NCBI RefSeq assembly: GCF_004216555.1 | Contig: NZ_SGWQ01000003.1 | Coordinates: 296,146 to 360,145 of the forward strand | DNA: 64,000 bases | Origin: Herbihabitans rhizosphaerae | GTDB lineage: Bacteria > Actinomycetota > Actinomycetes > Mycobacteriales > Pseudonocardiaceae | Direction of reading: 5' to 3' | Part shown: piece by piece, positions 1-64,000 of the stretch | How the letters are laid out: each line of letters opens with the position of its first letter | How positions within the stretch are numbered: position 1 is the stretch's first letter | Position numbers and translations under genes: made by a program | The notes under the pieces: generated by a model | The model's input: the letters and a program-made list of their open reading frames with translations, nothing else | What the model was told of the DNA's origin: nothing | Database searches by the model: none

Positions 1-90
1 AGGGGCTACCGCCATTTTGTGCTCGCCGCCGTCGTAACGGAGCTCGAAGGCACCGGTAGAGGCCTGCGGCGAGGCAGTCGCGTCGGGCAT
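1..90 (-). CDS. citrate synthase, N-terminal fragment at window edge (probable)
   Basis: Only the first 30 codons are inside the window; the gene runs leftward off the edge. Read from the ATG at 90, the product begins MPDATA and contains ELRYDGGEHKMAVAP. A short polar leader followed by an L-R-[HY]-x-GGE-type segment resembles the start of the large hexameric citrate synthases (GltA) of actinomycetes; that is family memory, not a full-domain match. A purine-rich AGAGG lies just upstream of the ATG. Context supports it: citA lies at 13.6 kb and H37Rv has gltA2 (Rv0896) at the same side of this block. The stretch 91-287 between this gene and the next shows no coding sequence and presumably holds the promoter. 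Confidence 0.5.
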   Translation of the reverse strand, partial: MPDATASPQASTGAFELRYDGGEHKMAVAP

Positions 91-287
91 GCACTTACCT
101 CTCACGATCGTCGGGGCGAGGCGAAAGCACTCGACGCGAGGGTTCCTACCCGGTCAAGAATGCGCCGCGGCCGGTATCGCCGCGTGGCAGCACCGCCCCA
201 TTGGGGTCCTGTCGGTGCCTACGCTAGTGGCCTTCGCGCTCAACGCCCAGTCGCCGGATTACTCGAAGTGTCTAGTTGGGACACGCA

Positions 288-1229
288 TCACAGCCAGGCC
301 GGCAATTCGGCCGCTGTCGGCGGCTGCGCACCCGTTCTGGAGGCGGTGATCGCGGCCGCTTCGGCCGCGAATTCGAGTGCTGTACGCCACTCTCCCGCGG
401 ACAGTTCACGCAATGCTGCGGGGCTCGTCACACCGTTTCGTTGCAACCATGCGAGCAATGTGCCGTGCACGGTGTCCCCGGCACCGACCGTGTCGGCGAC
501 CTCCACCGGCACCGCCGGGACGGTGATCGTGTCGCCGCGGGCGGTGCGGCACTCCAGCCCGTCGGCTCCCCTGGTCAGCACGACCGCGGCGGGTCCGGCC
601 GCCTGCCAGCGCCGCACCGCCGGCTCGATGTCGTCGCAGCCGGCGAGCCAGCGCGCGTCGTCCACGGACAGCTTGAGCAGCGCGATGTCGGGCAGCCAGG
701 ACTCGAACCGCGCCCGGTACGCGTCCGGATCGGACACCAGCGACGAGCGGACGTTGGGGTCGAGCACCACGATTCCGCCGGCCCGGGCGTGTGCGCGAAG
801 CACCCGTTCGTAGGTCGTCGCGCCCGGTTCGAGCACCAGCGAGAACGCGCCGAGCGACAGGATCGTCGTTCCGGCCGGCAGCGGGCCCGGATCGGCCACC
901 AGCCGGTCGGCGGTTCCCTCGACGTAGAACGTGTAGTCCGCCGATCCGTCACCGCCGACACCGGCCACGGCCAGCGAGGTCGGCTCGTCGCCGCGCTGCG
1001 TCAGCGATGTGTCCACTGTGGATTCGCGAAGTGCGGCGAGCAGCGCGGCACCGAACGAGTCAGTGGAAAGCCGTGACAGGAAAGAGACTTCGGCACCGAG
1101 GCGGCCCGCGGCGATCGCGACGTTGAACCCCGCGCCGCCGAGTCGGGGCAACAGCGGGCCGTCCACTGTGGACACGCCGGCTCCGTCCGGCAACAGGTCG
1201 ACCAACGCCTCGCCACCGACGACGATCAC
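288..1229 (-). CDS. PfkB-family carbohydrate kinase (fructokinase/ribokinase-like)
   Basis: 313 aa, full length for the family. It probably phosphorylates a sugar with ATP in the cytosol; fructose is the likeliest substrate, but the family is broad. PfkB signature 1 is seen as GGAGFNVAIAAGRLG at residues ~31-45. Signature 2, DTVGAGDTVHGTLLAWL at ~246-262, carries the GAGD anion hole and the catalytic Asp. The ATG start is set by the MIVVGGEALVDLLPDG beginning, typical of fructokinases. It is divergent from the acyl-CoA dehydrogenase, sharing an 85-base upstream region. Two GTCCACTGTGGA palindromes lie inside the gene (1011 and 1161). No transporter is linked, so the substrate cannot be inferred from context. 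Confidence 0.85.
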   Translation of the reverse strand: MIVVGGEALVDLLPDGAGVSTVDGPLLPRLGGAGFNVAIAAGRLGAEVSFLSRLSTDSFGAALLAALRESTVDTSLTQRGDEPTSLAVAGVGGDGSADYTFYVEGTADRLVADPGPLPAGTTILSLGAFSLVLEPGATTYERVLRAHARAGGIVVLDPNVRSSLVSDPDAYRARFESWLPDIALLKLSVDDARWLAGCDDIEPAVRRWQAAGPAAVVLTRGADGLECRTARGDTITVPAVPVEVADTVGAGDTVHGTLLAWLQRNGVTSPAALRELSAGEWRTALEFAAEAAAITASRTGAQPPTAAELPAWL

Positions 1230-1314
1230 CTGTTCCTCCTCACACCGAATGGCTCTCCCCAGGTTAACGCTCGTTCAGTAGAGTTCAGCCACCGAGACAC
1301 ATACGGAGAGTCCC

Positions 1315-2460
1315 ATGCCCGCCGAGCGCCTGCTGCCCACCACCGAAGCCGAAGACCTGCTGGCCCTCACGCGCGAGATCGCGCGTGCCGAGCTGGCGCC
1401 GCTGGCCGCGGAGTACGAGGAGGCGGAGCGCTTCCCGCGCGAGCAGTTCCGCCTGCTCGGACGCAGCGGCCTGCTGGGGTTGCCGTACCCGGAGAAGTGG
1501 GGCGGTGGCGAGCTGCCCTACGAGGTCTACCTGCAGGTACTCGAGGAGATCGCCTGCGCGTGGATGTCGGTCGGCGTCGGGCTGTCGGTGCACACGATGT
1601 CCTGCTACGCGCTGATCGAGTACGGCACCGAGGAGCAGCGCGAGCGCTGGCTGCCCGAGATGCTCGGCGGCGACCTGCTCGGCGCGTACGCGCTGTCGGA
1701 GTCGCACGCCGGGTCGGACGCGGCGGCGCTGTCGACGCGCGCGGCCCGCGACGGTGACGACTTCGTGGTGAACGGCGCGAAGGCGTGGATCACGCACGGC
1801 GGGCAGGCCGATTTCTACACCACGATGGTGCGCACGTCCGACGACGGCGGGCGCGGCATCTCGTGCCTGCTGGTCGACGCGAAGACGCCCGGGCTGAGCG
1901 CGGCGCCGCCGGAGCGCAAGATGGGCCTCACCGGGTCCACCACCACGCAGATGATCTTCGAGGACGCGCGGGTGCCGGCCGATCGGCTGCTCGGCGCGGA
2001 GGGCGAGGGGCTCAAGATCGCGCTGTCCTCGCTGGCGTCCGGCCGGCTGGGGATCGCGGCGTGCGCGGTCGGTCTGGCGCAGGCGGCGCTGGACGAGGCC
2101 GTGGCGTACGCGTCCGGGCGGATCCAGTTCGGCAAGTCGATCATCGAGTTCCAGGGCCTGGAGTTCATGCTCGCGGACATGGCGGCCGCGGTGGAGTCGT
2201 CGCGGGCGACCTACCTGGAGGCGGCCCGGCGGCGTGATCGCGGGCTGCCGTTCAGCCGGCAGGCGTCGATCGCGAAGCTCGTGGCGACCGACGCGGCGAT
2301 GAAGGTGACCACGGACGCGGTGCAGGTGCTCGGCGGCGCGGGCTACACGCGCGACTTCCCGGTCGAGCGGTACATGCGTGAGGCGAAGGTGCCGCAGATC
2401 TTCGAGGGCACCAACCAGATCCAGCGCATGGTGATCGCCCGCGAACTCCGCCGCTCCTGA
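1315..2460 (+). CDS. acyl-CoA dehydrogenase
   Basis: 381 aa, the usual length of FAD-dependent acyl-CoA dehydrogenases that make the alpha,beta double bond in acyl-CoA degradation. Visible marks are the FAD/substrate segment [15 protein letters not shown] at ~123-137 and the C-terminal [17 protein letters not shown], which contains the Glu used as catalytic base in many members. GGAGAG six bases before the ATG supports the start. The gene is divergent from the PfkB gene. The shared upstream region holds a small inverted repeat AACG-CT-CGTT at 1266-1275 that could be an operator, though no adjacent regulator is obvious. The chain-length specificity cannot be read from sequence. Confidence 0.9.
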
Positions 2461-2477
2461 ACGCCCGTCGCACCGGT

Positions 2478-2580
2478 TTGTCCACAGGCACCGTTTCATC
2501 CACAAGTCGATCTTGTCGCCCCTGTCGATCATGACCGCCGGATAGACTTGGCTCGAGGGCCGCCCCCGGGTGGGTGGGGG
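2478..2580 (+). repeat. paired-DnaA-box intergenic element, copy A
   Basis: First of three copies of an element found only between convergent genes here. Two DnaA-box-like 9-mers start at 2478 (TTGTCCACA) and 2496 (TCATCCACA), 18 bases apart. GTCGATCTTG follows at 2506. A block starting TAGACTTGGCTCGAGG at 2543 ends in a C5/G5 hairpin (CCGCCCCC against GGGGGCTGCG) near 2570-2585. The spacings box-box 18, box 2 to GTCGATCTTG 10 and box 2 to TAG 47 are identical in copies B and C. It separates the acyl-CoA dehydrogenase and MocR gene ends; the hairpin may also act as a terminator. Confidence 0.75.
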
Positions 2581-2629
2581 CTGCGTTCCACAGGGTCGAG
2601 CACCGTGGGACGTGAATCGGCGTGGCGGG

Positions 2630-4087
2630 TCAGTCGCGGGTGGAGTGGCGGGAGTTGTTGGGGCGCAGGGCTTTCCAGGCCGTGGCGAGGCGATCGACCA
2701 GCTCGTCGAGGATCGGCGGCGGGTAGGTGAACGGGAGCCGGATGTAGCTGTCGTGCGTGCCGTCCGGGTCCATCGCCGCACCGGGGACGATCTCCACGCC
2801 GTGCCGGCGCGCGAGTTGGGCGAAGGCGGCGGCGTCCACGCCGGGCAGTTCGACCCAGAGCGACGTGCCACCGTCGGGCGGGCGCCAGCGCCAGGACGGC
2901 AGCCGGTCCGCGAGCAAACCGGCGAGTTGGTCGTGGCGGGCGTGCAGCGCGGTCGTGTGTTCCTCGGTGATCGCCGGGAGCCGAGGCAACAATCGCAGCG
3001 CGACCGCCTGATCGAGCAGCGGGCTGCCGAGATCCACCAGCGCCTTGTGCCGGGCCACCCGCTCGGCGACCTCGACGGGTGCCCGCAACCAGCCCAGCCG
3101 CAGCCCGGGCCACACCGTCTTGGCCAGCGATCCGACGGTGATCGCCTCGACGTCCGGCTCCGCGGCGATCGGCGCCGGGCGGCCGCCGAACAGCGTGTCG
3201 TAGGAGTTGTCCTCCATGATCGGCACACCGTGCTCGGCCGCCAGGGACGCGATCCTGCGCCGCCGCGCGGGCGACATCAGCATGCCGGTCGGGTTGTGGA
3301 ACGTCGGCATCAGGAACGCCAGCGACGGCGAGCGTGACATGGCCGCCGCGAAGGCGTCGATCCGTGCACCTTCGTCGTCCAGCGGTACCCCGATCGGGTC
3401 GGCGCCGGCCGCGCGGAACGCGTCCAGGCACCCCGGCCAGCTCGGCGTCTCCACCACGACCGTCGAGCCGCGACGCAGAAACACCTGCGCCACAAGGGAA
3501 ATCGCCTGTGTGGCACCGGTCGTGACGACGATCTGCTCCGGCACGGTGGGCAACCCGTCACTGGTGTAACAGTCCGCGAGCGCCGAGCGCAACGCCGGCA
3601 GGCCGCGCGGCTGGTACCCGGCGTCGGCGGTCAGCGCCGGCAGGTCCTCCCGCGCCACCGCGGCCACCGCGTCGGCCAGCCACTCCGACGCCGGTGCGCC
3701 CGCCGAGTTGAGCGTGATCAGGTCAGCCCGCTCGTCCACCAGGCTCTGGATGATCGACGTCGCCGTCCCACCGGGCACCCGCCCGTCCGCACCCGGCCGG
3801 CGCAGCGCCGGCAACGCGGCCACGACGGTGCCACTGCCCCGCCGGCTGTCCACCAGCCCACCGGCCCGCAACTCGTCGTACGCGGCCACCACGGTCGACC
3901 GGCTCACCACCAGCGCGGCGGCCAGATCGCGCTCGGACGGCAGCCGCGCGCCCGGCGGCAGCGAATCGGCCTCGATCGCCGAGCGCAACGCGGCCGCCAG
4001 CGCGCGGTACAGCGGGCCGTCCGCCGCCCAGCCGCCGAGCAGGCCGGCGAGCGTCTTGGCGTCAATTCGGTCCACTTCGCGCTCCAT
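2630..4087 (-). CDS. MocR-type GntR regulator with aminotransferase domain
   Basis: 485 aa, the MocR/PdxR architecture. An N-terminal GntR winged helix (residues ~20-90: LPSERDLAAALVVSRSTVVAAYDEL) is joined to a fold-type I aminotransferase domain (~115-480). The PLP-binding Lys is in GSLAKTVWPGLRLGWL. Such proteins sense PLP or an amino-acid derivative and commonly control pyridoxine, GABA or neighbouring transport genes. It is divergent from the DUF885 gene, whose ATG is only ~40 bases away, and the LysE-type exporter follows, so those two are the likely targets. The gene ends against intergenic element copy A. Confidence 0.88.
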   Translation of the reverse strand: MEREVDRIDAKTLAGLLGGWAADGPLYRALAAALRSAIEADSLPPGARLPSERDLAAALVVSRSTVVAAYDELRAGGLVDSRRGSGTVVAALPALRRPGADGRVPGGTATSIIQSLVDERADLITLNSAGAPASEWLADAVAAVAREDLPALTADAGYQPRGLPALRSALADCYTSDGLPTVPEQIVVTTGATQAISLVAQVFLRRGSTVVVETPSWPGCLDAFRAAGADPIGVPLDDEGARIDAFAAAMSRSPSLAFLMPTFHNPTGMLMSPARRRRIASLAAEHGVPIMEDNSYDTLFGGRPAPIAAEPDVEAITVGSLAKTVWPGLRLGWLRAPVEVAERVARHKALVDLGSPLLDQAVALRLLPRLPAITEEHTTALHARHDQLAGLLADRLPSWRWRPPDGGTSLWVELPGVDAAAFAQLARRHGVEIVPGAAMDPDGTHDSYIRLPFTYPPPILDELVDRLATAWKALRPNNSRHSTRD

Positions 4088-4129
4088 TGGCCCGTGTTCG
4101 CGGCTTCCGCCAGCGCAACGCTAGCTGGC

Positions 4130-5646
4130 ATGACCAACGACTTGGACACGCGACTCCGGGCGATCTGCGACCTGTCCGTCGCCACGGCGCGCGAGATCGC
4201 GGGCCGGCACGAGTACGACGGCGTGGTCCAGGACCTGTCGCCGGACACGGTCCGCCGTGATCTGGCGAGGCTGAACCCGGACGGCGCGGCCTACCCCGAC
4301 CCGCACGACGAGGCGCACACCGCCGCCACCGAGGACGCCCTGCGCGCCCGGTTCGGCGAACTCGACCTGCACCGCGTGAACCCGTTGTGGCACATCGACA
4401 ACCTCGAGCTGATCACCTACGAGCGGCGGTACGCGCCGGAGGCCGACCGCGCCGAGGCCCGCCGCGCGCACCTGAAGCGGTGGCCGGACGCGGTGGACGC
4501 GGCGATCGAGGCGCTGGACCGTGTCCCGCGCGATCTCGCCACCGCCACCGTCCCACTCGCCGAAGGCCTGGCCGACTACCTCGGGCCGGACGACGTCGAG
4601 CCGAGAAAAGCCTTGGCGCGCTTGGTGAATCATCTCCACACGGCCGGCACCAACGGCCCCGAGTCGCCGGCGCTCGGGCGGGCCGCGTTGACCCGGCTGC
4701 TGTCGTCGTCGGAGGCGATCGACGTCGACCTCAACGACCTGCTCGCGCGCGCCGAGCGGCACCGCACCGAACTCCGGCAGATGCTCGACGAGGCCTGCCG
4801 CCGCGTCGACCCGGCGGCGTCCACCCACGACACCCTGCGCGCACTGGTCGCCGATCACCCGGCCACCGGCGAGCAGGTGCTGGCCGAGGCCCGCGCCCTG
4901 GTCACCGAGGTGATCGACTGGACGGCGCGCACCGGGCTCGTCCCGGTCGACGACGCCGTCTGCGAGGTCGGCCCCTCGGTGGGCTCGCAAACCCGCGCGC
5001 TGGCCGGGCTGTACGCGGCGGCACCGTTCGAGCCGGACGGGCCGAGCTCGTTCCTGGTCACGCTGCCCGATCCGGCCTGGCCGCGCGACGAGCAGCAGGA
5101 GTGGCTGGCGTCCGGGTTCAACCGCGCGCTGCTGCCCGACATCGCGGTGCACGAGGTCGCGCCGGGCCACTTCTCGCACTTCAGGGCGCTGCGCCGGGCG
5201 CCGAGCGACGTGCGCCGCCTGCTGGTGTCCGACGCGTTCGTCGAGGGGTGGGCGCACTACGTCGAGCAGCTGTGCGTCGAGGAGGGTTTCCGCGCCGGGG
5301 ACTCCCGGTTCGCCGCGGGCGTGGCCAGGGACGGACTGCGCCGGGTGGCCAGGCTGACGTGCTCGATCGGCGTGCACACCGGCGCGCTGTCGCTGGACGA
5401 GGCCGCGAGCCAGTTCGTCGACGACGCGCTGATCACCGGCCGCGCGGCGCACGCGGAGGTCCGGCGCGCCCTGTTCGACCCCACCTACGGCCGCTACACC
5501 TGGGCAGGCTGGAGATTCTCCGGCTGCGCGAGGAAGCCAAAACCACCTGGGGATCCGCGTTCTCACCGCGCCGGCTGCACGACGCGCTGTTCGCGCTCGG
5601 CGCTCCGCCGCTCGGTCTCATGCACACCGCACTGCGAGAGGGATGA
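4130..5646 (+). pseudogene. DUF885 family protein, frameshifted near its C-terminus
   Basis: The frame from ATG 4130 reads as a DUF885 protein (about 500 aa expected), with the metallopeptidase-like HEVAPGHFSHF motif and DAFVEGWAHYVEQLC. At 5501-5504 it leaves the natural frame just after DPTYGRYTW. Restoring one G in the GGG run gives a sensible end, with REEAKTTWGSAFSPRRLHDA followed by a short tail, that stops at 5646. Left uncorrected, the reading frame runs over 900 bases into unrelated genes, an artefact. The lesion may be a true frameshift or a homopolymer sequencing error. The stop at 5644-5646 overlaps the ATG of the LysE gene, so the two were co-translated. Function is unknown beyond a probable zinc-hydrolase fold. 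Confidence 0.8.
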
Positions 5647-6251
5647 TCCCGATGCCGGACACCACCACACTGGCCGCCTTCCTCGCCGCGACCGTCGCCC
5701 TGGTCGCGATCCCCGGCCCGAACCTGCTCTACATCGTGGCGTGCAGCGTGTCCGGCGGTCGCAAGGCCGGCGTGGTCTCCGCACTGGGCGTGGAGACCGG
5801 AACGCTGGTGCACGTGCTGCTCGCGGTGGCTGGACTGTCCACAGTGGTCAGTCAGGCACCGGTCGTGCTCGCGGTGATCAAGTACGCCGGCGCCGCCTAT
5901 CTGGTGTACCTCGGTGTCCGCGCGATCCTCGCCGCGCGGTCCGCGACCGAGGCGCACACGGTCACCCCGCCACCCGGCCTGTTCCGGTCCTTTGTGGACG
6001 GAATGCTGGTGAACCTGTTGAACCCCAAGGTGATCCTGTTCTTCCTGGCGTTCCTGCCGCAGTTCACCGGACCGTCGCCGTCCCGCGCCAGCATGCTGCT
6101 GCTCGGCGTGATCTTCTTCGCCGTCGCACTGGTGATGGACCTGGCGTACGCGTTCCTCGGCGGGCTGCTCAAGCCGACGGCCAGCCAGTGGCCGAACAGG
6201 ATCGCCGCGACCGTCTACATCGGACTGGCCGGGTACGCGGTGATCGCCTAG
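5643..6251 (+). CDS. LysE/RhtB-family amino-acid exporter
   Basis: 202 aa integral membrane protein with about six hydrophobic segments, the usual size of LysE/RhtB exporters that use the proton-motive force to expel amino acids. The hallmark IPGPN is seen early (ALVAIPGPNLLYIVACS), followed by G-rich helix 2 and, in mid-protein, NLLNPKVILFFLAFLPQF, typical of the family. The ATG at 5643 forms an ATGA overlap with the stop of the DUF885 gene; an ATG at 5652 is an alternative start. Its stop codon shares a CTAG tetranucleotide with the stop of the convergent amidohydrolase. The divergent MocR regulator may control it. Substrate unknown. Confidence 0.88.
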   Translation: MIPMPDTTTLAAFLAATVALVAIPGPNLLYIVACSVSGGRKAGVVSALGVETGTLVHVLLAVAGLSTVVSQAPVVLAVIKYAGAAYLVYLGVRAILAARSATEAHTVTPPPGLFRSFVDGMLVNLLNPKVILFFLAFLPQFTGPSPSRASMLLLGVIFFAVALVMDLAYAFLGGLLKPTASQWPNRIAATVYIGLAGYAVIA

Positions 6252-7474
6252 TGCTCGCGGTAGAAGGGGTCGAGGGTGACGCCCTCGCCGGTGGACTCGT
6301 CGAAGTGGTACACCTCGCGGCCCGATACGAACACCCGCTCGGCGCGGCTCATCACGTCCAGCGGATCGCCGGACCAGATCACCACGTCCGCGTCCAGCCC
6401 GGCTCGCAGCGAGCCGACCCGATCGTCCAGCCCCATGATCGACGCCGGGTTGACCGTGATCGAGCGCAGCGCGGTGTCCGGGTCCAGCCCCTCCTTCACC
6501 GCGAGGGTGGCCTGGTGCACCAGGAAGTTGATCGGCACCACCGGGTGGTCGGTGGTGATCGCGATGGTCACACCGGCGCGCGCCAGGATGCCCGGGTTGC
6601 GCAGTGAACGGGCCCGCACCTCGATCTTCGTGCGGCTGATGAACAGCGGGCCGATGATCACCGGAATCTCTTTGCTGGCAAGGAGATCCGCGATCAGATG
6701 CCCTTCGGTGCCGTGGTTGACCACGAGCTTGTAGCCGAACTCCTCGGACAGCCGGATCGCGGTGGCGATGTCGTCGGCGCGGTGCGTGTGCTGGCACCAG
6801 GGCAGCTCGCCGGCCAGCACCGCGGCCAGGATCTCCGAGGTGTTGTCCCGCTCGAACGGCTTACCCTCCGCCGCCGCGTGCTCCTTGCGCGCCACGTAGT
6901 CCTGCGCCTTGGTGAACGCGTCCCTGATCACCGCGGCCACGCCGAGCCGGGTGGACGGCAGCTCCTTGCGGTCGCCGTACACGCGCTTCGGGTTCTCGCC
7001 GAGCGCGCTCTTCACGCTGATCGGCTGGCGCAGCAGCATGTCGTCGGCGGTGCGGCCCCACGATTTCACCGCGACGGTCTGGCCACCGATCGGGTTGCCG
7101 GAGCCGGGTTTCACGACCACGGTGGTCACCCCGCCGGCGAGCGCGTCGCGGAAGCCCTCGTCGGCGGCGTTGATCCCGTCCAGCGCGCGCAGCCGCGCGC
7201 CGTTCGGGTTTGTCATCTCGTTGACGTCGTTGCCGGCCCAGCCCTCGCCCTCCTCGCCGACGCCGACGTGGCCGTGCGACTCGACGAAGCCGGGCAGCAC
7301 CCAGGAGCCGGCCGCGTCCACGATCTCCGCGTCGTCCGGAATGTCGACATCGGCCTCCGCGCCGACCGCCACGATCTTGTCTCCGTCGATCAGAACGGTG
7401 CCGCCGTCGATGGCCCCTGGCTCGCCCGACGAACCGACCGGGACCACGTATCCACCGGTAATCGCGATAGTCAC
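6248..7474 (-). CDS. amidohydrolase (imidazolonepropionase-like)
   Basis: 408 aa cytosolic metal-dependent hydrolase of the amidohydrolase superfamily. The first metal motif is degenerate HxH in FVESHGHVGVG (~residue 63), after a conserved small beta domain with AAGSWVLPGFVE. Later metal-site His residues are seen in WCQHTHRADD (~229) and NHGTEGH (~255), and the catalytic Asp in AITTDHPVVP (~306). The C-terminus closes the second beta domain (DADVVIWSGDPLDV). Many relatives are annotated as imidazolonepropionase-like without proof of substrate. It is convergent with the LysE gene and their stop codons share the bases CTAG at 6248-6251. Confidence 0.85.
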   Translation of the reverse strand: MTIAITGGYVVPVGSSGEPGAIDGGTVLIDGDKIVAVGAEADVDIPDDAEIVDAAGSWVLPGFVESHGHVGVGEEGEGWAGNDVNEMTNPNGARLRALDGINAADEGFRDALAGGVTTVVVKPGSGNPIGGQTVAVKSWGRTADDMLLRQPISVKSALGENPKRVYGDRKELPSTRLGVAAVIRDAFTKAQDYVARKEHAAAEGKPFERDNTSEILAAVLAGELPWCQHTHRADDIATAIRLSEEFGYKLVVNHGTEGHLIADLLASKEIPVIIGPLFISRTKIEVRARSLRNPGILARAGVTIAITTDHPVVPINFLVHQATLAVKEGLDPDTALRSITVNPASIMGLDDRVGSLRAGLDADVVIWSGDPLDVMSRAERVFVSGREVYHFDESTGEGVTLDPFYREH

Positions 7475-7537
7475 GCGGGCGACAGTAGCCCCTGTCGTTG
7501 ATCACGCAAACACGACTGAACGAACACCCGAGAACGC

Positions 7538-7934
7538 ATGCTCCGCACCGCGTCCGACCTCTTCCGCGCGCGGGGCTATCAGGCCACCGGCCTGAAACCA
7601 GGTACTCGCCGAGAGCGGGGCGCCGAAAGGGTCGCTGTACTTCCACTTCCCCGGCAACGCCGCCGACGACGTCACCACCGGCCTCGACGCGGTGATCGCC
7701 CTGCTCGCCGAGGCCTTGCGGCAGTCCGAGTTCCGCGACGGCTGTCCTATTGGGACGGTCGCGCAGACCATCATGGACAGTGAGCCGATCAGGGCGGCGT
7801 GCGACCAGGTTTTCCGTTCCTGGCAACAGGTCATCGAGGAGTTCCTGGTGCGCAACGGGATGCGCGCGGACGAGGCGTCCGAACTGGTCGTCGTGGCGCT
7901 GGCCGTCGGGCGCCCGCCGCGTTCACCGCGCTGA
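7538..7934 (+). pseudogene. TetR-family regulator remnant
   Basis: A decayed TetR gene. The frame from ATG 7538 gives MLRTASDLFRARGYQATGLK, a canonical TetR helix-turn-helix start. An extra A near 7598 shifts the frame, and the HTH continues in another frame as VLAESGAPKGSLYFHFPGN. The ligand domain then reads on (FRDGCPIGTVAQTIMDSEPI, RNGMRADEASELVVVALA) to a stop at 7934, without the usual C-terminal helix. It joins abruptly to a metallo-beta-lactamase-fold fragment. Frameshift plus truncation means no functional regulator. Confidence 0.82.
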
Positions 7935-8250
7935 CCCGGCCGACGCTCTCCCCGGAGCAGACCGCGATCGGCCAGGTGCGCCGCCTCGGGTATCAGCCGG
8001 AGGACGTGCGGCACATCGTGCTCACCCACCTGGATCTCGATCACGCCGGCGGTCTGCGCGACCTCCCGCACGCGTCCGTGCACGTGCACGCCGAGGAACT
8101 CCGCACCGCCCCGCACCCGACCGGCGCCAAGCACCGCGGCCGCTACCGGCAGGCGCAGTGGGCGCACGGTCCACTGTGGACAGTGTGCGAGTCCACCGGC
8201 GACACCTGGTTCGGGTTCGACGCGGTACGCGAGCTTTCGGTCTGCCGCAG
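7922..8250 (+). pseudogene. metallo-beta-lactamase-fold hydrolase fragment
   Basis: Internal piece of an MBL-fold hydrolase (lactonase-like), lacking both ends. The metal-binding motif is intact as THLDLDHAGGL, followed by VHVHAEELRTA and WFGFDAVREL. There is no start or ribosome-binding site, and the upstream neighbour in this frame is the broken TetR gene. The junction near 7920 therefore looks like the scar of a deletion that fused two unrelated genes. The similarity fades after about 8240, just before the end of the downstream TetR gene on the other strand. Confidence 0.75.
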
Positions 8251-8267
8251 TGCGCCCCCGCGAGGGT

Positions 8268-8954
8268 TTAGGGCTTGCGGCGGGCGATGTCCACGAGCGC
8301 GGCACGCAGTTCGTCGGACAGACCGGTGGACCCCAGGCCCTCGCCGACGACCTCCAGCACCCGCGCGAACGCGGCGTCGCGAGTGTCCTCGTCGAGTTCG
8401 TGCAGTTGCCCGTTCAGCACGAGCAGCGCGAATCCGTGCACCGTCGACCAGGCGACGAACTCGGCGAACGGGCGGCGCTCCGGTGCCAGCAACCCGACCT
8501 CGACCAACTCGTCCATGCCCCGAACCAGCATGCCGAATCCGCTGTCCGGCTCCAGGTCGCCGAGCTTGGGCAGTGGTTCGACGCCACCGGCGCACGACGT
8601 GCGGAACAGGCCCGGCTGCTCCAGTGCGAAGTCGAGATAGCCACGCCCGAACGCACCGAGCCGGGCGAGCGCCCGCGCCCGCGGGTCGGCGAGGTCGGGC
8701 ACCAGGGACAGCCGCGCCACCATGGCGGCTCCGAGCTGGTCGAACGCGTAATCCCTTGTCGCGATCATCAGTTCCTCGTGCCCGGCGAAGTGCCGGTACG
8801 CGGCGGTCGGCGTCACCCCGACGACCCGCGCGGCGGCGCGCACGGTGACCGAGCCGGGCCCGCTCTCCGACGCGAGCGAGGCCGCCGCCTGGATCAGCGC
8901 GTTGCGGAGATCGCCGTGGTGGTAGCCGCGCTTCGGAGTTCCTGAGAGAACCAT
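8268..8954 (-). CDS. TetR-family regulator, probably of the adjacent MMPL pump
   Basis: 228 aa with an N-terminal HTH: YHHGDLRNALIQAAASL at ~11-27, then VRAAARVVGVTPTAAYRHFAGHEEL as recognition helix and turn. The C-terminal half (~90-220) resembles the WHG/TetR_C_33 ligand domain. The ATG at 8954 is chosen because the conserved domain starts ten residues later. It is divergent from the MMPL transporter. The 79-base gap contains the half-sites TGTTGACACC and GTTAACACC at ~8962-9000, a plausible shared operator, so autoregulation and repression of the pump are likely by position. Confidence 0.87.
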   Translation of the reverse strand: MVLSGTPKRGYHHGDLRNALIQAAASLASESGPGSVTVRAAARVVGVTPTAAYRHFAGHEELMIATRDYAFDQLGAAMVARLSLVPDLADPRARALARLGAFGRGYLDFALEQPGLFRTSCAGGVEPLPKLGDLEPDSGFGMLVRGMDELVEVGLLAPERRPFAEFVAWSTVHGFALLVLNGQLHELDEDTRDAAFARVLEVVGEGLGSTGLSDELRAALVDIARRKP

Positions 8955-9033
8955 AAGCCCGATGTTGACACCCATAAACATTTGAGGCAAGTTAACACCC
9001 GCCAAGATTCGAGACACCCGTCTGGAGCACGCC

Positions 9034-11160
9034 ATGTTCGAACGCATCGGCACCTTCGCCGCCCGCCACGCCAAGGCCGTCCTCGCGGTCACGCTGGTCG
9101 TGCTGGCCGGCGCGGCCGTCCTCGGCTTCACCGCGTTCGGCAAGCTCAAGAGCGAGGGCTTCACCGACCCGAACGCCGAGTCCAGCCAGGCCCAACAGCT
9201 CATCAACCAGCACTTCGGCGGGCAGTCCGACCTGCTGTTCCTGATCACTCCGAAGACCGGCGGCGTCGACGAGCCGGCGGCGCGCGAGGCCGGCGCACGG
9301 CTCACTCAACGACTCGCCGGCGAACCGGAACTGGCCAAGGTGACCTCGTACTTCACCACCAACGCACCGCCGATGCGCGCGGCTGACGGGCGGCACGCGA
9401 TCGCGGTCGCCCACCTGACCACCCCCGAGGACAAGCGCAACGACGCGGTGAGCGACATCGCCGAGCGGTACCGGGACACCGACGGGCTCACCGTCCGGCT
9501 CGGCGGGCAGCCGGCGGTCAACCAGAACATCACCGAGCAGGTCGGCAGCGACATCGCGATCGCGGAGTCGATCGCCGTTCCGATCACCCTCGCGCTGCTC
9601 ATCCTGGCGTTCGGCGGGCTGATCGCCGGCCTGCTGCCGCTCGCGGTCGCGGCGATCACCGTGTTCGGCACGTTCGCCGTGCTGGCCGTGCTCGCGTCGG
9701 TCACCGACGTGTCGATCTTCTCGATCAACCTGACCATGGGCCTCGGGCTCGGCCTCGCGATCGACTACGCGCTGCTGACCGTGAGCCGGTTCCGCGAAGA
9801 ACTGGACGGCGGCGCGGATACCGAGGCGGCGGTGATCCGCACGGTGGCCACCGCCGGCCGCACGATCACGTTCAGCGCGGCCACCGTCGCGGTGGCACTG
9901 TCCGCGCTGCTGCTGTTCCCGCTGTACTTCCTGCGCTCGTTCGCCTACGCCGGCATCGCGGTGATCGTGATCGCGATGATCAGCGCGGTGGTCGTACTGC
10001 CGGCGCTGCTGTCCGTACTCGGTGACCGGGTGAACGCGGGCCGGGTGCCGTGGGCGCGCCGCGCTCGCACGGCCGAGTCGCCGCTGTGGGGACGGCTCGC
10101 CAAGGTCGTCATGCGCCGGCCGGTGCTCACCTCGCTGCCGATCCTGGTGATGCTGATCGCGGCGGCGCTTCCCTTGCTGCAGGTGAACTTCGGCCAGCCG
10201 GACGACCGGGTACTGCCGACCTCGGTGTCCAGCCGGCAGGTCGGCGACACGGTGCGGGAGCGGTTCCCCGGCGCGGACACGCGGGCCACCCAGGTCGTAC
10301 TCACCGGGAGCGCGGACCAGAACGCGATCGCCGACTACGCCGGCCGGCTGTCCACTGTGGACGGTGTGGCCGGCGTGCGGCCGCAAGGTCAGCTGCTCAC
10401 CGTGACGACCGGCGCCGACCCGAGGTCCGACGAGGCGAAGCGGATGGTCGACGGGGTGCGCGCCACGGCCGCACCGCCGGGCACGACGGCCAAGGTCACC
10501 GGTGAGACCGCGGTACTCATGGACAGCCAGCAGGCGATCGGCGACCGGCTCTGGATCGCCGCGCTGCTGATCGTGGTGACCACGCTGGTGCTGCTGTTCC
10601 TGTTCACCGGCAGCGTGTTGCAGCCGCTGCGTGCCTTGGTGCTGAACGTCATCGGGCTGTCCGCGACGCTCGGGATCATGGTGCTGATCTTCCAGCAGGG
10701 CTGGCTGCAGGGGCTGCTCGGTTTCACCGCGCTGCCGCTGGACACCAGCATGCTCGTGCTGCTGTTCGTGATCGCGTTCGGCCTGTCGATGGACTACGAG
10801 GTGTTCGTGATCAGCCGGATCAAGGAGGCGCGCGATGCCGGAGCGTCCACAGTGGACGCGGTGACCGGCGGGCTGTCGCACACCGGGCGGATCGTCACCA
10901 CCGCGGCGGCGCTGCTGGCGGTGAGCTTCTTCGCCTTCGGCACCAGCGGGGTGTCGTTCATTCAGATGTTCGGCATCGGCAGCGGGCTGGCGATCCTGAT
11001 CGACGCGACGCTGTTGCGCGGAATCCTGGTGCCGGCCGCGATCCGGTTGCTCGGCGACGCGGCATGGTGGTCACCGCGGCCGCTGCGCAGGCTGCACGGG
11101 CGGTTCGGCATCTCCGAGACGGCGCCGCCCACACCCGAGCGCGAGAAGGTAGTCGTCTGA
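9034..11160 (+). CDS. MMPL-family RND transporter
   Basis: 708 aa, the size of actinobacterial MMPL/ActII-3-like exporters. Two halves are seen: each has a large extracytoplasmic loop and a bundle of transmembrane helices. Conserved Asp-Tyr pairs for proton relay sit in GLGLGLAIDYALLTVSRF (~240) and AFGLSMDYEVFVISRIKE (~580). It probably exports a lipid or hydrophobic drug. It is divergent from its likely TetR repressor and followed by a perfect 20-bp stem terminator. Two exact GTCCACWGTGGAC palindromes lie inside the gene (10350, 10845), encoding STVDG and STVDA. Confidence 0.92.
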   Translation: MFERIGTFAARHAKAVLAVTLVVLAGAAVLGFTAFGKLKSEGFTDPNAESSQAQQLINQHFGGQSDLLFLITPKTGGVDEPAAREAGARLTQRLAGEPELAKVTSYFTTNAPPMRAADGRHAIAVAHLTTPEDKRNDAVSDIAERYRDTDGLTVRLGGQPAVNQNITEQVGSDIAIAESIAVPITLALLILAFGGLIAGLLPLAVAAITVFGTFAVLAVLASVTDVSIFSINLTMGLGLGLAIDYALLTVSRFREELDGGADTEAAVIRTVATAGRTITFSAATVAVALSALLLFPLYFLRSFAYAGIAVIVIAMISAVVVLPALLSVLGDRVNAGRVPWARRARTAESPLWGRLAKVVMRRPVLTSLPILVMLIAAALPLLQVNFGQPDDRVLPTSVSSRQVGDTVRERFPGADTRATQVVLTGSADQNAIADYAGRLSTVDGVAGVRPQGQLLTVTTGADPRSDEAKRMVDGVRATAAPPGTTAKVTGETAVLMDSQQAIGDRLWIAALLIVVTTLVLLFLFTGSVLQPLRALVLNVIGLSATLGIMVLIFQQGWLQGLLGFTALPLDTSMLVLLFVIAFGLSMDYEVFVISRIKEARDAGASTVDAVTGGLSHTGRIVTTAAALLAVSFFAFGTSGVSFIQMFGIGSGLAILIDATLLRGILVPAAIRLLGDAAWWSPRPLRRLHGRFGISETAPPTPEREKVVV

Positions 11161-11165
11161 CCGAC

Positions 11166-11224
11166 GTTTGGTGGTCTTCAAGACCGCGATCCACAGGGTT
11201 TGTGGGTCTTGAAGACCACCAAAC
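11166..11224. terminator. bidirectional terminator between convergent genes
   Basis: Perfect 20-bp inverted repeat (arms 11166-11185 and 11205-11224, left arm GTTTGGTGGTCTTCAAGACC) with a 19-base loop, between the stop of the MMPL gene and the end of the permease gene. No U-tract is present, as is usual in actinomycetes. Confidence 0.85.
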
Positions 11225-11232
11225 GGGTTCGG

Positions 11233-12645
11233 TTACTTGGTCAGGTTCTCCGGGTCGAGGTGGTGCGGCTCCTCGTGCCGGGCCCGCATGTACAGCCAGT
11301 TCAGGCCCCACAGCACGATTCCGCCGGCGACCAGGATGCCGGCGATGAGGTAGTCCTCGCCCTTCTTGCCGGACACGCCCGGCAACGCGAGGCACGCGCA
11401 CAGGATCGCGCCGAGAATCGGCGCCCAGGTCGGCGCCCGGAAGTGCTTGTGCTCCACCTTCTCCCGGCGCAGCCGCAGCACCGCGATGTTCACCACGAAG
11501 AACACCACCAGCAACAGCAACGCGGTGGTGCCGCCGAGCTTGGACACCGCGTCCTTGCTCACCAGGCCCACGAGCAGGGCCGCGATACCCGTGGTGAACA
11601 GGATCGACACCCACGGCGTGCGGCGCAGCGGGTGCACCGTGGAGAAGAACGGCGGCAGCACGCGCTCGTTGGCCATGCCGTACAGCAGGCGGCTGGCCAT
11701 CAGCATGTTGATCAGCGCCGAGTTGACCACCGCGAGCAGGCCGATGAAGGCGAAGACCTTCAGCGGGAAGCCGGGCGCGCCCGCCTCCAGCACGAGGAAC
11801 AGCGAGTTGGACTTGGCCTTGGCGAGTTGGTCCGCCGGCACCAGCAGCGACGCGGTCACCGACACCAGGATGTAGATCAGCCCGGCGCCGGCCAGGCCCC
11901 AGAGCAGCGACTTCGGGAAGATCTTCGCCGGCTCCTTGCACTCCTCGGCCATGTTCACCGAGTCCTCGAACCCGACCATGGCGAAGAACGCGAGCCCGGT
12001 CGCCCCCGCGATCGCGAACGTCCAGTGCTGATCACCCGGCGGGTTGACGTCGACCAACCGGGACGGCTCGCCGTCGCCCTGCAGCACCGCCCAGATGCCG
12101 ACCACGATGATGATCAGCAGGCCGGACAGCTCGATGCAGGTGAGCACCACGTTGGCCTTGACCGACTCGGACACACCGCGGAAGTTGATCGCCGCCAGTA
12201 CCAGCACGAAGATCACCGCGACGATCGCGATCACCGTTCCGGACACCTGGATGTCGAACGCGCGTGGCAGGTAGGTCCCGCCGAAGCCGTGCGCCGCCGT
12301 GGATGCCGAGGTGATTCCGGAGCACATCACCATGAACGCCACGATGAAGGTCAGGAAGTGGATGCCCCAGGCGCGGTTGGTGTACAGCGCGGCGCCCGCG
12401 GCTCTCGGATACTTCCCGACCAGCTCCAGATAGCTGAACGCGGTGAGGAAGGCGACCAGGAAGGCGCCGAGGAACGGCATCCACAGCGCGCCGCCGATCT
12501 TGCCTGCGACATCACCCGTCAGCGTGTAGATCCCGGTACCGAGGATGTCCCCGATCACGAAGAAGAACAGCAGCTTGGGACCGATGGCCCGTTTCAGCTC
12601 GGGCTGTCCCGTCTCCGGCGTATTCGCCGTGGTGCTCTCAGCCAT
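11233..12645 (-). CDS. APC-superfamily amino-acid permease
   Basis: 470 aa with about 12 transmembrane helices, the normal length for amino acid-polyamine-organocation permeases. The first helix carries FFFVIGDILGTGIYTLTGDV, containing the family's helix-1 G-x-G-I substrate motif. Later segments include GFEDSVNMAEECKEPAKIFP, the conserved loop after helix 6. The ATG at 12645 (MAESTTANTPETG) is preferred over an upstream ATG at 12720 because the intervening codons fall in a repeat-containing, non-coding-like stretch. The C-terminus is short and charged. It is convergent with the MMPL pump. Substrate unknown; a cationic or branched-chain amino acid is plausible. Confidence 0.88.
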   Translation of the reverse strand: MAESTTANTPETGQPELKRAIGPKLLFFFVIGDILGTGIYTLTGDVAGKIGGALWMPFLGAFLVAFLTAFSYLELVGKYPRAAGAALYTNRAWGIHFLTFIVAFMVMCSGITSASTAAHGFGGTYLPRAFDIQVSGTVIAIVAVIFVLVLAAINFRGVSESVKANVVLTCIELSGLLIIIVVGIWAVLQGDGEPSRLVDVNPPGDQHWTFAIAGATGLAFFAMVGFEDSVNMAEECKEPAKIFPKSLLWGLAGAGLIYILVSVTASLLVPADQLAKAKSNSLFLVLEAGAPGFPLKVFAFIGLLAVVNSALINMLMASRLLYGMANERVLPPFFSTVHPLRRTPWVSILFTTGIAALLVGLVSKDAVSKLGGTTALLLLVVFFVVNIAVLRLRREKVEHKHFRAPTWAPILGAILCACLALPGVSGKKGEDYLIAGILVAGGIVLWGLNWLYMRARHEEPHHLDPENLTK

Positions 12646-12714
12646 GCCAGCAGAGTGTGCCTGACCACAGTGGACACGCACCAGTCGCGTGATCGAGTTG
12701 TGGCCCTGAGTGGG

Positions 12715-12754
12715 GTGCACAGCGCGGGACTCACCGGTGCACAGCGCGGGACTC
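12715..12754. repeat. tandem REP-like unit (AGCGCGGGACTC)
   Basis: Two direct copies of GTGCACAGCGCGGGACTC at 12715-12732 and 12737-12754, in the 114-base gap between the permease start and pdxH. The same core recurs, arranged as a large hairpin, at 24965-25050, so it is a dispersed intergenic repeat. Confidence 0.75.
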
Positions 12755-12759
12755 GCGCC

Positions 12760-13437
12760 CTACGGCCCCAGCCGTTGCACCTTCCAGCCGTCGCCCGTCT
12801 GCTTGAAGCGCAGCCGGTCGTGCATCCGGTCGCGGCGGCCCTGCCAGAACTCGACCACCTCGGGCACGATGCGCCAGCCACCCCAGTGCGGCGGTACCGG
12901 CACCTGCTCCACACCGGCGAACTGACGCTCGACGTTGGCCAGCGCCACCTCCAGCGAACCGCGGCCGCTCACCACCACCGACTGCGGCGACGCCCACGCG
13001 CCGAGCTGCGAGCCGCGCGGGCGGGACGCCCAGTACGCGGCCGTCTCGGACGGGTCGACCTTGCGCACGGTGCCCCGCACGTGTGCCTGCCGGTGCAGGC
13101 CGTACCAGGGGAAGGTCGCCGAGGCGTACCTGGTCGCCGCCAGGTCGTGGCTCTTCGCGGAGGTGTAGTTGGTGAAGAACACGACGCCCCGCTCGTCCAA
13201 GCCCTTGCACAGCACGGTGCGCGAGGACGGCACGCCCTTCGGGTCGGCCGTGGCGAGCACCATCGCGTTGGGTTCGGGAAGTCCGGATCGCACCGCCTCG
13301 TCGAGCCACAGCGCCAGCTGTTCGTGCCAGCTCTCCGCGAGCTCCGACTCCTGCAACGCGCCCACCTCGTAGGACACCCGCATCGCCGGCAGGTCCGGCC
13401 CGATGTCCGTACTTGTCGCGAGGTCGCCGTCGGCCAT
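12760..13437 (-). CDS. pdxH: pyridoxamine 5'-phosphate oxidase
   Basis: 225 aa. It oxidises pyridoxamine- or pyridoxine-5'-phosphate to PLP using FMN and oxygen, the last step of the salvage route. Family marks include PNAMVLATADPKGVPSSRTVLCKG (read in two parts: PNAMVLATAD, then PSSRTVLCKG), FFTNYTSAKSHDLAATRYAS for FMN and phosphate binding, and the C-terminal signature around FWQGRRDRMHDRLRF. The ATG at 13437 is set by length. It is divergent from citA. PLP is also the cofactor of the SerC and MocR proteins in this window, but no direct regulatory link is visible. Confidence 0.95.
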   Translation of the reverse strand: MADGDLATSTDIGPDLPAMRVSYEVGALQESELAESWHEQLALWLDEAVRSGLPEPNAMVLATADPKGVPSSRTVLCKGLDERGVVFFTNYTSAKSHDLAATRYASATFPWYGLHRQAHVRGTVRKVDPSETAAYWASRPRGSQLGAWASPQSVVVSGRGSLEVALANVERQFAGVEQVPVPPHWGGWRIVPEVVEFWQGRRDRMHDRLRFKQTGDGWKVQRLGP

Positions 13438-13573
13438 CCCGATCTCCCTCCACGGCAGCTTGTCGCCCGCAGGTCATGCGGGGTATCCCTCGACGTTACG
13501 GGTTCGCACCGCCGGAGAGAACCGGCACGCGGGTGAGATGCCGAACACTGCATCGGTAGAGCAAGATGAGCCG

Positions 13574-14692
13574 GTGAGCATCACCACTACCGACGACGGC
13601 TACCGGCCGGGCCTCGAAGGCGTGATCGCGTTCCGGACCGAGATCGCCGAACCGGACCGGGACGGCGGCGCCCTGCGCTACCGCGGAGTCGATATCGAGG
13701 ACCTCGCCGGCAAGGTCACCTTCGGCGACGTGTGGGCGCTGCTGGTGGACGGAAGCTTCGGCCACAGCCTGCCGCCCGCCGAGCCGTTCCCGATCCCCGT
13801 GCACACCGGCGACGTGCGGGTCGACGTGCAGGCGGCACTCGCCATGCTCGCCCCGATCTGGGGCTACGAACCGCTGCTGGACATCGACGAGACCGAGGCG
13901 CGCGAGCAACTCGCCCGCGCGTCGGTGATGGCACTGTCCTATGTGGCGCAGTCGGCCCGCGGGATCGGCCAGCCCGCCGTGTCGCAGCGGCGGATCGACG
14001 AGTGCACCTCGACCACCGAGCGGTTCATGACGCGCTGGCGTGAGGACCCGGATCCCGCGCACGTGAAGGCGATCGACGCGTACTGGGTGTCGGCCGCCGA
14101 GCACGGGTTGAACGCCTCCACCTTCACCGCGAGGGTGATCGCCTCGACCGGTGCGGACGTGGCCGCGTGCATGTCCGGCGCGATCGGCGCGATGTCCGGT
14201 CCGCTGCACGGCGGCGCGCCGGCCCGGGTGCTGCCGATGATCGAGCAGGTGGAGAGCGTCGGCGACCCGGACAAGGTGGTCTCGTCGGTCCTGGACGAGG
14301 GCGGCCGGCTGATGGGCTTCGGCCACCGCGTCTACCGGGCCGAGGATCCTCGCGCGCGAGTGCTCCGGCGGACCTGCCGCGAGCTGGGCGCCGAGCGGTA
14401 CGAGGTGGCCGCCGCGCTGGAGCAGGCCGCGCTGAACCAGCTTCGGGAGCGCAGGCCGGACCGGGCGATCGAGACGAACGTGGAGTTCTGGGCAGCGGTG
14501 ATCCTGGACTTCGCGCGGGTGCCGCCGCACATGATGCCGGCGATGTTCACCTGCGCGCGGACCGCCGGCTGGTGCGCGCACATCCTGGAGCAGAAGCGCA
14601 CCGGGCGGCTGGTGCGCCCGTCCGCGCACTACATCGGCCCCGGTCCCCGGCGACCCGAGGATGTCGAGGGCTGGTCGAATCTTTCGAGATAG
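13574..14692 (+). CDS. citA: citrate synthase 2
   Basis: 372 aa from the GTG at 13574. It condenses oxaloacetate and acetyl-CoA, entering the TCA or methylcitrate cycle. Active-site segments are visible: MSGPLHGGAPARVLPMI (conserved His), GFGHRVYRAEDPRARVL (His and Arg) and NVEFWAAVILDFARVP (conserved catalytic acid region). Upstream in-frame codons back to an ATG at 13538 have low GC at third positions (ACT, GCA, GTA, CAA, GAT), unlike the gene body, so the GTG is preferred. It is divergent from pdxH. H37Rv citA (Rv0889c) occupies the equivalent place in the conserved block. Confidence 0.92.
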   Translation: MSITTTDDGYRPGLEGVIAFRTEIAEPDRDGGALRYRGVDIEDLAGKVTFGDVWALLVDGSFGHSLPPAEPFPIPVHTGDVRVDVQAALAMLAPIWGYEPLLDIDETEAREQLARASVMALSYVAQSARGIGQPAVSQRRIDECTSTTERFMTRWREDPDPAHVKAIDAYWVSAAEHGLNASTFTARVIASTGADVAACMSGAIGAMSGPLHGGAPARVLPMIEQVESVGDPDKVVSSVLDEGGRLMGFGHRVYRAEDPRARVLRRTCRELGAERYEVAAALEQAALNQLRERRPDRAIETNVEFWAAVILDFARVPPHMMPAMFTCARTAGWCAHILEQKRTGRLVRPSAHYIGPGPRRPEDVEGWSNLSR

Positions 14693-14754
14693 CGCTCAAT
14701 CCTTTCGGCTCGGCAGGCATTTCCTATGAGTAGGACCGACTGCCGAGGAGACTC

Positions 14755-15267
14755 ATGACCTTCGAGGAGTTCCTCGCCGCCGAGTTGCCCGGACTGACCC
14801 GCTTTTCTGCGGTGCTGACCGGCAACCGGCACCTCGCCGAGGACGTGCTGCAGGACGCGCTGGTGCGCGCGCACGCCAGGTGGGGCCGGATCGGCGGCAT
14901 GGACCGGCCGGACGCCTACGTACGCCGCATCGTCACGACGAGCTACCTGTCGTGGCGGCGGCTGTGGGCGACCCGGAAGATTCACCCGGTCGAGGATCTC
15001 TCGAAATTCGAGTATCTCGAGAACACCCCTGACCCGGCGGTGTCGGTGGTGCGGACCGATCACGTCCGGCGTCTGGTGGCGAGCCTGCCGAGGCGCCAGC
15101 GCGCCGCGGTGGTGCTCCGCTTCTACGTCGGCTGCGACGACACGGAGGCGGCCACCGCGATGGGCTGCTCGGTGCAGACGGTCCGGTCCCACATCTCCCG
15201 CGCGCTGGACGCCTTGCGGGCGCACCCCAGCATGCGGGAGCACGTCGAGACAGGAGCGAAGCTGTGA
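14755..15267 (+). CDS. SigE-family RNA polymerase sigma factor (ECF type)
   Basis: 170 aa, the compact sigma2-sigma4 form of actinobacterial SigE-family ECF factors. Region 2 is at ~10-75 (GNRHLAEDVLQDALVRAHAR, then RPDAYVRRIVTTSYLSWRR). Region 4 is at ~105-160 (PRRQRAAVVLRFYVGCDDTE, then MGCSVQTVRSHISRALDAL, the -35 helix-turn-helix). The ATG at 14755 follows GAGGAG. The next gene overlaps by four bases and encodes a single-span membrane protein with a short cytosolic N-terminus, the usual place for an anti-sigma factor or sensor. Confidence 0.92.
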   Translation: MTFEEFLAAELPGLTRFSAVLTGNRHLAEDVLQDALVRAHARWGRIGGMDRPDAYVRRIVTTSYLSWRRLWATRKIHPVEDLSKFEYLENTPDPAVSVVRTDHVRRLVASLPRRQRAAVVLRFYVGCDDTEAATAMGCSVQTVRSHISRALDALRAHPSMREHVETGAKL

Positions 15268-16361
15268 CGCAGGAAAACGACATCCGCACCGCGCTGCGCG
15301 AGCTGGAGGCCGAGCGTCCCGGCGTGGATGCCGTGCGCACGGGGGTGCACAAGGGGATCGAGCGGCGGGCCAGGCGGCGGCGCACCGCCGTCGTCGCCGG
15401 GTCCGCCCTCACCGTGGCGGCACTCGCGGCCGGCGCGGTGGTGTTGACCACGGACCGCGAGCCGTCGCAGCGGCATGCGGCGCCGCCGACGGTGACCAGC
15501 ACGGCTGGACCGGGCAGCGCGGAGCTGGCCGGGGTGACCGTGCCGGCGTCGATCTTCCCGCTCGATCCGGGGGACACGGGCAAGGGCTTGCGGCGCAACG
15601 TGTTCGCCGGGCCGGGCAAGCTGCAGCTCGTCTACAGCGGCAACCCGAACGGCTTCATGCTGACGATCACGCCGAAGCGGCCGGACGTGCGGGGGCTCTC
15701 CGTGCAGCCGGCCACCATCCGGGAACGGCAGGCGACGCTCGCGACGGCGGCCAACACCCCGCCCCGGCTGATGTGGCAACTCGGCGACGGCCAGTGGGCG
15801 ACCGTCGAGGCGACATCGGCCGACGCGCGTGCGGCGGAGCGGATCAGGATGACCGCCAACGGTATGGTCGAGCGGCCGACTCGGATCGAGTCGCCCGTGC
15901 GGGTTACCTTGGCGCCCAAGGGTTTCTTCCCCTCGACGATGCGCCGCGAGGACCCGTTCGGCTGGGATCCGAACCAGGGCCTGTGGCTGTGCCCGCCCGG
16001 CGGCGAGGGGCTGGACGAGAACAGCCCAAAGGAACTGGCGCCGTGTCTGAGCGTCACGGCGACGCCGACCAAGCTCCTCGATTCGGACCGGCACGCTCCT
16101 CCGTCGAGCGTGAGCACGTCACCGGGCTGGCCGAACGTGCCGCCACCGGGCAGCACGAACACGGCCAAGCCGCCCGCGCCGAGCGCCTGGGGCCCACTGC
16201 GGAAGGTGGACGGCGCGATCGTGCGACTGTCTCAGGACGGGCAGAGCGCGGCCAAGGTCGTGGACGAGGAGCGGGCGATCGTCGTCACTGTCCCAAGTGG
16301 ACAGTCGATTTCCGGGGACGCGCTGCTGAAGATCGCCGCGTCGGCGTCAGTCCGCTCGTGA
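15264..16361 (+). CDS. membrane-anchored protein paired with the sigma factor
   Basis: 365 aa, starting with a GTG that overlaps the sigma factor stop (GTGA). Residues ~1-35 form a charged cytosolic segment rich in Arg. A single transmembrane helix is at ~38-58 (TAVVAGSALTVAALAAGAVV). The remaining ~300 residues are extracytoplasmic and Pro/Thr-rich in places, with two Cys. There is no recognisable zinc anti-sigma HxxxCxxC motif. The arrangement suggests an anti-sigma or signal-input role, but this is inferred from translational coupling alone. It may instead be a sigma-dependent exported protein. Confidence 0.65.
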   Translation: MTQENDIRTALRELEAERPGVDAVRTGVHKGIERRARRRRTAVVAGSALTVAALAAGAVVLTTDREPSQRHAAPPTVTSTAGPGSAELAGVTVPASIFPLDPGDTGKGLRRNVFAGPGKLQLVYSGNPNGFMLTITPKRPDVRGLSVQPATIRERQATLATAANTPPRLMWQLGDGQWATVEATSADARAAERIRMTANGMVERPTRIESPVRVTLAPKGFFPSTMRREDPFGWDPNQGLWLCPPGGEGLDENSPKELAPCLSVTATPTKLLDSDRHAPPSSVSTSPGWPNVPPPGSTNTAKPPAPSAWGPLRKVDGAIVRLSQDGQSAAKVVDEERAIVVTVPSGQSISGDALLKIAASASVRS

Positions 16362-16381
16362 CACCCCGTCGGTGATCGTCT

Positions 16382-16577
16382 TCACGTCTCTGTCCTCTCT
16401 GGACGGTCGGCCACGTCGAGCGCGGTGATGGCCGGGCGGACGGCGAACGCGGAGATCGCGAGCAGCACGGCCGCGCCGATGCAGGCGTACCGCCAGCCGC
16501 CGCCGTCGGTGTAGAGCAGGCCGGCGGCGAGCGCGCCGACGGTGGCGCCGAGCAGGGTCGCGCTCTCGTAGGTCCCC
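16382..16577 (-). pseudogene. MFS transporter C-terminal remnant
   Basis: A 64-codon stretch with no start, ending in TGA at 16382-16384. It translates as the last two transmembrane helices of a major-facilitator protein: TLLGATVGALAAGLLY and YACIGAAVLLAISAFAVRP, then a polar tail. The rest of the gene is gone. It sits between the sigma-factor operon and the first beta-propeller gene, on the strand of the latter, and may mark the edge of an insertion. Confidence 0.6.
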
Positions 16578-16592
16578 CATCCCCCGCTCAGG

Positions 16593-17702
16593 TCACTCGC
16601 TGTACACCGAGGCGAACGGCTGCTCCCGCGTGGTCGAGCCGTTGTATCCGACTCCGAGCAACTTGTCGCCGTCGATCGCGGTGCCGGCCAGCAGGTTGCC
16701 GCCCTGCGGCGCGTCGACCGCCTGCCAGTCAGTTCCGTTGTGGCGCAACGGGTTGGCCGCGCCGATGGCCCACAGCGTGTCGCCGGTGCGCACCAGGTCG
16801 TTGATCTCGCCGGCGTCCACGGGCAGCTTCACGGCTGACCACTGGGTGCCGTCCCAGTGGAACATGACCGGCTTGCTCGGCTTGTTCGGATCGGCGTCGC
16901 GCACGCTGCCCGCCGCCCACACGTCGTTCGGCGCCGCCGCGTGCACGTCGACCAGCATCAGCTGCGAGTTGGCCGCACCGTCCACCGGCGGCATCGGGAA
17001 CTCCGTCCACGCCTTCCCATCCCAGTGGAACGCCAGCGGCTTGCCCGGCCCCTGGCCGTACTCGCCGGCTCGGCCGATCGCCCACACGTCCTCGGATCCA
17101 CTGCCACCGATGCCGGTCAGCGTCCACCAGATCTCGGACGGACCGGGCGGCACCACCTCGACCCACGCCTTGCCGTCCCAACGCTGAGCCGTGCCACGCC
17201 CACTGGACGCGCGGCCGGCCTGGTTGAGGCTGCCGACCGCCCACACGTCAGCACCTGCCACCCCGAGCCGGGACACCCCCTGGTAGTGGTTCGGCGGCAC
17301 CGGCGCCACCGGGAACTCGGTCCACGCCTTCCCGTCCCAGTGCATCGACGTGCCGGTGCCGACCTTGCCCTCCTGGCCGATCACCCACACGTTGTCGCGG
17401 GACAACACCGCCGAGGACGTGGGGCGGCCGATGTCCGGCGTCTGCTGCTCCGTCCAACCATCGGCACCACGCAGGTACGCCTGCGTGCTGTAGATCGGCC
17501 AGCCGGTGTACCACCCGCCGAACGCCCAGGTCACGCCGTCACCGGACGCCGCGCTGGTCAGGATCGACGACGTGTCCGGCCTCGGTGGCACGGGCTCCGC
17601 CGTCCACCCCGCCTCCGCACTCGCCGACCCCGATGTCACCGCGAGCCCGACAGCCGCCGCGGCGACCACCCCGGCCACCGCACCCCGTACGACCACCCTC
17701 AT
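16593..17702 (-). CDS. secreted beta-propeller protein, paralogue A
   Basis: 369 aa with a Sec signal peptide (RGAVAGVVAAAAVGLAVTSG, cleavage near ASA-EA at ~29). The mature part is made of about six repeats with the pattern W-D-G-K-x-W followed by D-V-W-A-[VI]-G, for example HWDGKAWTEFPVAP and ADVWAVGS. This is the layout of kelch/YCF48-like propellers. No catalytic motif or sortase signal is visible. It is closely similar in sequence and length to the protein at 18009-19121, a tandem duplication. Upstream, the two genes share a ~50-base conserved leader. An extracellular binding role is likely; the partner is unknown. Confidence 0.75.
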   Translation of the reverse strand: MRVVVRGAVAGVVAAAAVGLAVTSGSASAEAGWTAEPVPPRPDTSSILTSAASGDGVTWAFGGWYTGWPIYSTQAYLRGADGWTEQQTPDIGRPTSSAVLSRDNVWVIGQEGKVGTGTSMHWDGKAWTEFPVAPVPPNHYQGVSRLGVAGADVWAVGSLNQAGRASSGRGTAQRWDGKAWVEVVPPGPSEIWWTLTGIGGSGSEDVWAIGRAGEYGQGPGKPLAFHWDGKAWTEFPMPPVDGAANSQLMLVDVHAAAPNDVWAAGSVRDADPNKPSKPVMFHWDGTQWSAVKLPVDAGEINDLVRTGDTLWAIGAANPLRHNGTDWQAVDAPQGGNLLAGTAIDGDKLLGVGYNGSTTREQPFASVYSE

Positions 17703-17716
17703 GCCACACCCTCCTC

Positions 17717-17767
17717 GATCAACGCCTGTACCCCGTCAACGCACCGACCTCGGTTCCGGTTGCTTCC
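17717..17767 (-). promoter_or_regulatory. conserved leader of propeller gene A
   Basis: About 50 bases shared with the leader of paralogue B. In plus orientation it reads GATCAACGCCTGTA, four variable bases, GTCAACGCACC, eight variable bases, then GGTTGCTTCC. On the gene's strand this gives two GCGTTGA repeats before the ribosome-binding site. It may be a duplicated promoter or operator; no regulator is evident. Confidence 0.55.
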
Positions 17768-17771
17768 GACC

Positions 17772-18005
17772 TCAAGATCGCTCCAGGCGCAGGCCGAGCT
17801 CCCTGAGCGCCTCGAATCGCTGGACCAGCACCCACATCCCGGTCGGCTCCAACTCGGGGTGCCACGACTCCCGTGTGTCTGCCCGTCGTGCTTTCGGTAC
17901 AGCCAGGTCGCCTCGGGCGTCAGACAGCCAGACGTCAGCTCGGTGATCGCGATCGACCTGCGGGCCCCGCGGTAGCCCGGGCGCCCACGCGGGCGGCCGG
18001 GCCAC
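17772..18005 (-). pseudogene. unidentified gene fragment between the two paralogues
   Basis: A short coding-like remnant on the same strand as its neighbours. One frame contains RRSIAITELTSGCLTPEATW; after a small frameshift near 17895 a second frame continues RESWHPELEPTGMWVLVQRF and ends ERS-stop at 17772. The two pieces read well only when joined across frames, hence the pseudogene call. I do not recognise the family. It fills the 306-base gap between the propeller genes and stops just before the conserved leader of paralogue A. It could be a decayed third gene or a chance open stretch. Confidence 0.35.
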
Positions 18006-18008
18006 GAG

Positions 18009-19121
18009 TCACTCCCGGTGGATCGCCGCGAACGGCTGATTGTTGCCCGTGCCGCCGGTGGAGCCGACGCCGACCAGGGCACCGCCGTCGATCGCGGTGC
18101 CGGCGACCACCGTGGCACCCTCGGGCGCGTCGACAACCTGCCACTCCGAGCCGTCGTAGCGCAGCGGACGATCAGCGCCGAATGCCCACACCTTGTCGCC
18201 GGCGGACACGAGGTCCTTGATCCGGCCAGTGTCGACCGGCAGCCTCACCGCCGTCCACTGCTTGCCGTCCCAGTGGAACATGATCGGCTTGCCCGGCTGG
18301 GTCGGCTGGTTGACTGGGTACATACTCCCCGCGACCCACACGTCGTTCGGCGCGGTCGCGTGCACGTCCACGAGCGTCAACTGCCAGTCGGGCGCACCGT
18401 CCACCACCGGCATCGGGACCGGCGTCCACGCCTTGCCGTCCCAGTGGAACGCCAGCGGCGTACCGGGTCCGTGGCCGTACTCGCCGGCCACGCCGATCGC
18501 CCACATGTCGTCCGGCGCGACACCGCCGGCACTGGACAGCGTCCAGTGCCCGGGCGGGCCGGGCGGTCCCGCCTCAACCCACTTCGTGCCGACCCACCGC
18601 TGGGCCGTGCCGCGCGTGTTGGATTGTGAGTTGCCGGCCCCGGAGACACTGCTGACCAGCCACACGTCGCTCCCGGCCACGCCGAGCCTGGCTCCGTAAT
18701 GGAAGTGATTCGGCGGCGTCGGCGCCAGCGGCACCTCGGTCCACGCCCTGCCGTCCCAGTGCATCGACGTGCTGATGCCGTACTTCCCCGCCACGCCGGT
18801 CACCCACGCGTCGTCGCGCGACAGCACGACCGACGACACCGGCTGGCCGATCGGGGGCGTCGGCACCTCCGCCCAGCCGTCCTTCCCGCGCAGGAACGCC
18901 TGCGTGCGCATCGTGGTGCTGTGCGTCACGCCCAACCCGAACGCCCAGGTCGTACCGTCGCCGGACGCCGCGGTGTGGAGCACCGACGACTCGTCCGGCT
19001 TCGTCGGGACGGGCTCCGGTGTCCACCCGGCCTGCGCGTTCGCGGACCCCGATGTCACCGCGAGCCCCACCGCCGCGGCGGCCACGATTCCGGCCACGGC
19101 CGCGCGTACGACCACCTTCAT
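18009..19121 (-). CDS. secreted beta-propeller protein, paralogue B
   Basis: 370 aa, closely similar over its whole length to paralogue A. It has a Sec signal peptide (AAVAGIVAAAAVGLAVTSGS, cleavage near ANA-QA). About six W-D-G-K-x-W / D-x-W repeats follow, for example HWDGRAWTEVPLAP, HWDGKAWTPVPMPV and NDVWVAGSM. A GGAGGATT ribosome-binding site precedes the ATG. A duplicated leader lies upstream. The two proteins differ most in loop residues between blades, consistent with paired or diverged ligand recognition, but this is inference. It is divergent from the ABC/two-component operon. Confidence 0.75.
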   Translation of the reverse strand: MKVVVRAAVAGIVAAAAVGLAVTSGSANAQAGWTPEPVPTKPDESSVLHTAASGDGTTWAFGLGVTHSTTMRTQAFLRGKDGWAEVPTPPIGQPVSSVVLSRDDAWVTGVAGKYGISTSMHWDGRAWTEVPLAPTPPNHFHYGARLGVAGSDVWLVSSVSGAGNSQSNTRGTAQRWVGTKWVEAGPPGPPGHWTLSSAGGVAPDDMWAIGVAGEYGHGPGTPLAFHWDGKAWTPVPMPVVDGAPDWQLTLVDVHATAPNDVWVAGSMYPVNQPTQPGKPIMFHWDGKQWTAVRLPVDTGRIKDLVSAGDKVWAFGADRPLRYDGSEWQVVDAPEGATVVAGTAIDGGALVGVGSTGGTGNNQPFAAIHRE

Positions 19122-19135
19122 CCAGAATCCTCCTT

Positions 19136-19186
19136 GATCAACGCCTGTAATTGGTCAACGCACCAGTACCCGATTCGGTTGCTTCC
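19136..19186 (-). promoter_or_regulatory. conserved leader of propeller gene B
   Basis: Second copy of the leader described for paralogue A: GATCAACGCCTGTA, GTCAACGCACC and GGTTGCTTCC blocks at the same spacing to the ribosome-binding site. Conservation of this non-coding segment beyond the coding duplication suggests shared regulation. Confidence 0.55.
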
Positions 19187-19282
19187 CACCAGAGAACGTG
19201 CGACTGTCCGTCGTTCGGTTGACAGCCGGATTCAGTCCGCCGGACGTCCCGGCGCACACCCCGCGCGTCGCACGATCAGCTC

Positions 19283-20122
19283 ATGACACCGACGATCAGC
19301 GTCCGCGGCCTGCGCAAGAGCTACCGCGACGTGCACGCCGTGGACGGCGTGAACCTGACCATCGACCAAGGCGAGGTGTTCGCGCTGCTCGGGCCGAACG
19401 GCGCGGGCAAGACGACCACCGTGGAAATCCTCGAAGGCCACCGCCGGCGCGACGCCGGTGAGGTCGCCGTGCTCGGCGACGACCCGGGCACGGCGGGCCG
19501 CGTGTGGCGCTCCCGGATCGGCATCGTGCTGCAGACCGCGACCGACGCGGCCGAGCTCACCGTCGCCGAGACCGTGCGGCACTTCGCCACGTACTACCCG
19601 AATCCGTCCAATGTGGACGATGTGATCGACGCGTGCGGGCTGACCGAGAAGGCCGGCTCGCGCATCAGGAGCCTGTCCGGCGGTCAGCGGCGCCGGCTGG
19701 ACGTGGCGCTCGGCATCGTGGGCAATCCGGAGCTGGTGTTCCTGGACGAGCCGACCACCGGCTTCGACCCCGAGGCGCGCCGGCAGTTCTGGGCCCTGGT
19801 GGAGAAACTCGCCGCGGACGGCACCACGATCCTGCTCACCACGCACTACCTCGACGAGGCCGAGGCGCTTGCCGGCCGGCTCGCGGTGATCGCGCGCGGG
19901 CGGATCGTCGCCGAGGGCAAGCCGAGCACGCTCGGCGGCCGGGCCAGCGCCGACGCGGTCGTGTCCTGGACCGACGAGACCGGCCCGCACGAGGTCGACA
20001 CCGCCGACCCGCAGCGCGTGATCGCCGACCTGTCCGCGCGCGGCGTGGTCATGTCCGGTCTGCGGGTCAGTCGGCCCACCCTCGAAGAGATCTACCTCGA
20101 CCTGATCGGAGACGCGGCGTGA
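19283..20122 (+). CDS. ABC transporter ATP-binding protein
   Basis: 279 aa ATPase of an ABC-2-type exporter. Walker A is GPNGAGKTTT (~36-45), the signature is LSGGQRRRLDVALG (~128-141), Walker B is LVFLDEPTTGFDP (~148-160) and the switch His is in TTHYLDEAEAL. The C-terminal ~65 residues form the accessory domain common in drug-exporter ATPases. It is the first gene of a four-gene operon in which each junction is a GTGA overlap: ATPase, permease, histidine kinase, response regulator. This layout resembles exporters with their own two-component system, as in antibiotic or lipid export and self-resistance. Confidence 0.93.
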   Translation: MTPTISVRGLRKSYRDVHAVDGVNLTIDQGEVFALLGPNGAGKTTTVEILEGHRRRDAGEVAVLGDDPGTAGRVWRSRIGIVLQTATDAAELTVAETVRHFATYYPNPSNVDDVIDACGLTEKAGSRIRSLSGGQRRRLDVALGIVGNPELVFLDEPTTGFDPEARRQFWALVEKLAADGTTILLTTHYLDEAEALAGRLAVIARGRIVAEGKPSTLGGRASADAVVSWTDETGPHEVDTADPQRVIADLSARGVVMSGLRVSRPTLEEIYLDLIGDAA

Positions 20123-20955
20123 CCACCGTCCACATGCGACAGACAAGCGGCGCGCTGCCGTCCGTACTCGGCGTCGGGCTCGCCAGGGGCGTCATCGAAC
20201 TGAAACAGTTCGCGCGCGAGAAGGAAGCGGTGATCTTTACCTTCACCTTCCCCGCGCTGCTGCTGGTCCTGCTCGGCTCGATCTTCTCCGACGCCTACGG
20301 CAACACCGGCGTCACCGCGAGCCAGGTGTTCGCCGCGAGCATGATCGCCTACGGGATCATGAACACCACGTTCGTCACCATGGGCACGGGCATCGCGACC
20401 GACCGCGAGGACGGCACGCTCAAGCGGCTGCACGGCGCACCGGTCTCCGCGACCTCGTACTTCGTCGGCAAAATCGTGCTGATCACCGTCGTGACGGTCG
20501 CCGAGATCGTGTTGATGCTCGCCGTCGGCATGCTGGTGTTCGACATGCCGCTGCCGTCGACCGGCGAGCGGTGGCTGACCTTCGCCTGGCTGCTGGTGCT
20601 GTCCGTCGTGTCCTGCACGCTGCTCGGCATCGCGGTGAGCGCGATGGTGAAGTCGGTGCGCAGCGCCGGCGCGGTGACCACCGTGCCGGTCGTGGTCCTC
20701 TCCTTCCTGTCCGGCGTGTTCATGCAGCCCATCAACGAACTGCCAGACTGGATGTTGAAGGTCTCCTCGGCGTTCCCGGTGAAGTGGATCGGACAGGGCT
20801 TCCGTTCGGTGTTCCTGCCGGACAGCATGACCAGGTGGGAGGCGGCCGCGGCATGGGAACCGGGCATGACGGCGCTCGTGATCGGCGCGTGGTGCGTGAT
20901 CGGATTGATGCTGTGCCTGCTGACGTTCAGGTGGACCAACCGGCGCGACGGGTGA
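20119..20955 (+). CDS. ABC-2-type permease
   Basis: 278 aa, GTG start overlapping the ATPase stop. Six transmembrane helices are evident. The first follows EKEAVIFTFTFPALLLVLLG, and the fifth region holds SFLSGVFMQPINELPDWM, the ABC-2 signature area. A cytosolic segment DREDGTLKRLHGAPVSATSY matches the coupling loop of these permeases. It partners the preceding ATPase to form an exporter. The GTG of the histidine kinase overlaps its stop. Confidence 0.92.
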   Translation: MTTVHMRQTSGALPSVLGVGLARGVIELKQFAREKEAVIFTFTFPALLLVLLGSIFSDAYGNTGVTASQVFAASMIAYGIMNTTFVTMGTGIATDREDGTLKRLHGAPVSATSYFVGKIVLITVVTVAEIVLMLAVGMLVFDMPLPSTGERWLTFAWLLVLSVVSCTLLGIAVSAMVKSVRSAGAVTTVPVVVLSFLSGVFMQPINELPDWMLKVSSAFPVKWIGQGFRSVFLPDSMTRWEAAAAWEPGMTALVIGAWCVIGLMLCLLTFRWTNRRDG

Positions 20956-22121
20956 CCTCGTCCGACACCGGCAGCAACCCGTCGTTCTGGCTGTGGGACC
21001 TGTACTTCGCGGCCGGGCTCACGTTCGCGATCGGCCTGAACTTCGCGGTCGACGGCGACACGACGACCCTCGAGCGCCTCGGCACCGCCGGGGCGCTCGT
21101 CGGTCTGTGCGCCTGGTACGCCGTGTTCGGGCGGCGGCTGGTGCTCGCCGACGACCAGGGGCCGAAGGCTGTGGTGTTCCTGGCCGGGGTGCTGCTGCTG
21201 TTCGGCGTGTCGGTGGCGTTCCAGCCGAGGATGACCGTCGGGTTGTTCGCCGTGTTCCCGATGATCTTCATGAGCGTGCCGCTGCGGGTCGCGCTGCCCG
21301 CCGTGGTGGTCGCCGGGCTGACACCCACGGTCATGGTGGTGATCCGCGAAGGCAGCGCCTGGGAGACCATCCAGGGATCGCTGGTCACCGGCGTGTTCGC
21401 GATGGTGTTCTCGGTCATGATCGGCACCTGGATCATCCGGATCGCCGAGCAGAGCGAGGACCGCGCGGAGCTGATCCAGGAGCTGGAGGCGAGCCGGGAG
21501 GAGGTCGCCCGGCTGTCGCACGAGACGGGCACCGCGGCCGAACGCGCGCGCCTGGCCAGGGAGATCCACGACACCCTGGCGCAGGGGTTCACCAGCATCG
21601 TCGCGCTCACCCAGGCGGTGGAGTCGGAGCTGGACACCGATCCGGCGGCGGCCCGCCGGCACCTGGACCTGGTCAACCGGACCGCGCGGGAGAACCTGGC
21701 CGAGGCGCGCGCGATGGTCGCCGCGCTCACCCCGTCGGAGCTGGCCGACTCGCTGGCCGACGCGGTCCGCAGGCGGGCCACGCGGCTGGGCGAGCAGACC
21801 GGCGTGACCGTGCGCCAGCGGATCGAGGCACTGCCGCCGCTGCCGACCGCCGCCGAGGTGGTGGTGCTGCGCGCGGCCCAGGAGGCGCTGTCGAACGTGG
21901 CCAAGCACGCCCGCGCGTCCACTGTGGACGTCGTACTCTCCGGCGGTGCCAAGGGAGTCCGGCTCGCCGTGGCCGACGACGGAGTCGGCTTCGATCCGTC
22001 CACAGTGGACAACGGGTACGGGCTGCGCGGCATGCGGGCGCGGGCCGAGCAGGTCGGCGGCACCGTGACGGTCCACAGTGGACAGAAGGGCACGACGGTG
22101 GAACTGGTGGTGCCATTGTGA
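20952..22121 (+). CDS. sensor histidine kinase (DesK/LiaS type)
   Basis: 389 aa from a GTG overlapping the permease stop. The N-terminal ~155 residues hold about five or six transmembrane helices with almost no external domain, typical of kinases that sense membrane state or their partner ABC transporter. A coiled linker leads to the HisKA_3 box RLAREIHDTLAQGF (phospho-His at ~202). The HATPase domain follows, with AAQEALSNVAKHA and DDGVGFDPS and ending GLRGMRARAEQVGG. Three exact GTCCACWGTGGAC palindromes lie in its last 210 bases. It works with the response regulator encoded next. Confidence 0.93.
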   Translation: MTSSDTGSNPSFWLWDLYFAAGLTFAIGLNFAVDGDTTTLERLGTAGALVGLCAWYAVFGRRLVLADDQGPKAVVFLAGVLLLFGVSVAFQPRMTVGLFAVFPMIFMSVPLRVALPAVVVAGLTPTVMVVIREGSAWETIQGSLVTGVFAMVFSVMIGTWIIRIAEQSEDRAELIQELEASREEVARLSHETGTAAERARLAREIHDTLAQGFTSIVALTQAVESELDTDPAAARRHLDLVNRTARENLAEARAMVAALTPSELADSLADAVRRRATRLGEQTGVTVRQRIEALPPLPTAAEVVVLRAAQEALSNVAKHARASTVDVVLSGGAKGVRLAVADDGVGFDPSTVDNGYGLRGMRARAEQVGGTVTVHSGQKGTTVELVVPL

Positions 22122-22741
22122 TCAGTGTGATGCTGGTGGACGACCACCCCGTGGTGCGCGAAGGTCTGCGCGGCATGCTCGAGGCGGAGCCCGATCTCAC
22201 CGTGGTCGCCGAGGCCGGGTCCGGCGACGAGGCGATCGCGGTGGCGGCGGTCGCGAAGCCGGACGTGATCCTGATGGACCTGCGCATGCCCGGCGTGGAC
22301 GGCGTCGGCGCGACCGAGCGGATCCTGGCGACCGGCTCGGCGGCCAAGATCGTCGTACTCACCACGTACGAGACCGACGCCGACATCCTGCGCGCGGTCG
22401 AGGCGGGTGCCGCCGGCTACCTGCTCAAGGACGCCTCCCGCGCCGACCTCGCCGGCGCGGTGCGGGCGGCCGCGCGCGGCGAGACCGTGCTCGCCCCCTC
22501 GGTCGCCGGCCGGCTGGTCAGACAGGTGCGGAACCCAAGCGCGCCAACGCTTTCCGGCCGGGAGACCGAGGTGCTCGCGCTGGTCGCGACTGGCCTCACC
22601 AACGCCGACATCGGCCGCGCGCTGCACATCAGCGAGGCGACCGTGAAGACGCACCTGCTGCGCGTGTTCGGCAAACTCGACGTGTCCGACCGAACCGCCG
22701 CTGTCACCACGGCCATGTCGCTGGGACTCCTCCCCCGGTAG
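22118..22741 (+). CDS. NarL/LuxR-type response regulator
   Basis: 207 aa, GTG start in a 4-base overlap with the kinase. The receiver domain (~1-120) has the acidic pair LVDDH, the phospho-acceptor Asp in VILMDLRMPG (~52) and the Lys in LLKDAS. The C-terminal LuxR helix-turn-helix (~140-205) reads LSGRETEVLALVATGLTNAD and ISEATVKTHLLRVFGKL. It is the last gene of the exporter operon and probably feeds back on it. The next gene starts ten bases downstream and may be co-transcribed. Confidence 0.94.
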   Translation: MISVMLVDDHPVVREGLRGMLEAEPDLTVVAEAGSGDEAIAVAAVAKPDVILMDLRMPGVDGVGATERILATGSAAKIVVLTTYETDADILRAVEAGAAGYLLKDASRADLAGAVRAAARGETVLAPSVAGRLVRQVRNPSAPTLSGRETEVLALVATGLTNADIGRALHISEATVKTHLLRVFGKLDVSDRTAAVTTAMSLGLLPR

Positions 22742-22750
22742 CGTGCTCGC

Positions 22751-23581
22751 ATGGGCAAGCTGGACGGCAAGGTCGCCTTGATCACCGGCGGCGCCAGGGG
22801 GCAGGGACGGTCGCACGCGGTCACGCTGGCCCGCGAGGGTGCGGACATCGTGGCCTGCGATCTCGTGGCGGATTTGGACACAGTGCCGTATTCCCTTGCC
22901 ACGCAAGAAGATCTGGACGAGACCGTGCGGCTGGTCGAGGCGCACGGGCGACACTGCCTCGGAGTGCGCGCGGACGTCCGAGAACTCGCCGACATGGAGT
23001 CCGTGGTCGCGCAGGCGATCGACAAGTTCGAGCGGGTGGACATCGCGCTGGCCAATGCCGGCGTCTCGTCCAGCTCGGCGATCGCGGACATGAGCGAACC
23101 GCAGTGGCGCGAGGTGATCGAGGTGAACCTCACCGGCGTGTTCACCACGTTCCGCGCGGTCGTGCCGCACATGATCGCCAACAGCTTCGGCCGGATCGTG
23201 GCCACCTCGTCGATCATCGCCAGGATGGGCGGCACCAACAGCGGCCACTACACGGCGTCCAAGTGGGGCGTGATCGGGCTGGTGAAGTCGCTCGCGCTGG
23301 AGGTGATGGAGCACGGCATCACGGTCAACGCGGTGCTGCCCGGCGGTGTGGACACCGATTTCATCCACAACAAGGCCGTGTACAAGGTGCTCCGGCCCGA
23401 CCTGGAGGACCCGACAAGGGAGGACGTGCTGCCGATGTTCGACAGCGGGCCGACTCCCGGGCTGATGGACCCGAGCGAGGTCTCCGAGGCGATCCTGTTC
23501 CTGGTCACCGAGTCCGGCCGGCACATGACCGGCGAGGCGATCAGCCTGTCCGGCGGGATGAGCGCGAGCAACGCCACTTAG
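22751..23581 (+). CDS. SDR-family oxidoreductase, mycofactocin-coupled type
   Basis: 276 aa short-chain dehydrogenase. The nucleotide motif is TGGARGQGRSHA (~13-24), and the catalytic triad lies in TSSIIARMGGTNSGHYTASK (Ser, Tyr, Lys). A feature of the mycofactocin-coupled subfamily is an enlarged insert after beta-2: CDLVADLDTVPYSLATQEDL. Members hold NAD(H) tightly and use mycofactocin as the exchangeable cofactor. No mycofactocin biosynthesis gene is in this window. The ATG at 22751 is ten bases after the response-regulator stop. Substrate unknown. Confidence 0.85.
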   Translation: MGKLDGKVALITGGARGQGRSHAVTLAREGADIVACDLVADLDTVPYSLATQEDLDETVRLVEAHGRHCLGVRADVRELADMESVVAQAIDKFERVDIALANAGVSSSSAIADMSEPQWREVIEVNLTGVFTTFRAVVPHMIANSFGRIVATSSIIARMGGTNSGHYTASKWGVIGLVKSLALEVMEHGITVNAVLPGGVDTDFIHNKAVYKVLRPDLEDPTREDVLPMFDSGPTPGLMDPSEVSEAILFLVTESGRHMTGEAISLSGGMSASNAT

Positions 23582-23611
23582 TGGGTGTCGGGTCTGTTTA
23601 GAGTGTGGCGC

Positions 23612-24961
23612 ATGCTTGCCACGACCGAGTTCGCACTTCTCCGCAAGATCGCCGAGGAACAGGCCGCCGCTCGGGCGCCGTCGCTGGTCGCCGCCATCAC
23701 CAGAGGCGACGGTATCGCCTGGTGGGGCGGGCGCGGCGAGGTGGACGGCGCGCCGCCGACGGTCGACACCCAGTACCGGATCGGCTCGATCACCAAGACG
23801 TTCGTCGCCGTGCTGGTGATGCGGCTGCGCGACGAGGGCAAGCTCGACGTGACCGATCCGCTGGACAAGCACGTACCCGGTACCGCGCTCGGCGACCTCA
23901 CCATCGCGCAGCTGCTGTCGCACACCGGCGGGCTCACCTCCGAGTCGCCCGGCGACTGGTGGGAGCGCGCGGCCGGCGGCGACTGGGCCACGCTCGAGTC
24001 CACTTTGGACGATCGGAGCCGGGTACTGCGCGCCGGCAAGCAGTTGCACTACTCCAACCCCGGCTTCGCCGTGCTCGGCGAGGTGGTCGCACGGCTGCGT
24101 GGGCGCGCCTGGGACGAGGTGCTCGACGAGGAGATCCTGGCGCCGCTCGGCATGTCGCGCACCACGCGCGGACCGGTGGCTCCGCACGCGCTGGGCTGGG
24201 CCGTGCACCCGTACGCGGACGTGCTGCTGCCCGAGCCGACGCCGGACAACGGGGCGATGGCGCCGGCGGGCACGCTCTGGTCGACGGTGACCGACCTGGG
24301 GCGCTGGGCGCGGTTCCTGGCCGGCGACACCGGCGACGTGCTGCACCCGGACACGCTCACCGAGATGGCCACGCCCATCACGGTCGACGAGGGTGACGTG
24401 TGGCGGATCGGCTGGGGTCTGGGGCTGCAACTGTTCCGGGAGAACGGCCGGCGGCTGATCGGCCATGGCGGATCGATGCCAGGGTTCCTGGCCACCGTGG
24501 CGGTCGACCCGCGCTCCGGCACCGGCGTGCTGACCATGGCGAACAGCACCTCCGGCGTGCGGATCGCCGGGCTGAGCGTCGAACTGCTGTCGCTGGTGGA
24601 CGACTACGAGCCGGTGCTGCCGACCGAGTGGCGGCCGAGGTCCGATGTGGACCCGGCGCTGCTTTCCCTTACCGGCCAGTGGTTCTGGGGTCCGACGGCG
24701 TTCCTGCTGCGGGCGCTCGGCGACGGCTGGCTGGACCTCGCGCCGGCCGACGGGAAGGGGCGCGCGTCCCGGTTCCGCCCGACCGGTGTGGACACCTGGG
24801 TCGGGCTGGACGGCTACTTCGCGGGCGAGACGCTGACCCTGCACCGGGACACCACCGGCACCGCCACCCACCTCGATCTGGCCACCTTCATCTTCAGCCG
24901 CACGCCGTACGACCCGGCGGCACCGATCCCGGGTGGCGTCGACCCCTCCGGCTGGCGCTGA
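23612..24961 (+). CDS. serine hydrolase, beta-lactamase/esterase family (class C fold)
   Basis: 449 aa from the ATG at 23612; a GTG at 23585 is an in-frame alternative. It shows the three motifs of penicillin-binding-protein-like hydrolases: S-x-x-K in GSITKTF (~68), Y-x-N in HYSNPGFAVLGE (~150) and H-G-G in GHGGSMPGFLA (~290). There is no signal peptide, so it probably acts in the cytosol as an esterase or peptidase rather than as a secreted beta-lactamase. A C-terminal ~100-residue beta-rich extension follows. The gene is followed by a large REP-like hairpin. Confidence 0.85.
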   Translation: MLATTEFALLRKIAEEQAAARAPSLVAAITRGDGIAWWGGRGEVDGAPPTVDTQYRIGSITKTFVAVLVMRLRDEGKLDVTDPLDKHVPGTALGDLTIAQLLSHTGGLTSESPGDWWERAAGGDWATLESTLDDRSRVLRAGKQLHYSNPGFAVLGEVVARLRGRAWDEVLDEEILAPLGMSRTTRGPVAPHALGWAVHPYADVLLPEPTPDNGAMAPAGTLWSTVTDLGRWARFLAGDTGDVLHPDTLTEMATPITVDEGDVWRIGWGLGLQLFRENGRRLIGHGGSMPGFLATVAVDPRSGTGVLTMANSTSGVRIAGLSVELLSLVDDYEPVLPTEWRPRSDVDPALLSLTGQWFWGPTAFLLRALGDGWLDLAPADGKGRASRFRPTGVDTWVGLDGYFAGETLTLHRDTTGTATHLDLATFIFSRTPYDPAAPIPGGVDPSGWR

Positions 24962-24964
24962 TTC

Positions 24965-25050
24965 GCGAGTCCCGCGCCCCGCACCGGTGAGTCCCGCGCC
25001 CTGCACGATGCACAGCGCGGGACTCACCGTGTCCCAGCGCGGGACTCGCG
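24965..25050. repeat. large REP-like hairpin with AGCGCGGGACTC cores
   Basis: An inverted repeat with arms of roughly 40 bases. The left arm holds GCGAGTCCCGCGC and CCGGTGAGTCCCGCGC. The right arm holds AGCGCGGGACTCACCG and AGCGCGGGACTCGCG. It lies in the 223-base gap between the serine hydrolase and serC and probably also ends transcription. The core is the same as the tandem repeat at 12715-12754. The remaining bases 25051-25184 carry no visible gene and hold the serC promoter. Confidence 0.8.
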
Positions 25051-25163
25051 CATTCACGCGTGACGCTGGCGACCCTGGCGTGCCGGCGCGGGCGGTGGGT
25101 GCGAGACTGGCCGGTGTCCGGCAACGGCGCCGGTCAGCATCGATTAAGCACTGACACACGTGA

Positions 25164-26321
<1,158 letters not shown>

Positions 26322-26482
26322 ACTCGATGGATCTCGTGCCCCGCAACCGCACCTAAGGGGAACGTGACCCAACTCAGCCACGGTGACGTGGTAACCGCAC
26401 CATGTGCTGGAAGGCACCCAAGACTGGGAAATTCCGGGGAGGCGGGTGAGCACGGCCTTCACGGATCAGCCATGCTGTCACC

Positions 26483-27160
26483 GTGCGTGTGCTCGTGGTT
26501 GAGGACGATCGCAGGATGGCCGAGGTGCTGCATCGCGGCCTGTCCGCGGAGGGGTTCGCCGTCGACATCGCCTACGACGGGCCCAACGGGTTGTGGCATG
26601 CCACCGAGCACCCCTACGACGTCGTGGTGCTCGACATCATGCTGCCCGGGATGCACGGCTACGAGGTGTGCCGCCGGCTGCGCGAACGGGAGGTGAGCAC
26701 GCCGGTGCTGATGCTGACCGCGAAGGACGGCGAGTACGACGAGGCCGAGGGCCTGGACACCGGCGCGGACGACTACCTGACCAAGCCGTTCTCCTACGTC
26801 GTGCTGGTGGCCCGGCTGCGCGCGCTGGTGCGCCGGGGCGGCACCGAGCGCGGGCCGGTGTTGCGCATCGACGACCTCACGCTCGATCCGGCCAACGGCA
26901 CCTGCCGCCGGGCCGACACCAGGATCTCGCTCACCGCGAAAGAGCAGTCCGTGCTCGAATACCTCATGCGCAATGCCGGAAAAGTGGTCACGAAACGGGA
27001 GATCGTCGACCACGTGTGGGACATCGCGCGGGATGTGGAGCACAATCTGGTCGAGGTGTACATCGCGAACATTCGCAGAAAGGTCGATCGACCCTTCGGA
27101 AAGAACACGATCACCACGGTGCGCGGCCATGGCTATCTCGTGGTGAACGACGGACGGTGA
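26483..27160 (+). CDS. OmpR-family response regulator
   Basis: 225 aa, GTG start. The receiver has LVVEDDRRMAE (acidic pocket), phospho-Asp in VVVLDIMLPGMHGYEV (~51) and Lys in DDYLTKPFSYVVL (~100). The C-terminal winged helix (~125-222) includes RISLTAKEQSVLEYLMRN and VEVYIANIRRKVDRPF. Four bases separate it from the histidine-kinase gene. It resembles regulators of envelope stress such as MprA/CseB. The preceding 161-base gap (26322-26482) contains no gene and presumably the promoter. Confidence 0.93.
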   Translation: MRVLVVEDDRRMAEVLHRGLSAEGFAVDIAYDGPNGLWHATEHPYDVVVLDIMLPGMHGYEVCRRLREREVSTPVLMLTAKDGEYDEAEGLDTGADDYLTKPFSYVVLVARLRALVRRGGTERGPVLRIDDLTLDPANGTCRRADTRISLTAKEQSVLEYLMRNAGKVVTKREIVDHVWDIARDVEHNLVEVYIANIRRKVDRPFGKNTITTVRGHGYLVVNDGR

Positions 27161-27164
27161 TGCC

Positions 27165-28586
27165 GTGCGCATTCCCCGTGTGCGCCGGCCGAGGCTGAAA
27201 CCCCGGTCGCTGCACGGAAAGCTCGCGTTCGGGGCGGTCCTGATCATGGCCGTCCCGCTCACCCTCGCGTGCGTGGTCTCCGTGCTGTGGCAGAAGTCCA
27301 CCCTGGTCGACGAGACGCTGCGCGAGGCGCGCAAATCGGTGTGCCGCAGCATCACCACGCCGAGCGCGCGCGAGGACGACTACGCGAAATGGCCGAGGGT
27401 GTTCCAGTGCGAATTCCGGTACCGGGGCACTCCGAACGGGTTGATCACCACACAGGAACTCTGGTACACGCCGAACAACGAGCGGCCGGAAGCACCCGGC
27501 GCGCATTACCAGGATTACGTCGTCGATGTCGACGGAGTGGCGAACCTGTCGATTTCCCCTTTCGCCGATCCGGGCGACGCGAGGATCACGCTCACCTTCC
27601 GCGTCCCGTGGAGCATTTACGGCAGCACCACCAACCCGCCGGTGCAGCAGCACGAGCTGCGGGTGTCCAGCCTGGTGCCGGAGCAGCGGGAGCTGAACTC
27701 GTTCACCACCGCGGTGTACGGCGGGCTGCTGCTGGTGCTCGCGCTGACCGGCGGGCTGGCCTGGCTGGTCGCGGGGCGGCTGCTGCGGCCGGTCGAGACG
27801 TTCCGCCGGCACGTCGCGGCGGTGGCGGCGACCAACCTTGAGGTGCGGGTGCCGGTCCCGCCGCGCAGCGACGAGTTCGCGCGGCTGGCCAAGACGCTCA
27901 ACGCCACACTCGACCGGCTCGACCACGCCGTGGCCAAGCAGCGCCGGTTCGTCGCGGACGCGGCGCACGAGCTGCGCGGACCGATCGGCGGGCTGCGCGC
28001 CGAGCTGGAGATCGCGGTGACCCACCCCGACCAGGCCGACTGGCAGGAGGTGGTCGGCCGGGCGTTGGAGGACACCGAGCGGATCCAGGAGCTGGCCACC
28101 GACCTGCTGCTGCTGGCCCGGCTGGACGCCGATCCGCCGGACACGCGCGGGCTGATCGACCTGGTCGGCACGACCGCCGAGGAGCTGGCCGTGTACCGGC
28201 CCCGGCGCGAGATCAAGATCCTGGACGAGCTGAACTCCGAGCCGATCATGGTGCACGGCGGGGGCAAGCTGCTCGCCCGGATGCTGCGCAACCTGCTGGA
28301 CAACGCCGTGCGGCACGCGACCACGACGGTGCGGGTGCGGGTGCACCGGGAGGGGCGGGTCGCCGTGCTGGAGGTGGCCGACGACGGCGTCGGCATCCCG
28401 CCGGCCGACCGGGAGCGGGTGTTCGAGCGGTTCACCAGGCTGGACGAGGCGCGCAACCGGGACGCGGGCGGCGCCGGCCTCGGGCTGGCCATCGCGCGGC
28501 AGATCGCCACCGCGCACCACGGCACGCTGATCGCCGTCCCCAGCGAGGTCGGCGCGCGCTTCGTGGCCCGCTTCCCGGTTCGATAG
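27165..28586 (+). CDS. sensor histidine kinase (HAMP, OmpR partner)
   Basis: 473 aa, partner of the regulator just upstream. Transmembrane helix 1 is at ~22-42, an extracytoplasmic sensor region at ~43-180 and helix 2 at ~185-205. HAMP follows (GRLLRPVETFRRHVAAVAA). The H-box is FVADAAHELRGPIGGLRAEL, with His at ~268. HATPase motifs are NLLDNAVRHA, DDGVGIPPADRERVFERF and GGAGLGLAIARQIA. The external domain has no recognised fold and two Cys. The signal is unknown; the adjacent secreted lipase could be a target by position only. Confidence 0.93.
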   Translation: MRIPRVRRPRLKPRSLHGKLAFGAVLIMAVPLTLACVVSVLWQKSTLVDETLREARKSVCRSITTPSAREDDYAKWPRVFQCEFRYRGTPNGLITTQELWYTPNNERPEAPGAHYQDYVVDVDGVANLSISPFADPGDARITLTFRVPWSIYGSTTNPPVQQHELRVSSLVPEQRELNSFTTAVYGGLLLVLALTGGLAWLVAGRLLRPVETFRRHVAAVAATNLEVRVPVPPRSDEFARLAKTLNATLDRLDHAVAKQRRFVADAAHELRGPIGGLRAELEIAVTHPDQADWQEVVGRALEDTERIQELATDLLLLARLDADPPDTRGLIDLVGTTAEELAVYRPRREIKILDELNSEPIMVHGGGKLLARMLRNLLDNAVRHATTTVRVRVHREGRVAVLEVADDGVGIPPADRERVFERFTRLDEARNRDAGGAGLGLAIARQIATAHHGTLIAVPSEVGARFVARFPVR

Positions 28587-28686
28587 TTCACTGATCGTTT
28601 GCCCTGGTGGCAATTGTTAGGGGTTCCCTTGGTCGGGGCGCACATGGTGAACTTTTCTTACCCTGCGTGAAGAGAGGACTACGGAC

Positions 28687-29511
28687 ATGCGAGTTTCACG
28701 GTGGCGTTCGGCGTTGATGGTGGGGCTCGCGACAGCGGGCGTGCTGCTCGGCGGCGCCGGCAGCGCGTCGGCCGAGGCGGCCAACTACGTCGCACTCGGC
28801 GACTCCTATTCCTCCGGTACCGGCACCCGCGAGTACATCGACGACGGCTCGGACTGCTACCGGTCCAACCACGCCTACCCGAAGCTGTACGCCAACAAGA
28901 TCGGCCTGGCGCTGAACTTCCAGGCGTGCAGCGGCGCGGTGACCGCGGACGTGATCAACAACCAGCTCGGCGCGCTCAGCTCGAGCACCGACTACGTGAC
29001 GATCTCGATCGGCGGCAACGACGCCGGGTTCGCCCCGGTGATCACCCAGTGCGCCAAGCCGTGGCCGTGGACCTGCACGACCGAGATCGCCAACGCGCAG
29101 AAGTTCGTCCGCGAGACGCTGCCCGGCCGGCTCGACTCGGTCTACTCGAAGATCAAGGACAAGGCCCCGAACGCCAAGGTGATCGTGGTCGGCTACCCGA
29201 AGCTGTTCAACGGCGAGGAGTGCAACTTCCTGGCCAGGATCAGCCCGCAGGAGCAGAGTGACCTGAACGCCACCGCCGACCTGATCGCCACCACGACCAA
29301 GGGCCGGGCCGGTGCGCACGGATTCACCTTCGTCGACCCGCGCTCCGCGTTCACCGGTCACGCTGTGTGCGACGACGTCGAGTGGCTCAACGGGCTGTCC
29401 GACCCGATCATCGAGTCCTACCACCCGAACCGTGCGGGCCACGTCGCCTACACGAACCTGATCGCCTCGGCGACGAAGGCGAAGCGGCTCACCCCGGCCA
29501 CCAACGGGTGA
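28687..29511 (+). CDS. secreted SGNH/GDSL lipase
   Basis: 274 aa with a Sec signal peptide (ALMVGLATAGVLLGGAGSAS, cleavage near ASA-EA, ~31). The SGNH blocks are visible: VALGDSYSSGTG with the catalytic Ser, IGGNDAGF with the oxyanion Gly/Asn, and IESYHPNRAGH near the C-terminus with the catalytic His. Six Cys after the signal suggest three disulfides, as in Streptomyces SGNH lipases. It probably hydrolyses extracellular lipids or esters. GAGAGGACT upstream of the ATG serves as ribosome-binding site. Confidence 0.92.
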   Translation: MRVSRWRSALMVGLATAGVLLGGAGSASAEAANYVALGDSYSSGTGTREYIDDGSDCYRSNHAYPKLYANKIGLALNFQACSGAVTADVINNQLGALSSSTDYVTISIGGNDAGFAPVITQCAKPWPWTCTTEIANAQKFVRETLPGRLDSVYSKIKDKAPNAKVIVVGYPKLFNGEECNFLARISPQEQSDLNATADLIATTTKGRAGAHGFTFVDPRSAFTGHAVCDDVEWLNGLSDPIIESYHPNRAGHVAYTNLIASATKAKRLTPATNG

Positions 29512-29681
29512 CGCCCGCGAGGGCGAAGTGGTTCACCTGGCCGTGCGCGCACGTGTTTCCGGGGGGAAAGATCGCGTGTAGGTTGCAACGGAGCTCGGCG
29601 CGCCTCGCACGTCAAGGCGACTCGCCGATCTACCGTGGGCAACTGGCAAGGTGAAGTCTGTTGAGTCGTGGGGAGGCCGGG

Positions 29682-30794
29682 ATGCGCGCGCTGCGGGTCG
29701 TCGGACTCGCGGAGGACGGTAAGTCCGTCGTCTGCGAGGACGCCGAGCGCGGCGATCGGTTCCTGGTGCCCGCGGACGATCGGCTGCGGGCAGCGGCACG
29801 AGGAGACATCACCAGACTCGGCCAAGCGAAAATCGAGCTGGAGAGCCAGATGCGCCCTCGTGAGATCCAGACCCGCATCCGTGCGGGCGAGTCAGTCGAC
29901 CAGGTCGCGGCAGCGGCCGGGATCCCGGCGAACCGCGTCGAGCGGTTCGCCTACCCGGTCCTCCTCGAGCGATCACGGACGGCCGAGCTCGCCCAGCGGG
30001 CGCACCCGATCCGCGAGGACGGCCCCGACGTGCAGACCCTCGGTGAGGTCGCCTCGCACGCGTTCAACGTGCGCGGGCAGGACTACACCGAGGCGACCTG
30101 GAACTCGTGGCGCGGCGACGACGGCAAGTGGGTTGTGCAGCTGCGCTGGCGCGCCGGCCGGTCGGACATCCGTGCGCACTGGGCCTTCCACCCCGGCGCG
30201 CACGGCGGCACGGTCACCCCGCTCGACGAGCACGCCGTGGACCTGCTCGACCCGAACCCGAACCGTCCACTTCGGACGGTCGCGGTGCGCCCGGTCACCG
30301 AGCTGGCCAAGCAGCCCGTCGAGCAGCCGGTGGCCGAGGCCCGACCACGGCAGGCCGTGGTCGGCGGCCAGCCCGCACACCACGAGCCCCCGCACCACGA
30401 GCCGCGGGTGGAAGCCCGCGTCGAGTCGCCGCCGGAGACGCACCGCCGCGAGCCGGAGCCCCAGCCCGAGCCGGCGCCGGTGGTGCACGAGGAGCCGGCC
30501 CCGCGTGAGCCCACACGGGCGCGGGTGGACACGATCGAGGAGAACGACACCGAGCTGGCGAGCTACGAGCCGGTGACCCCGCCGCCGCCCGCCGAGCCCA
30601 CTCCCGAGCCGGAGCCGGTCGTGCGGGAGGAGCCGGCGGCCCGCGAGCCGGAGACTAAGCCCGAACCCGAGCCGGCACTCCAGACCCAGCCCGAGCCGGC
30701 CGCGCCGAAGCGCCGCACCAAGTCGAAGAAGAACCGCCCCACCGTGCCGTCCTGGGACGAGGTCCTGCTCGGCACCCGCTCCAACCGCGGCTGA
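29682..30794 (+). CDS. sepH: septation protein SepH
   Basis: 370 aa from the ATG at 29682, chosen because GGGGAGG lies just before it; the upstream TTG at 29661 is unlikely. SepH is an actinobacterial cell-division protein that stimulates FtsZ assembly. The N-terminal domain (DUF3071, ~1-175) is conserved, with LRVVGLAEDGKSVVCEDAER and the helix-turn-helix-like IRAGESVDQVAAAAGIPANR. The C-terminal half is Pro/Glu/Arg-rich and presumably disordered, ending in a basic patch RRTKSKKNRPT and a conserved SWDEVLLGTRS terminus. H37Rv Rv0883c is the counterpart, beside serC. Confidence 0.93.
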   Translation: MRALRVVGLAEDGKSVVCEDAERGDRFLVPADDRLRAAARGDITRLGQAKIELESQMRPREIQTRIRAGESVDQVAAAAGIPANRVERFAYPVLLERSRTAELAQRAHPIREDGPDVQTLGEVASHAFNVRGQDYTEATWNSWRGDDGKWVVQLRWRAGRSDIRAHWAFHPGAHGGTVTPLDEHAVDLLDPNPNRPLRTVAVRPVTELAKQPVEQPVAEARPRQAVVGGQPAHHEPPHHEPRVEARVESPPETHRREPEPQPEPAPVVHEEPAPREPTRARVDTIEENDTELASYEPVTPPPPAEPTPEPEPVVREEPAAREPETKPEPEPALQTQPEPAAPKRRTKSKKNRPTVPSWDEVLLGTRSNRG

Positions 30795-30795
30795 G

Positions 30796-31026
30796 CTACG
30801 GGGACGGGACGACCGGCACGCTCGACGACGAGGTCGTACTGCTCGACGACGAGCTGCGTGTCGAGAAGGTGGACGGGCGCGACGCCGTCTCGTTGTTCAC
30901 CTCGATCGCGCCACCCCGGGGCGTGCCCTGCCCGGGGTCGGTGGTGTCCGTGCAGGCCACGAGTGCCACCGAGGACACCAACAACGTGGCCAACGACCCG
31001 ATCAGCAGTGCCACCCCTGGTTTCAC
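30796..31026 (-). CDS. small membrane-anchored or secreted Ser/Thr-rich protein
   Basis: 76 aa from GTG 31026. Residues ~4-26 are a hydrophobic segment ending VSSVALVACTD. The Cys there gives a weak lipobox, so a lipoprotein or single-span protein is possible. The tail is low complexity, with Ser/Thr runs (STRSSSSSSTTSSSSVP). It ends two bases from the convergent sepH stop. No known family. Codon usage is less biased in the Ser run. It may be a genuine small envelope protein; function unknown. Confidence 0.5.
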   Translation of the reverse strand: MKPGVALLIGSLATLLVSSVALVACTDTTDPGQGTPRGGAIEVNNETASRPSTFSTRSSSSSSTTSSSSVPVVPSP

Positions 31027-31076
31027 GGGCGGAATGCTAGCGGGTCAGCGGTGATCCCACCCGCGCAACGCGAATA

Positions 31077-31322
31077 TCACGGCGTCGGCACGTGATCCAG
31101 TAAGTGCAGGTCCCAGCCTTCGCGCTCGCACCAGTCCTCGGCCTCCTCGCGGGACAGCCACAGCGCGCCGTGCGGGCGCCCCGCGCCGATCGCCGTCCAG
31201 CCGTCGGCGGCGAGCACGTGCATGCGGCTCTCGCGCAGCGCGAGCAACCGGCCTTCCGGGAACGCCATCGTCGCCTCGGTGCGCAGGAACCGCACCGGTT
31301 CCGGTCGGGTCATGCGAACCAT
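31077..31322 (-). CDS. conserved small protein of unknown function
   Basis: 81 aa; an ATG at 31313 is an alternative start. The sequence is compact and looks coding, with Trp-rich ends: LAADGWTAIGAGRPHGALWL and EEAEDWCEREGWDLHLLDHV. No transmembrane helix or catalytic motif. It lies between the small Ser-rich protein and the DUF2537 gene, all on the minus strand, so it may belong to the same transcript. I do not recognise a characterised family. Confidence 0.55.
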   Translation of the reverse strand: MVRMTRPEPVRFLRTEATMAFPEGRLLALRESRMHVLAADGWTAIGAGRPHGALWLSREEAEDWCEREGWDLHLLDHVPTP

Positions 31323-31370
31323 GATGCCGATACCCGGGCGGGCCGCAAGCCTCGGGATCGGCGCAACGGA

Positions 31371-31970
31371 TCAAGCAGCCAAAATGAACGGCAGGCCGAT
31401 CCAGGAGGCGACCACCCCGGCGCCGATACCGAAGGCGACCCACCGCCAGATCGGGGTGCGCCGGGCGATCCACACCGACGGCAAGAGGCCCACGGTCACC
31501 ACGACCACCGTGCCGACCGAGATCCACTTGCTGGTCTCGCCGAGCGCGTAGGCGAGCACCAGGGTGGTGAACGCGACCACCACGGTGATGATCGCCGTCA
31601 CCGTGAGCCCCGTCCCCCACGGCGTCGGCTCAACGGGCTCTCGGGGCGGCGCGACGGTCTCCGCCTCGGGGTACGGCGGGTCCACAGTGGACGTCTCGCC
31701 GGTCAGCGGGTCGGCGTAGCGCACCGGCGTGCCGAGTTCGCCGGCCAGCCGCGCGGCCAGTTGCCGCCCGCGGTGCGACACCACCGCGCCGGTCGCGTCC
31801 CGGTCCTCGGCGGCGGTGCGCCGCACGACATCGACCACGCGCGCCCACTCCCGCAGGGCGGAGACCAACTCTTCGTCGAAGATCAGCTGGTCCGGGGCGA
31901 TCTCCCCGTCCAGCCCGACGAGCACGGCGCGATCCCCATCGGCGCGCAGCTCCACGGCGTTGACCTCCAT
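31371..31970 (-). CDS. DUF2537 membrane protein
   Basis: 199 aa from ATG 31970; a GTG at 31982 is possible. The first ~90 residues are cytosolic (MEVNAVELRADGDRAVLVGL begins the protein). A Pro-rich linker precedes three or four hydrophobic helices from ~115 on (GLTVTAIITVVVAFTTLVLA, TVVVVTVGLLPSVW, WVAFGIGAGVVASWIGLPF). The layout and neighbours match the mycobacterial DUF2537 protein Rv0882, which also sits between the SpoU methyltransferase and sepH. Function unknown. An exact GTCCACAGTGGAC at 31680 encodes STVDP. Confidence 0.75.
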   Translation of the reverse strand: MEVNAVELRADGDRAVLVGLDGEIAPDQLIFDEELVSALREWARVVDVVRRTAAEDRDATGAVVSHRGRQLAARLAGELGTPVRYADPLTGETSTVDPPYPEAETVAPPREPVEPTPWGTGLTVTAIITVVVAFTTLVLAYALGETSKWISVGTVVVVTVGLLPSVWIARRTPIWRWVAFGIGAGVVASWIGLPFILAA

Positions 31971-31992
31971 CTGCACAGGCACCCGGTCGAAA

Positions 31993-32796
31993 CTACCGGT
32001 CCACCGGCGCGAGTGCGTAGAAAGCCACGGCCGCGGCCGTCGCCACATTGAGCGAATCCACAGAAATCGCCATCGGAATGCGCACCGCTGTATCGGCCGC
32101 GGCGATCGCCTCGGCGGTCAGGCCCGGCCCTTCCGAGCCGAGCAGCAGTGCCAGCCGCCCGTCCCGCCCGACGTCGGCCAACGGTACCGCGTCCGCCGCC
32201 GGGGTAAGTGCGAGCACGCGGAACCCCTTGTCCCGCAACCACTTCAACGCCTGTGGCCAGGGTTCGACCGGCGCGAACGGCACCGCCAGCACGTGCCCCA
32301 TGGACACCCGCACGCTGCGCCGGTAGAGCGGATCACCGCAGCCGGGCCCGATGAGCACCCCGTCCACCCCGAGTGCGGCCGCGTTGCGGAACAGCGCGCC
32401 GAGGTTCTCGTGATCGCCGACGCCCTCCAGGACGGCGAGCCGCCGCGCCGAGGACACCAGCTCGTCCAGGTCGGTCGGGACCGCGCGATCGGCGACGGCC
32501 AGCACGCCCCGGTTCAGGTGGAAGCCGACCACCGTGGCCATCACGTCGGCGGGCGCCGCGTACACCGGCGCGTCGAGCGTGGCGAGATCGTCGGCCAGTT
32601 CCTCGATCCGCCTGCGCACGCCGAGCACCGCGCGGACCGGGTAGGCCGACGCGAGCAGCCGGCGCACCACGACCACACCCTCGGCGATCACCAGGCCGCG
32701 CCCGCCCGGCCGGTCCGGGCGACGGTCCGATGTGGACAGATCGCGGAAATCGTCCACCCGGGGATCGGCTGGATCGTCGACGTCGAACACCTGCAC
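31993..32796 (-). CDS. TrmH/SpoU-family RNA 2'-O-methyltransferase
   Basis: 267 aa from GTG 32796. It transfers methyl from SAM to a ribose in tRNA or rRNA. The three SPOUT motifs are seen: NLGALFRNAAALGVDGVLIG (motif 1, with Asn and Arg), LALLLGSEGPGL (motif 2) and VRIPMAISVDSLNVATAAAV (motif 3), forming the trefoil-knot SAM site. An N-terminal ~95-residue L30e-like RNA-binding domain precedes it. The start is uncertain because the N-terminus is poorly conserved. It matches Rv0881 in order and orientation within the block. The exact RNA target cannot be given. Confidence 0.9.
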   Translation of the reverse strand: MQVFDVDDPADPRVDDFRDLSTSDRRPDRPGGRGLVIAEGVVVVRRLLASAYPVRAVLGVRRRIEELADDLATLDAPVYAAPADVMATVVGFHLNRGVLAVADRAVPTDLDELVSSARRLAVLEGVGDHENLGALFRNAAALGVDGVLIGPGCGDPLYRRSVRVSMGHVLAVPFAPVEPWPQALKWLRDKGFRVLALTPAADAVPLADVGRDGRLALLLGSEGPGLTAEAIAAADTAVRIPMAISVDSLNVATAAAVAFYALAPVDR

Positions 32797-32997
32797 GCGT
32801 GCCAGTCTCCCAATGCCTGAGAAGCCCGGCGACGCGCGGTAGCCGGTTCGACTACACCACACGCTGCGGCTGCTCGCTCTGTGTCACCTCGATATGACAG
32901 ATGGCACCGTTTGGCCGCTAGAAAACGGGTGGAACAGATGCCAACGTGGAAACCCCGCGCGGAGCGGCTGAACGCGGCCGATCGGAGGGGAGACGGC

Positions 32998-34494
32998 ATG
33001 GGACGGGACGTTTCGACTGTCGGGTCGAGCCGTGAGGATCGCCAGAGATATCGAGCGAAGGTTCAGCAGTGCCTCGACGCTCTGGCGCGCATGCTCACCG
33101 AGGGGGGATTCTCCTCGAACTGCGGGCGGATGGGCCTGGAGATCGAGCTGAATCTGGTCGACGACGCGTACCGGCCCGCGATGGCCAACACCGAGGTGCT
33201 GGAGAAGCTGAACGACCCGTCGTTCACCACCGAACTCGGGCAGCACAACATCGAGCTGAACGTGCGCCCACGCCCGTTGGCCGGAACCGAGGCGTTGGAA
33301 CTCGAAACCGAGCTGACCGCCGCCATCGCCGACGCGGACACCAAGGCGCACGACGCCAGCGCGGCACTGGTCATGATCGGGATGCTGCCGACGCTGCGCG
33401 CGTCGGACTTCGACCCGCGCTGGTTGTCCAACGGCGCGCGCTACGCCCAGCTCAACGAGGAGATCTTCGCCGCGCGTGGCGAGGAGATGCTGCTCAACAT
33501 GGAGGGCGCGGCGCTGCCGGGGCAACGCCCTGAGCGGCTGCGGTGCGGCATCGAGTCGATCCTGCCGGAGTCGGCGTGCACCTCGGCGCAACTGCATCTG
33601 CAGGTCCAGCCGGAGGATTTCGCCGCGCACTGGAACGCCGCGCAGTGCCTGGCCGGCGTGCAGGTGGCGATCGGCGCGAACTCGCCGTTCCTGCTCGGCA
33701 AGGCGTTGTGGCACGAGACCCGCATTCCGCTGTTCGAGCAGGCGACGGACACCCGTCCGCAGGAGCTGAAGAACCAGGGCGTGCGGCCGAGGGTGTGGTT
33801 CGGCGAGCGGTGGATCACCTCGATCTTCGACCTGTTCGAGGAGAACGTGCGCTACTTCCCCGGGCTGCTGCCGGCGGTCGACGACGAGGACCCGTTCGAC
33901 GCGCTGGACGCGGGCCGCGCACCGGCGCTGTCGGAGCTGCGCCTGCACAACGGGACGATCTGGCGGTGGAACCGTCCGGTGTACGACGTCGCGGACGGCG
34001 TACCGCACCTGCGGGTGGAGAACCGGGTGTTGCCGGCCGGCCCGACCGTGGTGGACCTGCTGGCCAACGCCGCGTTCTTCTACGGCGCGCAGCGGGCGCT
34101 CACCAACGCCGATCGTCCACTGTGGACACAAATGTCGTTCCAGGCCGCGGAGGAGAACCTCTACGCGGGCGCGCGGCACTCGTTCGACGCGCAGCTCTAC
34201 TGGCCCGGGATCGGCTGGGTGCCGCCGGACGAGCTGGTACTGCGGGTGCTGCTTCCGTTGGCGCACGAGGGTTTGCGCGACTGCGGGGTGGCCGACGAGG
34301 TGCGCACGCGGTACCTGGACGTGATCGAGCAGCGGTGCCTGGCCCGGCGGACCGGGTCGTCGTGGCAGCGCGACACGGTGGCGCTGCTCGAGGACCGCGG
34401 CGTGGACCGGGACGCCGCGCTGGTCGGGATGCTGCGGCGGTACGTGGAGCTGATGCACGCGGGCGCGCCGGTGCACACCTGGCCGGTGGACTGA
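32998..34494 (+). CDS. GCS2-family glutamate--cysteine ligase-like protein
   Basis: 498 aa from the ATG at 32998, which has a strong GGAGGGGAGA before it. The GCS2 (COG2170) fold is shown by MGLEIELNLVD (~45, substrate carboxylates), TELGQHNIELNVRP (~78) and the C-terminal catalytic region VPHLRVENRVLPAGPT. The family makes gamma-glutamyl amides with ATP. Actinomycetes use mycothiol rather than glutathione, so the substrate may not be cysteine; ergothioneine EgtA or another gamma-glutamyl ligase are alternatives. It precedes the superoxide dismutase gene, which might reflect a shared redox role. No egt genes are adjacent. Confidence 0.85.
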   Translation: MGRDVSTVGSSREDRQRYRAKVQQCLDALARMLTEGGFSSNCGRMGLEIELNLVDDAYRPAMANTEVLEKLNDPSFTTELGQHNIELNVRPRPLAGTEALELETELTAAIADADTKAHDASAALVMIGMLPTLRASDFDPRWLSNGARYAQLNEEIFAARGEEMLLNMEGAALPGQRPERLRCGIESILPESACTSAQLHLQVQPEDFAAHWNAAQCLAGVQVAIGANSPFLLGKALWHETRIPLFEQATDTRPQELKNQGVRPRVWFGERWITSIFDLFEENVRYFPGLLPAVDDEDPFDALDAGRAPALSELRLHNGTIWRWNRPVYDVADGVPHLRVENRVLPAGPTVVDLLANAAFFYGAQRALTNADRPLWTQMSFQAAEENLYAGARHSFDAQLYWPGIGWVPPDELVLRVLLPLAHEGLRDCGVADEVRTRYLDVIEQRCLARRTGSSWQRDTVALLEDRGVDRDAALVGMLRRYVELMHAGAPVHTWPVD

Positions 34495-34537
34495 CCAGAA
34501 CGTGATCTTGCGGACGCGAAGTCGTCGCGGTCACTTG

Positions 34538-34570
34538 TTGCCACTATCTTGCAGTTAGGAGATAGTTGCA
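34538..34570 (+). promoter_or_regulatory. inverted repeat upstream of superoxide dismutase
   Basis: Perfect 7-bp arms ACTATCT (34543-34549) and AGATAGT (34560-34566) with a 10-base spacer, flanked by TTGCC and TTGCA. It ends 28 bases before the ATG. The palindrome could bind a dimeric repressor. The TTGC direct repeats also recall Nur-type sites known upstream of Streptomyces sodF, but spacing does not match exactly. Confidence 0.5.
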
Positions 34571-34597
34571 CTACACCCACCACGAGGAGGGCGATCC

Positions 34598-35227
34598 ATG
34601 CCCGCGTATGTCCTTCCCGACCTGGACTACGACTACGGAGATCTGCACCCGACGATCAGCGGGGAGATCAACGAGCTGCACCACAGCAAGCACCACGCGG
34701 CCTACGTCAAGGGCTCCAACGACACGCTGGAGAAGATCGGCACGGCGCGCGAGGCCGGCGACTTCGGCAACATCGTCGGCCTGGAGACGACGCTGGCGTT
34801 CCACCTGGCCGGGCACACGCTGCACGCGCTGTGGTGGAAGAACCTGAGCCCGGACGGCGGCGACAAACCGACCGGTGAGCTGGCCGCGGCGATCGACGAG
34901 CATTTCGGCTCGTTCGACAACATGCGCAAGCACATGACCGCCGTGTCCGGCACCATCCAGGGCTCCGGCTGGGGCGTGCTCGCCTGGGACCCGGTGGGGT
35001 CACGGCTGATCATCCAGCAACTCAAGGACCACCACTCGAACCTGTCGATCGCGACCACGCCGCTGCTGGTGTTCGACACCTGGGAGCACGCGTACTACCT
35101 GCAGTACCGCAACGTGAAGACCGACTACCTCGACCGGCTGTGGAACATCGTCAACTGGGCGGACGTGACCAAGCGCTTCGAGGACGCGCGCGCGGGCACG
35201 CTGCACGGGCTGACGCTGCCCGCGTGA
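34598..35227 (+). CDS. superoxide dismutase (Fe/Mn type)
   Basis: 209 aa, cytosolic (no signal peptide), full length. It dismutates superoxide using Fe or Mn. Metal ligands are visible: His in INELHHSKHHAAYVKGSN, His in FHLAGHTLHALWW, and Asp and His in DTWEHAYYLQYRNVKTDYL. The start follows GAGGAGGGCG. The gene is preceded by an inverted repeat and followed by a strong hairpin, so it is probably monocistronic. I cannot assign Fe versus Mn from these residues. Confidence 0.95.
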   Translation: MPAYVLPDLDYDYGDLHPTISGEINELHHSKHHAAYVKGSNDTLEKIGTAREAGDFGNIVGLETTLAFHLAGHTLHALWWKNLSPDGGDKPTGELAAAIDEHFGSFDNMRKHMTAVSGTIQGSGWGVLAWDPVGSRLIIQQLKDHHSNLSIATTPLLVFDTWEHAYYLQYRNVKTDYLDRLWNIVNWADVTKRFEDARAGTLHGLTLPA

Positions 35228-35270
35228 GGTAACCGAACCTGGCAGCGGATGCTCCGACAAGCTCGGCTGC

Positions 35271-35317
35271 CGACACGGCGGGGCCGCTGTCCATCACGGA
35301 CGGCGGCCCCGTTGTCG
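35271..35317 (+). terminator. terminator of the superoxide dismutase gene
   Basis: Long GC-rich hairpin: left arm core GGGGCCGCTGTCC, loop ATCAC, right arm core GGACGGCGGCCCC, extended by CGACA/TTGTCG at the base. It starts 44 bases after the stop codon. Confidence 0.8.
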
Positions 35318-35341
35318 TGTTCACCCCGCCAGCCACCCCCG

Positions 35342-35444
35342 CTATCCACAAGCCCCGGGTTATCCACATGTCGATCTTGTTCCCCCTCCCGCCCGCGCCG
35401 CCCCACTAGACTGGCTTGCGGGGTGCCCCCGGAGAGGGTGGGGG
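35342..35444 (+). repeat. paired-DnaA-box intergenic element, copy B
   Basis: Boxes CTATCCACA at 35342 and TTATCCACA at 35360, GTCGATCTTG at 35370, TAGACTGGCTTGC at 35407 and the hairpin TGCCCCC/GGGGGCA near 35424-35446. Spacings are identical to copies A and C. The hairpin flanks differ from copy A (TG/CA here) yet still pair, which indicates structural conservation. It lies between the superoxide dismutase gene and the end of a convergent pseudogene. Confidence 0.75.
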
Positions 35445-35510
35445 CAGCCAGCACGAAGGTGAAGACGATCTTCGCGGGTTCTTGGTGGGTGACGGTGCGG
35501 CGGATTTGGC

Positions 35511-36046
35511 TCAGCACCAGGGGATTCTGAGCGATTCGAGTTCGTGGTCGGCCAGGATGGCGTCGATCAGCTCCGGTGGTCCGGTGATCTTGGTGCCCCA
35601 GAGATCCCAGTCGCTCTATGTGATCCAGCTGCGGTCGGCGGGCCAGAAGTTCGGCGGCGAGCCCTGGCCGAGCGGGTGGTCGTACAGCGCGGCCGCGTCG
35701 CCGAGCCGGCCGGCGAGCAGGTGACCGTCGCCGGCGTGATCGTTCACGGCAGGGCCGAGATACGCGAAGCACTCGGTGCGCGGCCCGGCCGACGACGCGG
35801 CGATGAGCAACCCCACCAGGCGCAGCCACTGCTCACGGTCGAGCGAGCCCTCGGCGGGCAGCATGGTGCGCACCGGCCAGCCACCGGACGGAACGCTCGG
35901 GAAGCACCGATGACACGGCCGAACCCCGTGCGGCACAACAGGATCGCCGACGCGCGTGGCCAACTCGGCCCACCGCAGCCGGCGCCAGCCGGGTCGCGGA
36001 CGGCCAGCCAGCCCAGTTCGTCGCGCGGCGCGTCCACCCAGGTCAC
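35511..36046 (-). pseudogene. hypothetical gene broken by a frameshift and a stop codon
   Basis: The GTG at 36046 begins VTWVDAPRDELGWLAVRDP. Around 35985-35990 the frame is lost by what looks like a one-base deletion (GACCC-GGCTGG), and coding continues in another frame as GWRRLRWAELATRVGD. The body is well conserved in appearance (TMLPAEGSLDREQWLRLVGL, RTECFAYLGPAVNDHAGDG). A TAG at 35616-35618 interrupts WIT-stop-SDWDLWGTK, after which sense continues to TGA at 35511. Two independent lesions argue against sequencing error. Family unknown to me. An iron box lies ~105 bases upstream. Confidence 0.75.
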
Positions 36047-36068
36047 GCCCGAAGGCTACCCAGCAAGG

Positions 36069-36104
36069 GCGAAACCCCGCTCCGGCCTGCGGAACGGGGC
36101 TCGC
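36069..36104. terminator. hairpin upstream of the pseudogene
   Basis: Hairpin with core CCCCG...CGGGG and flanking CTCC/GGA pairs (36069-36104), between the iron box and the pseudogene start. If it terminates leftward transcripts it would silence the pseudogene; it may instead end transcription of something lost from this gap. Confidence 0.45.
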
Positions 36105-36148
36105 TGTTCCCGAACTGACTACCGCTCCCACCACGAAGCGGACATGTC

Positions 36149-36167
36149 TTAGGTTAGCCTAACTTCA
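36149..36167. promoter_or_regulatory. IdeR/DmdR-type iron box
   Basis: TTAGGTTAGCCTAACTTCA matches the 19-bp iron box of actinobacterial DtxR-family regulators (consensus TTAGGTTAGSCTAACCTAA) at 16 positions. It overlaps the last codon of the ridA-like gene and faces the broken gene to its left. No siderophore or iron-transport gene is adjacent. It looks like a regulatory remnant whose original target is the pseudogene or has been deleted. Confidence 0.7.
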
Positions 36168-36560
36168 ATTGGTCGGCAAGTGGCAAGCACAGGCGTCCAC
36201 CTCGACCTTGTACTGAGGTGCCGCCAGCGCCACCACGACCACCAGCGTCATGCAGGGTTTGTGGCCGCCGAGCCACTCGCCGAGCACCTCGCGACGGCGT
36301 GCCGGGTCGACCTGCTCGGTGAGGTAGATCGTCACCTTGACCAGGTCGTCGACCGTCATCCCGGCCGCCGCGAGGTTGTGCCGCACGTTCTCGACGGCCA
36401 GCGCCAACTGATCGCCGGGGTCCTCGGGCACCGAGCCGTCCCGCGCCTGCCCGAGCTGACCGGACAGCACGAGCCAGCGCGGCGATCCGCTGACCTCGAT
36501 CTGATGGGTGCAACCGGCGACCGGTGCGTGCACCGTGTCAGGATCGCGGAACGTTTTCAC
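36165..36560 (-). CDS. RidA/YjgF-family protein
   Basis: 131 aa from GTG 36560, overlapping the end of the MFS gene by 23 bases. RidA proteins hydrolyse reactive enamine/imine intermediates from PLP enzymes. Seen here: WLVLSGQLGQA (~30), DQLALAVENVRHNLAAAGMT (the family's central helix) and VDDLVKVTIYLTE. The usual catalytic Arg near the C-terminus (in an R-x-x-V-x-V-x-x-LP context) is not evident; the end reads QYKVEVDACACHLPTN, so it may be a non-archetypal member. It is the last gene of a MarR-MFS-RidA operon. Confidence 0.85.
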   Translation of the reverse strand: MKTFRDPDTVHAPVAGCTHQIEVSGSPRWLVLSGQLGQARDGSVPEDPGDQLALAVENVRHNLAAAGMTVDDLVKVTIYLTEQVDPARRREVLGEWLGGHKPCMTLVVVVALAAPQYKVEVDACACHLPTN

Positions 36561-37878
36561 CGCGCTTTTCCTTACGTAGCAGGAACAATCCACACAGCGC
36601 GGCCGCCGTGGCGGCGAGCGCGCCACCCACGATGAACGGCGCCCGCCCGCCGAAGGCGGCAGCCAACCAGCCGATCGTCGGGCCGCCGATCGGGTTGCCG
36701 CCGAGGAACACGAGCATGTAGAGCCCCATCACCCGGCCGCGCATCTCCGGGCTCGCGGCGAGCTGCACCGTGCTGTTCGCCGTGGTCATGAACGTCATCA
36801 CGGCAAAACCCATCGGCACCAGCGCGATCGCGAAAGCCAGATAGCTGCCCATCAGCCCGGCTATGATCTCCAGCACACCGAACGCGATCGCGCTGCCGAG
36901 CAGCACCCGGAGCCGCGGCCGGCCGCGCGCACTGCGCCGGACGGCCAGTAGCGCCCCGGCCAGCGTGCCGACGGCGAGCATCGTGGACAGCAACCCGTAG
37001 CCCGCCGCGTCGCGATGGAACACCGTGGCCGCCGCGATCGGCAGCGAGGCGAAGAACGTGATGCCGAAGGTGCTCACGAAGAACACCAGCACGATCACGA
37101 CGAGAATGTCCGTGCGGTGCCGGACGTACCGCAGCCCTTCACGCAGTTGCCCACGCTGGCGCGGCACGGCGGGCGTGCGGTGCAGCTTGTGCGGGTCCAT
37201 CCGCGCCAGCATCGCGATCACCGCGCAGGTGCTGATCGCGTTCACCAGGAACACCCAGCCGGTGCCCACCCAGGTGATCATCACGCCGGCGACGGCCGGC
37301 CCGACGACGCGCGCCAGGTTGAACGTGGTCGAGTTGATCGCGATCGCGTTCGGCACCATGTCGCGGCCGACCATCTCGGCGACGAACGACTGGCGCACGG
37401 GCACCTCGAACGCGGAGAAGACGCCGAGCGCGAGGCACAGCGCGTACACGTGCCAGAGCACGACCACGCCGGTCACGTCGAGCAGCCCGAGCACGAGCGC
37501 GGTGCTCGCCATGCCGGCCAGGACACCGATCAGCAGCTTCCGCTTGTTCATCCGGTCGGCGAGCACACCGGCCCACAGCGAGAAGAACAGCGTCGGCGCG
37601 AACTGCAGCATGGTGGCGATGCCCAGCGCGACCGGGTCGTTGCCGGTGAGCACGAGGACGAGCCAGTCCTGCGCGATGCGCTGCATCCAGGTGCCGACGT
37701 TGGAGATCACCTGGCCGCTGGCGAACAGGCGGTAGTTGCGAATTCGCAGCGCGACGAACGTGCCGCGCTTCCCCTCAGGCGGGTCGTCCACTGTGGACGG
37801 GAGCTTGGACTTGCGGGTAGGCGGGGACGGGGTCGCGTCGCAGTAACTTCTCCGCTGTGTCGTCCCTGCCTGACTCAA
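36538..37878 (-). CDS. MFS transporter (EntS-like exporter)
   Basis: Up to 446 aa. The coding frame opens three bases after the MarR stop at a TTG (37878); the true start may be a later GTG, since conserved sequence begins only at TFVALRIRNYRLFASGQ (~40). Twelve transmembrane helices are evident. The loop 2-3 motif is GVLADRMNKRKLL, and helix 5 is preceded by NSTTFNLARVVGPAVAGVMI, typical of the EntS/MFS_3 group that exports siderophores or drugs. The MarR protein upstream is its probable regulator. An exact GTCCACTGTGGAC lies in the uncertain N-terminus (37786). Confidence 0.88.
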   Translation of the reverse strand: MSQAGTTQRRSYCDATPSPPTRKSKLPSTVDDPPEGKRGTFVALRIRNYRLFASGQVISNVGTWMQRIAQDWLVLVLTGNDPVALGIATMLQFAPTLFFSLWAGVLADRMNKRKLLIGVLAGMASTALVLGLLDVTGVVVLWHVYALCLALGVFSAFEVPVRQSFVAEMVGRDMVPNAIAINSTTFNLARVVGPAVAGVMITWVGTGWVFLVNAISTCAVIAMLARMDPHKLHRTPAVPRQRGQLREGLRYVRHRTDILVVIVLVFFVSTFGITFFASLPIAAATVFHRDAAGYGLLSTMLAVGTLAGALLAVRRSARGRPRLRVLLGSAIAFGVLEIIAGLMGSYLAFAIALVPMGFAVMTFMTTANSTVQLAASPEMRGRVMGLYMLVFLGGNPIGGPTIGWLAAAFGGRAPFIVGGALAATAAALCGLFLLRKEKRGENVPRS

Positions 37879-37881
37879 GTG

Positions 37882-38307
37882 TTAGTGCCCCGCCATCCTG
37901 TCGATGATCTCCGCGGCGCGGGACAGTGTCTCCCGCTCCTGTTCGTCCAATTCGGACAGTCGCTGGTCCAGCCACGCCTCACGCGCGGAGATGTCCGCGC
38001 GGATGTACTCGCGCCCCTGGTCGGACAGGCTCACGATGGCCTGCCGTCCGTCACTCGGATGCGGCGCGCGGGTGACGTGGCCCGCCTCCTCGAGGCTGGA
38101 GATCACCCTGGTCATCGAGGGCGGCTGCACGCCTTCCTTGGCGGCCAGCTCGCCCGGCGACAGCGGCCCGCACTTGTAGAGGCAGGACATCGCCGACAGT
38201 TGGGTGAGCGTGACCGACGAACTCGTCCGCTGCGCGCGGAGCCTGCGATTCAATCGCACGACGGCCAGACGCAGGCGCGTGGCGAGCGACGATCCGGTCT
38301 CCGGCAT
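37882..38307 (-). CDS. MarR-family regulator
   Basis: 141 aa, ATG at 38307. A winged helix (~30-115) is clear: LTQLSAMSCLYKCGPLSPGE, then QPPSMTRVISSLEEAGHVTR as recognition helix, and the wing HPSDGRQAIVSLSDQG. It probably represses its own operon with the MFS exporter. The start is preceded by GTATGCTAACGATATG, which contains a -10-like TATGCT, and little leader, so a leaderless transcript is possible. It matches Rv0880 in the conserved block and is divergent from the DUF2530 gene, as in H37Rv. Confidence 0.9.
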   Translation of the reverse strand: MPETGSSLATRLRLAVVRLNRRLRAQRTSSSVTLTQLSAMSCLYKCGPLSPGELAAKEGVQPPSMTRVISSLEEAGHVTRAPHPSDGRQAIVSLSDQGREYIRADISAREAWLDQRLSELDEQERETLSRAAEIIDRMAGH

Positions 38308-38363
38308 ATCGTTAGCATACCTCACGATCTCGCGGGCCGGCAACGCCGGGGTAGCCTGCTGAC

Positions 38364-38627
38364 GTGTCCGACAAGCCGCAACGCCCGGTACCGCCGCTGC
38401 CGCCGTCGCTGACCGACCTTCGGTCCGTCGTGTTGATCGGCACCGTGGTGTGGTTCGCCGCCGTGGTCGTGCTTCTGGTGCTGCGGTACGGGTTCGACGT
38501 GTCACCGCCGATCTGGCTGTGGACCGCGATCGCCGGCGCCACGCTCGGGCTCATCGGGGTGCCGATCATGTGGTGGCAGCGCACCGCGTCCCGACGGGGA
38601 AGCAAGGGCGCACAACGCGACCTGTAG
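38364..38627 (+). CDS. DUF2530 small membrane protein
   Basis: 87 aa, GTG start. Two transmembrane helices: VVLIGTVVWFAAVVVLLVLR (~23-42) and IWLWTAIAGATLGLIGVPIM (~50-69), then a basic tail WWQRTASRRGSKGAQRDL on the cytosolic side. This is the DUF2530 layout. H37Rv Rv0879c occupies the same place beside the MarR gene. Function unknown. Confidence 0.8.
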   Translation: MSDKPQRPVPPLPPSLTDLRSVVLIGTVVWFAAVVVLLVLRYGFDVSPPIWLWTAIAGATLGLIGVPIMWWQRTASRRGSKGAQRDL

Positions 38628-38657
38628 CCCGCCGCCGTCCGACTCGTCACACCTCAC

Positions 38658-38761
38658 TTATCCACAGGTGCCGGTTTATCCACATGTCGATCTTGCCGCC
38701 CCTGTCGACCCCGCCCTCCCGTTAGGCTTGGCTCGAGGGCCGCCCCCGGTGTGGGTGGGGG
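38658..38761 (+). repeat. paired-DnaA-box intergenic element, copy C
   Basis: Two perfect DnaA boxes TTATCCACA at 38658 and 38676, GTCGATCTTG at 38686, TAGGCTTGGCTCGAGG at 38723 and the hairpin CGCCCCC/GGGGGTGCG near 38743-38766. Same spacings as copies A and B. It sits between the convergent DUF2530 and sacsin-like genes. Some further similarity to copy A continues to about 38800. Confidence 0.8.
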
Positions 38762-38833
38762 TGCGTTGTGACCAGGGTGAAGATCGACTCTTGGCGGGTG
38801 GGGCGTGGCTGGAGTCGTTGGGGTGTAGGAAGG

Positions 38834-41785
38834 TCAGTCGAGGAAGGTGACGGCCTCGGGCTCGTCGAGGTAGGCGGCGATCAGGTGGCGGTCGGGCCAG
38901 CGGCCGGTGGTCCAGGCGAACGCGCGGGCGAGGCCGCCAGGGGTGTCGGCGCAGTGCGTGACCCGGCCGTCGTGCCACCAGGCCAGCTCGTGTGTGCGGT
39001 CGCCGACGCGCACGGTGAGTCCACTGTGGACGGTGAGGCTGCCGCGCGGTGGCTCGATGGACATCAAGTCCGCCACCGCTGTCACCGCGCTGAGGCTCGC
39101 CCATTCGACGGGTTCGCCATCCGACATGATCTTCGCGTCGATCTCCTCGCTGGCCAGTGGCAGGTCGAGCAGTTCGGCCAGGTGCGCCGCCGCGACGAAG
39201 TCCAGGCCCGCGGTGATCAGGTGCTCGGGTCGGATCACCTCGATCTGACACGGCACGTCGAGCACCAGGCAGTCGCTCGCCGGCGAGGTGGTGCCGGCGA
39301 GCGTGCGCACATCGTCCGGCGGCTCGATGTCGGCCGGGTCGACGACACCGCCGCGCACCGCGTCGGCGAGCGCGTGGTGCGCCCTGATGATCACACCGTC
39401 CGAAGGGGACAGACGCGGGTCGGCCAGCCGGGCGAGCAGATCGTCGGCGTCCACCGTGCCGGCGATCTCGAGACTCGTGCGAACGCCGACGAGCCGGAGC
39501 AACTCGGTGTCCAGCCCCACATCCGGTACCGGGTCGTACAGGCCGGTGATCTCCGTGGCATCCGCCAGCCGCCACTCGGCGGGGCTCCGACCGGAGATCA
39601 GCGCGTTGCGGCGTAACCACCATCGGGTGTACCCGTGCTCGTCGCGTAACGCAGTCAGGGTGGCCGGCTCGGACGCGAGCAACCGCAGCGCCGTCGGCCA
39701 GGCGTCGTCGGCCACCAGGTCAAGATCACGGACCGCGAGCACCCGAAGTGGTGGCGTGGCAAGGGAATCCCACCACTCGTCCTCGTCGGCGAGATCGTGG
39801 TCGGGCCCGGTGGGGTCCTCGTCGTCGACCATCGCGAAACCGCTCAGCACGCCGACCGAGGACAGCACATCGGCCGGCCAGTCGGTCACCGTCACCTTGG
39901 CGAGCACCCCGATCGGGGAATCCTCGGCGAGCACGTCCAACAGCGCGGAATCCGGCAGGGCCAGCTCGTCAGCGCGTCGCCAGTCGCCGTCGGTGTCCCG
40001 CAGTGCCAGCGCGCCGAGCCACGGGTGCTCGCCGGCCCGGACCCCGGCCGCGCGCACGATCCTGAGCACCGAGTCGACCAGGCCGTCGACATCCAGCCCG
40101 GACTCGGCGTCGTCCACGCTCCGCTCGACCGCGTCCGCCAGCGCCGGAGACTCGAGCAGCTCGGCCGGTCCGGCGCGCACCGCTCCGAGACGCTCCAGCA
40201 GCGGGTGCACGGCGTCCGGGTGCACCACCCGCAGACCGGTCGCGTCCACATGGGACAGATGATCGAGCAGCTCGTGATCGTCCAGCAGAAGCGCGCCGCG
40301 TGGGCCGGGCATGGTGCGCCCGTCGACCAGCGGCACGGGCAGACCGGCGAGCGCCTCGTGGGCGGCGGCTCCCGCCTCCGCGACCACGGCGAGCGCGTCG
40401 TACAGCCTGCGCCACCACGTCGCGGGACGGTCCACGCCGGTGATCGCGGCGACCAGTTCGGCCGGCCCGATGCGGGTGACTCCCAACGATGTCAACGGTT
40501 TCGCGTGCCGGGGCGCGGCGAGGTCGGCGTGTGCGAGGCCGGGCAGCACGTCGGCCAGCAGCGTGGCGAGATCGTCCGACACGACGTCCAGAACGCTCGC
40601 CCTGGCGGGTGCCACGGTGCCGCCACCGGCCGCCGGAAGCCACTCGGCCGCACGCAGCTCGACCGTCACCAAGCCGCGCAGTTGATCGTCCACTTCGGAC
40701 AGTGGGAACCCGGGAGCCGGAACCAGGCGCACCCGGTGCTCCGGCGACACCAGCTCGACCAGCCTCGGGTATCGCCTGGCGGCCTCGCCGAGCACCGCGT
40801 CCGTGGCCGGCCCGGGAAGCAGGCGCCGCCGCGACGGCTCGACCGGCAGTGTCGCGATCAGCCGCGCGGGCAGCGACAGCCGCTCGTCGGTGGGCGTCGG
40901 CGCGTGCAACACATCGGAGTCGAGCGGCTCGGGAGCACCGTCCACGCCGGTCCGCACCGCCCACGTGATCGTCCACTGTGGACGCTCTTGGGACTCCGCG
41001 CCCAGCGTGCGCACCACATCGTCGGACAGCACCCCGGAGTCCCGCACGAGCAGCCACCGCGCGGTGCCTGACGGGCTGGAGATCTCCACTGCGTCCAGCC
41101 CGGAATCCGTTCTGCTCCAACGGTTATCGCCGACCTCGACGGACTCCAGCCCGGCCAGCGACAGCAGCAGGTCGTCCACCTGCGACGCCAGGCCGTCGAG
41201 CAGCGCCGGACCGTCCACATCGGGCCGCAGGGGCAGCCGGACCTCGGTGTCGAAGCCGTCCGGCGGTGGCGGCTCATCGCCGTCGACCGGCCAGGCAAGG
41301 CGCAGCACGGGCACCGCGCCGCCGCGCCGGGACACCTCGCCGGCGAGTGTGTCCGGTAGTTCACTCCTGGTGCGCTCGGCGGAGAACGCGACGCCGCCGG
41401 TCCTGGAGACCACCCTCGGCTCGTCGGTGACCGCCAGCACGGCGGCGAACCCGACGCCGAACCGGCCGACACCGTGCCCGGTTCGCTTGGCGGAGGCGCG
41501 CAATGACGCCAAGGCGGCGACACCGTCGGCGTCCAGCGGAGCACCTGTATTGGCTACCCGCAGCTCACCGTCCACAAGGGACAGTCGTAGTCGCCCGGGG
41601 CGGCCGGTGGCCGTGGCCGCGTCGGCGGCATTCTGTGCCAACTCGACGAGCAGGCGGTCGCGGTAGCCGCCGAGCCGCAGGTCTTCCTCGGTGTTGGCGT
41701 CCTCGCGGAACCGGGTCGGTGATCCGCTCCAGCCGGCGAGAACCGCGTCCCGCAGCGAGTGGGTGTCGAAGGGGTCGCGCGTCAC
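38834..41785 (-). CDS. sacsin/Hsp90-like GHKL ATPase protein
   Basis: 983 aa. The N-terminal ~250 residues are a GHKL ATP-binding fold like that of sacsin and Hsp90: LLVELAQNAADAATATG (N-box with Glu and Asn, ~48), DGELRVANTGAPLDADGV (G1), and GHGVGRFGVGFAAVLAVTDE (G2, ~103). The remaining ~730 residues are acidic and helical-looking with no recognised domain. The GTG start overlaps the DUF3027 stop by four bases, so the two are translated together. Proteins of this kind are predicted chaperones or nucleic-acid-associated ATPases, and sacsin-like ATPases also occur in defence islands; no defence neighbour is seen here. It carries two exact GTCCACWGTGGAC copies. Confidence 0.85.
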   Translation of the reverse strand: MTRDPFDTHSLRDAVLAGWSGSPTRFREDANTEEDLRLGGYRDRLLVELAQNAADAATATGRPGRLRLSLVDGELRVANTGAPLDADGVAALASLRASAKRTGHGVGRFGVGFAAVLAVTDEPRVVSRTGGVAFSAERTRSELPDTLAGEVSRRGGAVPVLRLAWPVDGDEPPPPDGFDTEVRLPLRPDVDGPALLDGLASQVDDLLLSLAGLESVEVGDNRWSRTDSGLDAVEISSPSGTARWLLVRDSGVLSDDVVRTLGAESQERPQWTITWAVRTGVDGAPEPLDSDVLHAPTPTDERLSLPARLIATLPVEPSRRRLLPGPATDAVLGEAARRYPRLVELVSPEHRVRLVPAPGFPLSEVDDQLRGLVTVELRAAEWLPAAGGGTVAPARASVLDVVSDDLATLLADVLPGLAHADLAAPRHAKPLTSLGVTRIGPAELVAAITGVDRPATWWRRLYDALAVVAEAGAAAHEALAGLPVPLVDGRTMPGPRGALLLDDHELLDHLSHVDATGLRVVHPDAVHPLLERLGAVRAGPAELLESPALADAVERSVDDAESGLDVDGLVDSVLRIVRAAGVRAGEHPWLGALALRDTDGDWRRADELALPDSALLDVLAEDSPIGVLAKVTVTDWPADVLSSVGVLSGFAMVDDEDPTGPDHDLADEDEWWDSLATPPLRVLAVRDLDLVADDAWPTALRLLASEPATLTALRDEHGYTRWWLRRNALISGRSPAEWRLADATEITGLYDPVPDVGLDTELLRLVGVRTSLEIAGTVDADDLLARLADPRLSPSDGVIIRAHHALADAVRGGVVDPADIEPPDDVRTLAGTTSPASDCLVLDVPCQIEVIRPEHLITAGLDFVAAAHLAELLDLPLASEEIDAKIMSDGEPVEWASLSAVTAVADLMSIEPPRGSLTVHSGLTVRVGDRTHELAWWHDGRVTHCADTPGGLARAFAWTTGRWPDRHLIAAYLDEPEAVTFLD

Positions 41786-43278
41786 TGCGTGGGCGCGGAC
41801 TCGGTCTCCGACGTGGGCTCGGCCTGCTCGGGCGTGGACTCGGTGAACTCGCCGGCGGGCGCGTCGGTGGACTGCTGCGCGGTGGTCTCCTCGGCCGGCG
41901 CCTCCGCGACGGCAGGCTCCACGACCGGGGTCTCCACGGCGGCTTCCGCAGCCGGCTGCTCCTCAGGCGTCTTCGCGACGGGCCACTCGGCTGTTGCCGG
42001 CGCGTCCACAGTGGACTCCGGCGCGGCGGGCGTCTCCACGGACGCTTCGCCAGTGGAGGGCTCCACGGACGGCGTCTCAGCGACGCCTTCCTCGGCGGTC
42101 GACGGCTCATCGACGGCGGACACGTCACCAGCGGACGCATCCACGGTGGACTCCGGCGCGGACTCTCCGGCTGGCATCTGCCAGACGGACTGCTCCACCG
42201 GAGGCTGCTCGACGACCGGCGTCTCGACGATGACTTCAGCGGATTGCTCAGCAGCGGTGTCTTCGCCTGCAGGAACGTCCACAGTGGACTCTTCCACGGC
42301 GGGCGTCTCGGCCACCGGCGTCTCCACAGTGGCGTCAGCGCCGGACTGCTCAGCGGCGATGTCTTCGCCAGCGGGAACGTCCACAGCGGACTCCTGCACG
42401 GCGGGCGCCTCAGCCGGCGTCTCCACAACGGCCTGCTCCGCCACCGGCGTCTCCACTGCGGCTTCGGCGGCGTCCTCGTCAGCGGGGGCGTCCACAGTGG
42501 ACTCTTCCGCAGCGGGCGTCTCAGCAGGCTGCTTCACCGAGACCATGTCGAGCACCGCGTCGTCGTAGATCAGGTCCGCGACGATCACCGGCGACGGCTG
42601 CTCCACCTCGGCCTCCGAGTGCGCGCCGCAGCCGTACTCGGCGTGCACCGCACGCCCGTCGGCCGGCGCGATCTCGTTGCCGCACACACCGAACGCGGCA
42701 CTCAGCGAGCCCGCCACCGGCAGGTAGAACCCACACGTCCCACACGCCGCCGGCGCACCGCGCGCCATGTCCGAGCGTGGCCCGAACTCGCCGCCCTGCC
42801 AGCGCTCGGCGGCTTCGAGCCGGCCCTCGCGGGACAGCACCCGCAGCCGCCCGAGCCCCAGCTCGACCGCGGTCTCCTCGACCTGCGGGTCGTCCGACTG
42901 CACGTAGGCCTGCACCAGGCGCGGGTCCTCCGGCGCGGTCGGCATGAGATCACCGACGCCGAGGTCACCCGCGCGCACCCGCTCCTGCCACGGCACCCAC
43001 TCGGGCGCGACCAGCGCGTCCGGCCCGGGCAGCAGCACGACCTCGCTGACCCTCACCGGCGTGCCGGGCCCGGCGTTGGCCACGGTGACCGCCCAGCGCC
43101 AGCCCCGATACCCGGGCTTGTCCGCGTCGAACAGGTGCGTCACCGAGCCGTCGTCCTCGACGGTCGCCTCGACCGGCGCGCCGACCTCGTCTCCGCCGTC
43201 CTGCCGCGCGGCCGCGCGAGCGACCTCGACGGCGGCGATCAGCTCCGCGTCGGCGTGGGGTGTCTCGGTGCGTGTCAT
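41782..43278 (-). CDS. DUF3027 protein with long acidic repetitive tail
   Basis: 498 aa. Residues ~1-245 are the DUF3027 region, with DKPGYRGWRWAVTVANAGPG and a putative zinc site CGTCGFYLPVAG ... FGVCGNEIAP ... YGCGAHSE. From ~250 to the end the protein is low complexity: irregular repeats of E-S-T-V-D-[VA]-P-A and V-E-T-P-V, rich in Ala, Val, Pro, Glu and Thr and with almost no Lys or Arg, so acidic and probably disordered. Three exact GTCCACAGTGGAC palindromes fall in the tail DNA (42004, 42277, 42490). Mycobacterial Rv0877 is the positional match and, as I recall, lacks such a tail. Function unknown; coupled to the sacsin-like ATPase. Confidence 0.85.
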   Translation of the reverse strand: MTRTETPHADAELIAAVEVARAAARQDGGDEVGAPVEATVEDDGSVTHLFDADKPGYRGWRWAVTVANAGPGTPVRVSEVVLLPGPDALVAPEWVPWQERVRAGDLGVGDLMPTAPEDPRLVQAYVQSDDPQVEETAVELGLGRLRVLSREGRLEAAERWQGGEFGPRSDMARGAPAACGTCGFYLPVAGSLSAAFGVCGNEIAPADGRAVHAEYGCGAHSEAEVEQPSPVIVADLIYDDAVLDMVSVKQPAETPAAEESTVDAPADEDAAEAAVETPVAEQAVVETPAEAPAVQESAVDVPAGEDIAAEQSGADATVETPVAETPAVEESTVDVPAGEDTAAEQSAEVIVETPVVEQPPVEQSVWQMPAGESAPESTVDASAGDVSAVDEPSTAEEGVAETPSVEPSTGEASVETPAAPESTVDAPATAEWPVAKTPEEQPAAEAAVETPVVEPAVAEAPAEETTAQQSTDAPAGEFTESTPEQAEPTSETESAPTQ

Positions 43279-43335
43279 CAGTACAGATTGTGCCCCATCG
43301 ACCCTCGGCGCCCCGCACCGTGTCAGGGTTACCGG

Positions 43336-44151
43336 GTGCGCGCCGTGCTCGTGATCTTCGCCGTTGCCGCCGTGCTCGCCGGCTGCGCCGACGACGCCGG
43401 GGACACCGCCACTCCGCCGCCACCGGCGAACGCGGGCCTGCGCGCCGAGGTTCTCGCCGAGTCACCGCACGATCCGCGCGCGTTCACCCAGGGCCTGGAA
43501 CTGGTCGACGGCGTGCTCTACGAGGGCACCGGACTCGAGGGCCGCTCGTCGATACGGCGCACCGACCCGGCGACCGGCGAGGTGCGCGCCAGCGTGGACC
43601 TCGACCGCGATCTGTTCGGCGAGGGGATCACCGTCGTCGGCCCCACGATCTGGCAGCTGACCTGGCGCAACGGCGTCGTCATCCAGCGCGACCGGAACAC
43701 GCTGGCCGAGCTGCGCCGGGTGCCCTACACCGGCGAGGGCTGGGGGTTGTGCCACGACCCGGCGGCCGACCGGCTGATCATGAGCGACGGCTCGGACACG
43801 CTCACCTTCCGCGATCCGCGCACGTTCGCCGAGACCGGCCGGCTGCGCACCGACGTGCTCGCGAAGGTGCCGGGAACTCGCCCTGACGAGCTGCTCAACG
43901 AGTTGGAGTGCGCGCACGGCGCGGTGTACGCGAACGTGTGGAAACAGGACGTGATCGCGCGGGTGGACGTGCGCTCCGGCGAGGTCACCGTCGCCGATCT
44001 GACCGCGGTGCGCGCCCGGCTGCCCGAGGACGCCAGAAAAGACGTCGACGTGCTCAACGGGATCGCCGCGATTCCCGGTACCGACGAGTTCCTGGTAACC
44101 GGCAAACTGTGGCCGAGGACCTTCCGGGTGAAGCTCGTCACCACCAGGTAG
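43336..44151 (+). CDS. glutaminyl-peptide cyclotransferase, lipoprotein
   Basis: 271 aa from GTG 43336. The lipobox VLAGC at residues ~13-17 marks a lipoprotein anchored outside the membrane. The rest is the plant/bacterial-type glutamine cyclotransferase, a five-bladed propeller: HDPRAFTQGLELVDGVLYEG, RNTLAELRRVPYTGEGWGLC, and ELECAHGAVYANVWKQDVIARV are the hallmark blocks (quoted in parts). It forms N-terminal pyroglutamate on exported proteins. An upstream in-frame extension is antisense to the DUF3027 gene and is rejected. Confidence 0.9.
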   Translation: MRAVLVIFAVAAVLAGCADDAGDTATPPPPANAGLRAEVLAESPHDPRAFTQGLELVDGVLYEGTGLEGRSSIRRTDPATGEVRASVDLDRDLFGEGITVVGPTIWQLTWRNGVVIQRDRNTLAELRRVPYTGEGWGLCHDPAADRLIMSDGSDTLTFRDPRTFAETGRLRTDVLAKVPGTRPDELLNELECAHGAVYANVWKQDVIARVDVRSGEVTVADLTAVRARLPEDARKDVDVLNGIAAIPGTDEFLVTGKLWPRTFRVKLVTTR

Positions 44152-44217
44152 CCAGTTGGGTGGATCCTGGAGAGGGATCAGCACGTCTGTCACACCGAGG
44201 TCCCCACGTACGGCAGG

Positions 44218-46089
44218 ATGAGAAGCGTGATTCGTTCCGGTTCGGCTGATCAACCGCCCGGCGGCCGCGGCCGTCGTATGCGCGGTGGCGGCGCGGCGAG
44301 CAAGGGCCGCCGTGGCTGGACCGAGGGCGACCAGCAGGCCTCGCGCGGTGACCAGGTCCCCGACCGGCATCAAGGTCAACTCGACTGGCCGGCGCAGGAG
44401 CCGGACCACACGCCCCCGCCGCCCTCCAAAGCCACACGCCGGCAGGCTCCGCCGCCGCAGTGGGAGGACGACCCCGACAAGCACAGTACCCGCCCGGTTC
44501 GCCGGCGGCCGCCGGCGAACCCGCAGCCGACCAGGCAGTCCTCGGCTCCGCCGCCAGCCCGCCGCGCGCCGCGCGACTCCTACCCGGTTGACGGGCCCGA
44601 GCTGTACGGGGACTACGACGAGTACGACGAGCCGCAACCGGAGCGGGATCAGCGCACCGAGGGCACCGTTCCGCACCTGCCGAAGAAGATCACCGTCACC
44701 CGGGTGGCCGCGCTGCGCAGCCGGCAGCTCACCTCGCAGGCGATGTCCGCGTTCCGCCGCGCGGCCAAGGCGGACGGCGCGGAGAAGTCCGGCCTCACCG
44801 CGCTGACCTACGCCACGATGCTGAACTACGCCAGCGATGCCGCGATGGCGGTGGCGCTGGCGAACGTGCTGTTCTTCTCCCCGACCGACCCGACCGCCGG
44901 CCGCGGCAAGGTCGCGCTCTACCTGTTGATCACCGTGGCGCCGTTCGCACTGGTCGCGCCGGTGATCGGCCCGATCTTGGACAAGATCCAGCGCGGCCGC
45001 CGGCTGGCCATGTGCGTCGCCTCGGCCGGCTCGGCGCTGGCCTGCGTGGTGATGGCGCTGAACTTCGACAGCTGGCTGCTCTATCCCGGCGCGCTGATGA
45101 AGATGGTGCTGTCCAAGTCGTTCACGGTGTTGAAGGCGGCGATCACACCGAGGGTGGTACCGCCGGACATCACGCTGTCCAAGACGAACGCGCGGCTCAC
45201 CGTGTTCGGGCTCGCCGCCGGCATGGTCGGCGGTGGTCTGGCCGCCGCGGTCGCCTGGCCGTTCGGGTCCTCCGGCGCGCTGTGGTTCACCGCGGTGGTC
45301 TGTGTCGTCGGCGCCGTGCAGGGCATGCGGATCCCGGCCTGGGTGGAGGTGACCGAGGGCGAGGTGCCGGCGTCGATCGGCGCGCATCCGGACGGCCCGA
45401 AGCGCCAACCGATGGGCCGGCACGTCGTGGTCGCCTTGTGGGGCAACGGAACCGTGCGCGTGCTGACCGGGTTCCTGATGATGTTCGCCGCGTTCGCCGT
45501 GCGCGATCACTACCCGAACGACGTGGGGACGCAGCTGATCCAACTCGGCCTGATCGCGGGTGCTGCCGGCCTCGGATCGTTCGTCGGCAACGCGATCGGC
45601 GCGCGGCTGCACGTCGGCCACCCGGAGCAGATCGTGCTCGGCTGCGTGATCGGCGCGCTGGTGTCCACGGTCGTCGCCACGGTCGCCGAGGGTGTGCCGA
45701 CCGCCGCCCTGGTCGGCCTGGTCGGCGCGATCGCGAGCGCGCTGGCCAAGATCAGCCTGGACGCGGTGATCCAGGACGACCTGCCCGAGGCGTCGCGCGC
45801 GTCGGCGTTCGGGCGCTCGGAGACCGTGCTGCAGCTGGGCTGGGTGCTCGGCGGCGCGGTCGGCGTGCTGCTGCCGCCGATGTTCTGGCTCGGATTCCTG
45901 GTCGTGTCGGTGATGCTGTCGCTCGGCCTGGTGCAGACACTGATGTCGCGGCGCGGCGCCACGCTGATCCCCGGATTCGGCGGCGATCGTCCGGTGCGCC
46001 CGATTCCGGTGCGCAACGACGACGGCGGCGGCGGGCGGAAGTTCCACCCGGCCGCACCGGCTCGGGGTCGCGGCGACCGCACCTCGTAG
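44218..46089 (+). CDS. MFS-like membrane protein with long cytosolic N-terminus
   Basis: 623 aa. The first ~165 residues are Pro/Arg/Gln-rich and disordered (for example PPPPSKATRRQAPPPQWEDD). About 10-12 transmembrane helices follow, beginning near YATMLNYASDAAMAVALANV. A short polar C-terminus closes it. It matches the large mycobacterial membrane protein Rv0876c by position and is followed, 10 bases on, by the DUF2771 lipoprotein gene as in H37Rv. No substrate is known. GAGA-rich sequence precedes the ATG; another start within the disordered part cannot be excluded. Confidence 0.8.
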   Translation: MRSVIRSGSADQPPGGRGRRMRGGGAASKGRRGWTEGDQQASRGDQVPDRHQGQLDWPAQEPDHTPPPPSKATRRQAPPPQWEDDPDKHSTRPVRRRPPANPQPTRQSSAPPPARRAPRDSYPVDGPELYGDYDEYDEPQPERDQRTEGTVPHLPKKITVTRVAALRSRQLTSQAMSAFRRAAKADGAEKSGLTALTYATMLNYASDAAMAVALANVLFFSPTDPTAGRGKVALYLLITVAPFALVAPVIGPILDKIQRGRRLAMCVASAGSALACVVMALNFDSWLLYPGALMKMVLSKSFTVLKAAITPRVVPPDITLSKTNARLTVFGLAAGMVGGGLAAAVAWPFGSSGALWFTAVVCVVGAVQGMRIPAWVEVTEGEVPASIGAHPDGPKRQPMGRHVVVALWGNGTVRVLTGFLMMFAAFAVRDHYPNDVGTQLIQLGLIAGAAGLGSFVGNAIGARLHVGHPEQIVLGCVIGALVSTVVATVAEGVPTAALVGLVGAIASALAKISLDAVIQDDLPEASRASAFGRSETVLQLGWVLGGAVGVLLPPMFWLGFLVVSVMLSLGLVQTLMSRRGATLIPGFGGDRPVRPIPVRNDDGGGGRKFHPAAPARGRGDRTS

Positions 46090-46099
46090 GGTCTTGGGC

Positions 46100-46567
46100 G
46101 TGCGTCGGGTAATTCTGTTGATCGTTGCCGCGGCCGCGGTGCTCACCGGGTGCGGCGGTGCCGCGCCGACGCCAGACGTGACGTTCTACGCGAACGGGCA
46201 CGCGGCCGACACCGGTCCGATCGCGTTCTGCCATCCGGGCACACGCGAGTGCGTCAAGGACGAGAACGCGATGGCCCGGCTCAAGGTGCCACCGGGCCAG
46301 CCGCTGCACATCTCGGTGGGCGGCGACGTGGCCGAGGGCCCGTGGGCGGTCGTGTTCACCTATCGCGACGGCGCCGGCAACGAGCAACACGGCAGCAGCG
46401 CGCTGCAGTTGTCCGGCCGGCGCTACGCGTACACGCTCAGCCTGCCCAACGACACCGACCAGCTGCTGTTCGCGCACGTGCAGCAGATGGCCATGGTCGT
46501 GATGGGGCCGGAAGGGGCGCTGCCGCGCGCGACCGGTTACTGGTCGCTCGCCGTCGACGTGCGGTGA
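46100..46567 (+). CDS. DUF2771 lipoprotein
   Basis: 155 aa from GTG 46100. A signal peptide with lipobox VLTGC (~15-19) predicts a lipoprotein. The mature domain (~25-155) matches the DUF2771 pattern: a beta-rich fold with PIAFCHPGTRECVKDENAM (two Cys likely disulfide-linked) and a C-terminal GYWSLAVDVR. Position next to the MFS-like gene parallels Rv0875c/Rv0876c. Function unknown. Confidence 0.82.
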   Translation: MRRVILLIVAAAAVLTGCGGAAPTPDVTFYANGHAADTGPIAFCHPGTRECVKDENAMARLKVPPGQPLHISVGGDVAEGPWAVVFTYRDGAGNEQHGSSALQLSGRRYAYTLSLPNDTDQLLFAHVQQMAMVVMGPEGALPRATGYWSLAVDVR

Positions 46568-46589
46568 ACCCCTTGCGGGGCAACAACCT

Positions 46590-46988
46590 TTACGACGGGT
46601 CGAGGTCGCGCGCGACGGCCCGCATGACCTCGGCGATCCGCGTGATGTTCTTGCGGTCCGGGTAGCGCCCACGGCGCAGGTCCGGCTGCACCTTCATCTC
46701 CAGCAGCTTGATCATGTCCTCGATGAGCCCGTGCAACTCCTCGGCCGGGCGGCGCTGCGCCTCGGCCACCGACGGCGGCTTCTCCAGCAGGCGCACCGAC
46801 AGCGCCTGCGGGCCGCGGCGCCCGTCCGCCACGCCGAACTCGATGCGCTGGCCCGTTTTCAGCCCCTCCACGCCGGTCGGCAGCGCCGACTTACGGACGT
46901 ACACGTCCTCGCCGTCTTCCTGCGTCACGAACCCGAAGCCCTTCTCCGAGTCGTACCACTTGACCCTTCCGGTCGGCACAGCGCTCAC
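46590..46988 (-). CDS. cold-shock-domain protein (CspB-like)
   Basis: 132 aa from GTG 46988. Residues ~1-70 are a cold-shock domain with RNP1 KGFGFVTQ and RNP2-like VYVRKSAL. The C-terminal ~60 residues are a helical extension ([20 protein letters not shown]) unique to the longer actinobacterial CspB group; mycobacterial Rv0871 is similar in size. It binds single-stranded nucleic acid. An upstream ATG at 47057 is rejected because the codons before GTG 46988 look non-coding. Convergent with the DUF2771 gene. Confidence 0.9.
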
Positions 46989-47135
46989 CGTTCTCTCGTC
47001 GACGTTCCCTGTCGCGCGTGGCTCCCCATTCCGCACGACGAACGCGCCCCAAGACACGGCCTGGGACGCGTGGACTCCAGACTATGCCAAACCGCCGACA
47101 AGTCGTAGTGCCCCTACGTCGGCTACCCTGGCGCC

Positions 47136-47375
47136 GTGTCTCGCCAAGACCGGACAACGCTGCTGCCCATCGCCGTCGGCTTGTTCTCCGTCGGCCTGGT
47201 GGCGGTGATCACCGTGTTCTCGCTGTTCGCCGGAGGCAGAACCGACGTGCCGGTGTGGCTGTCCGCGGCGGCCATGCTCGTCCCGGTCGGACTCGCGCTC
47301 GCCGTGCTCAGCGTGGTGCGCCGGCCGAACCGGCATGGCGCGCCAGCCAGCGGGGGAACTCACCGAGCCCGCTGA
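47136..47375 (+). CDS. small two-helix membrane protein
   Basis: 79 aa, GTG start. Two transmembrane helices: LLPIAVGLFSVGLVAVITVF (~9-28) and SAAAMLVPVGLALAVLSVV (~43-61), then a basic tail. Its last 68 bases overlap the end of the convergent HAD gene, an unusual arrangement. It lies where H37Rv has the membrane protein gene Rv0870c, but is shorter, so orthology is uncertain. Function unknown. Confidence 0.6.
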   Translation: MSRQDRTTLLPIAVGLFSVGLVAVITVFSLFAGGRTDVPVWLSAAAMLVPVGLALAVLSVVRRPNRHGAPASGGTHRAR

Positions 47376-47934
47376 GCACCACCTGCGCGCCCGCGTCGCG
47401 CAGTTCGTCCGCGTCGTACGGGCCGGTCGTCACACCGACCGCGGTCGCTCCCGCGGCCAGCGCGCCCTCGATGTCGCCGACGTGATCACCGACATACACC
47501 TCGACGCCATGCTCGCGCAGCGCGTCCGCCTTGCCGACCGCCCACAACTCGCCGGCGAGCCCGTCGATCTCCCAACCGAGCGCCTCCATGTGCAACACGG
47601 CGTTCGGCTGGTACTTGCCGGTGATCACGAACACCTTGCCGCCGACCGCGCGGACGGCCGCGATCGCCTCGGCGGCGCCCGGCATGGTGACCGTGGACGG
47701 GATCACCACCTCCGGGTAGCTCGTGCGGAACTCGATCACCGCGCGCGGCACGAGGTCCTCGGGCATTCCGCACCGCGGCAGCAGGATCTCCAGCGGTGGC
47801 CCGAGGTTCGCGCCGAAGTGCTCGCTGTCCAGGGGAACCCCGTACAGGTCGGCGAGCCGGTCGAGCAGGGCGACCATGCCGGGCTTGGTGTCGATGAGGG
47901 TGAGATCGAGGTCGAACCCGACGGTCAGTGGCAC
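47308..47934 (-). CDS. HAD-family hydrolase (phosphoglycolate phosphatase-like)
   Basis: 208 aa from GTG 47934. HAD motifs: I, GFDLDLTLIDT (~7-16); II, VFVITGK (~108); III, Lys in AVGKADALREHG (~139); IV, VYVGDHVGDIEGALAAG (~155). The alpha-helical cap after motif I suits small phosphate esters such as phosphoglycolate or a nucleotide. The longer frame upstream runs into a decayed VOC fragment and is not used. The C-terminal codons overlap the small membrane protein on the other strand. Confidence 0.87.
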   Translation of the reverse strand: MPLTVGFDLDLTLIDTKPGMVALLDRLADLYGVPLDSEHFGANLGPPLEILLPRCGMPEDLVPRAVIEFRTSYPEVVIPSTVTMPGAAEAIAAVRAVGGKVFVITGKYQPNAVLHMEALGWEIDGLAGELWAVGKADALREHGVEVYVGDHVGDIEGALAAGATAVGVTTGPYDADELRDAGAQVVLSGLGEFPRWLARHAGSAGAPR

Positions 47935-47950
47935 ACCGCCACGATACGGA

Positions 47951-48078
47951 TCAGCCGATCTGGTGCGGGCAGAGGAGGTTGCCGTCGGTGTCGCGGAACC
48001 AGGCCGCCCGTTCGCCCGCCCATGGTGGCGATGTGGTCGACGGTCTTGAGGGTGACCCCACCACCGCCGACGGCCTTT
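47951..48078 (-). pseudogene. VOC/glyoxalase-family C-terminal remnant
   Basis: Two short frames joined by a frameshift read as the end of a VOC (glyoxalase/bleomycin-resistance) protein: TLKTVDHIATM in one, RAAWFRDTDGNLLCPHQIG-stop in the other. Nothing remains of the N-terminal half. It lies immediately upstream of the HAD gene, within the accessory stretch. Confidence 0.65.
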
Positions 48079-48129
48079 GCGCACCCCCTATGGATCTTGT
48101 GTGACCTGGGCTTTCTGCGTGGCCGAGGG

Positions 48130-48147
48130 ACTTTAGCGGGCTAAAGT
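48130..48147. promoter_or_regulatory. perfect palindrome ACTTTAGC-GG-GCTAAAGT
   Basis: Two perfect 8-base arms with a 2-base centre, ~135 bases upstream of the YccF gene. It could be an operator or a remnant of an intergenic repeat; the rest of 48079-48281 shows no gene. Confidence 0.45.
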
Positions 48148-48281
48148 ACGCAGAACATGAATGGAGCGATCGCTAAGTTTCGGACGGCACGACGGTGTTC
48201 ACCAGCCACCTACGGGGTCTATGGGTCCAACGCCCGTTCGCCGGCTGGGCACGACCGCACACGATGCGCCACGATGGAGGC

Positions 48282-48656
48282 ATGAGCCTGATCCTGAACG
48301 TCATCTGGTTGGTGCTGTGCGGTTTCTGGATGGCTCTGCTGTACACCTTGGCCGGGATCATCTGCTGCATCCTGATCATCACGATCCCGTTCGGGCTGGC
48401 CTCGTTCCGGATGGCGAACTACGCGCTGTGGCCGTTCGGGCGCACGCTCGTACCCCGGTCGGGTGCGGGCGCGCCGTCGGTGATCGGCAACATCATCTGG
48501 ATCATCTTCGCCGGGTGGTGGCTGGCCATCGGGCACCTGTTCACCGGCTTCCTGCTGTGCATCACGATCATCGGGATTCCGTTGGGAGTGGCGAACTTCA
48601 AGCTGATCCCGGTGTCACTGGTGCCGCTCGGCAGCGAGATCGTGCCCGTGAAGTGA
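48282..48656 (+). CDS. YccF-domain inner-membrane protein
   Basis: 124 aa, ATG with GGAGG just before. It consists of two YccF repeats: NVIWLVLCGFWMALLYTLAG ... ITIPFGLASFRMANYALWPFG and NIIWIIFAGWWLAIGHLFTG ... [21 protein letters not shown] (quoted in parts), giving about four membrane segments. Function is unknown. Its last 42 bases overlap the 3' end of the convergent phosphotransferase gene. Confidence 0.87.
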   Translation: MSLILNVIWLVLCGFWMALLYTLAGIICCILIITIPFGLASFRMANYALWPFGRTLVPRSGAGAPSVIGNIIWIIFAGWWLAIGHLFTGFLLCITIIGIPLGVANFKLIPVSLVPLGSEIVPVK

Positions 48657-49523
48657 CTGAGCGATGAGCCCGGTCGGCGACAGCACGTCGCGCACGTGTC
48701 CCAGCGCCTGCTCGCTTCCGTCGAGCGCCCACTCGGTGAGATCGACCAACGCGCGGACGCACCGGTGGTAGCGAAGGTGATCCTGGTCCACCTTCACGGG
48801 CCCGTAGCCCTCGAAGAACGCTTGCTGCTCACCCGGTGTCACCGGCGCGAAGGCGAGCACACCGCCGAGTACGAACATCAGGTCCTGCTCACGCGGGGCG
48901 AGCACGGCGTCGTCCCAGTCGATCAGCCACACCTTCTCGCCGTCCAGCAGCACGTTGCCGGTGTGCGGGTCGGCGTGACACACCACCACCGAGTTCTCCT
49001 TGTCCCGCAACATGTTCGCGAGCCGGTCGGCGATCGCCAGTACGGCGTCCACATCGTCGCGGCGGAAGTCCAGAGCGTGCACGGTGTCGGCGAGGCGGCC
49101 GTGGTCATAGGACTCGCGCGGCAGCGCGGCCAGCTCGCCGGTCACCTCGGTGGCATGCACCTCTGCCAGCAGCGCGCCCAAGTGCCGCCAGTGGGCCGGC
49201 GTGAGCCCTTCGTCCATGCCTCGCCGATCGGACACCCACGGCGCGACCGACAGCCGCCGCTCGCCCCGAATCGTCCACATGCGACCGTCGCGAGTGGACA
49301 GTGGAGCGAGCACGCCGTCGATCCCGCGTGCGGCGAGCAGCGCCGGTACGGTAAGCCCGGCCGCTGATCCGCCCGCGCTCAACTTGACCGCGAACCGTTG
49401 TCCCGCAACGGAAACACCGTGCCACAGTTCGGCGAGCGTGTCCGCGCCAAGGCGCGCGCGATCCAGCGACGCCAGCTCGACGCCAAAGTCTTCGCGGACC
49501 CAGGCGGCCAGGTCAGCGGTCAC
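48615..49523 (-). CDS. aminoglycoside-phosphotransferase-like kinase
   Basis: 302 aa, GTG start. A protein-kinase-like fold of the APH/choline kinase family: the Brenner motif [20 protein letters not shown] (~183) with catalytic Asp, then [20 protein letters not shown] with the metal-binding Asp. N-lobe Lys is in [10 protein letters not shown]. The substrate may be an antibiotic or a small alcohol; sequence alone does not decide. Its start overlaps the end of the acyl-CoA synthetase gene by 11 bases, indicating translational coupling. It also overlaps the YccF gene at its 3' end. Confidence 0.85.
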
Positions 49524-51153
49524 CGGCGTCCACGCCGAGCAGCTCCACCGAGCGCTCCCGCATCTCCACCTTGCGGATCTTGCCGGTCACGGTCATCGGG
49601 AACTCATCAACGATGTGCACGTAGCGCGGGATCTTGTAGTGCGCGAGCTTGCCGGTACAGAATTCGCGAAGTGCTTGCGCGTCAAGGGGTTCCGCGCCCG
49701 GGCGAAGCTGGACCCAGGCCATCAGCTCCTCGCCATACTTCGCGTCCGGCACGCCGATCACCTGCGCGTCCTGGATGTCCGGGAGGGTGTACAGGAACTC
49801 CTCGATCTCGCGCGGGTAGATGTTCTCGCCGCCGCGGATCACCATGTCCTTGATCCGGCCGGTGATCTTGACGTAGCCGTCGCCGTCCATGATCGCGAGG
49901 TCGCCGGTGTGCATCCAGCGGGCGGCGTCGATCGCCTCGGCGGTCTTGTCCGGCTCCTCCCAGTACCCGAGCATCACCGAGTAGCCGCGGGTGCAGAACT
50001 CGCCGGCCTCGCCGCGCGGGACGGTCAACCCGGTTTCCGGATCGACGATCTTGATCTCCAGGTGCGGGTGAACCCGGCCGACGGTGGACACGCGCAGGTC
50101 GATCGAGTCGTCCGCGCGGGTCTGCGTGGACACCGGCGAGGTCTCGGTCATGCCGTAGCAGATCGTCACCTCTGTCATGCCCATCCGCTCGATGACCTGC
50201 TTCATCACCTCGACCGGGCACGGCGAACCGGCCATGATCCCGGTGCGCAGGCTGGACAGGTCGTACTCGTCGAACGCCGCCTCGGCAAGCTCCGCGATGA
50301 ACATCGTCGGCACGCCGTACAGCGAGGTGCACCGCTCGGTCGCGACGGCGTTCAGGGTCGCGAGCGGGTCGAACGAGGGTGCCGGGTACACAATGCAGGC
50401 GCCGTGGCTGGTGGCGGCGAGGTTGCCCATCACCATTCCGAAACAGTGATATAGGGGCGGAACCACGCAAATCCGATCCACCTCGGTGTATCCGCACAGC
50501 TCGCCCACGAAGTACCCGTTGTTCAGGATGTTGTGGTGCGACAGCGTGGCGCCCTTGGGGAAGCCGGTGGTGCCCGAGGTGTACTGGATGTTGATCGGAT
50601 CGTCCGGCGACAGGCTCGCCGACCGCTCGGCCAGCGCCGCCGGGTCCGCGCTCTTTCCGTTGGCGCACAACGAGGTCCACTCCTCGCCGTCGAGCAACAG
50701 CACGTGCTCCAACGCCTCGAGGTTCGGCCGGACCCGCTCGATCATGCCGGCGTAGTCCGACGTCTTGAACGCGCGCGCGGCGACCAGGACTCGCACGCCG
50801 GCCGACCTCAGCACGTACTCCAGTTCGTGCACCCGGTAGGCCGGGTTGATGTTGACCAGGATCGCGCCGATCTTCGCGGTCGCGTACTGCACGAGTGTCC
50901 ACTCCGGACAGTTGGGCGACCAGATGCCGACCCGATCGCCCTTCTCGACGCCCAGCCCCATCAGCCCGAGCGCCACCGCGTTCACGTCGGCCTGGAACTC
51001 GCGGTAGGTCCACCGTCTGCCGCTCGTGGTGTCCACGAGCGCGTCGCGATCACCGAACGCGGCGACCGTGCGGTCGACGTTGTCGCCGATGGTGTCACCG
51101 AGCAGCGGCACCTCCGACGTCCCGGACGCGTAGCTCGGCAGCGATGTCGTCAC
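49513..51153 (-). CDS. AMP-dependent acyl-CoA synthetase
   Basis: 546 aa from GTG 51153, which has GAGGAGG before it; a longer frame to 51240 is not needed. It activates a fatty or aryl acid to acyl-CoA via acyl-AMP. ANL motifs: [20 protein letters not shown] (AMP/phosphate loop), [30 protein letters not shown] then [28 protein letters not shown], and the C-terminal catalytic Lys in [12 protein letters not shown]. The type is close to medium/long-chain FadD2/AlkK-like ligases. The upstream region to 51301 has no gene and leads into the CRISPR array. Confidence 0.92.
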
Positions 51154-51301
51154 GTCAGGCCTCCTCGCCTCGACGGGTGCGGCTCCATCCTCACCCGCAC
51201 CGCCCGCCAAGGAAAAGGGCGCACCCACGCAGCCACCCACACCTGTACTAACCCGAGGCCGGAGACGTGGTCCGCATCCGCACGACGATCAGCTGCGTCA
51301 C

Positions 51302-51762
51302 GCCGCAATGGGGTCCGGCCGGTTCAGCCGGTGTTCTCGTTGCAGGATCTCGCCGACCAACTGCCGCAATGGGTCCGGCTGGTGGCAGTCACCAGCACGC
51401 GACCGGCGCTCTGTTCCGGTTGCTGTGGCCGCAATGGGGTCCGGCCGGTTGAGCCGGAGGCAGCGCCGTTTCCTGCTGTGGCTGGCGAAGCGGGTTAACC
51501 AGCCGCAATGGGGTCCGGCCGGTTGAGCCGGAGGCAGCGCCGCCGGTCGCCGCCGGGTGCGCGGTGTAGGTCAGGGCCGCAATGGGGTCCGGCCGGTTGA
51601 GCCGGAGGCAGCTCGATGTGGGGATCGCGCGCACGCTGCTCCTGTACACGCCGCAATGGGGTCCGGCCGGTTGAGCCGGAGGCAGCCGCGCACCGAGGGC
51701 GTGCCGGTGCACCTGGCGGAGGGGGAGCCGCAATGGGGTCCGGCCGGTTGAGCCGGAGGCAG
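51302..51762 (-). CRISPR. orphan CRISPR array, 7 repeats (5 identical, 2 degenerate)
   Basis: Five identical 36-base repeats lie at 51428-51463, 51502-51537, 51576-51611, 51650-51685 and 51727-51762, separated by unrelated spacers of 38, 38, 38 and 41 bases. Two degenerate repeats begin at 51302 (3' part lost) and 51363 (internally deleted), followed by spacers of ~25 and ~39 bases. On the minus strand the repeat holds a 6-bp hairpin TCCGGC/GCCGGA and ends ATTGCGGC, which resembles the 8-base 5' handle of type I/III crRNAs (ATTGMRRC-like). Degenerate repeats at the low-coordinate end fit a minus-strand array with its leader above 51762. No cas gene occurs in the window. Confidence 0.85.
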
Positions 51763-51964
51763 GGCTTCTGATTCTTGCACGGTCTGACCTGCGGAAACAG
51801 GGACGGTTGCGAGCGGTCCACTCGGCGGGCGTGTATCGGGCGGCCACCGAGGGCTAAAAACGGCCGTTTCTGCGGGTTGACCTGGGCGCGAGCGGTCCCC
51901 GGGAGTTGAGCTGGTACCGGACCGCTCGCATACGAAGGCCCGCCCGTCGTGGCAGATGCGGGCC
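51763..51964 (-). promoter_or_regulatory. candidate CRISPR leader with repeated GCGAGCGGTCC motif
   Basis: Non-coding stretch between the array and the convergent-oriented end of the peptidase gene. It contains GCGAGCGGTCC at 51809-51819 and 51888-51898 and its inverse at 51919-51929; the last pair forms an 11-bp hairpin that may terminate the peptidase gene. A-rich GGGCTAAAAACGG lies at ~51851. Leader function is inferred from array polarity. Confidence 0.5.
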
Positions 51965-52660
51965 TCAGCAGGTCACGGACACCTTCGCGCCGGAGCGGAA
52001 CGACACGTGCACGTGGTCGAAGTGGTTCGCGGTCGCGCCGCCGCGGTCCTCCATCGTGGACCAGCCGCTGCCGTCGTTGTACCGCTGCCGCCAGATCACG
52101 TACGTGACGCCGAACGCCTTCTGGTTGGCCAGGATGTAGTTGGCGATCAAGTTGCCCTTGGCGGTGTCGACCATGAAGTCCAGCGCCAGACCGGACGGGT
52201 GGTCGCTGGCGCCGCCGCGCGCGGCCCGGCCGCCGATGTCGTCGACGCCGAACATGGTCGCGATGTGGTTGCCCACCTGCGCCACGTGCGACTGAACGCC
52301 GTCCAGCGTCGTGCCGCACGCCTTGCCGGCGGTTCGCGGACGCGGCGACGGCTTGGGGGGAGTCGTCGTGGTCGTCGGCACGCGCGTGGTCGTGGTGGAG
52401 CTCGGGGGTGGCGCGACCATCGGCACGGGTGCCGTCGTCGGGATGGGGACCTGCGTCGTCACCGGGAGCTCGGCCGTGGTCGGGGGCACGGTCGGACCTG
52501 GCTCGACGGCGATTCGGGCCGCCGTGTCCTGAGTGGGAAGCTCTGAGCCGCTGGTCAGCGAGACGGTGACCGCGAGTCCCGCGGCGACCGTGACGCCGAG
52601 TCCTGCCGGCACCTTCCAATCGATGAGCTTCTTCGGGGGCTTTCTATGTCGACCTGCCAT
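51965..52660 (-). CDS. secreted or membrane-anchored M15-like peptidase-fold protein
   Basis: 231 aa from ATG 52660 (MAGRHRKPPKK); an ATG at 52681 is possible. One signal-anchor helix at ~15-37 (VPAGLGVTVAAGLAVTVSLT), then a Thr/Pro-rich linker (~45-110) and a C-terminal domain (~112-231). The domain has SDHPSGLALDFMVDT and HFDHVHVSFRSG, the Asp/His and H-x-H ligands of D-Ala-D-Ala peptidase-like (M15) folds, as in the ARB_07466-like C-terminal domain. A role in peptidoglycan trimming outside the cell is likely. Its 3' end abuts the CRISPR leader. Confidence 0.82.
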   Translation of the reverse strand: MAGRHRKPPKKLIDWKVPAGLGVTVAAGLAVTVSLTSGSELPTQDTAARIAVEPGPTVPPTTAELPVTTQVPIPTTAPVPMVAPPPSSTTTTRVPTTTTTPPKPSPRPRTAGKACGTTLDGVQSHVAQVGNHIATMFGVDDIGGRAARGGASDHPSGLALDFMVDTAKGNLIANYILANQKAFGVTYVIWRQRYNDGSGWSTMEDRGGATANHFDHVHVSFRSGAKVSVTC

Positions 52661-52857
52661 TCGGGGGATCACCGCTGTCATTGGGTCGGGGTCAGGTCCG
52701 GGGGAAGACCTCGGCTCCGGGGTCTGAGCCAGCCGTGACATTACGAAACGGACACGGCGGTGTCACGCCGGCGTGTCCGTCGCCACATTTTCGCTGGTGA
52801 ACGTGTCACGTCTACCAGCGCTTATCGCGGGCGGTTATCAACCAGACACGAATTGAT

Positions 52858-55113
52858 CTATTCCTCGACCAGTGCCGCGGACGTTATCCGGTGCAGTGGA
52901 AAACGGTGGATCTCGTCGGTCTCGGAATCCCGCCCCTCGAGAATTCCGCCGCCAACCCTGATCGGTTCCAAGATCCGCTGACTGGCCACTCCGTGCGCGT
53001 CGACCACACCGATCCACGCGCTGCGGCCCTGCTGAACGGCCTCCTGCAGCAGCGCCAGGGTGCCCGAGGTGTCCGCGTCACCGGCGGCCAACCGGACACT
53101 GCGCCCGCGCCGGCTCGCCGACGCCCGGTCCCCCGCGCGCACCTTCGCCACCAGCTCGGCCACCCGCTCCTGACTCGGCGGCCTCGGCGCCGGCGCCGCG
53201 ATCTTCGCGCGGGAGGCCAGCCGCCGCCCGCGCGGCCGCACGTCGATCACCTGACCGTCCGGCCCCTCGGCGGCCGGCGAGAACCCGTTGTCCCGCAGCT
53301 CGTCCAGCACCTCGATCAACGGCAGCGGGCTGACCAGCACGGTCGGCGCGATCCGGCGCAGCTCCAGCCGGTGCGCCACCGCGCTCGCCGCCACCTCGGC
53401 GACCAGTGCGGGATCGTCGCAGCGCAGGAACGAGCCGGCGGTGCCACCGCGCAGCCGCCCGTGCCGGCGCGCCACGTCGTCGATCATGTACGTCAGCGAC
53501 TGCGGCACCGGTGTGCGCGAGTGCGTCCGGAACAGCTCGTGCAGATCGTCGGCCGACCGCCCGGCGTCCAGCGCGCGGCGCACCGACGGCTCGCCGATCC
53601 GGTACACCGTCGCGCCGCCGGCCGACTCCACGTCGGCCACCTGCGCCATCGCGGTGGCCAGCTCCGGCTCCAGCGGACCGGGCGCGACCACGGTCAGGTC
53701 GGCCTGCACGAGCACGTGGTCGACCGGCTGCGGCATCGCCTCGGCCATGCGCTTGGCGGCCGCGCTGGTCCCCTCGTCCAGCAGCGCGCGCCCGGCCGAG
53801 GTGAGCGCGCCGAGTGCCACCACGCCCAGCGCCGTGGCCTCGCGCAGCGTCCAGCGGATGATGTCGTCGCGCAGCCGGCCGCCGCGCCGGGGTGCGCGCC
53901 AGGCCAGCACGGCCACCAGGTCCTCGGGGTCGCTCACGCCCTCGCCGCCCGCGAGATCGGCCAGCGCGCCGAGTACGCGGGCGCGATCGGCCGGCGCGTG
54001 CGGCCGGCGCAGCTCGTCGGCCAGCGGCACGAGCAGCCGGTCGCGGGCGTCGCGGCGGCCACCCAGCCCTGGCAGGCGCGGCAGGTCCAGCCACGCCGCG
54101 GCGAGCGTCGCCCAGCGGTTGGCCGGCGTCGCGGCGAGCCACACGTCGGCCTGCGCGGTGGGCAGCCACTCCGGCGCGGTGGCGGCACTGTCGGCGACCA
54201 GTCCCGCGCCAAGGGCGAGCTCGGCGATCAGACCCGCCTGCGTCTCGTCCACGTCGAGATCCCTGGTCAGCCTGCGCAGATCGCGCACGCCGAGCCCGCC
54301 GGCCTTGAGCACCGACGGCGGCTCCTCCGACCACCGGTTCAGCAGGTTCTCCACGTGCCGCGACATCTCCGCGGCCTCGCCGGCGCCCGTGGAGTCGACC
54401 GTGACCGCCTTGTGCGCGCTGGTGCGCAGCGGCGGCTCGCCCACCGCGACCGGGCCCAGCGGGCTGTCCCGCAGCGCCAGGCCGATCTCGCGCGGCAGCT
54501 CGACGGTGTCCGGGTCGCGGTGCAGCAGCAGGCCCTTGGCGAGCAGCTTCTGCACCGGTGTCTCGGCCCGCTCCAGCGAACCGGTGAACCCGGCGTCCTT
54601 GGTGCGCCCGATCGGCGGCCCGTGCGCCAGCGACACGACCATCCGCCGCTCCGGCTCGGACAGGTCGTTGATCACCTCGGGCAGGTCGACCTCGGCGAGC
54701 ACGGGCTTGGACTGGCCGAGGCCGCCGGGGAACGGGCCCAGCGCGTTGGAGACCCCGGACGCCAACCGCAGATCGTGGTCCTCGCCCCAGACGAGGATGA
54801 GCCGCCGCAGCCCCTTCACGGCCGCCTTCACCCGATCGACGGTCACCCCGTTGCCGATCATGGGGACGATCGCGTCCACGGTCACCGCGTCGAGATCGGC
54901 ACGCAGCAGGATCATCGCCTCGAGCACGGCGAGGCTGAGCGTGTCCAACCCTTCGCAGGCGCGCGCGGCCGAACCGGAGGTGCCCGCGCGCACGACCACG
55001 ACCGCCGTCTCGGCGGGCGGCGGCGTGGCCAGGTCGGGGCGAGCGGACAGCAGGCCGGCGAGCATTTCGTCGTCCTGTGCGCGCAGCCAGTCGATCAGGG
55101 TCGTGCGGGACAC
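52858..55113 (-). CDS. helicase-associated (XPB/Ssl2-like) protein with C-terminal WYL-like domain
   Basis: 751 aa, GTG start. It corresponds to mycobacterial Rv0862c, next to the XPB helicase gene in H37Rv (the helicase itself is outside this window). The N-terminal half is helical (TLIDWLRAQDDEMLAGLLSA). A helicase-C-like segment (Helicase_C_3) is near ~545-625 (HRLELRRIAPTVLVSPLPLI). A final ~70-residue piece, QEAVQQGRSAWIGVVDAHGV ... RILEPIRVGGGILEGRD, resembles a WYL ligand-sensing domain. No Walker A is visible, so it is probably a partner or regulator rather than a helicase. Confidence 0.82.
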   Translation of the reverse strand: MSRTTLIDWLRAQDDEMLAGLLSARPDLATPPPAETAVVVVRAGTSGSAARACEGLDTLSLAVLEAMILLRADLDAVTVDAIVPMIGNGVTVDRVKAAVKGLRRLILVWGEDHDLRLASGVSNALGPFPGGLGQSKPVLAEVDLPEVINDLSEPERRMVVSLAHGPPIGRTKDAGFTGSLERAETPVQKLLAKGLLLHRDPDTVELPREIGLALRDSPLGPVAVGEPPLRTSAHKAVTVDSTGAGEAAEMSRHVENLLNRWSEEPPSVLKAGGLGVRDLRRLTRDLDVDETQAGLIAELALGAGLVADSAATAPEWLPTAQADVWLAATPANRWATLAAAWLDLPRLPGLGGRRDARDRLLVPLADELRRPHAPADRARVLGALADLAGGEGVSDPEDLVAVLAWRAPRRGGRLRDDIIRWTLREATALGVVALGALTSAGRALLDEGTSAAAKRMAEAMPQPVDHVLVQADLTVVAPGPLEPELATAMAQVADVESAGGATVYRIGEPSVRRALDAGRSADDLHELFRTHSRTPVPQSLTYMIDDVARRHGRLRGGTAGSFLRCDDPALVAEVAASAVAHRLELRRIAPTVLVSPLPLIEVLDELRDNGFSPAAEGPDGQVIDVRPRGRRLASRAKIAAPAPRPPSQERVAELVAKVRAGDRASASRRGRSVRLAAGDADTSGTLALLQEAVQQGRSAWIGVVDAHGVASQRILEPIRVGGGILEGRDSETDEIHRFPLHRITSAALVEE

Positions 55114-55186
55114 CTGACCACGGTATACGGAGCGGTCATCCGGTAATCTCGCTCCCGCGAACGCACCGAGCTATCAGGAGGCTGAC

Positions 55187-55372
55187 GTGGCGAAGGCCGG
55201 CCCCACCGACCGGGTTGACCCGCACTGGCCCGAGGTCCCCGACGGCGAGCACCCGGTGAGTGAGATCGCCGCGGACCGCCAGGGCGCGCTGTCGCCCTAC
55301 GGTGACCTGACCTTTCCCTTGGACGCCAACGAAATCGGGTACACCCACCCGGTCACGAAAATAAACAAGTAG
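55187..55372 (+). CDS. conserved small protein (Rv0863-like)
   Basis: 61 aa, GTG start with AGGAGG upstream, divergent from the helicase-associated gene. Sequence: a polar N-terminus (DRVDPHWPEVPDGEHPVSEI), then FPLDANEIGYTHPVTKINK. No transmembrane segment. H37Rv Rv0863, also a small protein, lies between Rv0862c and moaC2, the same arrangement. Function unknown. Confidence 0.7.
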   Translation: MAKAGPTDRVDPHWPEVPDGEHPVSEIAADRQGALSPYGDLTFPLDANEIGYTHPVTKINK

Positions 55373-55425
55373 CACCGGGCGTAGGCTCCTCCGGCAGATC
55401 AACGACGATTCTCCTGGAGCGCGTT

Positions 55426-56814
<1,389 letters not shown>

Positions 56815-56823
56815 CATCGAGGT

Positions 56824-57303
56824 GTGGCTGAGCTGACGCACCTGGACGAGACCGGCGCGGCGAGCATGGTGGACGTGTCCGGCAAGGACGCCACCACGCG
56901 CACGGCGATCGCCTCCGGGGTGGTACGCACGACCGCCGAGGTGATCGGGCTGCTGCGGGCCGGCGAGTTGAAGAAAGGTGACGCGCTGGCCGTCGCGCGG
57001 GTCGCCGGGATCATGGGCGCCAAGCGCACGCCGGACCTGATCCCGCTCTGCCACCAGATCGCACTGTCCAAAGTGGACGTCGAGTTCTCCTTGCGGGACA
57101 ACGAGATCGGCGTGACAGCGACCGCCCGCACGACCGATCGCACCGGCGTGGAGATGGAGGCGCTGACCGCCGTCACGGTGGCCGGGCTGACCCTGCACGA
57201 CATGATCAAGGCGGTCGATCCGGCCGCGACGCTGGACGCCGTGCGGCTGGATCGCAAGGACGGCGGCAAGACCGGCACCTGGACTCGCCCGGAGGACCGA
57301 TGA
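56824..57303 (+). CDS. moaC: cyclic pyranopterin monophosphate synthase
   Basis: 159 aa, GTG start. With MoaA it converts GTP to cyclic pyranopterin phosphate, the first stage of molybdopterin synthesis. Conserved blocks: GAASMVDVSGKDATTRTAIA, KKGDALAVARVAGIMGAKRT, IPLCHQIALSKVDVEF and the catalytic-region GVEMEALTAVTVAGLTLHDM with Lys following. The stop overlaps the ATG of the moaB-moaE fusion (ATGA). Nine bases separate it from the malic enzyme stop, so it may be co-transcribed. Confidence 0.95.
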   Translation: MAELTHLDETGAASMVDVSGKDATTRTAIASGVVRTTAEVIGLLRAGELKKGDALAVARVAGIMGAKRTPDLIPLCHQIALSKVDVEFSLRDNEIGVTATARTTDRTGVEMEALTAVTVAGLTLHDMIKAVDPAATLDAVRLDRKDGGKTGTWTRPEDR

Positions 57304-58217
57304 GCAGGACCGCCCGCGTGATCACCGCGTCCAACCGGGCGGCGGCCGGCGTGTACCCCGACCGCACCGGGCCGGTGATCGCATCCTGGCTCGCCGAGCG
57401 CGGGTACACCGTGGACGGCCCGGTCGTGGTGGCCGACGGCGATCCGGTGGCCGAGGCGCTGCGGACGGCGGTGCGGGACGGCGTGCACGTCGTGATCACG
57501 ACCGGCGGCACCGGCGTCACCCCGACCGACCGGACCCCGGAGGCCACGGCCGCGCTGTTGGACTACGAGATCCCCGGGCTGGCGGACGCGATCCGCGCGG
57601 CCGGGCTGCCCGCCGTGCCGACCGCCGTGCTCTCCCGGGGGCTGGCGGGCGTCGCGGGCGGCACGCTGATCGTGAACCTGCCCGGCTCGACCGGCGGCGT
57701 GAAGGACGGGCTCGGCGTGCTGGACGGCGTGCTGGACCACGCGGTCGATCAGCTCCAGGGCGGCGACCACCCGCGCGTCGCGACCACTACCCCAGCCCGC
57801 GTGCTGCGTGCCGAGGTGCTCGACTCGCCGATCTCGGTCGAGGAGCACGCGGCTCTCGTGGCGGACCGCACGGCCGGCGCGGTGGTGACCTTCGCCGGCG
57901 TGGTGCGCGACCACGACCACGGCCGCGACGTGCGCGAGCTGACCTACGAGGGCCACCCGAGCGCGAAGGACGTCATCGCCGAGGTGGCCGAGCTGATCGC
58001 GCGCCGGCACGCGGGCGTCGCGGCGCTGGCCGTGAGCCACCGGATCGGGACGCTGGCCATCGGTGACGTGGCGCTGGCCTGCGCGGCCGCGGCCGCGCAC
58101 CGCCGCGAGGCGTTCACCGCGTGCGCCGACCTGGTCGACGAGGTCAAGGCGCGCTTGCCGATCTGGAAGCACCAGATCTTCGCTGACGGCACCGACGAAT
58201 GGGTGGACTGCCCGTAG
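57300..58217 (+). CDS. MoaB/Mog-MoaE fusion protein
   Basis: 305 aa. Residues ~1-160 are a MoaB/Mog domain: GPVIASWLAERGYTVDGPVV, then DGVHVVITTGGTGVTPTDRT, the molybdopterin-adenylylation signature. Residues ~168-305 are MoaE, the large subunit of molybdopterin synthase: GAVVTFAGVVRDHDHGRDV, LTYEGHPSAKDVI and DEVKARLPIWKHQIFADGTD with the two conserved Lys. In H37Rv these are separate genes, mog (Rv0865) and moaE2 (Rv0866). Fusion links dithiolene formation with AMP activation in one chain. It ends directly against the convergent MerR-type gene. Confidence 0.92.
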   Translation: MSRTARVITASNRAAAGVYPDRTGPVIASWLAERGYTVDGPVVVADGDPVAEALRTAVRDGVHVVITTGGTGVTPTDRTPEATAALLDYEIPGLADAIRAAGLPAVPTAVLSRGLAGVAGGTLIVNLPGSTGGVKDGLGVLDGVLDHAVDQLQGGDHPRVATTTPARVLRAEVLDSPISVEEHAALVADRTAGAVVTFAGVVRDHDHGRDVRELTYEGHPSAKDVIAEVAELIARRHAGVAALAVSHRIGTLAIGDVALACAAAAAHRREAFTACADLVDEVKARLPIWKHQIFADGTDEWVDCP

Positions 58218-58916
58218 TCAGCGTTCGCGGGCACGCAGGTAGTGGCTGAGCTGAGCGGCCGCGTCGAGCATGGCGATGCCCCGGGCGGTGAGCCTGCGCT
58301 GCCAGTCGTTCAGGGCGCGCGACAGCGAGTCGGTGCCGCCGGCCGTTCTGATCTGGTGGACCACGGTGGCGATGTGTGCCAGCGGATAGCCGCCGCGTCG
58401 CAGCAGATGAGCCAGCTCCGCGTCGCGGATGTCGCTCGCGTCGTAGACCCGGTAGCCGGTGGCCGGGTCGCGCGCCGGGGTGAGGATGCCGGCGTCCTCC
58501 CACGTGCGCACGGTGGCCGGGGTGACGCGGAGCCGGTGTGCGAGTTCGCCGATGGTTCGGGTGTCCGCTGACCGGTCCGGCGCGGCGCCGGCCTCCGCCG
58601 TCAGGTGATCCACCGCCTCCCGCACCGCGTCGAGGGTGTCGCGGTCGCGGAGCAACTGGCCGTGGCCGCGGTCGATGACCAGCAGGGCGTCGTCCAGCTC
58701 GTCATCGTGGACCGCGATCATGATCCGGCCGCCGGCCGCGTACCCGTGGGCCGACACGAGGGCGAGGTAGGCGCGCAGCGCGGCCGCGTGCAGGTCGGTG
58801 TAGATCCGGTAGCCGCTCGGTGTGCGCTCCGCGGGCGGGATGAACCCGTCCCGCTCGTAGTTGCGGACCGCCTGGGTCGAGACGCCGTGCTCGCGCGCGA
58901 GATCAGCCGTACGCAC
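58218..58916 (-). CDS. MerR-type regulator with two HTH domains (TioE-like)
   Basis: 232 aa with two MerR-like winged helices. The first is at the N-terminus: MRTADLAREHGVSTQAVRNY then ERTPSGYRIYTD. The second is at ~120-185: RTIGELAHRLRVTPATVRTW then DPATGYRVYDASDIRDAELA. The middle holds a helical ligand or dimer region. This double-HTH layout matches the TioE family. It is divergent from the erythromycin-esterase-like gene with an 80-base gap, so it probably controls that gene. It ends one base from the moaB-moaE stop. Confidence 0.87.
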   Translation of the reverse strand: MRTADLAREHGVSTQAVRNYERDGFIPPAERTPSGYRIYTDLHAAALRAYLALVSAHGYAAGGRIMIAVHDDELDDALLVIDRGHGQLLRDRDTLDAVREAVDHLTAEAGAAPDRSADTRTIGELAHRLRVTPATVRTWEDAGILTPARDPATGYRVYDASDIRDAELAHLLRRGGYPLAHIATVVHQIRTAGGTDSLSRALNDWQRRLTARGIAMLDAAAQLSHYLRARER

Positions 58917-58982
58917 GGTTTGAGACTTTACCGCGCCCTACCACCGTCAACGCGGGCAAAGTGCCAACCGATCTTTCAACGA

Positions 58983-58988
58983 TACGAT
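58983..58988 (+). promoter_or_regulatory. -10-like TACGAT; possible leaderless start of esterase
   Basis: TACGAT ends eight bases before the ATG at 58997, so a transcript would begin at or next to the start codon. No strong -35 is seen, as expected for a MerR-activated promoter. The gap 58917-58982 also has ACTTTAC and CAAAGTG as possible half-sites. Confidence 0.4.
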
Positions 58989-58996
58989 TCATACAC

Positions 58997-60010
58997 ATGA
59001 CTCAGGACATTCGAGACCTCGTCACCCCGTCATGTGAGGTGTTGGCCTTCGGTGAGGCGAACCACCTGGAGCCGGCTTTCGCGTTCCTGCGCAACGACAT
59101 CTTCGTTCAGCTGATCGAGTGCGGCTTTCGGTCGATCGCCCTGGAGACCGATCGCGTGGCCGCGCTCACCGTGAACGACTTCGTCCAGGAAGGCGCGGGC
59201 ACCCTCGACGCCGCGATGAGCGAAGGCTTCTCGCACGGCTTCGGCGACCAGGACGCCAACCGGCGGCTGGTCGCCTGGATGCGTGACCACAACGAGCGCC
59301 GGCCGCCGGCGGACCGGCTGTCCTTCCACGGCTTCGACGCCGCCACGGAGACGATGAGCGCCCCCAGCCCGCGGCGCTACCTCGAACACGCCCGCGCCTA
59401 CCTGGGACTCGACCTCGACCTCGCGGGCCTCACCGGCGACGACGAACGGTGGAGCCGGACGGAGGCGGTCATGGACCCAGCCGTGTCGGTCGGCGCGACG
59501 GCGGCGGCCGATCGGCTGCGATCGATCGCCGACGACATGCTCACCTCGCTCTACGCACGCGCGCCGGAGCTGATCGCGGCAACGTCGCGCGCCGAGTGGT
59601 TCAGGGCCAGAACGCATCTCACCGCCGGTCTCGGCCTGCTGCGCTATCACAGGCAGGCGGCGCAGGACCTCGAGCAGAGTGCGCGGTGGACCCGCATGTG
59701 TGCCACCCGGGACGCGCTCATGGCCCAGAACCTGCTCGAGATCCGAAGCATGGAGGAGCGCAGGGGCCCGACGCTGGTCTTCGCGCACAACGTCCACCTG
59801 CAGCGAAACCCGAGCCACCTGCGCATGGGCGGAATGGACATCGACTGGTTGTCCGCCGGCGCCATCGTGGCATCACTGGTGGGCGAGCGGTACACCTTCG
59901 TCGCCGGCAGCGGCGACACCACACCGCTCGACCAAGCGACGCTCGACGACGCGGACGCGGTCCTGCACGTCAGCGGCAGTCCCGAGAACCTCCAAAGCAG
60001 CCGCACCTAA
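58997..60010 (+). CDS. erythromycin-esterase family protein
   Basis: 337 aa from ATG 58997. Erythromycin esterases open the macrolactone ring; many homologues have other or unknown substrates. Conserved acidic/His residues are seen in LAFGEANHLEPAFAF (Glu and His), FRSIALETDRVAALTVNDF, ANRRLVAWMRDHNERRP, LSFHGFDAA and VFAHNVHLQRNPSH near the C-terminus. With the divergent TioE-like regulator it makes a two-gene module inserted between the molybdopterin fusion gene and rpf, which are adjacent in H37Rv. Macrolide inactivation is possible, not shown. Confidence 0.85.
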   Translation: MTQDIRDLVTPSCEVLAFGEANHLEPAFAFLRNDIFVQLIECGFRSIALETDRVAALTVNDFVQEGAGTLDAAMSEGFSHGFGDQDANRRLVAWMRDHNERRPPADRLSFHGFDAATETMSAPSPRRYLEHARAYLGLDLDLAGLTGDDERWSRTEAVMDPAVSVGATAAADRLRSIADDMLTSLYARAPELIAATSRAEWFRARTHLTAGLGLLRYHRQAAQDLEQSARWTRMCATRDALMAQNLLEIRSMEERRGPTLVFAHNVHLQRNPSHLRMGGMDIDWLSAGAIVASLVGERYTFVAGSGDTTPLDQATLDDADAVLHVSGSPENLQSSRT

Positions 60011-60023
60011 GGCGGAGAGGCGA

Positions 60024-60060
60024 ACAGCGCCTCGCCCCGGGGGATGGGGCGAGGCGCTGT
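60024..60060. terminator. bidirectional terminator
   Basis: Perfect 15-bp inverted repeat (ACAGCGCCTCGCCCC and its complement, arms 60024-60038 and 60046-60060, 7-base loop) between the convergent esterase and rpf genes. Confidence 0.88.
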
Positions 60061-60094
60061 CTGTCTCAGCCTGCTACCTGAGCGGGCGAAGTCG

Positions 60095-60900
<806 letters not shown>

Positions 60901-60982
60901 TGGCGCAACGGACACCCGGTCATGCGTGGTTGGTCGGGGCCAACCGAGAAGCGACGGTACGTAACGAACGTCGTGATCGGAA

Positions 60983-60988
60983 ATTATC
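60983..60988 (-). promoter_or_regulatory. probable -10 box of rpf (GATAAT)
   Basis: GATAAT on the minus strand, ~260 bases before the start codon. Transcription from here would give a long 5' leader containing the whole riboswitch-like region. The -35 area is weak and overlaps the CRP-like site. Confidence 0.5.
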
Positions 60989-60993
60989 CGGTA

Positions 60994-61009
60994 TGTGACC
61001 GTCGTCACG
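60994..61009. promoter_or_regulatory. CRP-like site upstream of rpf
   Basis: TGTGACCGTCGTCACG fits the CRP consensus TGTGA-N6-TCACA with one mismatch. It lies just upstream of the GATAAT -10. In M. tuberculosis rpfA is a known CRP (Rv3676) target, so a conserved site is credible. The bases from 61010 to 61152 show no gene. Confidence 0.65.
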
Positions 61010-61152
61010 GTAACGCGGCGCAACCTCCTGCGATCAAGGGTGTTTTCCCAGTTCAAGCCGTCGTTACCGGGCCGTGTCCAACCCGAGATAAAACACTCTC
61101 AGTGAGTCCTGGCTCACGTCGTTTACGCCGTGTTGAGCCGTTCGGGGAGCCC

Positions 61153-61404
61153 TCATCCACCCGCGAACGGCGGCAGCACATCCAGCTCCACACCACCGGA
61201 CAGCCGCGCGCCACGGTCCCGGACGGCGACTCCGTCCACCAGAAAACTGGACGCCGTCAGCACCCGGGCGAGCGCCTCGCCGTGCCGCCGGGAGACCTCC
61301 GCGAGCGCGTCGCCCACCGACGCGCCGGCCGGCAGCCGCAGGCTCTCCTCGCTCACGCCGGCGGCCGCCCGCGCGCCCGCGAAGTAACGCACCTGGATGT
61401 CCAC
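61153..61404 (-). CDS. moaD: MoaD/ThiS-family sulfur carrier
   Basis: 83 aa from GTG 61404, two bases after the moaA stop. It is the small subunit of molybdopterin synthase. The beta-grasp fold begins VDIQVRYFAGARAAAGVSEE, and the protein ends in the required Gly-Gly (PPFAGG), which is adenylated and thiocarboxylated. Partner of the MoaE domain encoded at 57300. Co-transcribed with moaA. Confidence 0.93.
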   Translation of the reverse strand: MDIQVRYFAGARAAAGVSEESLRLPAGASVGDALAEVSRRHGEALARVLTASSFLVDGVAVRDRGARLSGGVELDVLPPFAGG

Positions 61405-61406
61405 GC

Positions 61407-62462
61407 TCAGCCGCCGATCGCGCTCATCGGGCGGATCGGCTGCGCGAACCCCTGCTCGTTGATCTGGTGCCCGGCGAGCTTCGCCCACATCGTGTCCTGC
61501 CACAGTCCGGCGATCTCCTCGTCGTCGGCGCCGGCCCGCATCGGCCCGCGCAGGTCGGTCTCCCGCTGGCTGAACAGGCACGAGCGCAGCGCGCCGTCGG
61601 CGGTCAGCCGGGTGCGGTCGCACGCCTCGCAGAACGGCCGGGTGACCGACGCGATCACGCCGACGTCGGCCGGCCCGCCGTCGACGAGCCACCGCTCGGC
61701 CGGCGCGGCACCCCGGTGCTCCGGGCTCGGCGTGAGGGTGAACTCGGTCCGCAGCGCGGCGAGGATCTCCTCCGCGGTGATCATCTCCGCGCGGCTCCAG
61801 CCGTGCTGCGGGTCCAGCGGCATCTGCTCGATGAACCTGAGGTGGTACCCGTGCTCGAGGCAGTAGCGCAACAGTGGCACGGCCTCGTCCTCGTTCACCC
61901 CGCGCAGCAGCACCGAGTTGACCTTGACCGGATCGAGCCCGGCGGCGTGCGCGGCGGCCATACCGGCGAGCACGTCGTCCAGCCGTCCGCGCCGGGCGAT
62001 CTCCTGGAAACGCTTGTGCGACAACGTATCCAGCGAGATGTTGATCCGGTCGAGCCCGGCGGCGGCCAGGTCACCGGCGCGCCGGGCGAGCCCGATCGCG
62101 TTGGTGGTCATGGAGATCCTGGGCCGGGGTGACAGCTCGGCGGTGCGCGCGATGACCTCGGTGAGCCCCTTGCGCAGCAGCGGCTCGCCACCGGTGAACC
62201 TGATGTTGGTGACACCCAGGTCGCACACCGCGATGCCGATCAGCCGCACCAGCTCGTCGTTGGTCAGCAGCTCGGCGTCCGGCGTCCAGTCCAGCCCTTC
62301 GGCCGGCATGCAGTAAGTACAGCGAAGGTTGCACCGGTCGGTCAGCGACACCCGTAGATCGGTGGCCACCCGCCCGAACCGGTCCACCAGCGCGGACGTG
62401 TCCGGCCGCGGCGTGCCACCCGCCGGCGGCACGGCGGGGAAACCCAAGTCAACCGCTGTCAC
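61407..62462 (-). CDS. moaA: GTP 3',8-cyclase
   Basis: 351 aa from GTG 62462; a much longer frame upstream is antisense to arsR and rejected. Radical-SAM enzyme that starts molybdopterin synthesis. The N-terminal 4Fe-4S motif is CNLRCTYC (~51-58). The C-terminal second cluster is FCEACDRTRL plus SCLF. GGEPLLR is the SAM-binding motif, and the chain ends with the conserved Gly-Gly (SAIGG). The gene order moaA-moaD matches H37Rv Rv0869c-Rv0868c. It is divergent from the arsR-type gene. Confidence 0.95.
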   Translation of the reverse strand: MTAVDLGFPAVPPAGGTPRPDTSALVDRFGRVATDLRVSLTDRCNLRCTYCMPAEGLDWTPDAELLTNDELVRLIGIAVCDLGVTNIRFTGGEPLLRKGLTEVIARTAELSPRPRISMTTNAIGLARRAGDLAAAGLDRINISLDTLSHKRFQEIARRGRLDDVLAGMAAAHAAGLDPVKVNSVLLRGVNEDEAVPLLRYCLEHGYHLRFIEQMPLDPQHGWSRAEMITAEEILAALRTEFTLTPSPEHRGAAPAERWLVDGGPADVGVIASVTRPFCEACDRTRLTADGALRSCLFSQRETDLRGPMRAGADDEEIAGLWQDTMWAKLAGHQINEQGFAQPIRPMSAIGG

Positions 62463-62482
62463 CTGTCTCAGCGTAGCCCTGC

Positions 62483-62510
62483 TTGACACATACCCATATG
62501 GGAATATGAT
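62483..62510 (+). promoter_or_regulatory. promoter with embedded palindrome, leaderless arsR
   Basis: TTGACA (62483-62488), 16-base spacer, TATGAT (62505-62510): near-consensus sigma-A promoter, rare in such GC-rich DNA. The palindrome CCCATATGGG (62493-62502) lies in the spacer, a classic repressor position. The expected transcription start coincides with the ATG at 62518, giving a leaderless mRNA. Confidence 0.8.
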
Positions 62511-62517
62511 TGCCCGC

Positions 62518-62853
62518 ATGGCACGAGCAGCGACCACGACCGACGCGTTCAACGCCGTGGCCGAACCCCGGCGGCGGCAGATCATCGACGTCCTGGCCGG
62601 CGGCGAGTGCCCGGTGAACGACCTGGTGGACGCGCTCGGACTGGCACAGCCACAGGTGTCCAAGCACCTGCGAGTGCTCAGAGAGGTGGGTGCGGTCGAC
62701 GTGCGCAACGACGGGCGACAGCGGCTGTACCGGCTCAACGGCCACGCGCTCAAACCGATCCACGACTGGGTCAAGCAGTACGAGCGCACCTGGTCGGAGC
62801 GGTTCGAGGCACTGGACGACGTACTGGAAGAACTGACCGAGGAGGAGAACTGA
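62518..62853 (+). CDS. ArsR-family regulator
   Basis: 111 aa from ATG 62518; an ATG at 62506 overlaps the -10 box and cannot be used if the promoter call is right. The winged helix reads FNAVAEPRRRQIIDVLAGGE, LVDALGLAQPQVSKHLRVLR and VRNDGRQRLYRLNGHALKPI. No metal-binding CxC motif, so it is of the SRPBCC-linked type rather than a metal sensor. It is followed one base later by the AHSA1 gene, a common pair. It probably represses its own operon through the palindrome in the promoter. Confidence 0.92.
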   Translation: MARAATTTDAFNAVAEPRRRQIIDVLAGGECPVNDLVDALGLAQPQVSKHLRVLREVGAVDVRNDGRQRLYRLNGHALKPIHDWVKQYERTWSERFEALDDVLEELTEEEN

Positions 62854-62854
62854 G

Positions 62855-63355
62855 ATGCCCGAGACGACGAGCGGCAACCCGGTGACGATCACGACGCCGA
62901 CCGACGAGCAGATCCTGATCACCAGGGAGTTCGACGCGCCCAAGCACCTGGTGTACAAGGCATGGACCACCCCGGAGTTGGTCAGACGGTGGTGGGCCGG
63001 GCGGCGCGGCACGGTGGACAGCGTCGAGATCGACCTGCGGGTCGGCGGCCGCTGGCGGTACGTGCTGACCGCCAACGGCGGCTTCCAGGTGGCCTTCCAC
63101 GGCGAGTACCGCGAGATCGTGCCGAACGAGCGGATCGTCACCACCGAGGTGTACGAGTCGCCGGAGGCCGCCGGGCACGAGGCGCCGCTGAACATCATCA
63201 CCTTCGAGGAAACCGACGGGCGCACGACACTGCGCCTGCTGACCCAGACGAGCACCAAGGAGCTGCGCGACCTGATCCTGCGATCCGGCATGGAGGTCGG
63301 CGTGCGCGAGCAGATGGAGATCCTGGACGAGCTGACGCGGTCACTGGCGGCGTGA
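62855..63355 (+). CDS. SRPBCC (AHSA1-like) protein
   Basis: 166 aa, ATG one base after the arsR stop. START/AHSA1-like fold with a hydrophobic pocket: TREFDAPKHLVYKAWTTPEL, VRRWWAGRRGTVDSVEIDLR, GGRWRYVL and the C-terminal helix VGVREQMEILDELTRSL. These proteins bind small hydrophobic ligands and often pair with ArsR regulators. The stop overlaps the GTG of the methyltransferase. Ligand unknown. Confidence 0.9.
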   Translation: MPETTSGNPVTITTPTDEQILITREFDAPKHLVYKAWTTPELVRRWWAGRRGTVDSVEIDLRVGGRWRYVLTANGGFQVAFHGEYREIVPNERIVTTEVYESPEAAGHEAPLNIITFEETDGRTTLRLLTQTSTKELRDLILRSGMEVGVREQMEILDELTRSLAA

Positions 63356-63972
63356 GCACCGACTGGCACGAGTGGCACCTGGCCTACGACGACCCGGAGT
63401 CCGCGCTCAGCAGGCGGCTTCGGGCCGTCCAGGCGCGCGTGCGGGAAGGGCTGGCCCTCTCGGCCGGCGCGCGCGTGGTGAGCATCTGCGCCGGGCAGGG
63501 CCGCGATCTGATCGAGGTGCTCGCCGAGCGGCCCGGCGCGGCGGGACAGGTGCGCCTGGTCGAACTGGACGAGCGCAACGCGGCGGCGGCCGGTGCGGCC
63601 GCCCGGGCGGCCCGGGTGGAGCTGGAGGTGCTGCGGGCCGACGCCGGACTGTCGGACAGTTATATAGGTGCGACTCCGGCGGACCTGGTGGTCGCGGCCG
63701 GCGTGTTCGGCAACACCACCGACTCGGCCGTCGAACGGACCGTCCGGCTGCTGCCGACGTTGTGCGCGCCGGGCGCCACCGTGATCTGGACCCGCCACCG
63801 CCGCGAGCCGGACCTCACCCCGCGGATCCGCGAGTGGTTCACCGAGGCCGGATTCGCCGAGCACGCGTTCGACGCGCCTTCCGGCGATCACTTCTCGGTC
63901 GGTGTACACCGGCTGATCGTCGCGCCGTCCGCGCTCATTCCGGGAACGCGGTTGTTCGAGTTCAGTCGCTGA
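63352..63972 (+). CDS. class I SAM-dependent methyltransferase
   Basis: 206 aa, GTG overlapping the AHSA1 stop by four bases. The SAM motif I is VVSICAGQGRDLIEVL (~41-56), with the acidic residue in LVELDERNAAA (~69) and motif II near LEVLRADAGL. Preceded by a WHEWHLAYDDPESALSRRLR N-terminus. It closes a three-gene operon: ArsR, AHSA1, methyltransferase. The substrate cannot be inferred; a small hydrophobic metabolite handled by the AHSA1 protein is a guess. Confidence 0.88.
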   Translation: MSTDWHEWHLAYDDPESALSRRLRAVQARVREGLALSAGARVVSICAGQGRDLIEVLAERPGAAGQVRLVELDERNAAAAGAAARAARVELEVLRADAGLSDSYIGATPADLVVAAGVFGNTTDSAVERTVRLLPTLCAPGATVIWTRHRREPDLTPRIREWFTEAGFAEHAFDAPSGDHFSVGVHRLIVAPSALIPGTRLFEFSR

Positions 63973-64000
63973 ACCCGCCGAAAGAAGGGGCGCCCCGGAA

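Follow-up and report, generated by a model that had tools for sequence, protein, structure and literature searches.

A CRISPR array with no cas gene in its surroundings raises the question of which system, if any, makes use of it. Such an array, here called W, was found at 51302-51762 on the minus strand of the window, that is, the whole stretch of 64,000 nt analysed (G000:C3:296146-360145, from a genome of 6.63 Mb in 25 contigs whose genes point to an actinomycete). It adjoins an AMP-binding enzyme gene (49513-51240, minus) on one side and the gene of a 258-aa protein without a Pfam match (51965-52741, minus) on the other. The sequence comparisons reported here make it highly probable that W belongs, as a remote satellite array, to the one CRISPR-Cas system detected in the genome, which is of type I-G and would serve it in trans.

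W consisted of five identical 36-nt repeats, with steps of 74, 74, 74 and 77 nt between their starts, followed by two decayed repeats at the leader-distal end, 51302-51388 (Table 1). A preliminary description of the locus had reported this anatomy (five identical repeats at 74-77-nt steps, 38-41-nt spacers, minus strand, and two decaying repeats at one end), and all of it was confirmed. Spacer W1, by its leader-proximal place, is presumably the newest. The 5′ edge of repeat 7 and the edge of W6 were placed with an uncertainty of approximately 4 nt. In the leader, the motif CGCTCGC...CAGGTCA was present in two copies.

Table 1. Coordinates of array W and its leader (window positions) and of the arrays A, B and C (positions on contig C1).
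Feature	Position	Strand	Remark
Leader of W	51763..51929	-	far edge = first conserved motif GCGAGCGGTC
Repeat 1, leader-proximal, 36 nt	51727..51762	-	Rfam CRISPR-DR20 E 0.0014
Spacer W1, 41 nt, leader-proximal	51686..51726	-	
Repeat 2	51650..51685	-	Rfam CRISPR-DR20
Spacer W2, 38 nt	51612..51649	-	
Repeat 3	51576..51611	-	Rfam CRISPR-DR20
Spacer W3, 38 nt	51538..51575	-	
Repeat 4	51502..51537	-	Rfam CRISPR-DR20
Spacer W4, 38 nt	51464..51501	-	
Repeat 5	51428..51463	-	Rfam CRISPR-DR20
Spacer W5, 39 nt	51389..51427	-	
Degenerate repeat 6, 26 nt	51363..51388	-	internal deletion, stem mostly gone
Spacer W6, 29 nt as delimited	51334..51362	-	
Degenerate repeat 7	51302..51337	-	Rfam CRISPR-DR20 20.6 bits, E 0.27
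Array A	C1:552023-553067		paired CATTGCGG search
Array B	C1:554569-555668		paired CATTGCGG search
Array C	C1:567601-569267		directly behind cas2; paired CATTGCGG search

The repeats of W cannot be attributed to chance, because a 27-mer of the repeat core, searched with up to 3 mismatches, was confined to the five W sites in the 6.63-Mb genome. The core was thus found at these five places only and not singly across the genome, and an interspersed genomic repeat was ruled out. Rfam CRISPR-DR20, searched over 50900-52300, matched the five repeats at E = 0.0014 (28.7 bits) and one decayed repeat at E = 0.27 (20.6 bits), all scores being below the gathering score of 42 bits. No sigma-70-like promoter consensus was found at 51200-52050; three terminator-like sites near W were located on the plus strand, in or at repeats.

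Within the window, as tested, no cas gene was present: the Cas1 family search of the whole genome gave a single match, on contig C1. There, on another contig than W, a complete type I-G operon was found (C1:558610-567428). All six of its proteins scored above the NCBIfam cut-offs for I-G or Cas2 (PADLOC and Pfam were also run), namely, Cas3g (TIGR02621), Cas8g/Csx17 (TIGR04113), Cas7g/Csb1 (TIGR02570), Csb2 (Cas5-Cas6; TIGR02165), the Cas4-Cas1 fusion (NF049935, 772.9 bits, cut-off 560), and Cas2 (TIGR01573, 37.4 bits, cut-off 24.5). The genome-wide searches of Cas families covered Cas1, Csb1 and the RAMPs. The type III RAMP profile, PF03787, had no match in the genome, with matches in 4 of 14 control genomes, and the zero count ruled against a type III-associated array. 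Pfam found no transposase, integrase or phage gene in 23 of the 27 ORFs at 32.8-63.4 kb plus three rival frames; these ORFs came from a simple gene caller, several had no Pfam match at all, and the scan began at 32.8 kb and passed over four small ORFs. To this extent the window was indeed as free of cas, transposase and phage genes as first described. The label "orphan" given to the array holds inside the window but not for the genome, which carries the I-G operon and three arrays that share the leader of W, so that the label is an effect of the window limits.

These three arrays emerged from a genome search for pairs of CATTGCGG 50-80 bases apart, which gave 39 places on the forward and 6 on the reverse strand, all of them inside arrays A, B, C and W; the reversed pattern gave 0 places. 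In a joint alignment of the 210 bases upstream of each array, the four leaders were 53-59% identical in pairs, and the leader of W had pairwise identities of 0.56-0.58 with those of A, B and C, compared with a mean of 0.34 and a maximum of 0.44 for 40 random pieces of the window. BLAST with W and its leader recovered the other three leaders (E from 4e-12 to 2e-4). The motifs in common were (A/G)CGAGCGGTC, C(A/G)CTCGC(A/G)C(C/G)CAGGTCA, and ACCGCTCGCAA...GTT(T/C)CC(G/C)CAGGTCA. The motif CCGTTTCCGCAGGTCA was present with at most 1 mismatch at three leaders and with 2 mismatches at the fourth; taken alone it is unspecific, because up to 2 mismatches gave 26 matches in the genome vs. 10 for the reversed control.

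Array A was a mosaic in which several kinds of repeat followed one another, including W-like repeats (C1:552598-552709) and C-like repeats, one of which differed from the array C repeat by a single base; some of its spacers were shortened (25-35 nt). These mixed repeats indicate a common history of the arrays, and units were probably exchanged between them. Two smaller sites, both missed by the paired CATTGCGG pattern, were also observed: a remnant array of two repeats, one decayed (C1:534857-534961), and a single repeat of the cas-adjacent kind (C9:135665-135711), flanked by one ORF with a YajC domain and one with a SecD domain.

The preliminary description had noted an internal 6-bp hairpin in the W repeat. 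The six Watson-Crick pairs were recovered, together with one G-U pair, giving a 7-bp stem (UCCGGCU/GGCCGGA) followed by CCCC (4 nt) and the last 8 nt, AUUGCGGC. According to the available part of PMC9638904, an I-G repeat is 36 nt long with a 7-bp stem, and Csb2 cuts 4 nt 3′ of the stem base, leaving an 8-nt handle; general background on I-G is given in the part of PMC10333696 that was available. The earlier reading of the 3′ end as a type I/III-like ATTGCGGC handle agrees with this layout, and the type can be narrowed to I-G. Folded alone, the W repeat had a free energy of -12.7 kcal/mol and a z-score of merely -0.86, because GC-rich shuffles fold as well.

Across 15 chosen and aligned repeat variants (12 from the genome, 3 from relatives), the 3′ end CATTGCGG was invariant and the stem varied. 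This alignment left out A1, A7, A8, A13, A14, the last units of arrays A, B and C, the decayed W repeats, and a C unit carrying one change; not all repeats fit, since the 3′ ends among the omitted units include ATCGCGG, CTATTGCGG, CCGTTGCGG, ATTGCGCC and ATTGTGAC. A stem of 6-8 bp ending exactly 12 nt before the 3′ end was found in 15 of 18 variants of the genome, in a test without A13, the last A unit, the decayed C and W units, and the changed C unit. The exceptions (A7, A8 and A14, inner or far units of array A) had 2 pairs at the expected place. The hairpin-less unit of array B, described below, had 1 pair and was kept out of the shuffling. When stem arms were exchanged between variants, the mean number of pairs dropped from 5.94 to 3.98, and 0 of 2000 shuffles reached the real value, in a control that ignores the relatedness of the variants. 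The stems of the four arrays differ in sequence but covary. Between the W repeat and that of the cas-adjacent array C, the last 10 nt were identical, with stem and loop being different. Repeat identity with the cas-adjacent array is no defining trait of I-G, although it would define the same array family strictly.

W is tied to the I-G operon because of the common leader, the common handle, the covarying stems, the I-G hairpin geometry and the linking repeats in array A. Transcription of W would begin from its own leader, on the minus strand, and the Cas6 domain of Csb2 would bind each repeat hairpin and cut 4 nt beyond its base, leaving the 8-nt 5′ handle AUUGCGGC. The resulting crRNAs would load into the Cas7g/Cas8g/Csb2 effector, which would recruit Cas3g to matching invader DNA. 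Cas4-Cas1 and Cas2 would add new spacers in trans at the leader end of W (51762), and the far end (51302) would decay. Service in trans by a distant Cas locus, which the preliminary description had offered as one of its possibilities, is in this way well supported by the operon, the common leaders and the cleavage geometry. Counting against it are the lack of a promoter consensus and of spacer targets, the decay of two of the seven repeats, the stem and loop that differ from those of array C, and the units that depart from the common 3′ end or stem position.

No spacer of W led to a credible target. Against 50,697 phage records, with W1-W5 searched singly and W6 too short for a search of its own, W2, W4 and W5 had no match, W1 had partial matches (E 0.6) and W3 weak partial matches (best E 0.04). 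The whole array against 72,556 plasmids gave a best E of 0.03 and no credible target. Codon-degenerate patterns of W1-W5, with one reading frame per spacer picked by eye, found 0 stretches in viral_contigs for all five. Arrays B and C behaved similarly in the phage search, with no match for array C and a best E of 0.09 for the hairpin-less array B. Absent spacer targets are common for arrays of little-sampled hosts. The shortness of W, its two decayed leader-distal repeats and the empty searches speak for a frozen relic, which the I-G system would have built in the past and which would now be untranscribed or closed to new spacers. We consider this unlikely: the five repeats at the leader end are identical with intact hairpins, the leader retains the common motifs, and active arrays, too, usually show decay at their leader-distal end. 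Of the relic proposed in the preliminary description, there remain the two leader-distal repeats, set against the five intact ones.

That description had also raised a role in regulation. W would then be a non-immune RNA locus with spacers acting on the own genome, for which its place between two chromosomal genes and the lack of credible phage matches can be cited. At E ≤ 0.001, however, no W spacer matched the genome itself in searches that scored 40 of 134 and 40 of 150 initial candidates; at this threshold, the matches of W were array sequence and leaders alone. When the neighbour protein was searched in 59 other genomes, 20 had a match, and in the best 10 of these 20 loci no array stood beside the homologous neighbour gene (approximately 1.5 kb on each side), as judged by counting CATTGCGG alone. 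One copy each was present at L075 and L082, which was taken as chance, and the other eight loci had zero. The ten loci are not truly syntenic, because they belong to other genera and the stretches compared showed no homologue of the second neighbour gene except a weak one in L082; in the genus-level search, the genome was its sole member. In this small sample of relatives, no array conserved in place was seen, and a conserved regulatory locus was disfavored. We regard a regulatory function as highly improbable.

Within the family, PF09617 (Csb1) had matches in 18 of 297 genomes. Arrays sharing the handle, recognised by a pair of CCCATTGCGG 55-75 apart, were found in 5 of 297, namely, this genome and four others, all four being outside the 18 Csb1 genomes. 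G069 (C1:206001-225000) encodes a Cas4-Cas1 48% identical to that of the I-G operon, Cas2, and a stand-alone protein resembling Csb2's C-terminal half; the same neighbourhood contains Cas10/Csm3/Csx10-like genes, a CARF protein, and the same repeat family with an identical 3′ end. It is possible that G069 has a type III system in which repeat processing and adaptation are of the I-G kind. In G271, a piece of Cas4 was found, as was a protein with a match to Csb2 in its C-terminal half. In 20-kb stretches of G248 and G279, there was no match to the Cas proteins of the genome studied. Therefore, judging mainly from one genome, the repeat in this family may be linked to the Cas6 domain of Csb2 and to Cas4-Cas1, and not to one effector. 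One array of G271 (G271:C11, L154:17353-17726) had five consecutive units whose spacers are all the same, which is either a tandem duplication inside the array or an assembly artefact.

The occurrence in G069 of the same repeat family beside Cas10/Csm3-like genes, a Csb2 C-terminal half and Cas4-Cas1 is also the evidence for W having been imported with another Cas system, such as the type III-like one of G069, and now being without its own effector. This origin is very unlikely, given that the leader and W-like repeats are common to the I-G arrays of the genome and that the genome has no RAMP match. The exact 20-nt repeat core, moreover, turned up in just one record of genome_contigs, a MAG named Mariniphaga, which has a single copy that sits, by eye, in an apparent coding sequence (genome_contigs may leave out the genome studied).

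A satellite array of type I-G is a known kind of locus, and W is an added instance. Remote arrays served in trans, also called orphan or isolated arrays, have a leader, no cas genes nearby, and a complete cas locus elsewhere. W has all three features; it differs in that its repeat departs from the cas-adjacent one, the link being made by leader, handle and hairpin geometry. By these, an orphan-looking array can be assigned to a Cas system despite a different repeat. Compared with the I-G system (formerly I-U) of Thioalkalivibrio sulfidiphilus, as far as the available part of PMC9638904 describes it, the repeat has the same 36 nt, 7-bp stem, 4 nt and 8-nt handle, and the operon the same content of Cas3, Cas8g/Csx17, Cas7/Csb1, Csb2 (Cas5-Cas6), Cas4-Cas1 and Cas2; unlike in that system, W is off the operon contig and four arrays with different stems are present. 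With their covarying stems, these four arrays offer ready material for asking which features of a repeat Csb2 recognises.

Sister array B has lost the hairpin at its leader end. Its leader-distal repeats are CTCTCACCGGCCGAAAACGCCGGTCCCCATTGCGGC, and its five leader-end repeats carry a 13-nt deletion that removes the hairpin; folded alone, such a unit had -4.8 kcal/mol and a z-score of -0.09. Between the five shortened repeats lie four spacers, B1-B4, and after the fifth stands the 38-nt spacer B5. Each B1-B4 unit consists of the shortened repeat followed by ACCAACTCTTTGAC, identical to the opening 14 nt of B5, so that the unit length is 37 nt, or 36 nt if the terminal C arrives with each spacer. 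A run of N at about C1:555030-555126 and the identity of spacers B7 and B9 indicate an assembly gap or masked stretch and make the number of B units there uncertain; given the internal N run, array B may contain an assembly fault.

On the simplest account, once the 13 nt were deleted, the integrase would have gone on cutting at a distance of 36-37 bp from the leader junction, irrespective of the sequence there. Each new unit would then have duplicated the opening 13-14 nt of the adjacent spacer, keeping the unit at 36-37 nt. The I-G repeat length is thus likely measured from the leader side, the hairpin being unneeded. In the parts available to us, PMC6895254 describes rulers within the repeat in I-E, I-B and II-A, and small II-A deletions downstream of the ruler after which the repeat takes in an old-spacer base; PMC10504553 describes directional integration in I-G without using the word "ruler". 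Array B resembles the engineered II-A repeats of the former source, as far as they are described there, in that unit length is kept by absorbing old-spacer bases, and it differs in being a natural 13-nt deletion in an I-G genome that implies leader-side measurement without the hairpin. It suggests how the control of repeat length in I-G could be tested directly.

Two of the four spacers of the hairpin-less units matched the genome itself, vs. 0 of 34 others (Fisher p 0.0085, post hoc). The 34 comparison spacers were 6 distinct ones from the intact part of B, 22 from C and 6 from W, and in the self searches of B and C, 40 of 78 and 40 of 116 initial candidates were scored. Two partial matches were uncounted, that of B11, which is among the 34 (83% over 42 nt, E 1.3e-4), and that of C17 (20 of 40 nt identical to C1:540222-540241). 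The 14 spacers of array A were outside the 34, because they were compared only with the window and 46 kb of C1, and B12, the sequence past the last degenerate repeat, was excluded as a spacer. The contrast, drawn from four spacers, would fit if array B had lost the processing of crRNAs and self spacers had been purged from the other arrays. Array B might be a harmless sink, because hairpin-less RNA should escape Csb2 cutting; self-derived spacers would persist there and would be purged from functional arrays, W included. The joint reading of array B, as a leader-side ruler working without the hairpin and a harmless sink that keeps self-derived spacers, is plausible but falls somewhat short of probable. 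The array also lets one ask whether self spacers vanish only where crRNAs are made.

The B1 target (C1:579767-579804, 37 of 38 nt plus the preceding base) lies in a gene with a Peripla_BP_2 domain that adjoins a FecCD gene, and the B4 target (C6:327548-327587, 39 of 40 nt plus the preceding base) in an ORF without a Pfam match. Both targets are preceded by the terminal C of the B unit. The I-G PAM is given as TTN in the available part of PMC9638904, and it is found only at the B4 target, because the preceding bases are TTC there and ATC at the B1 target.
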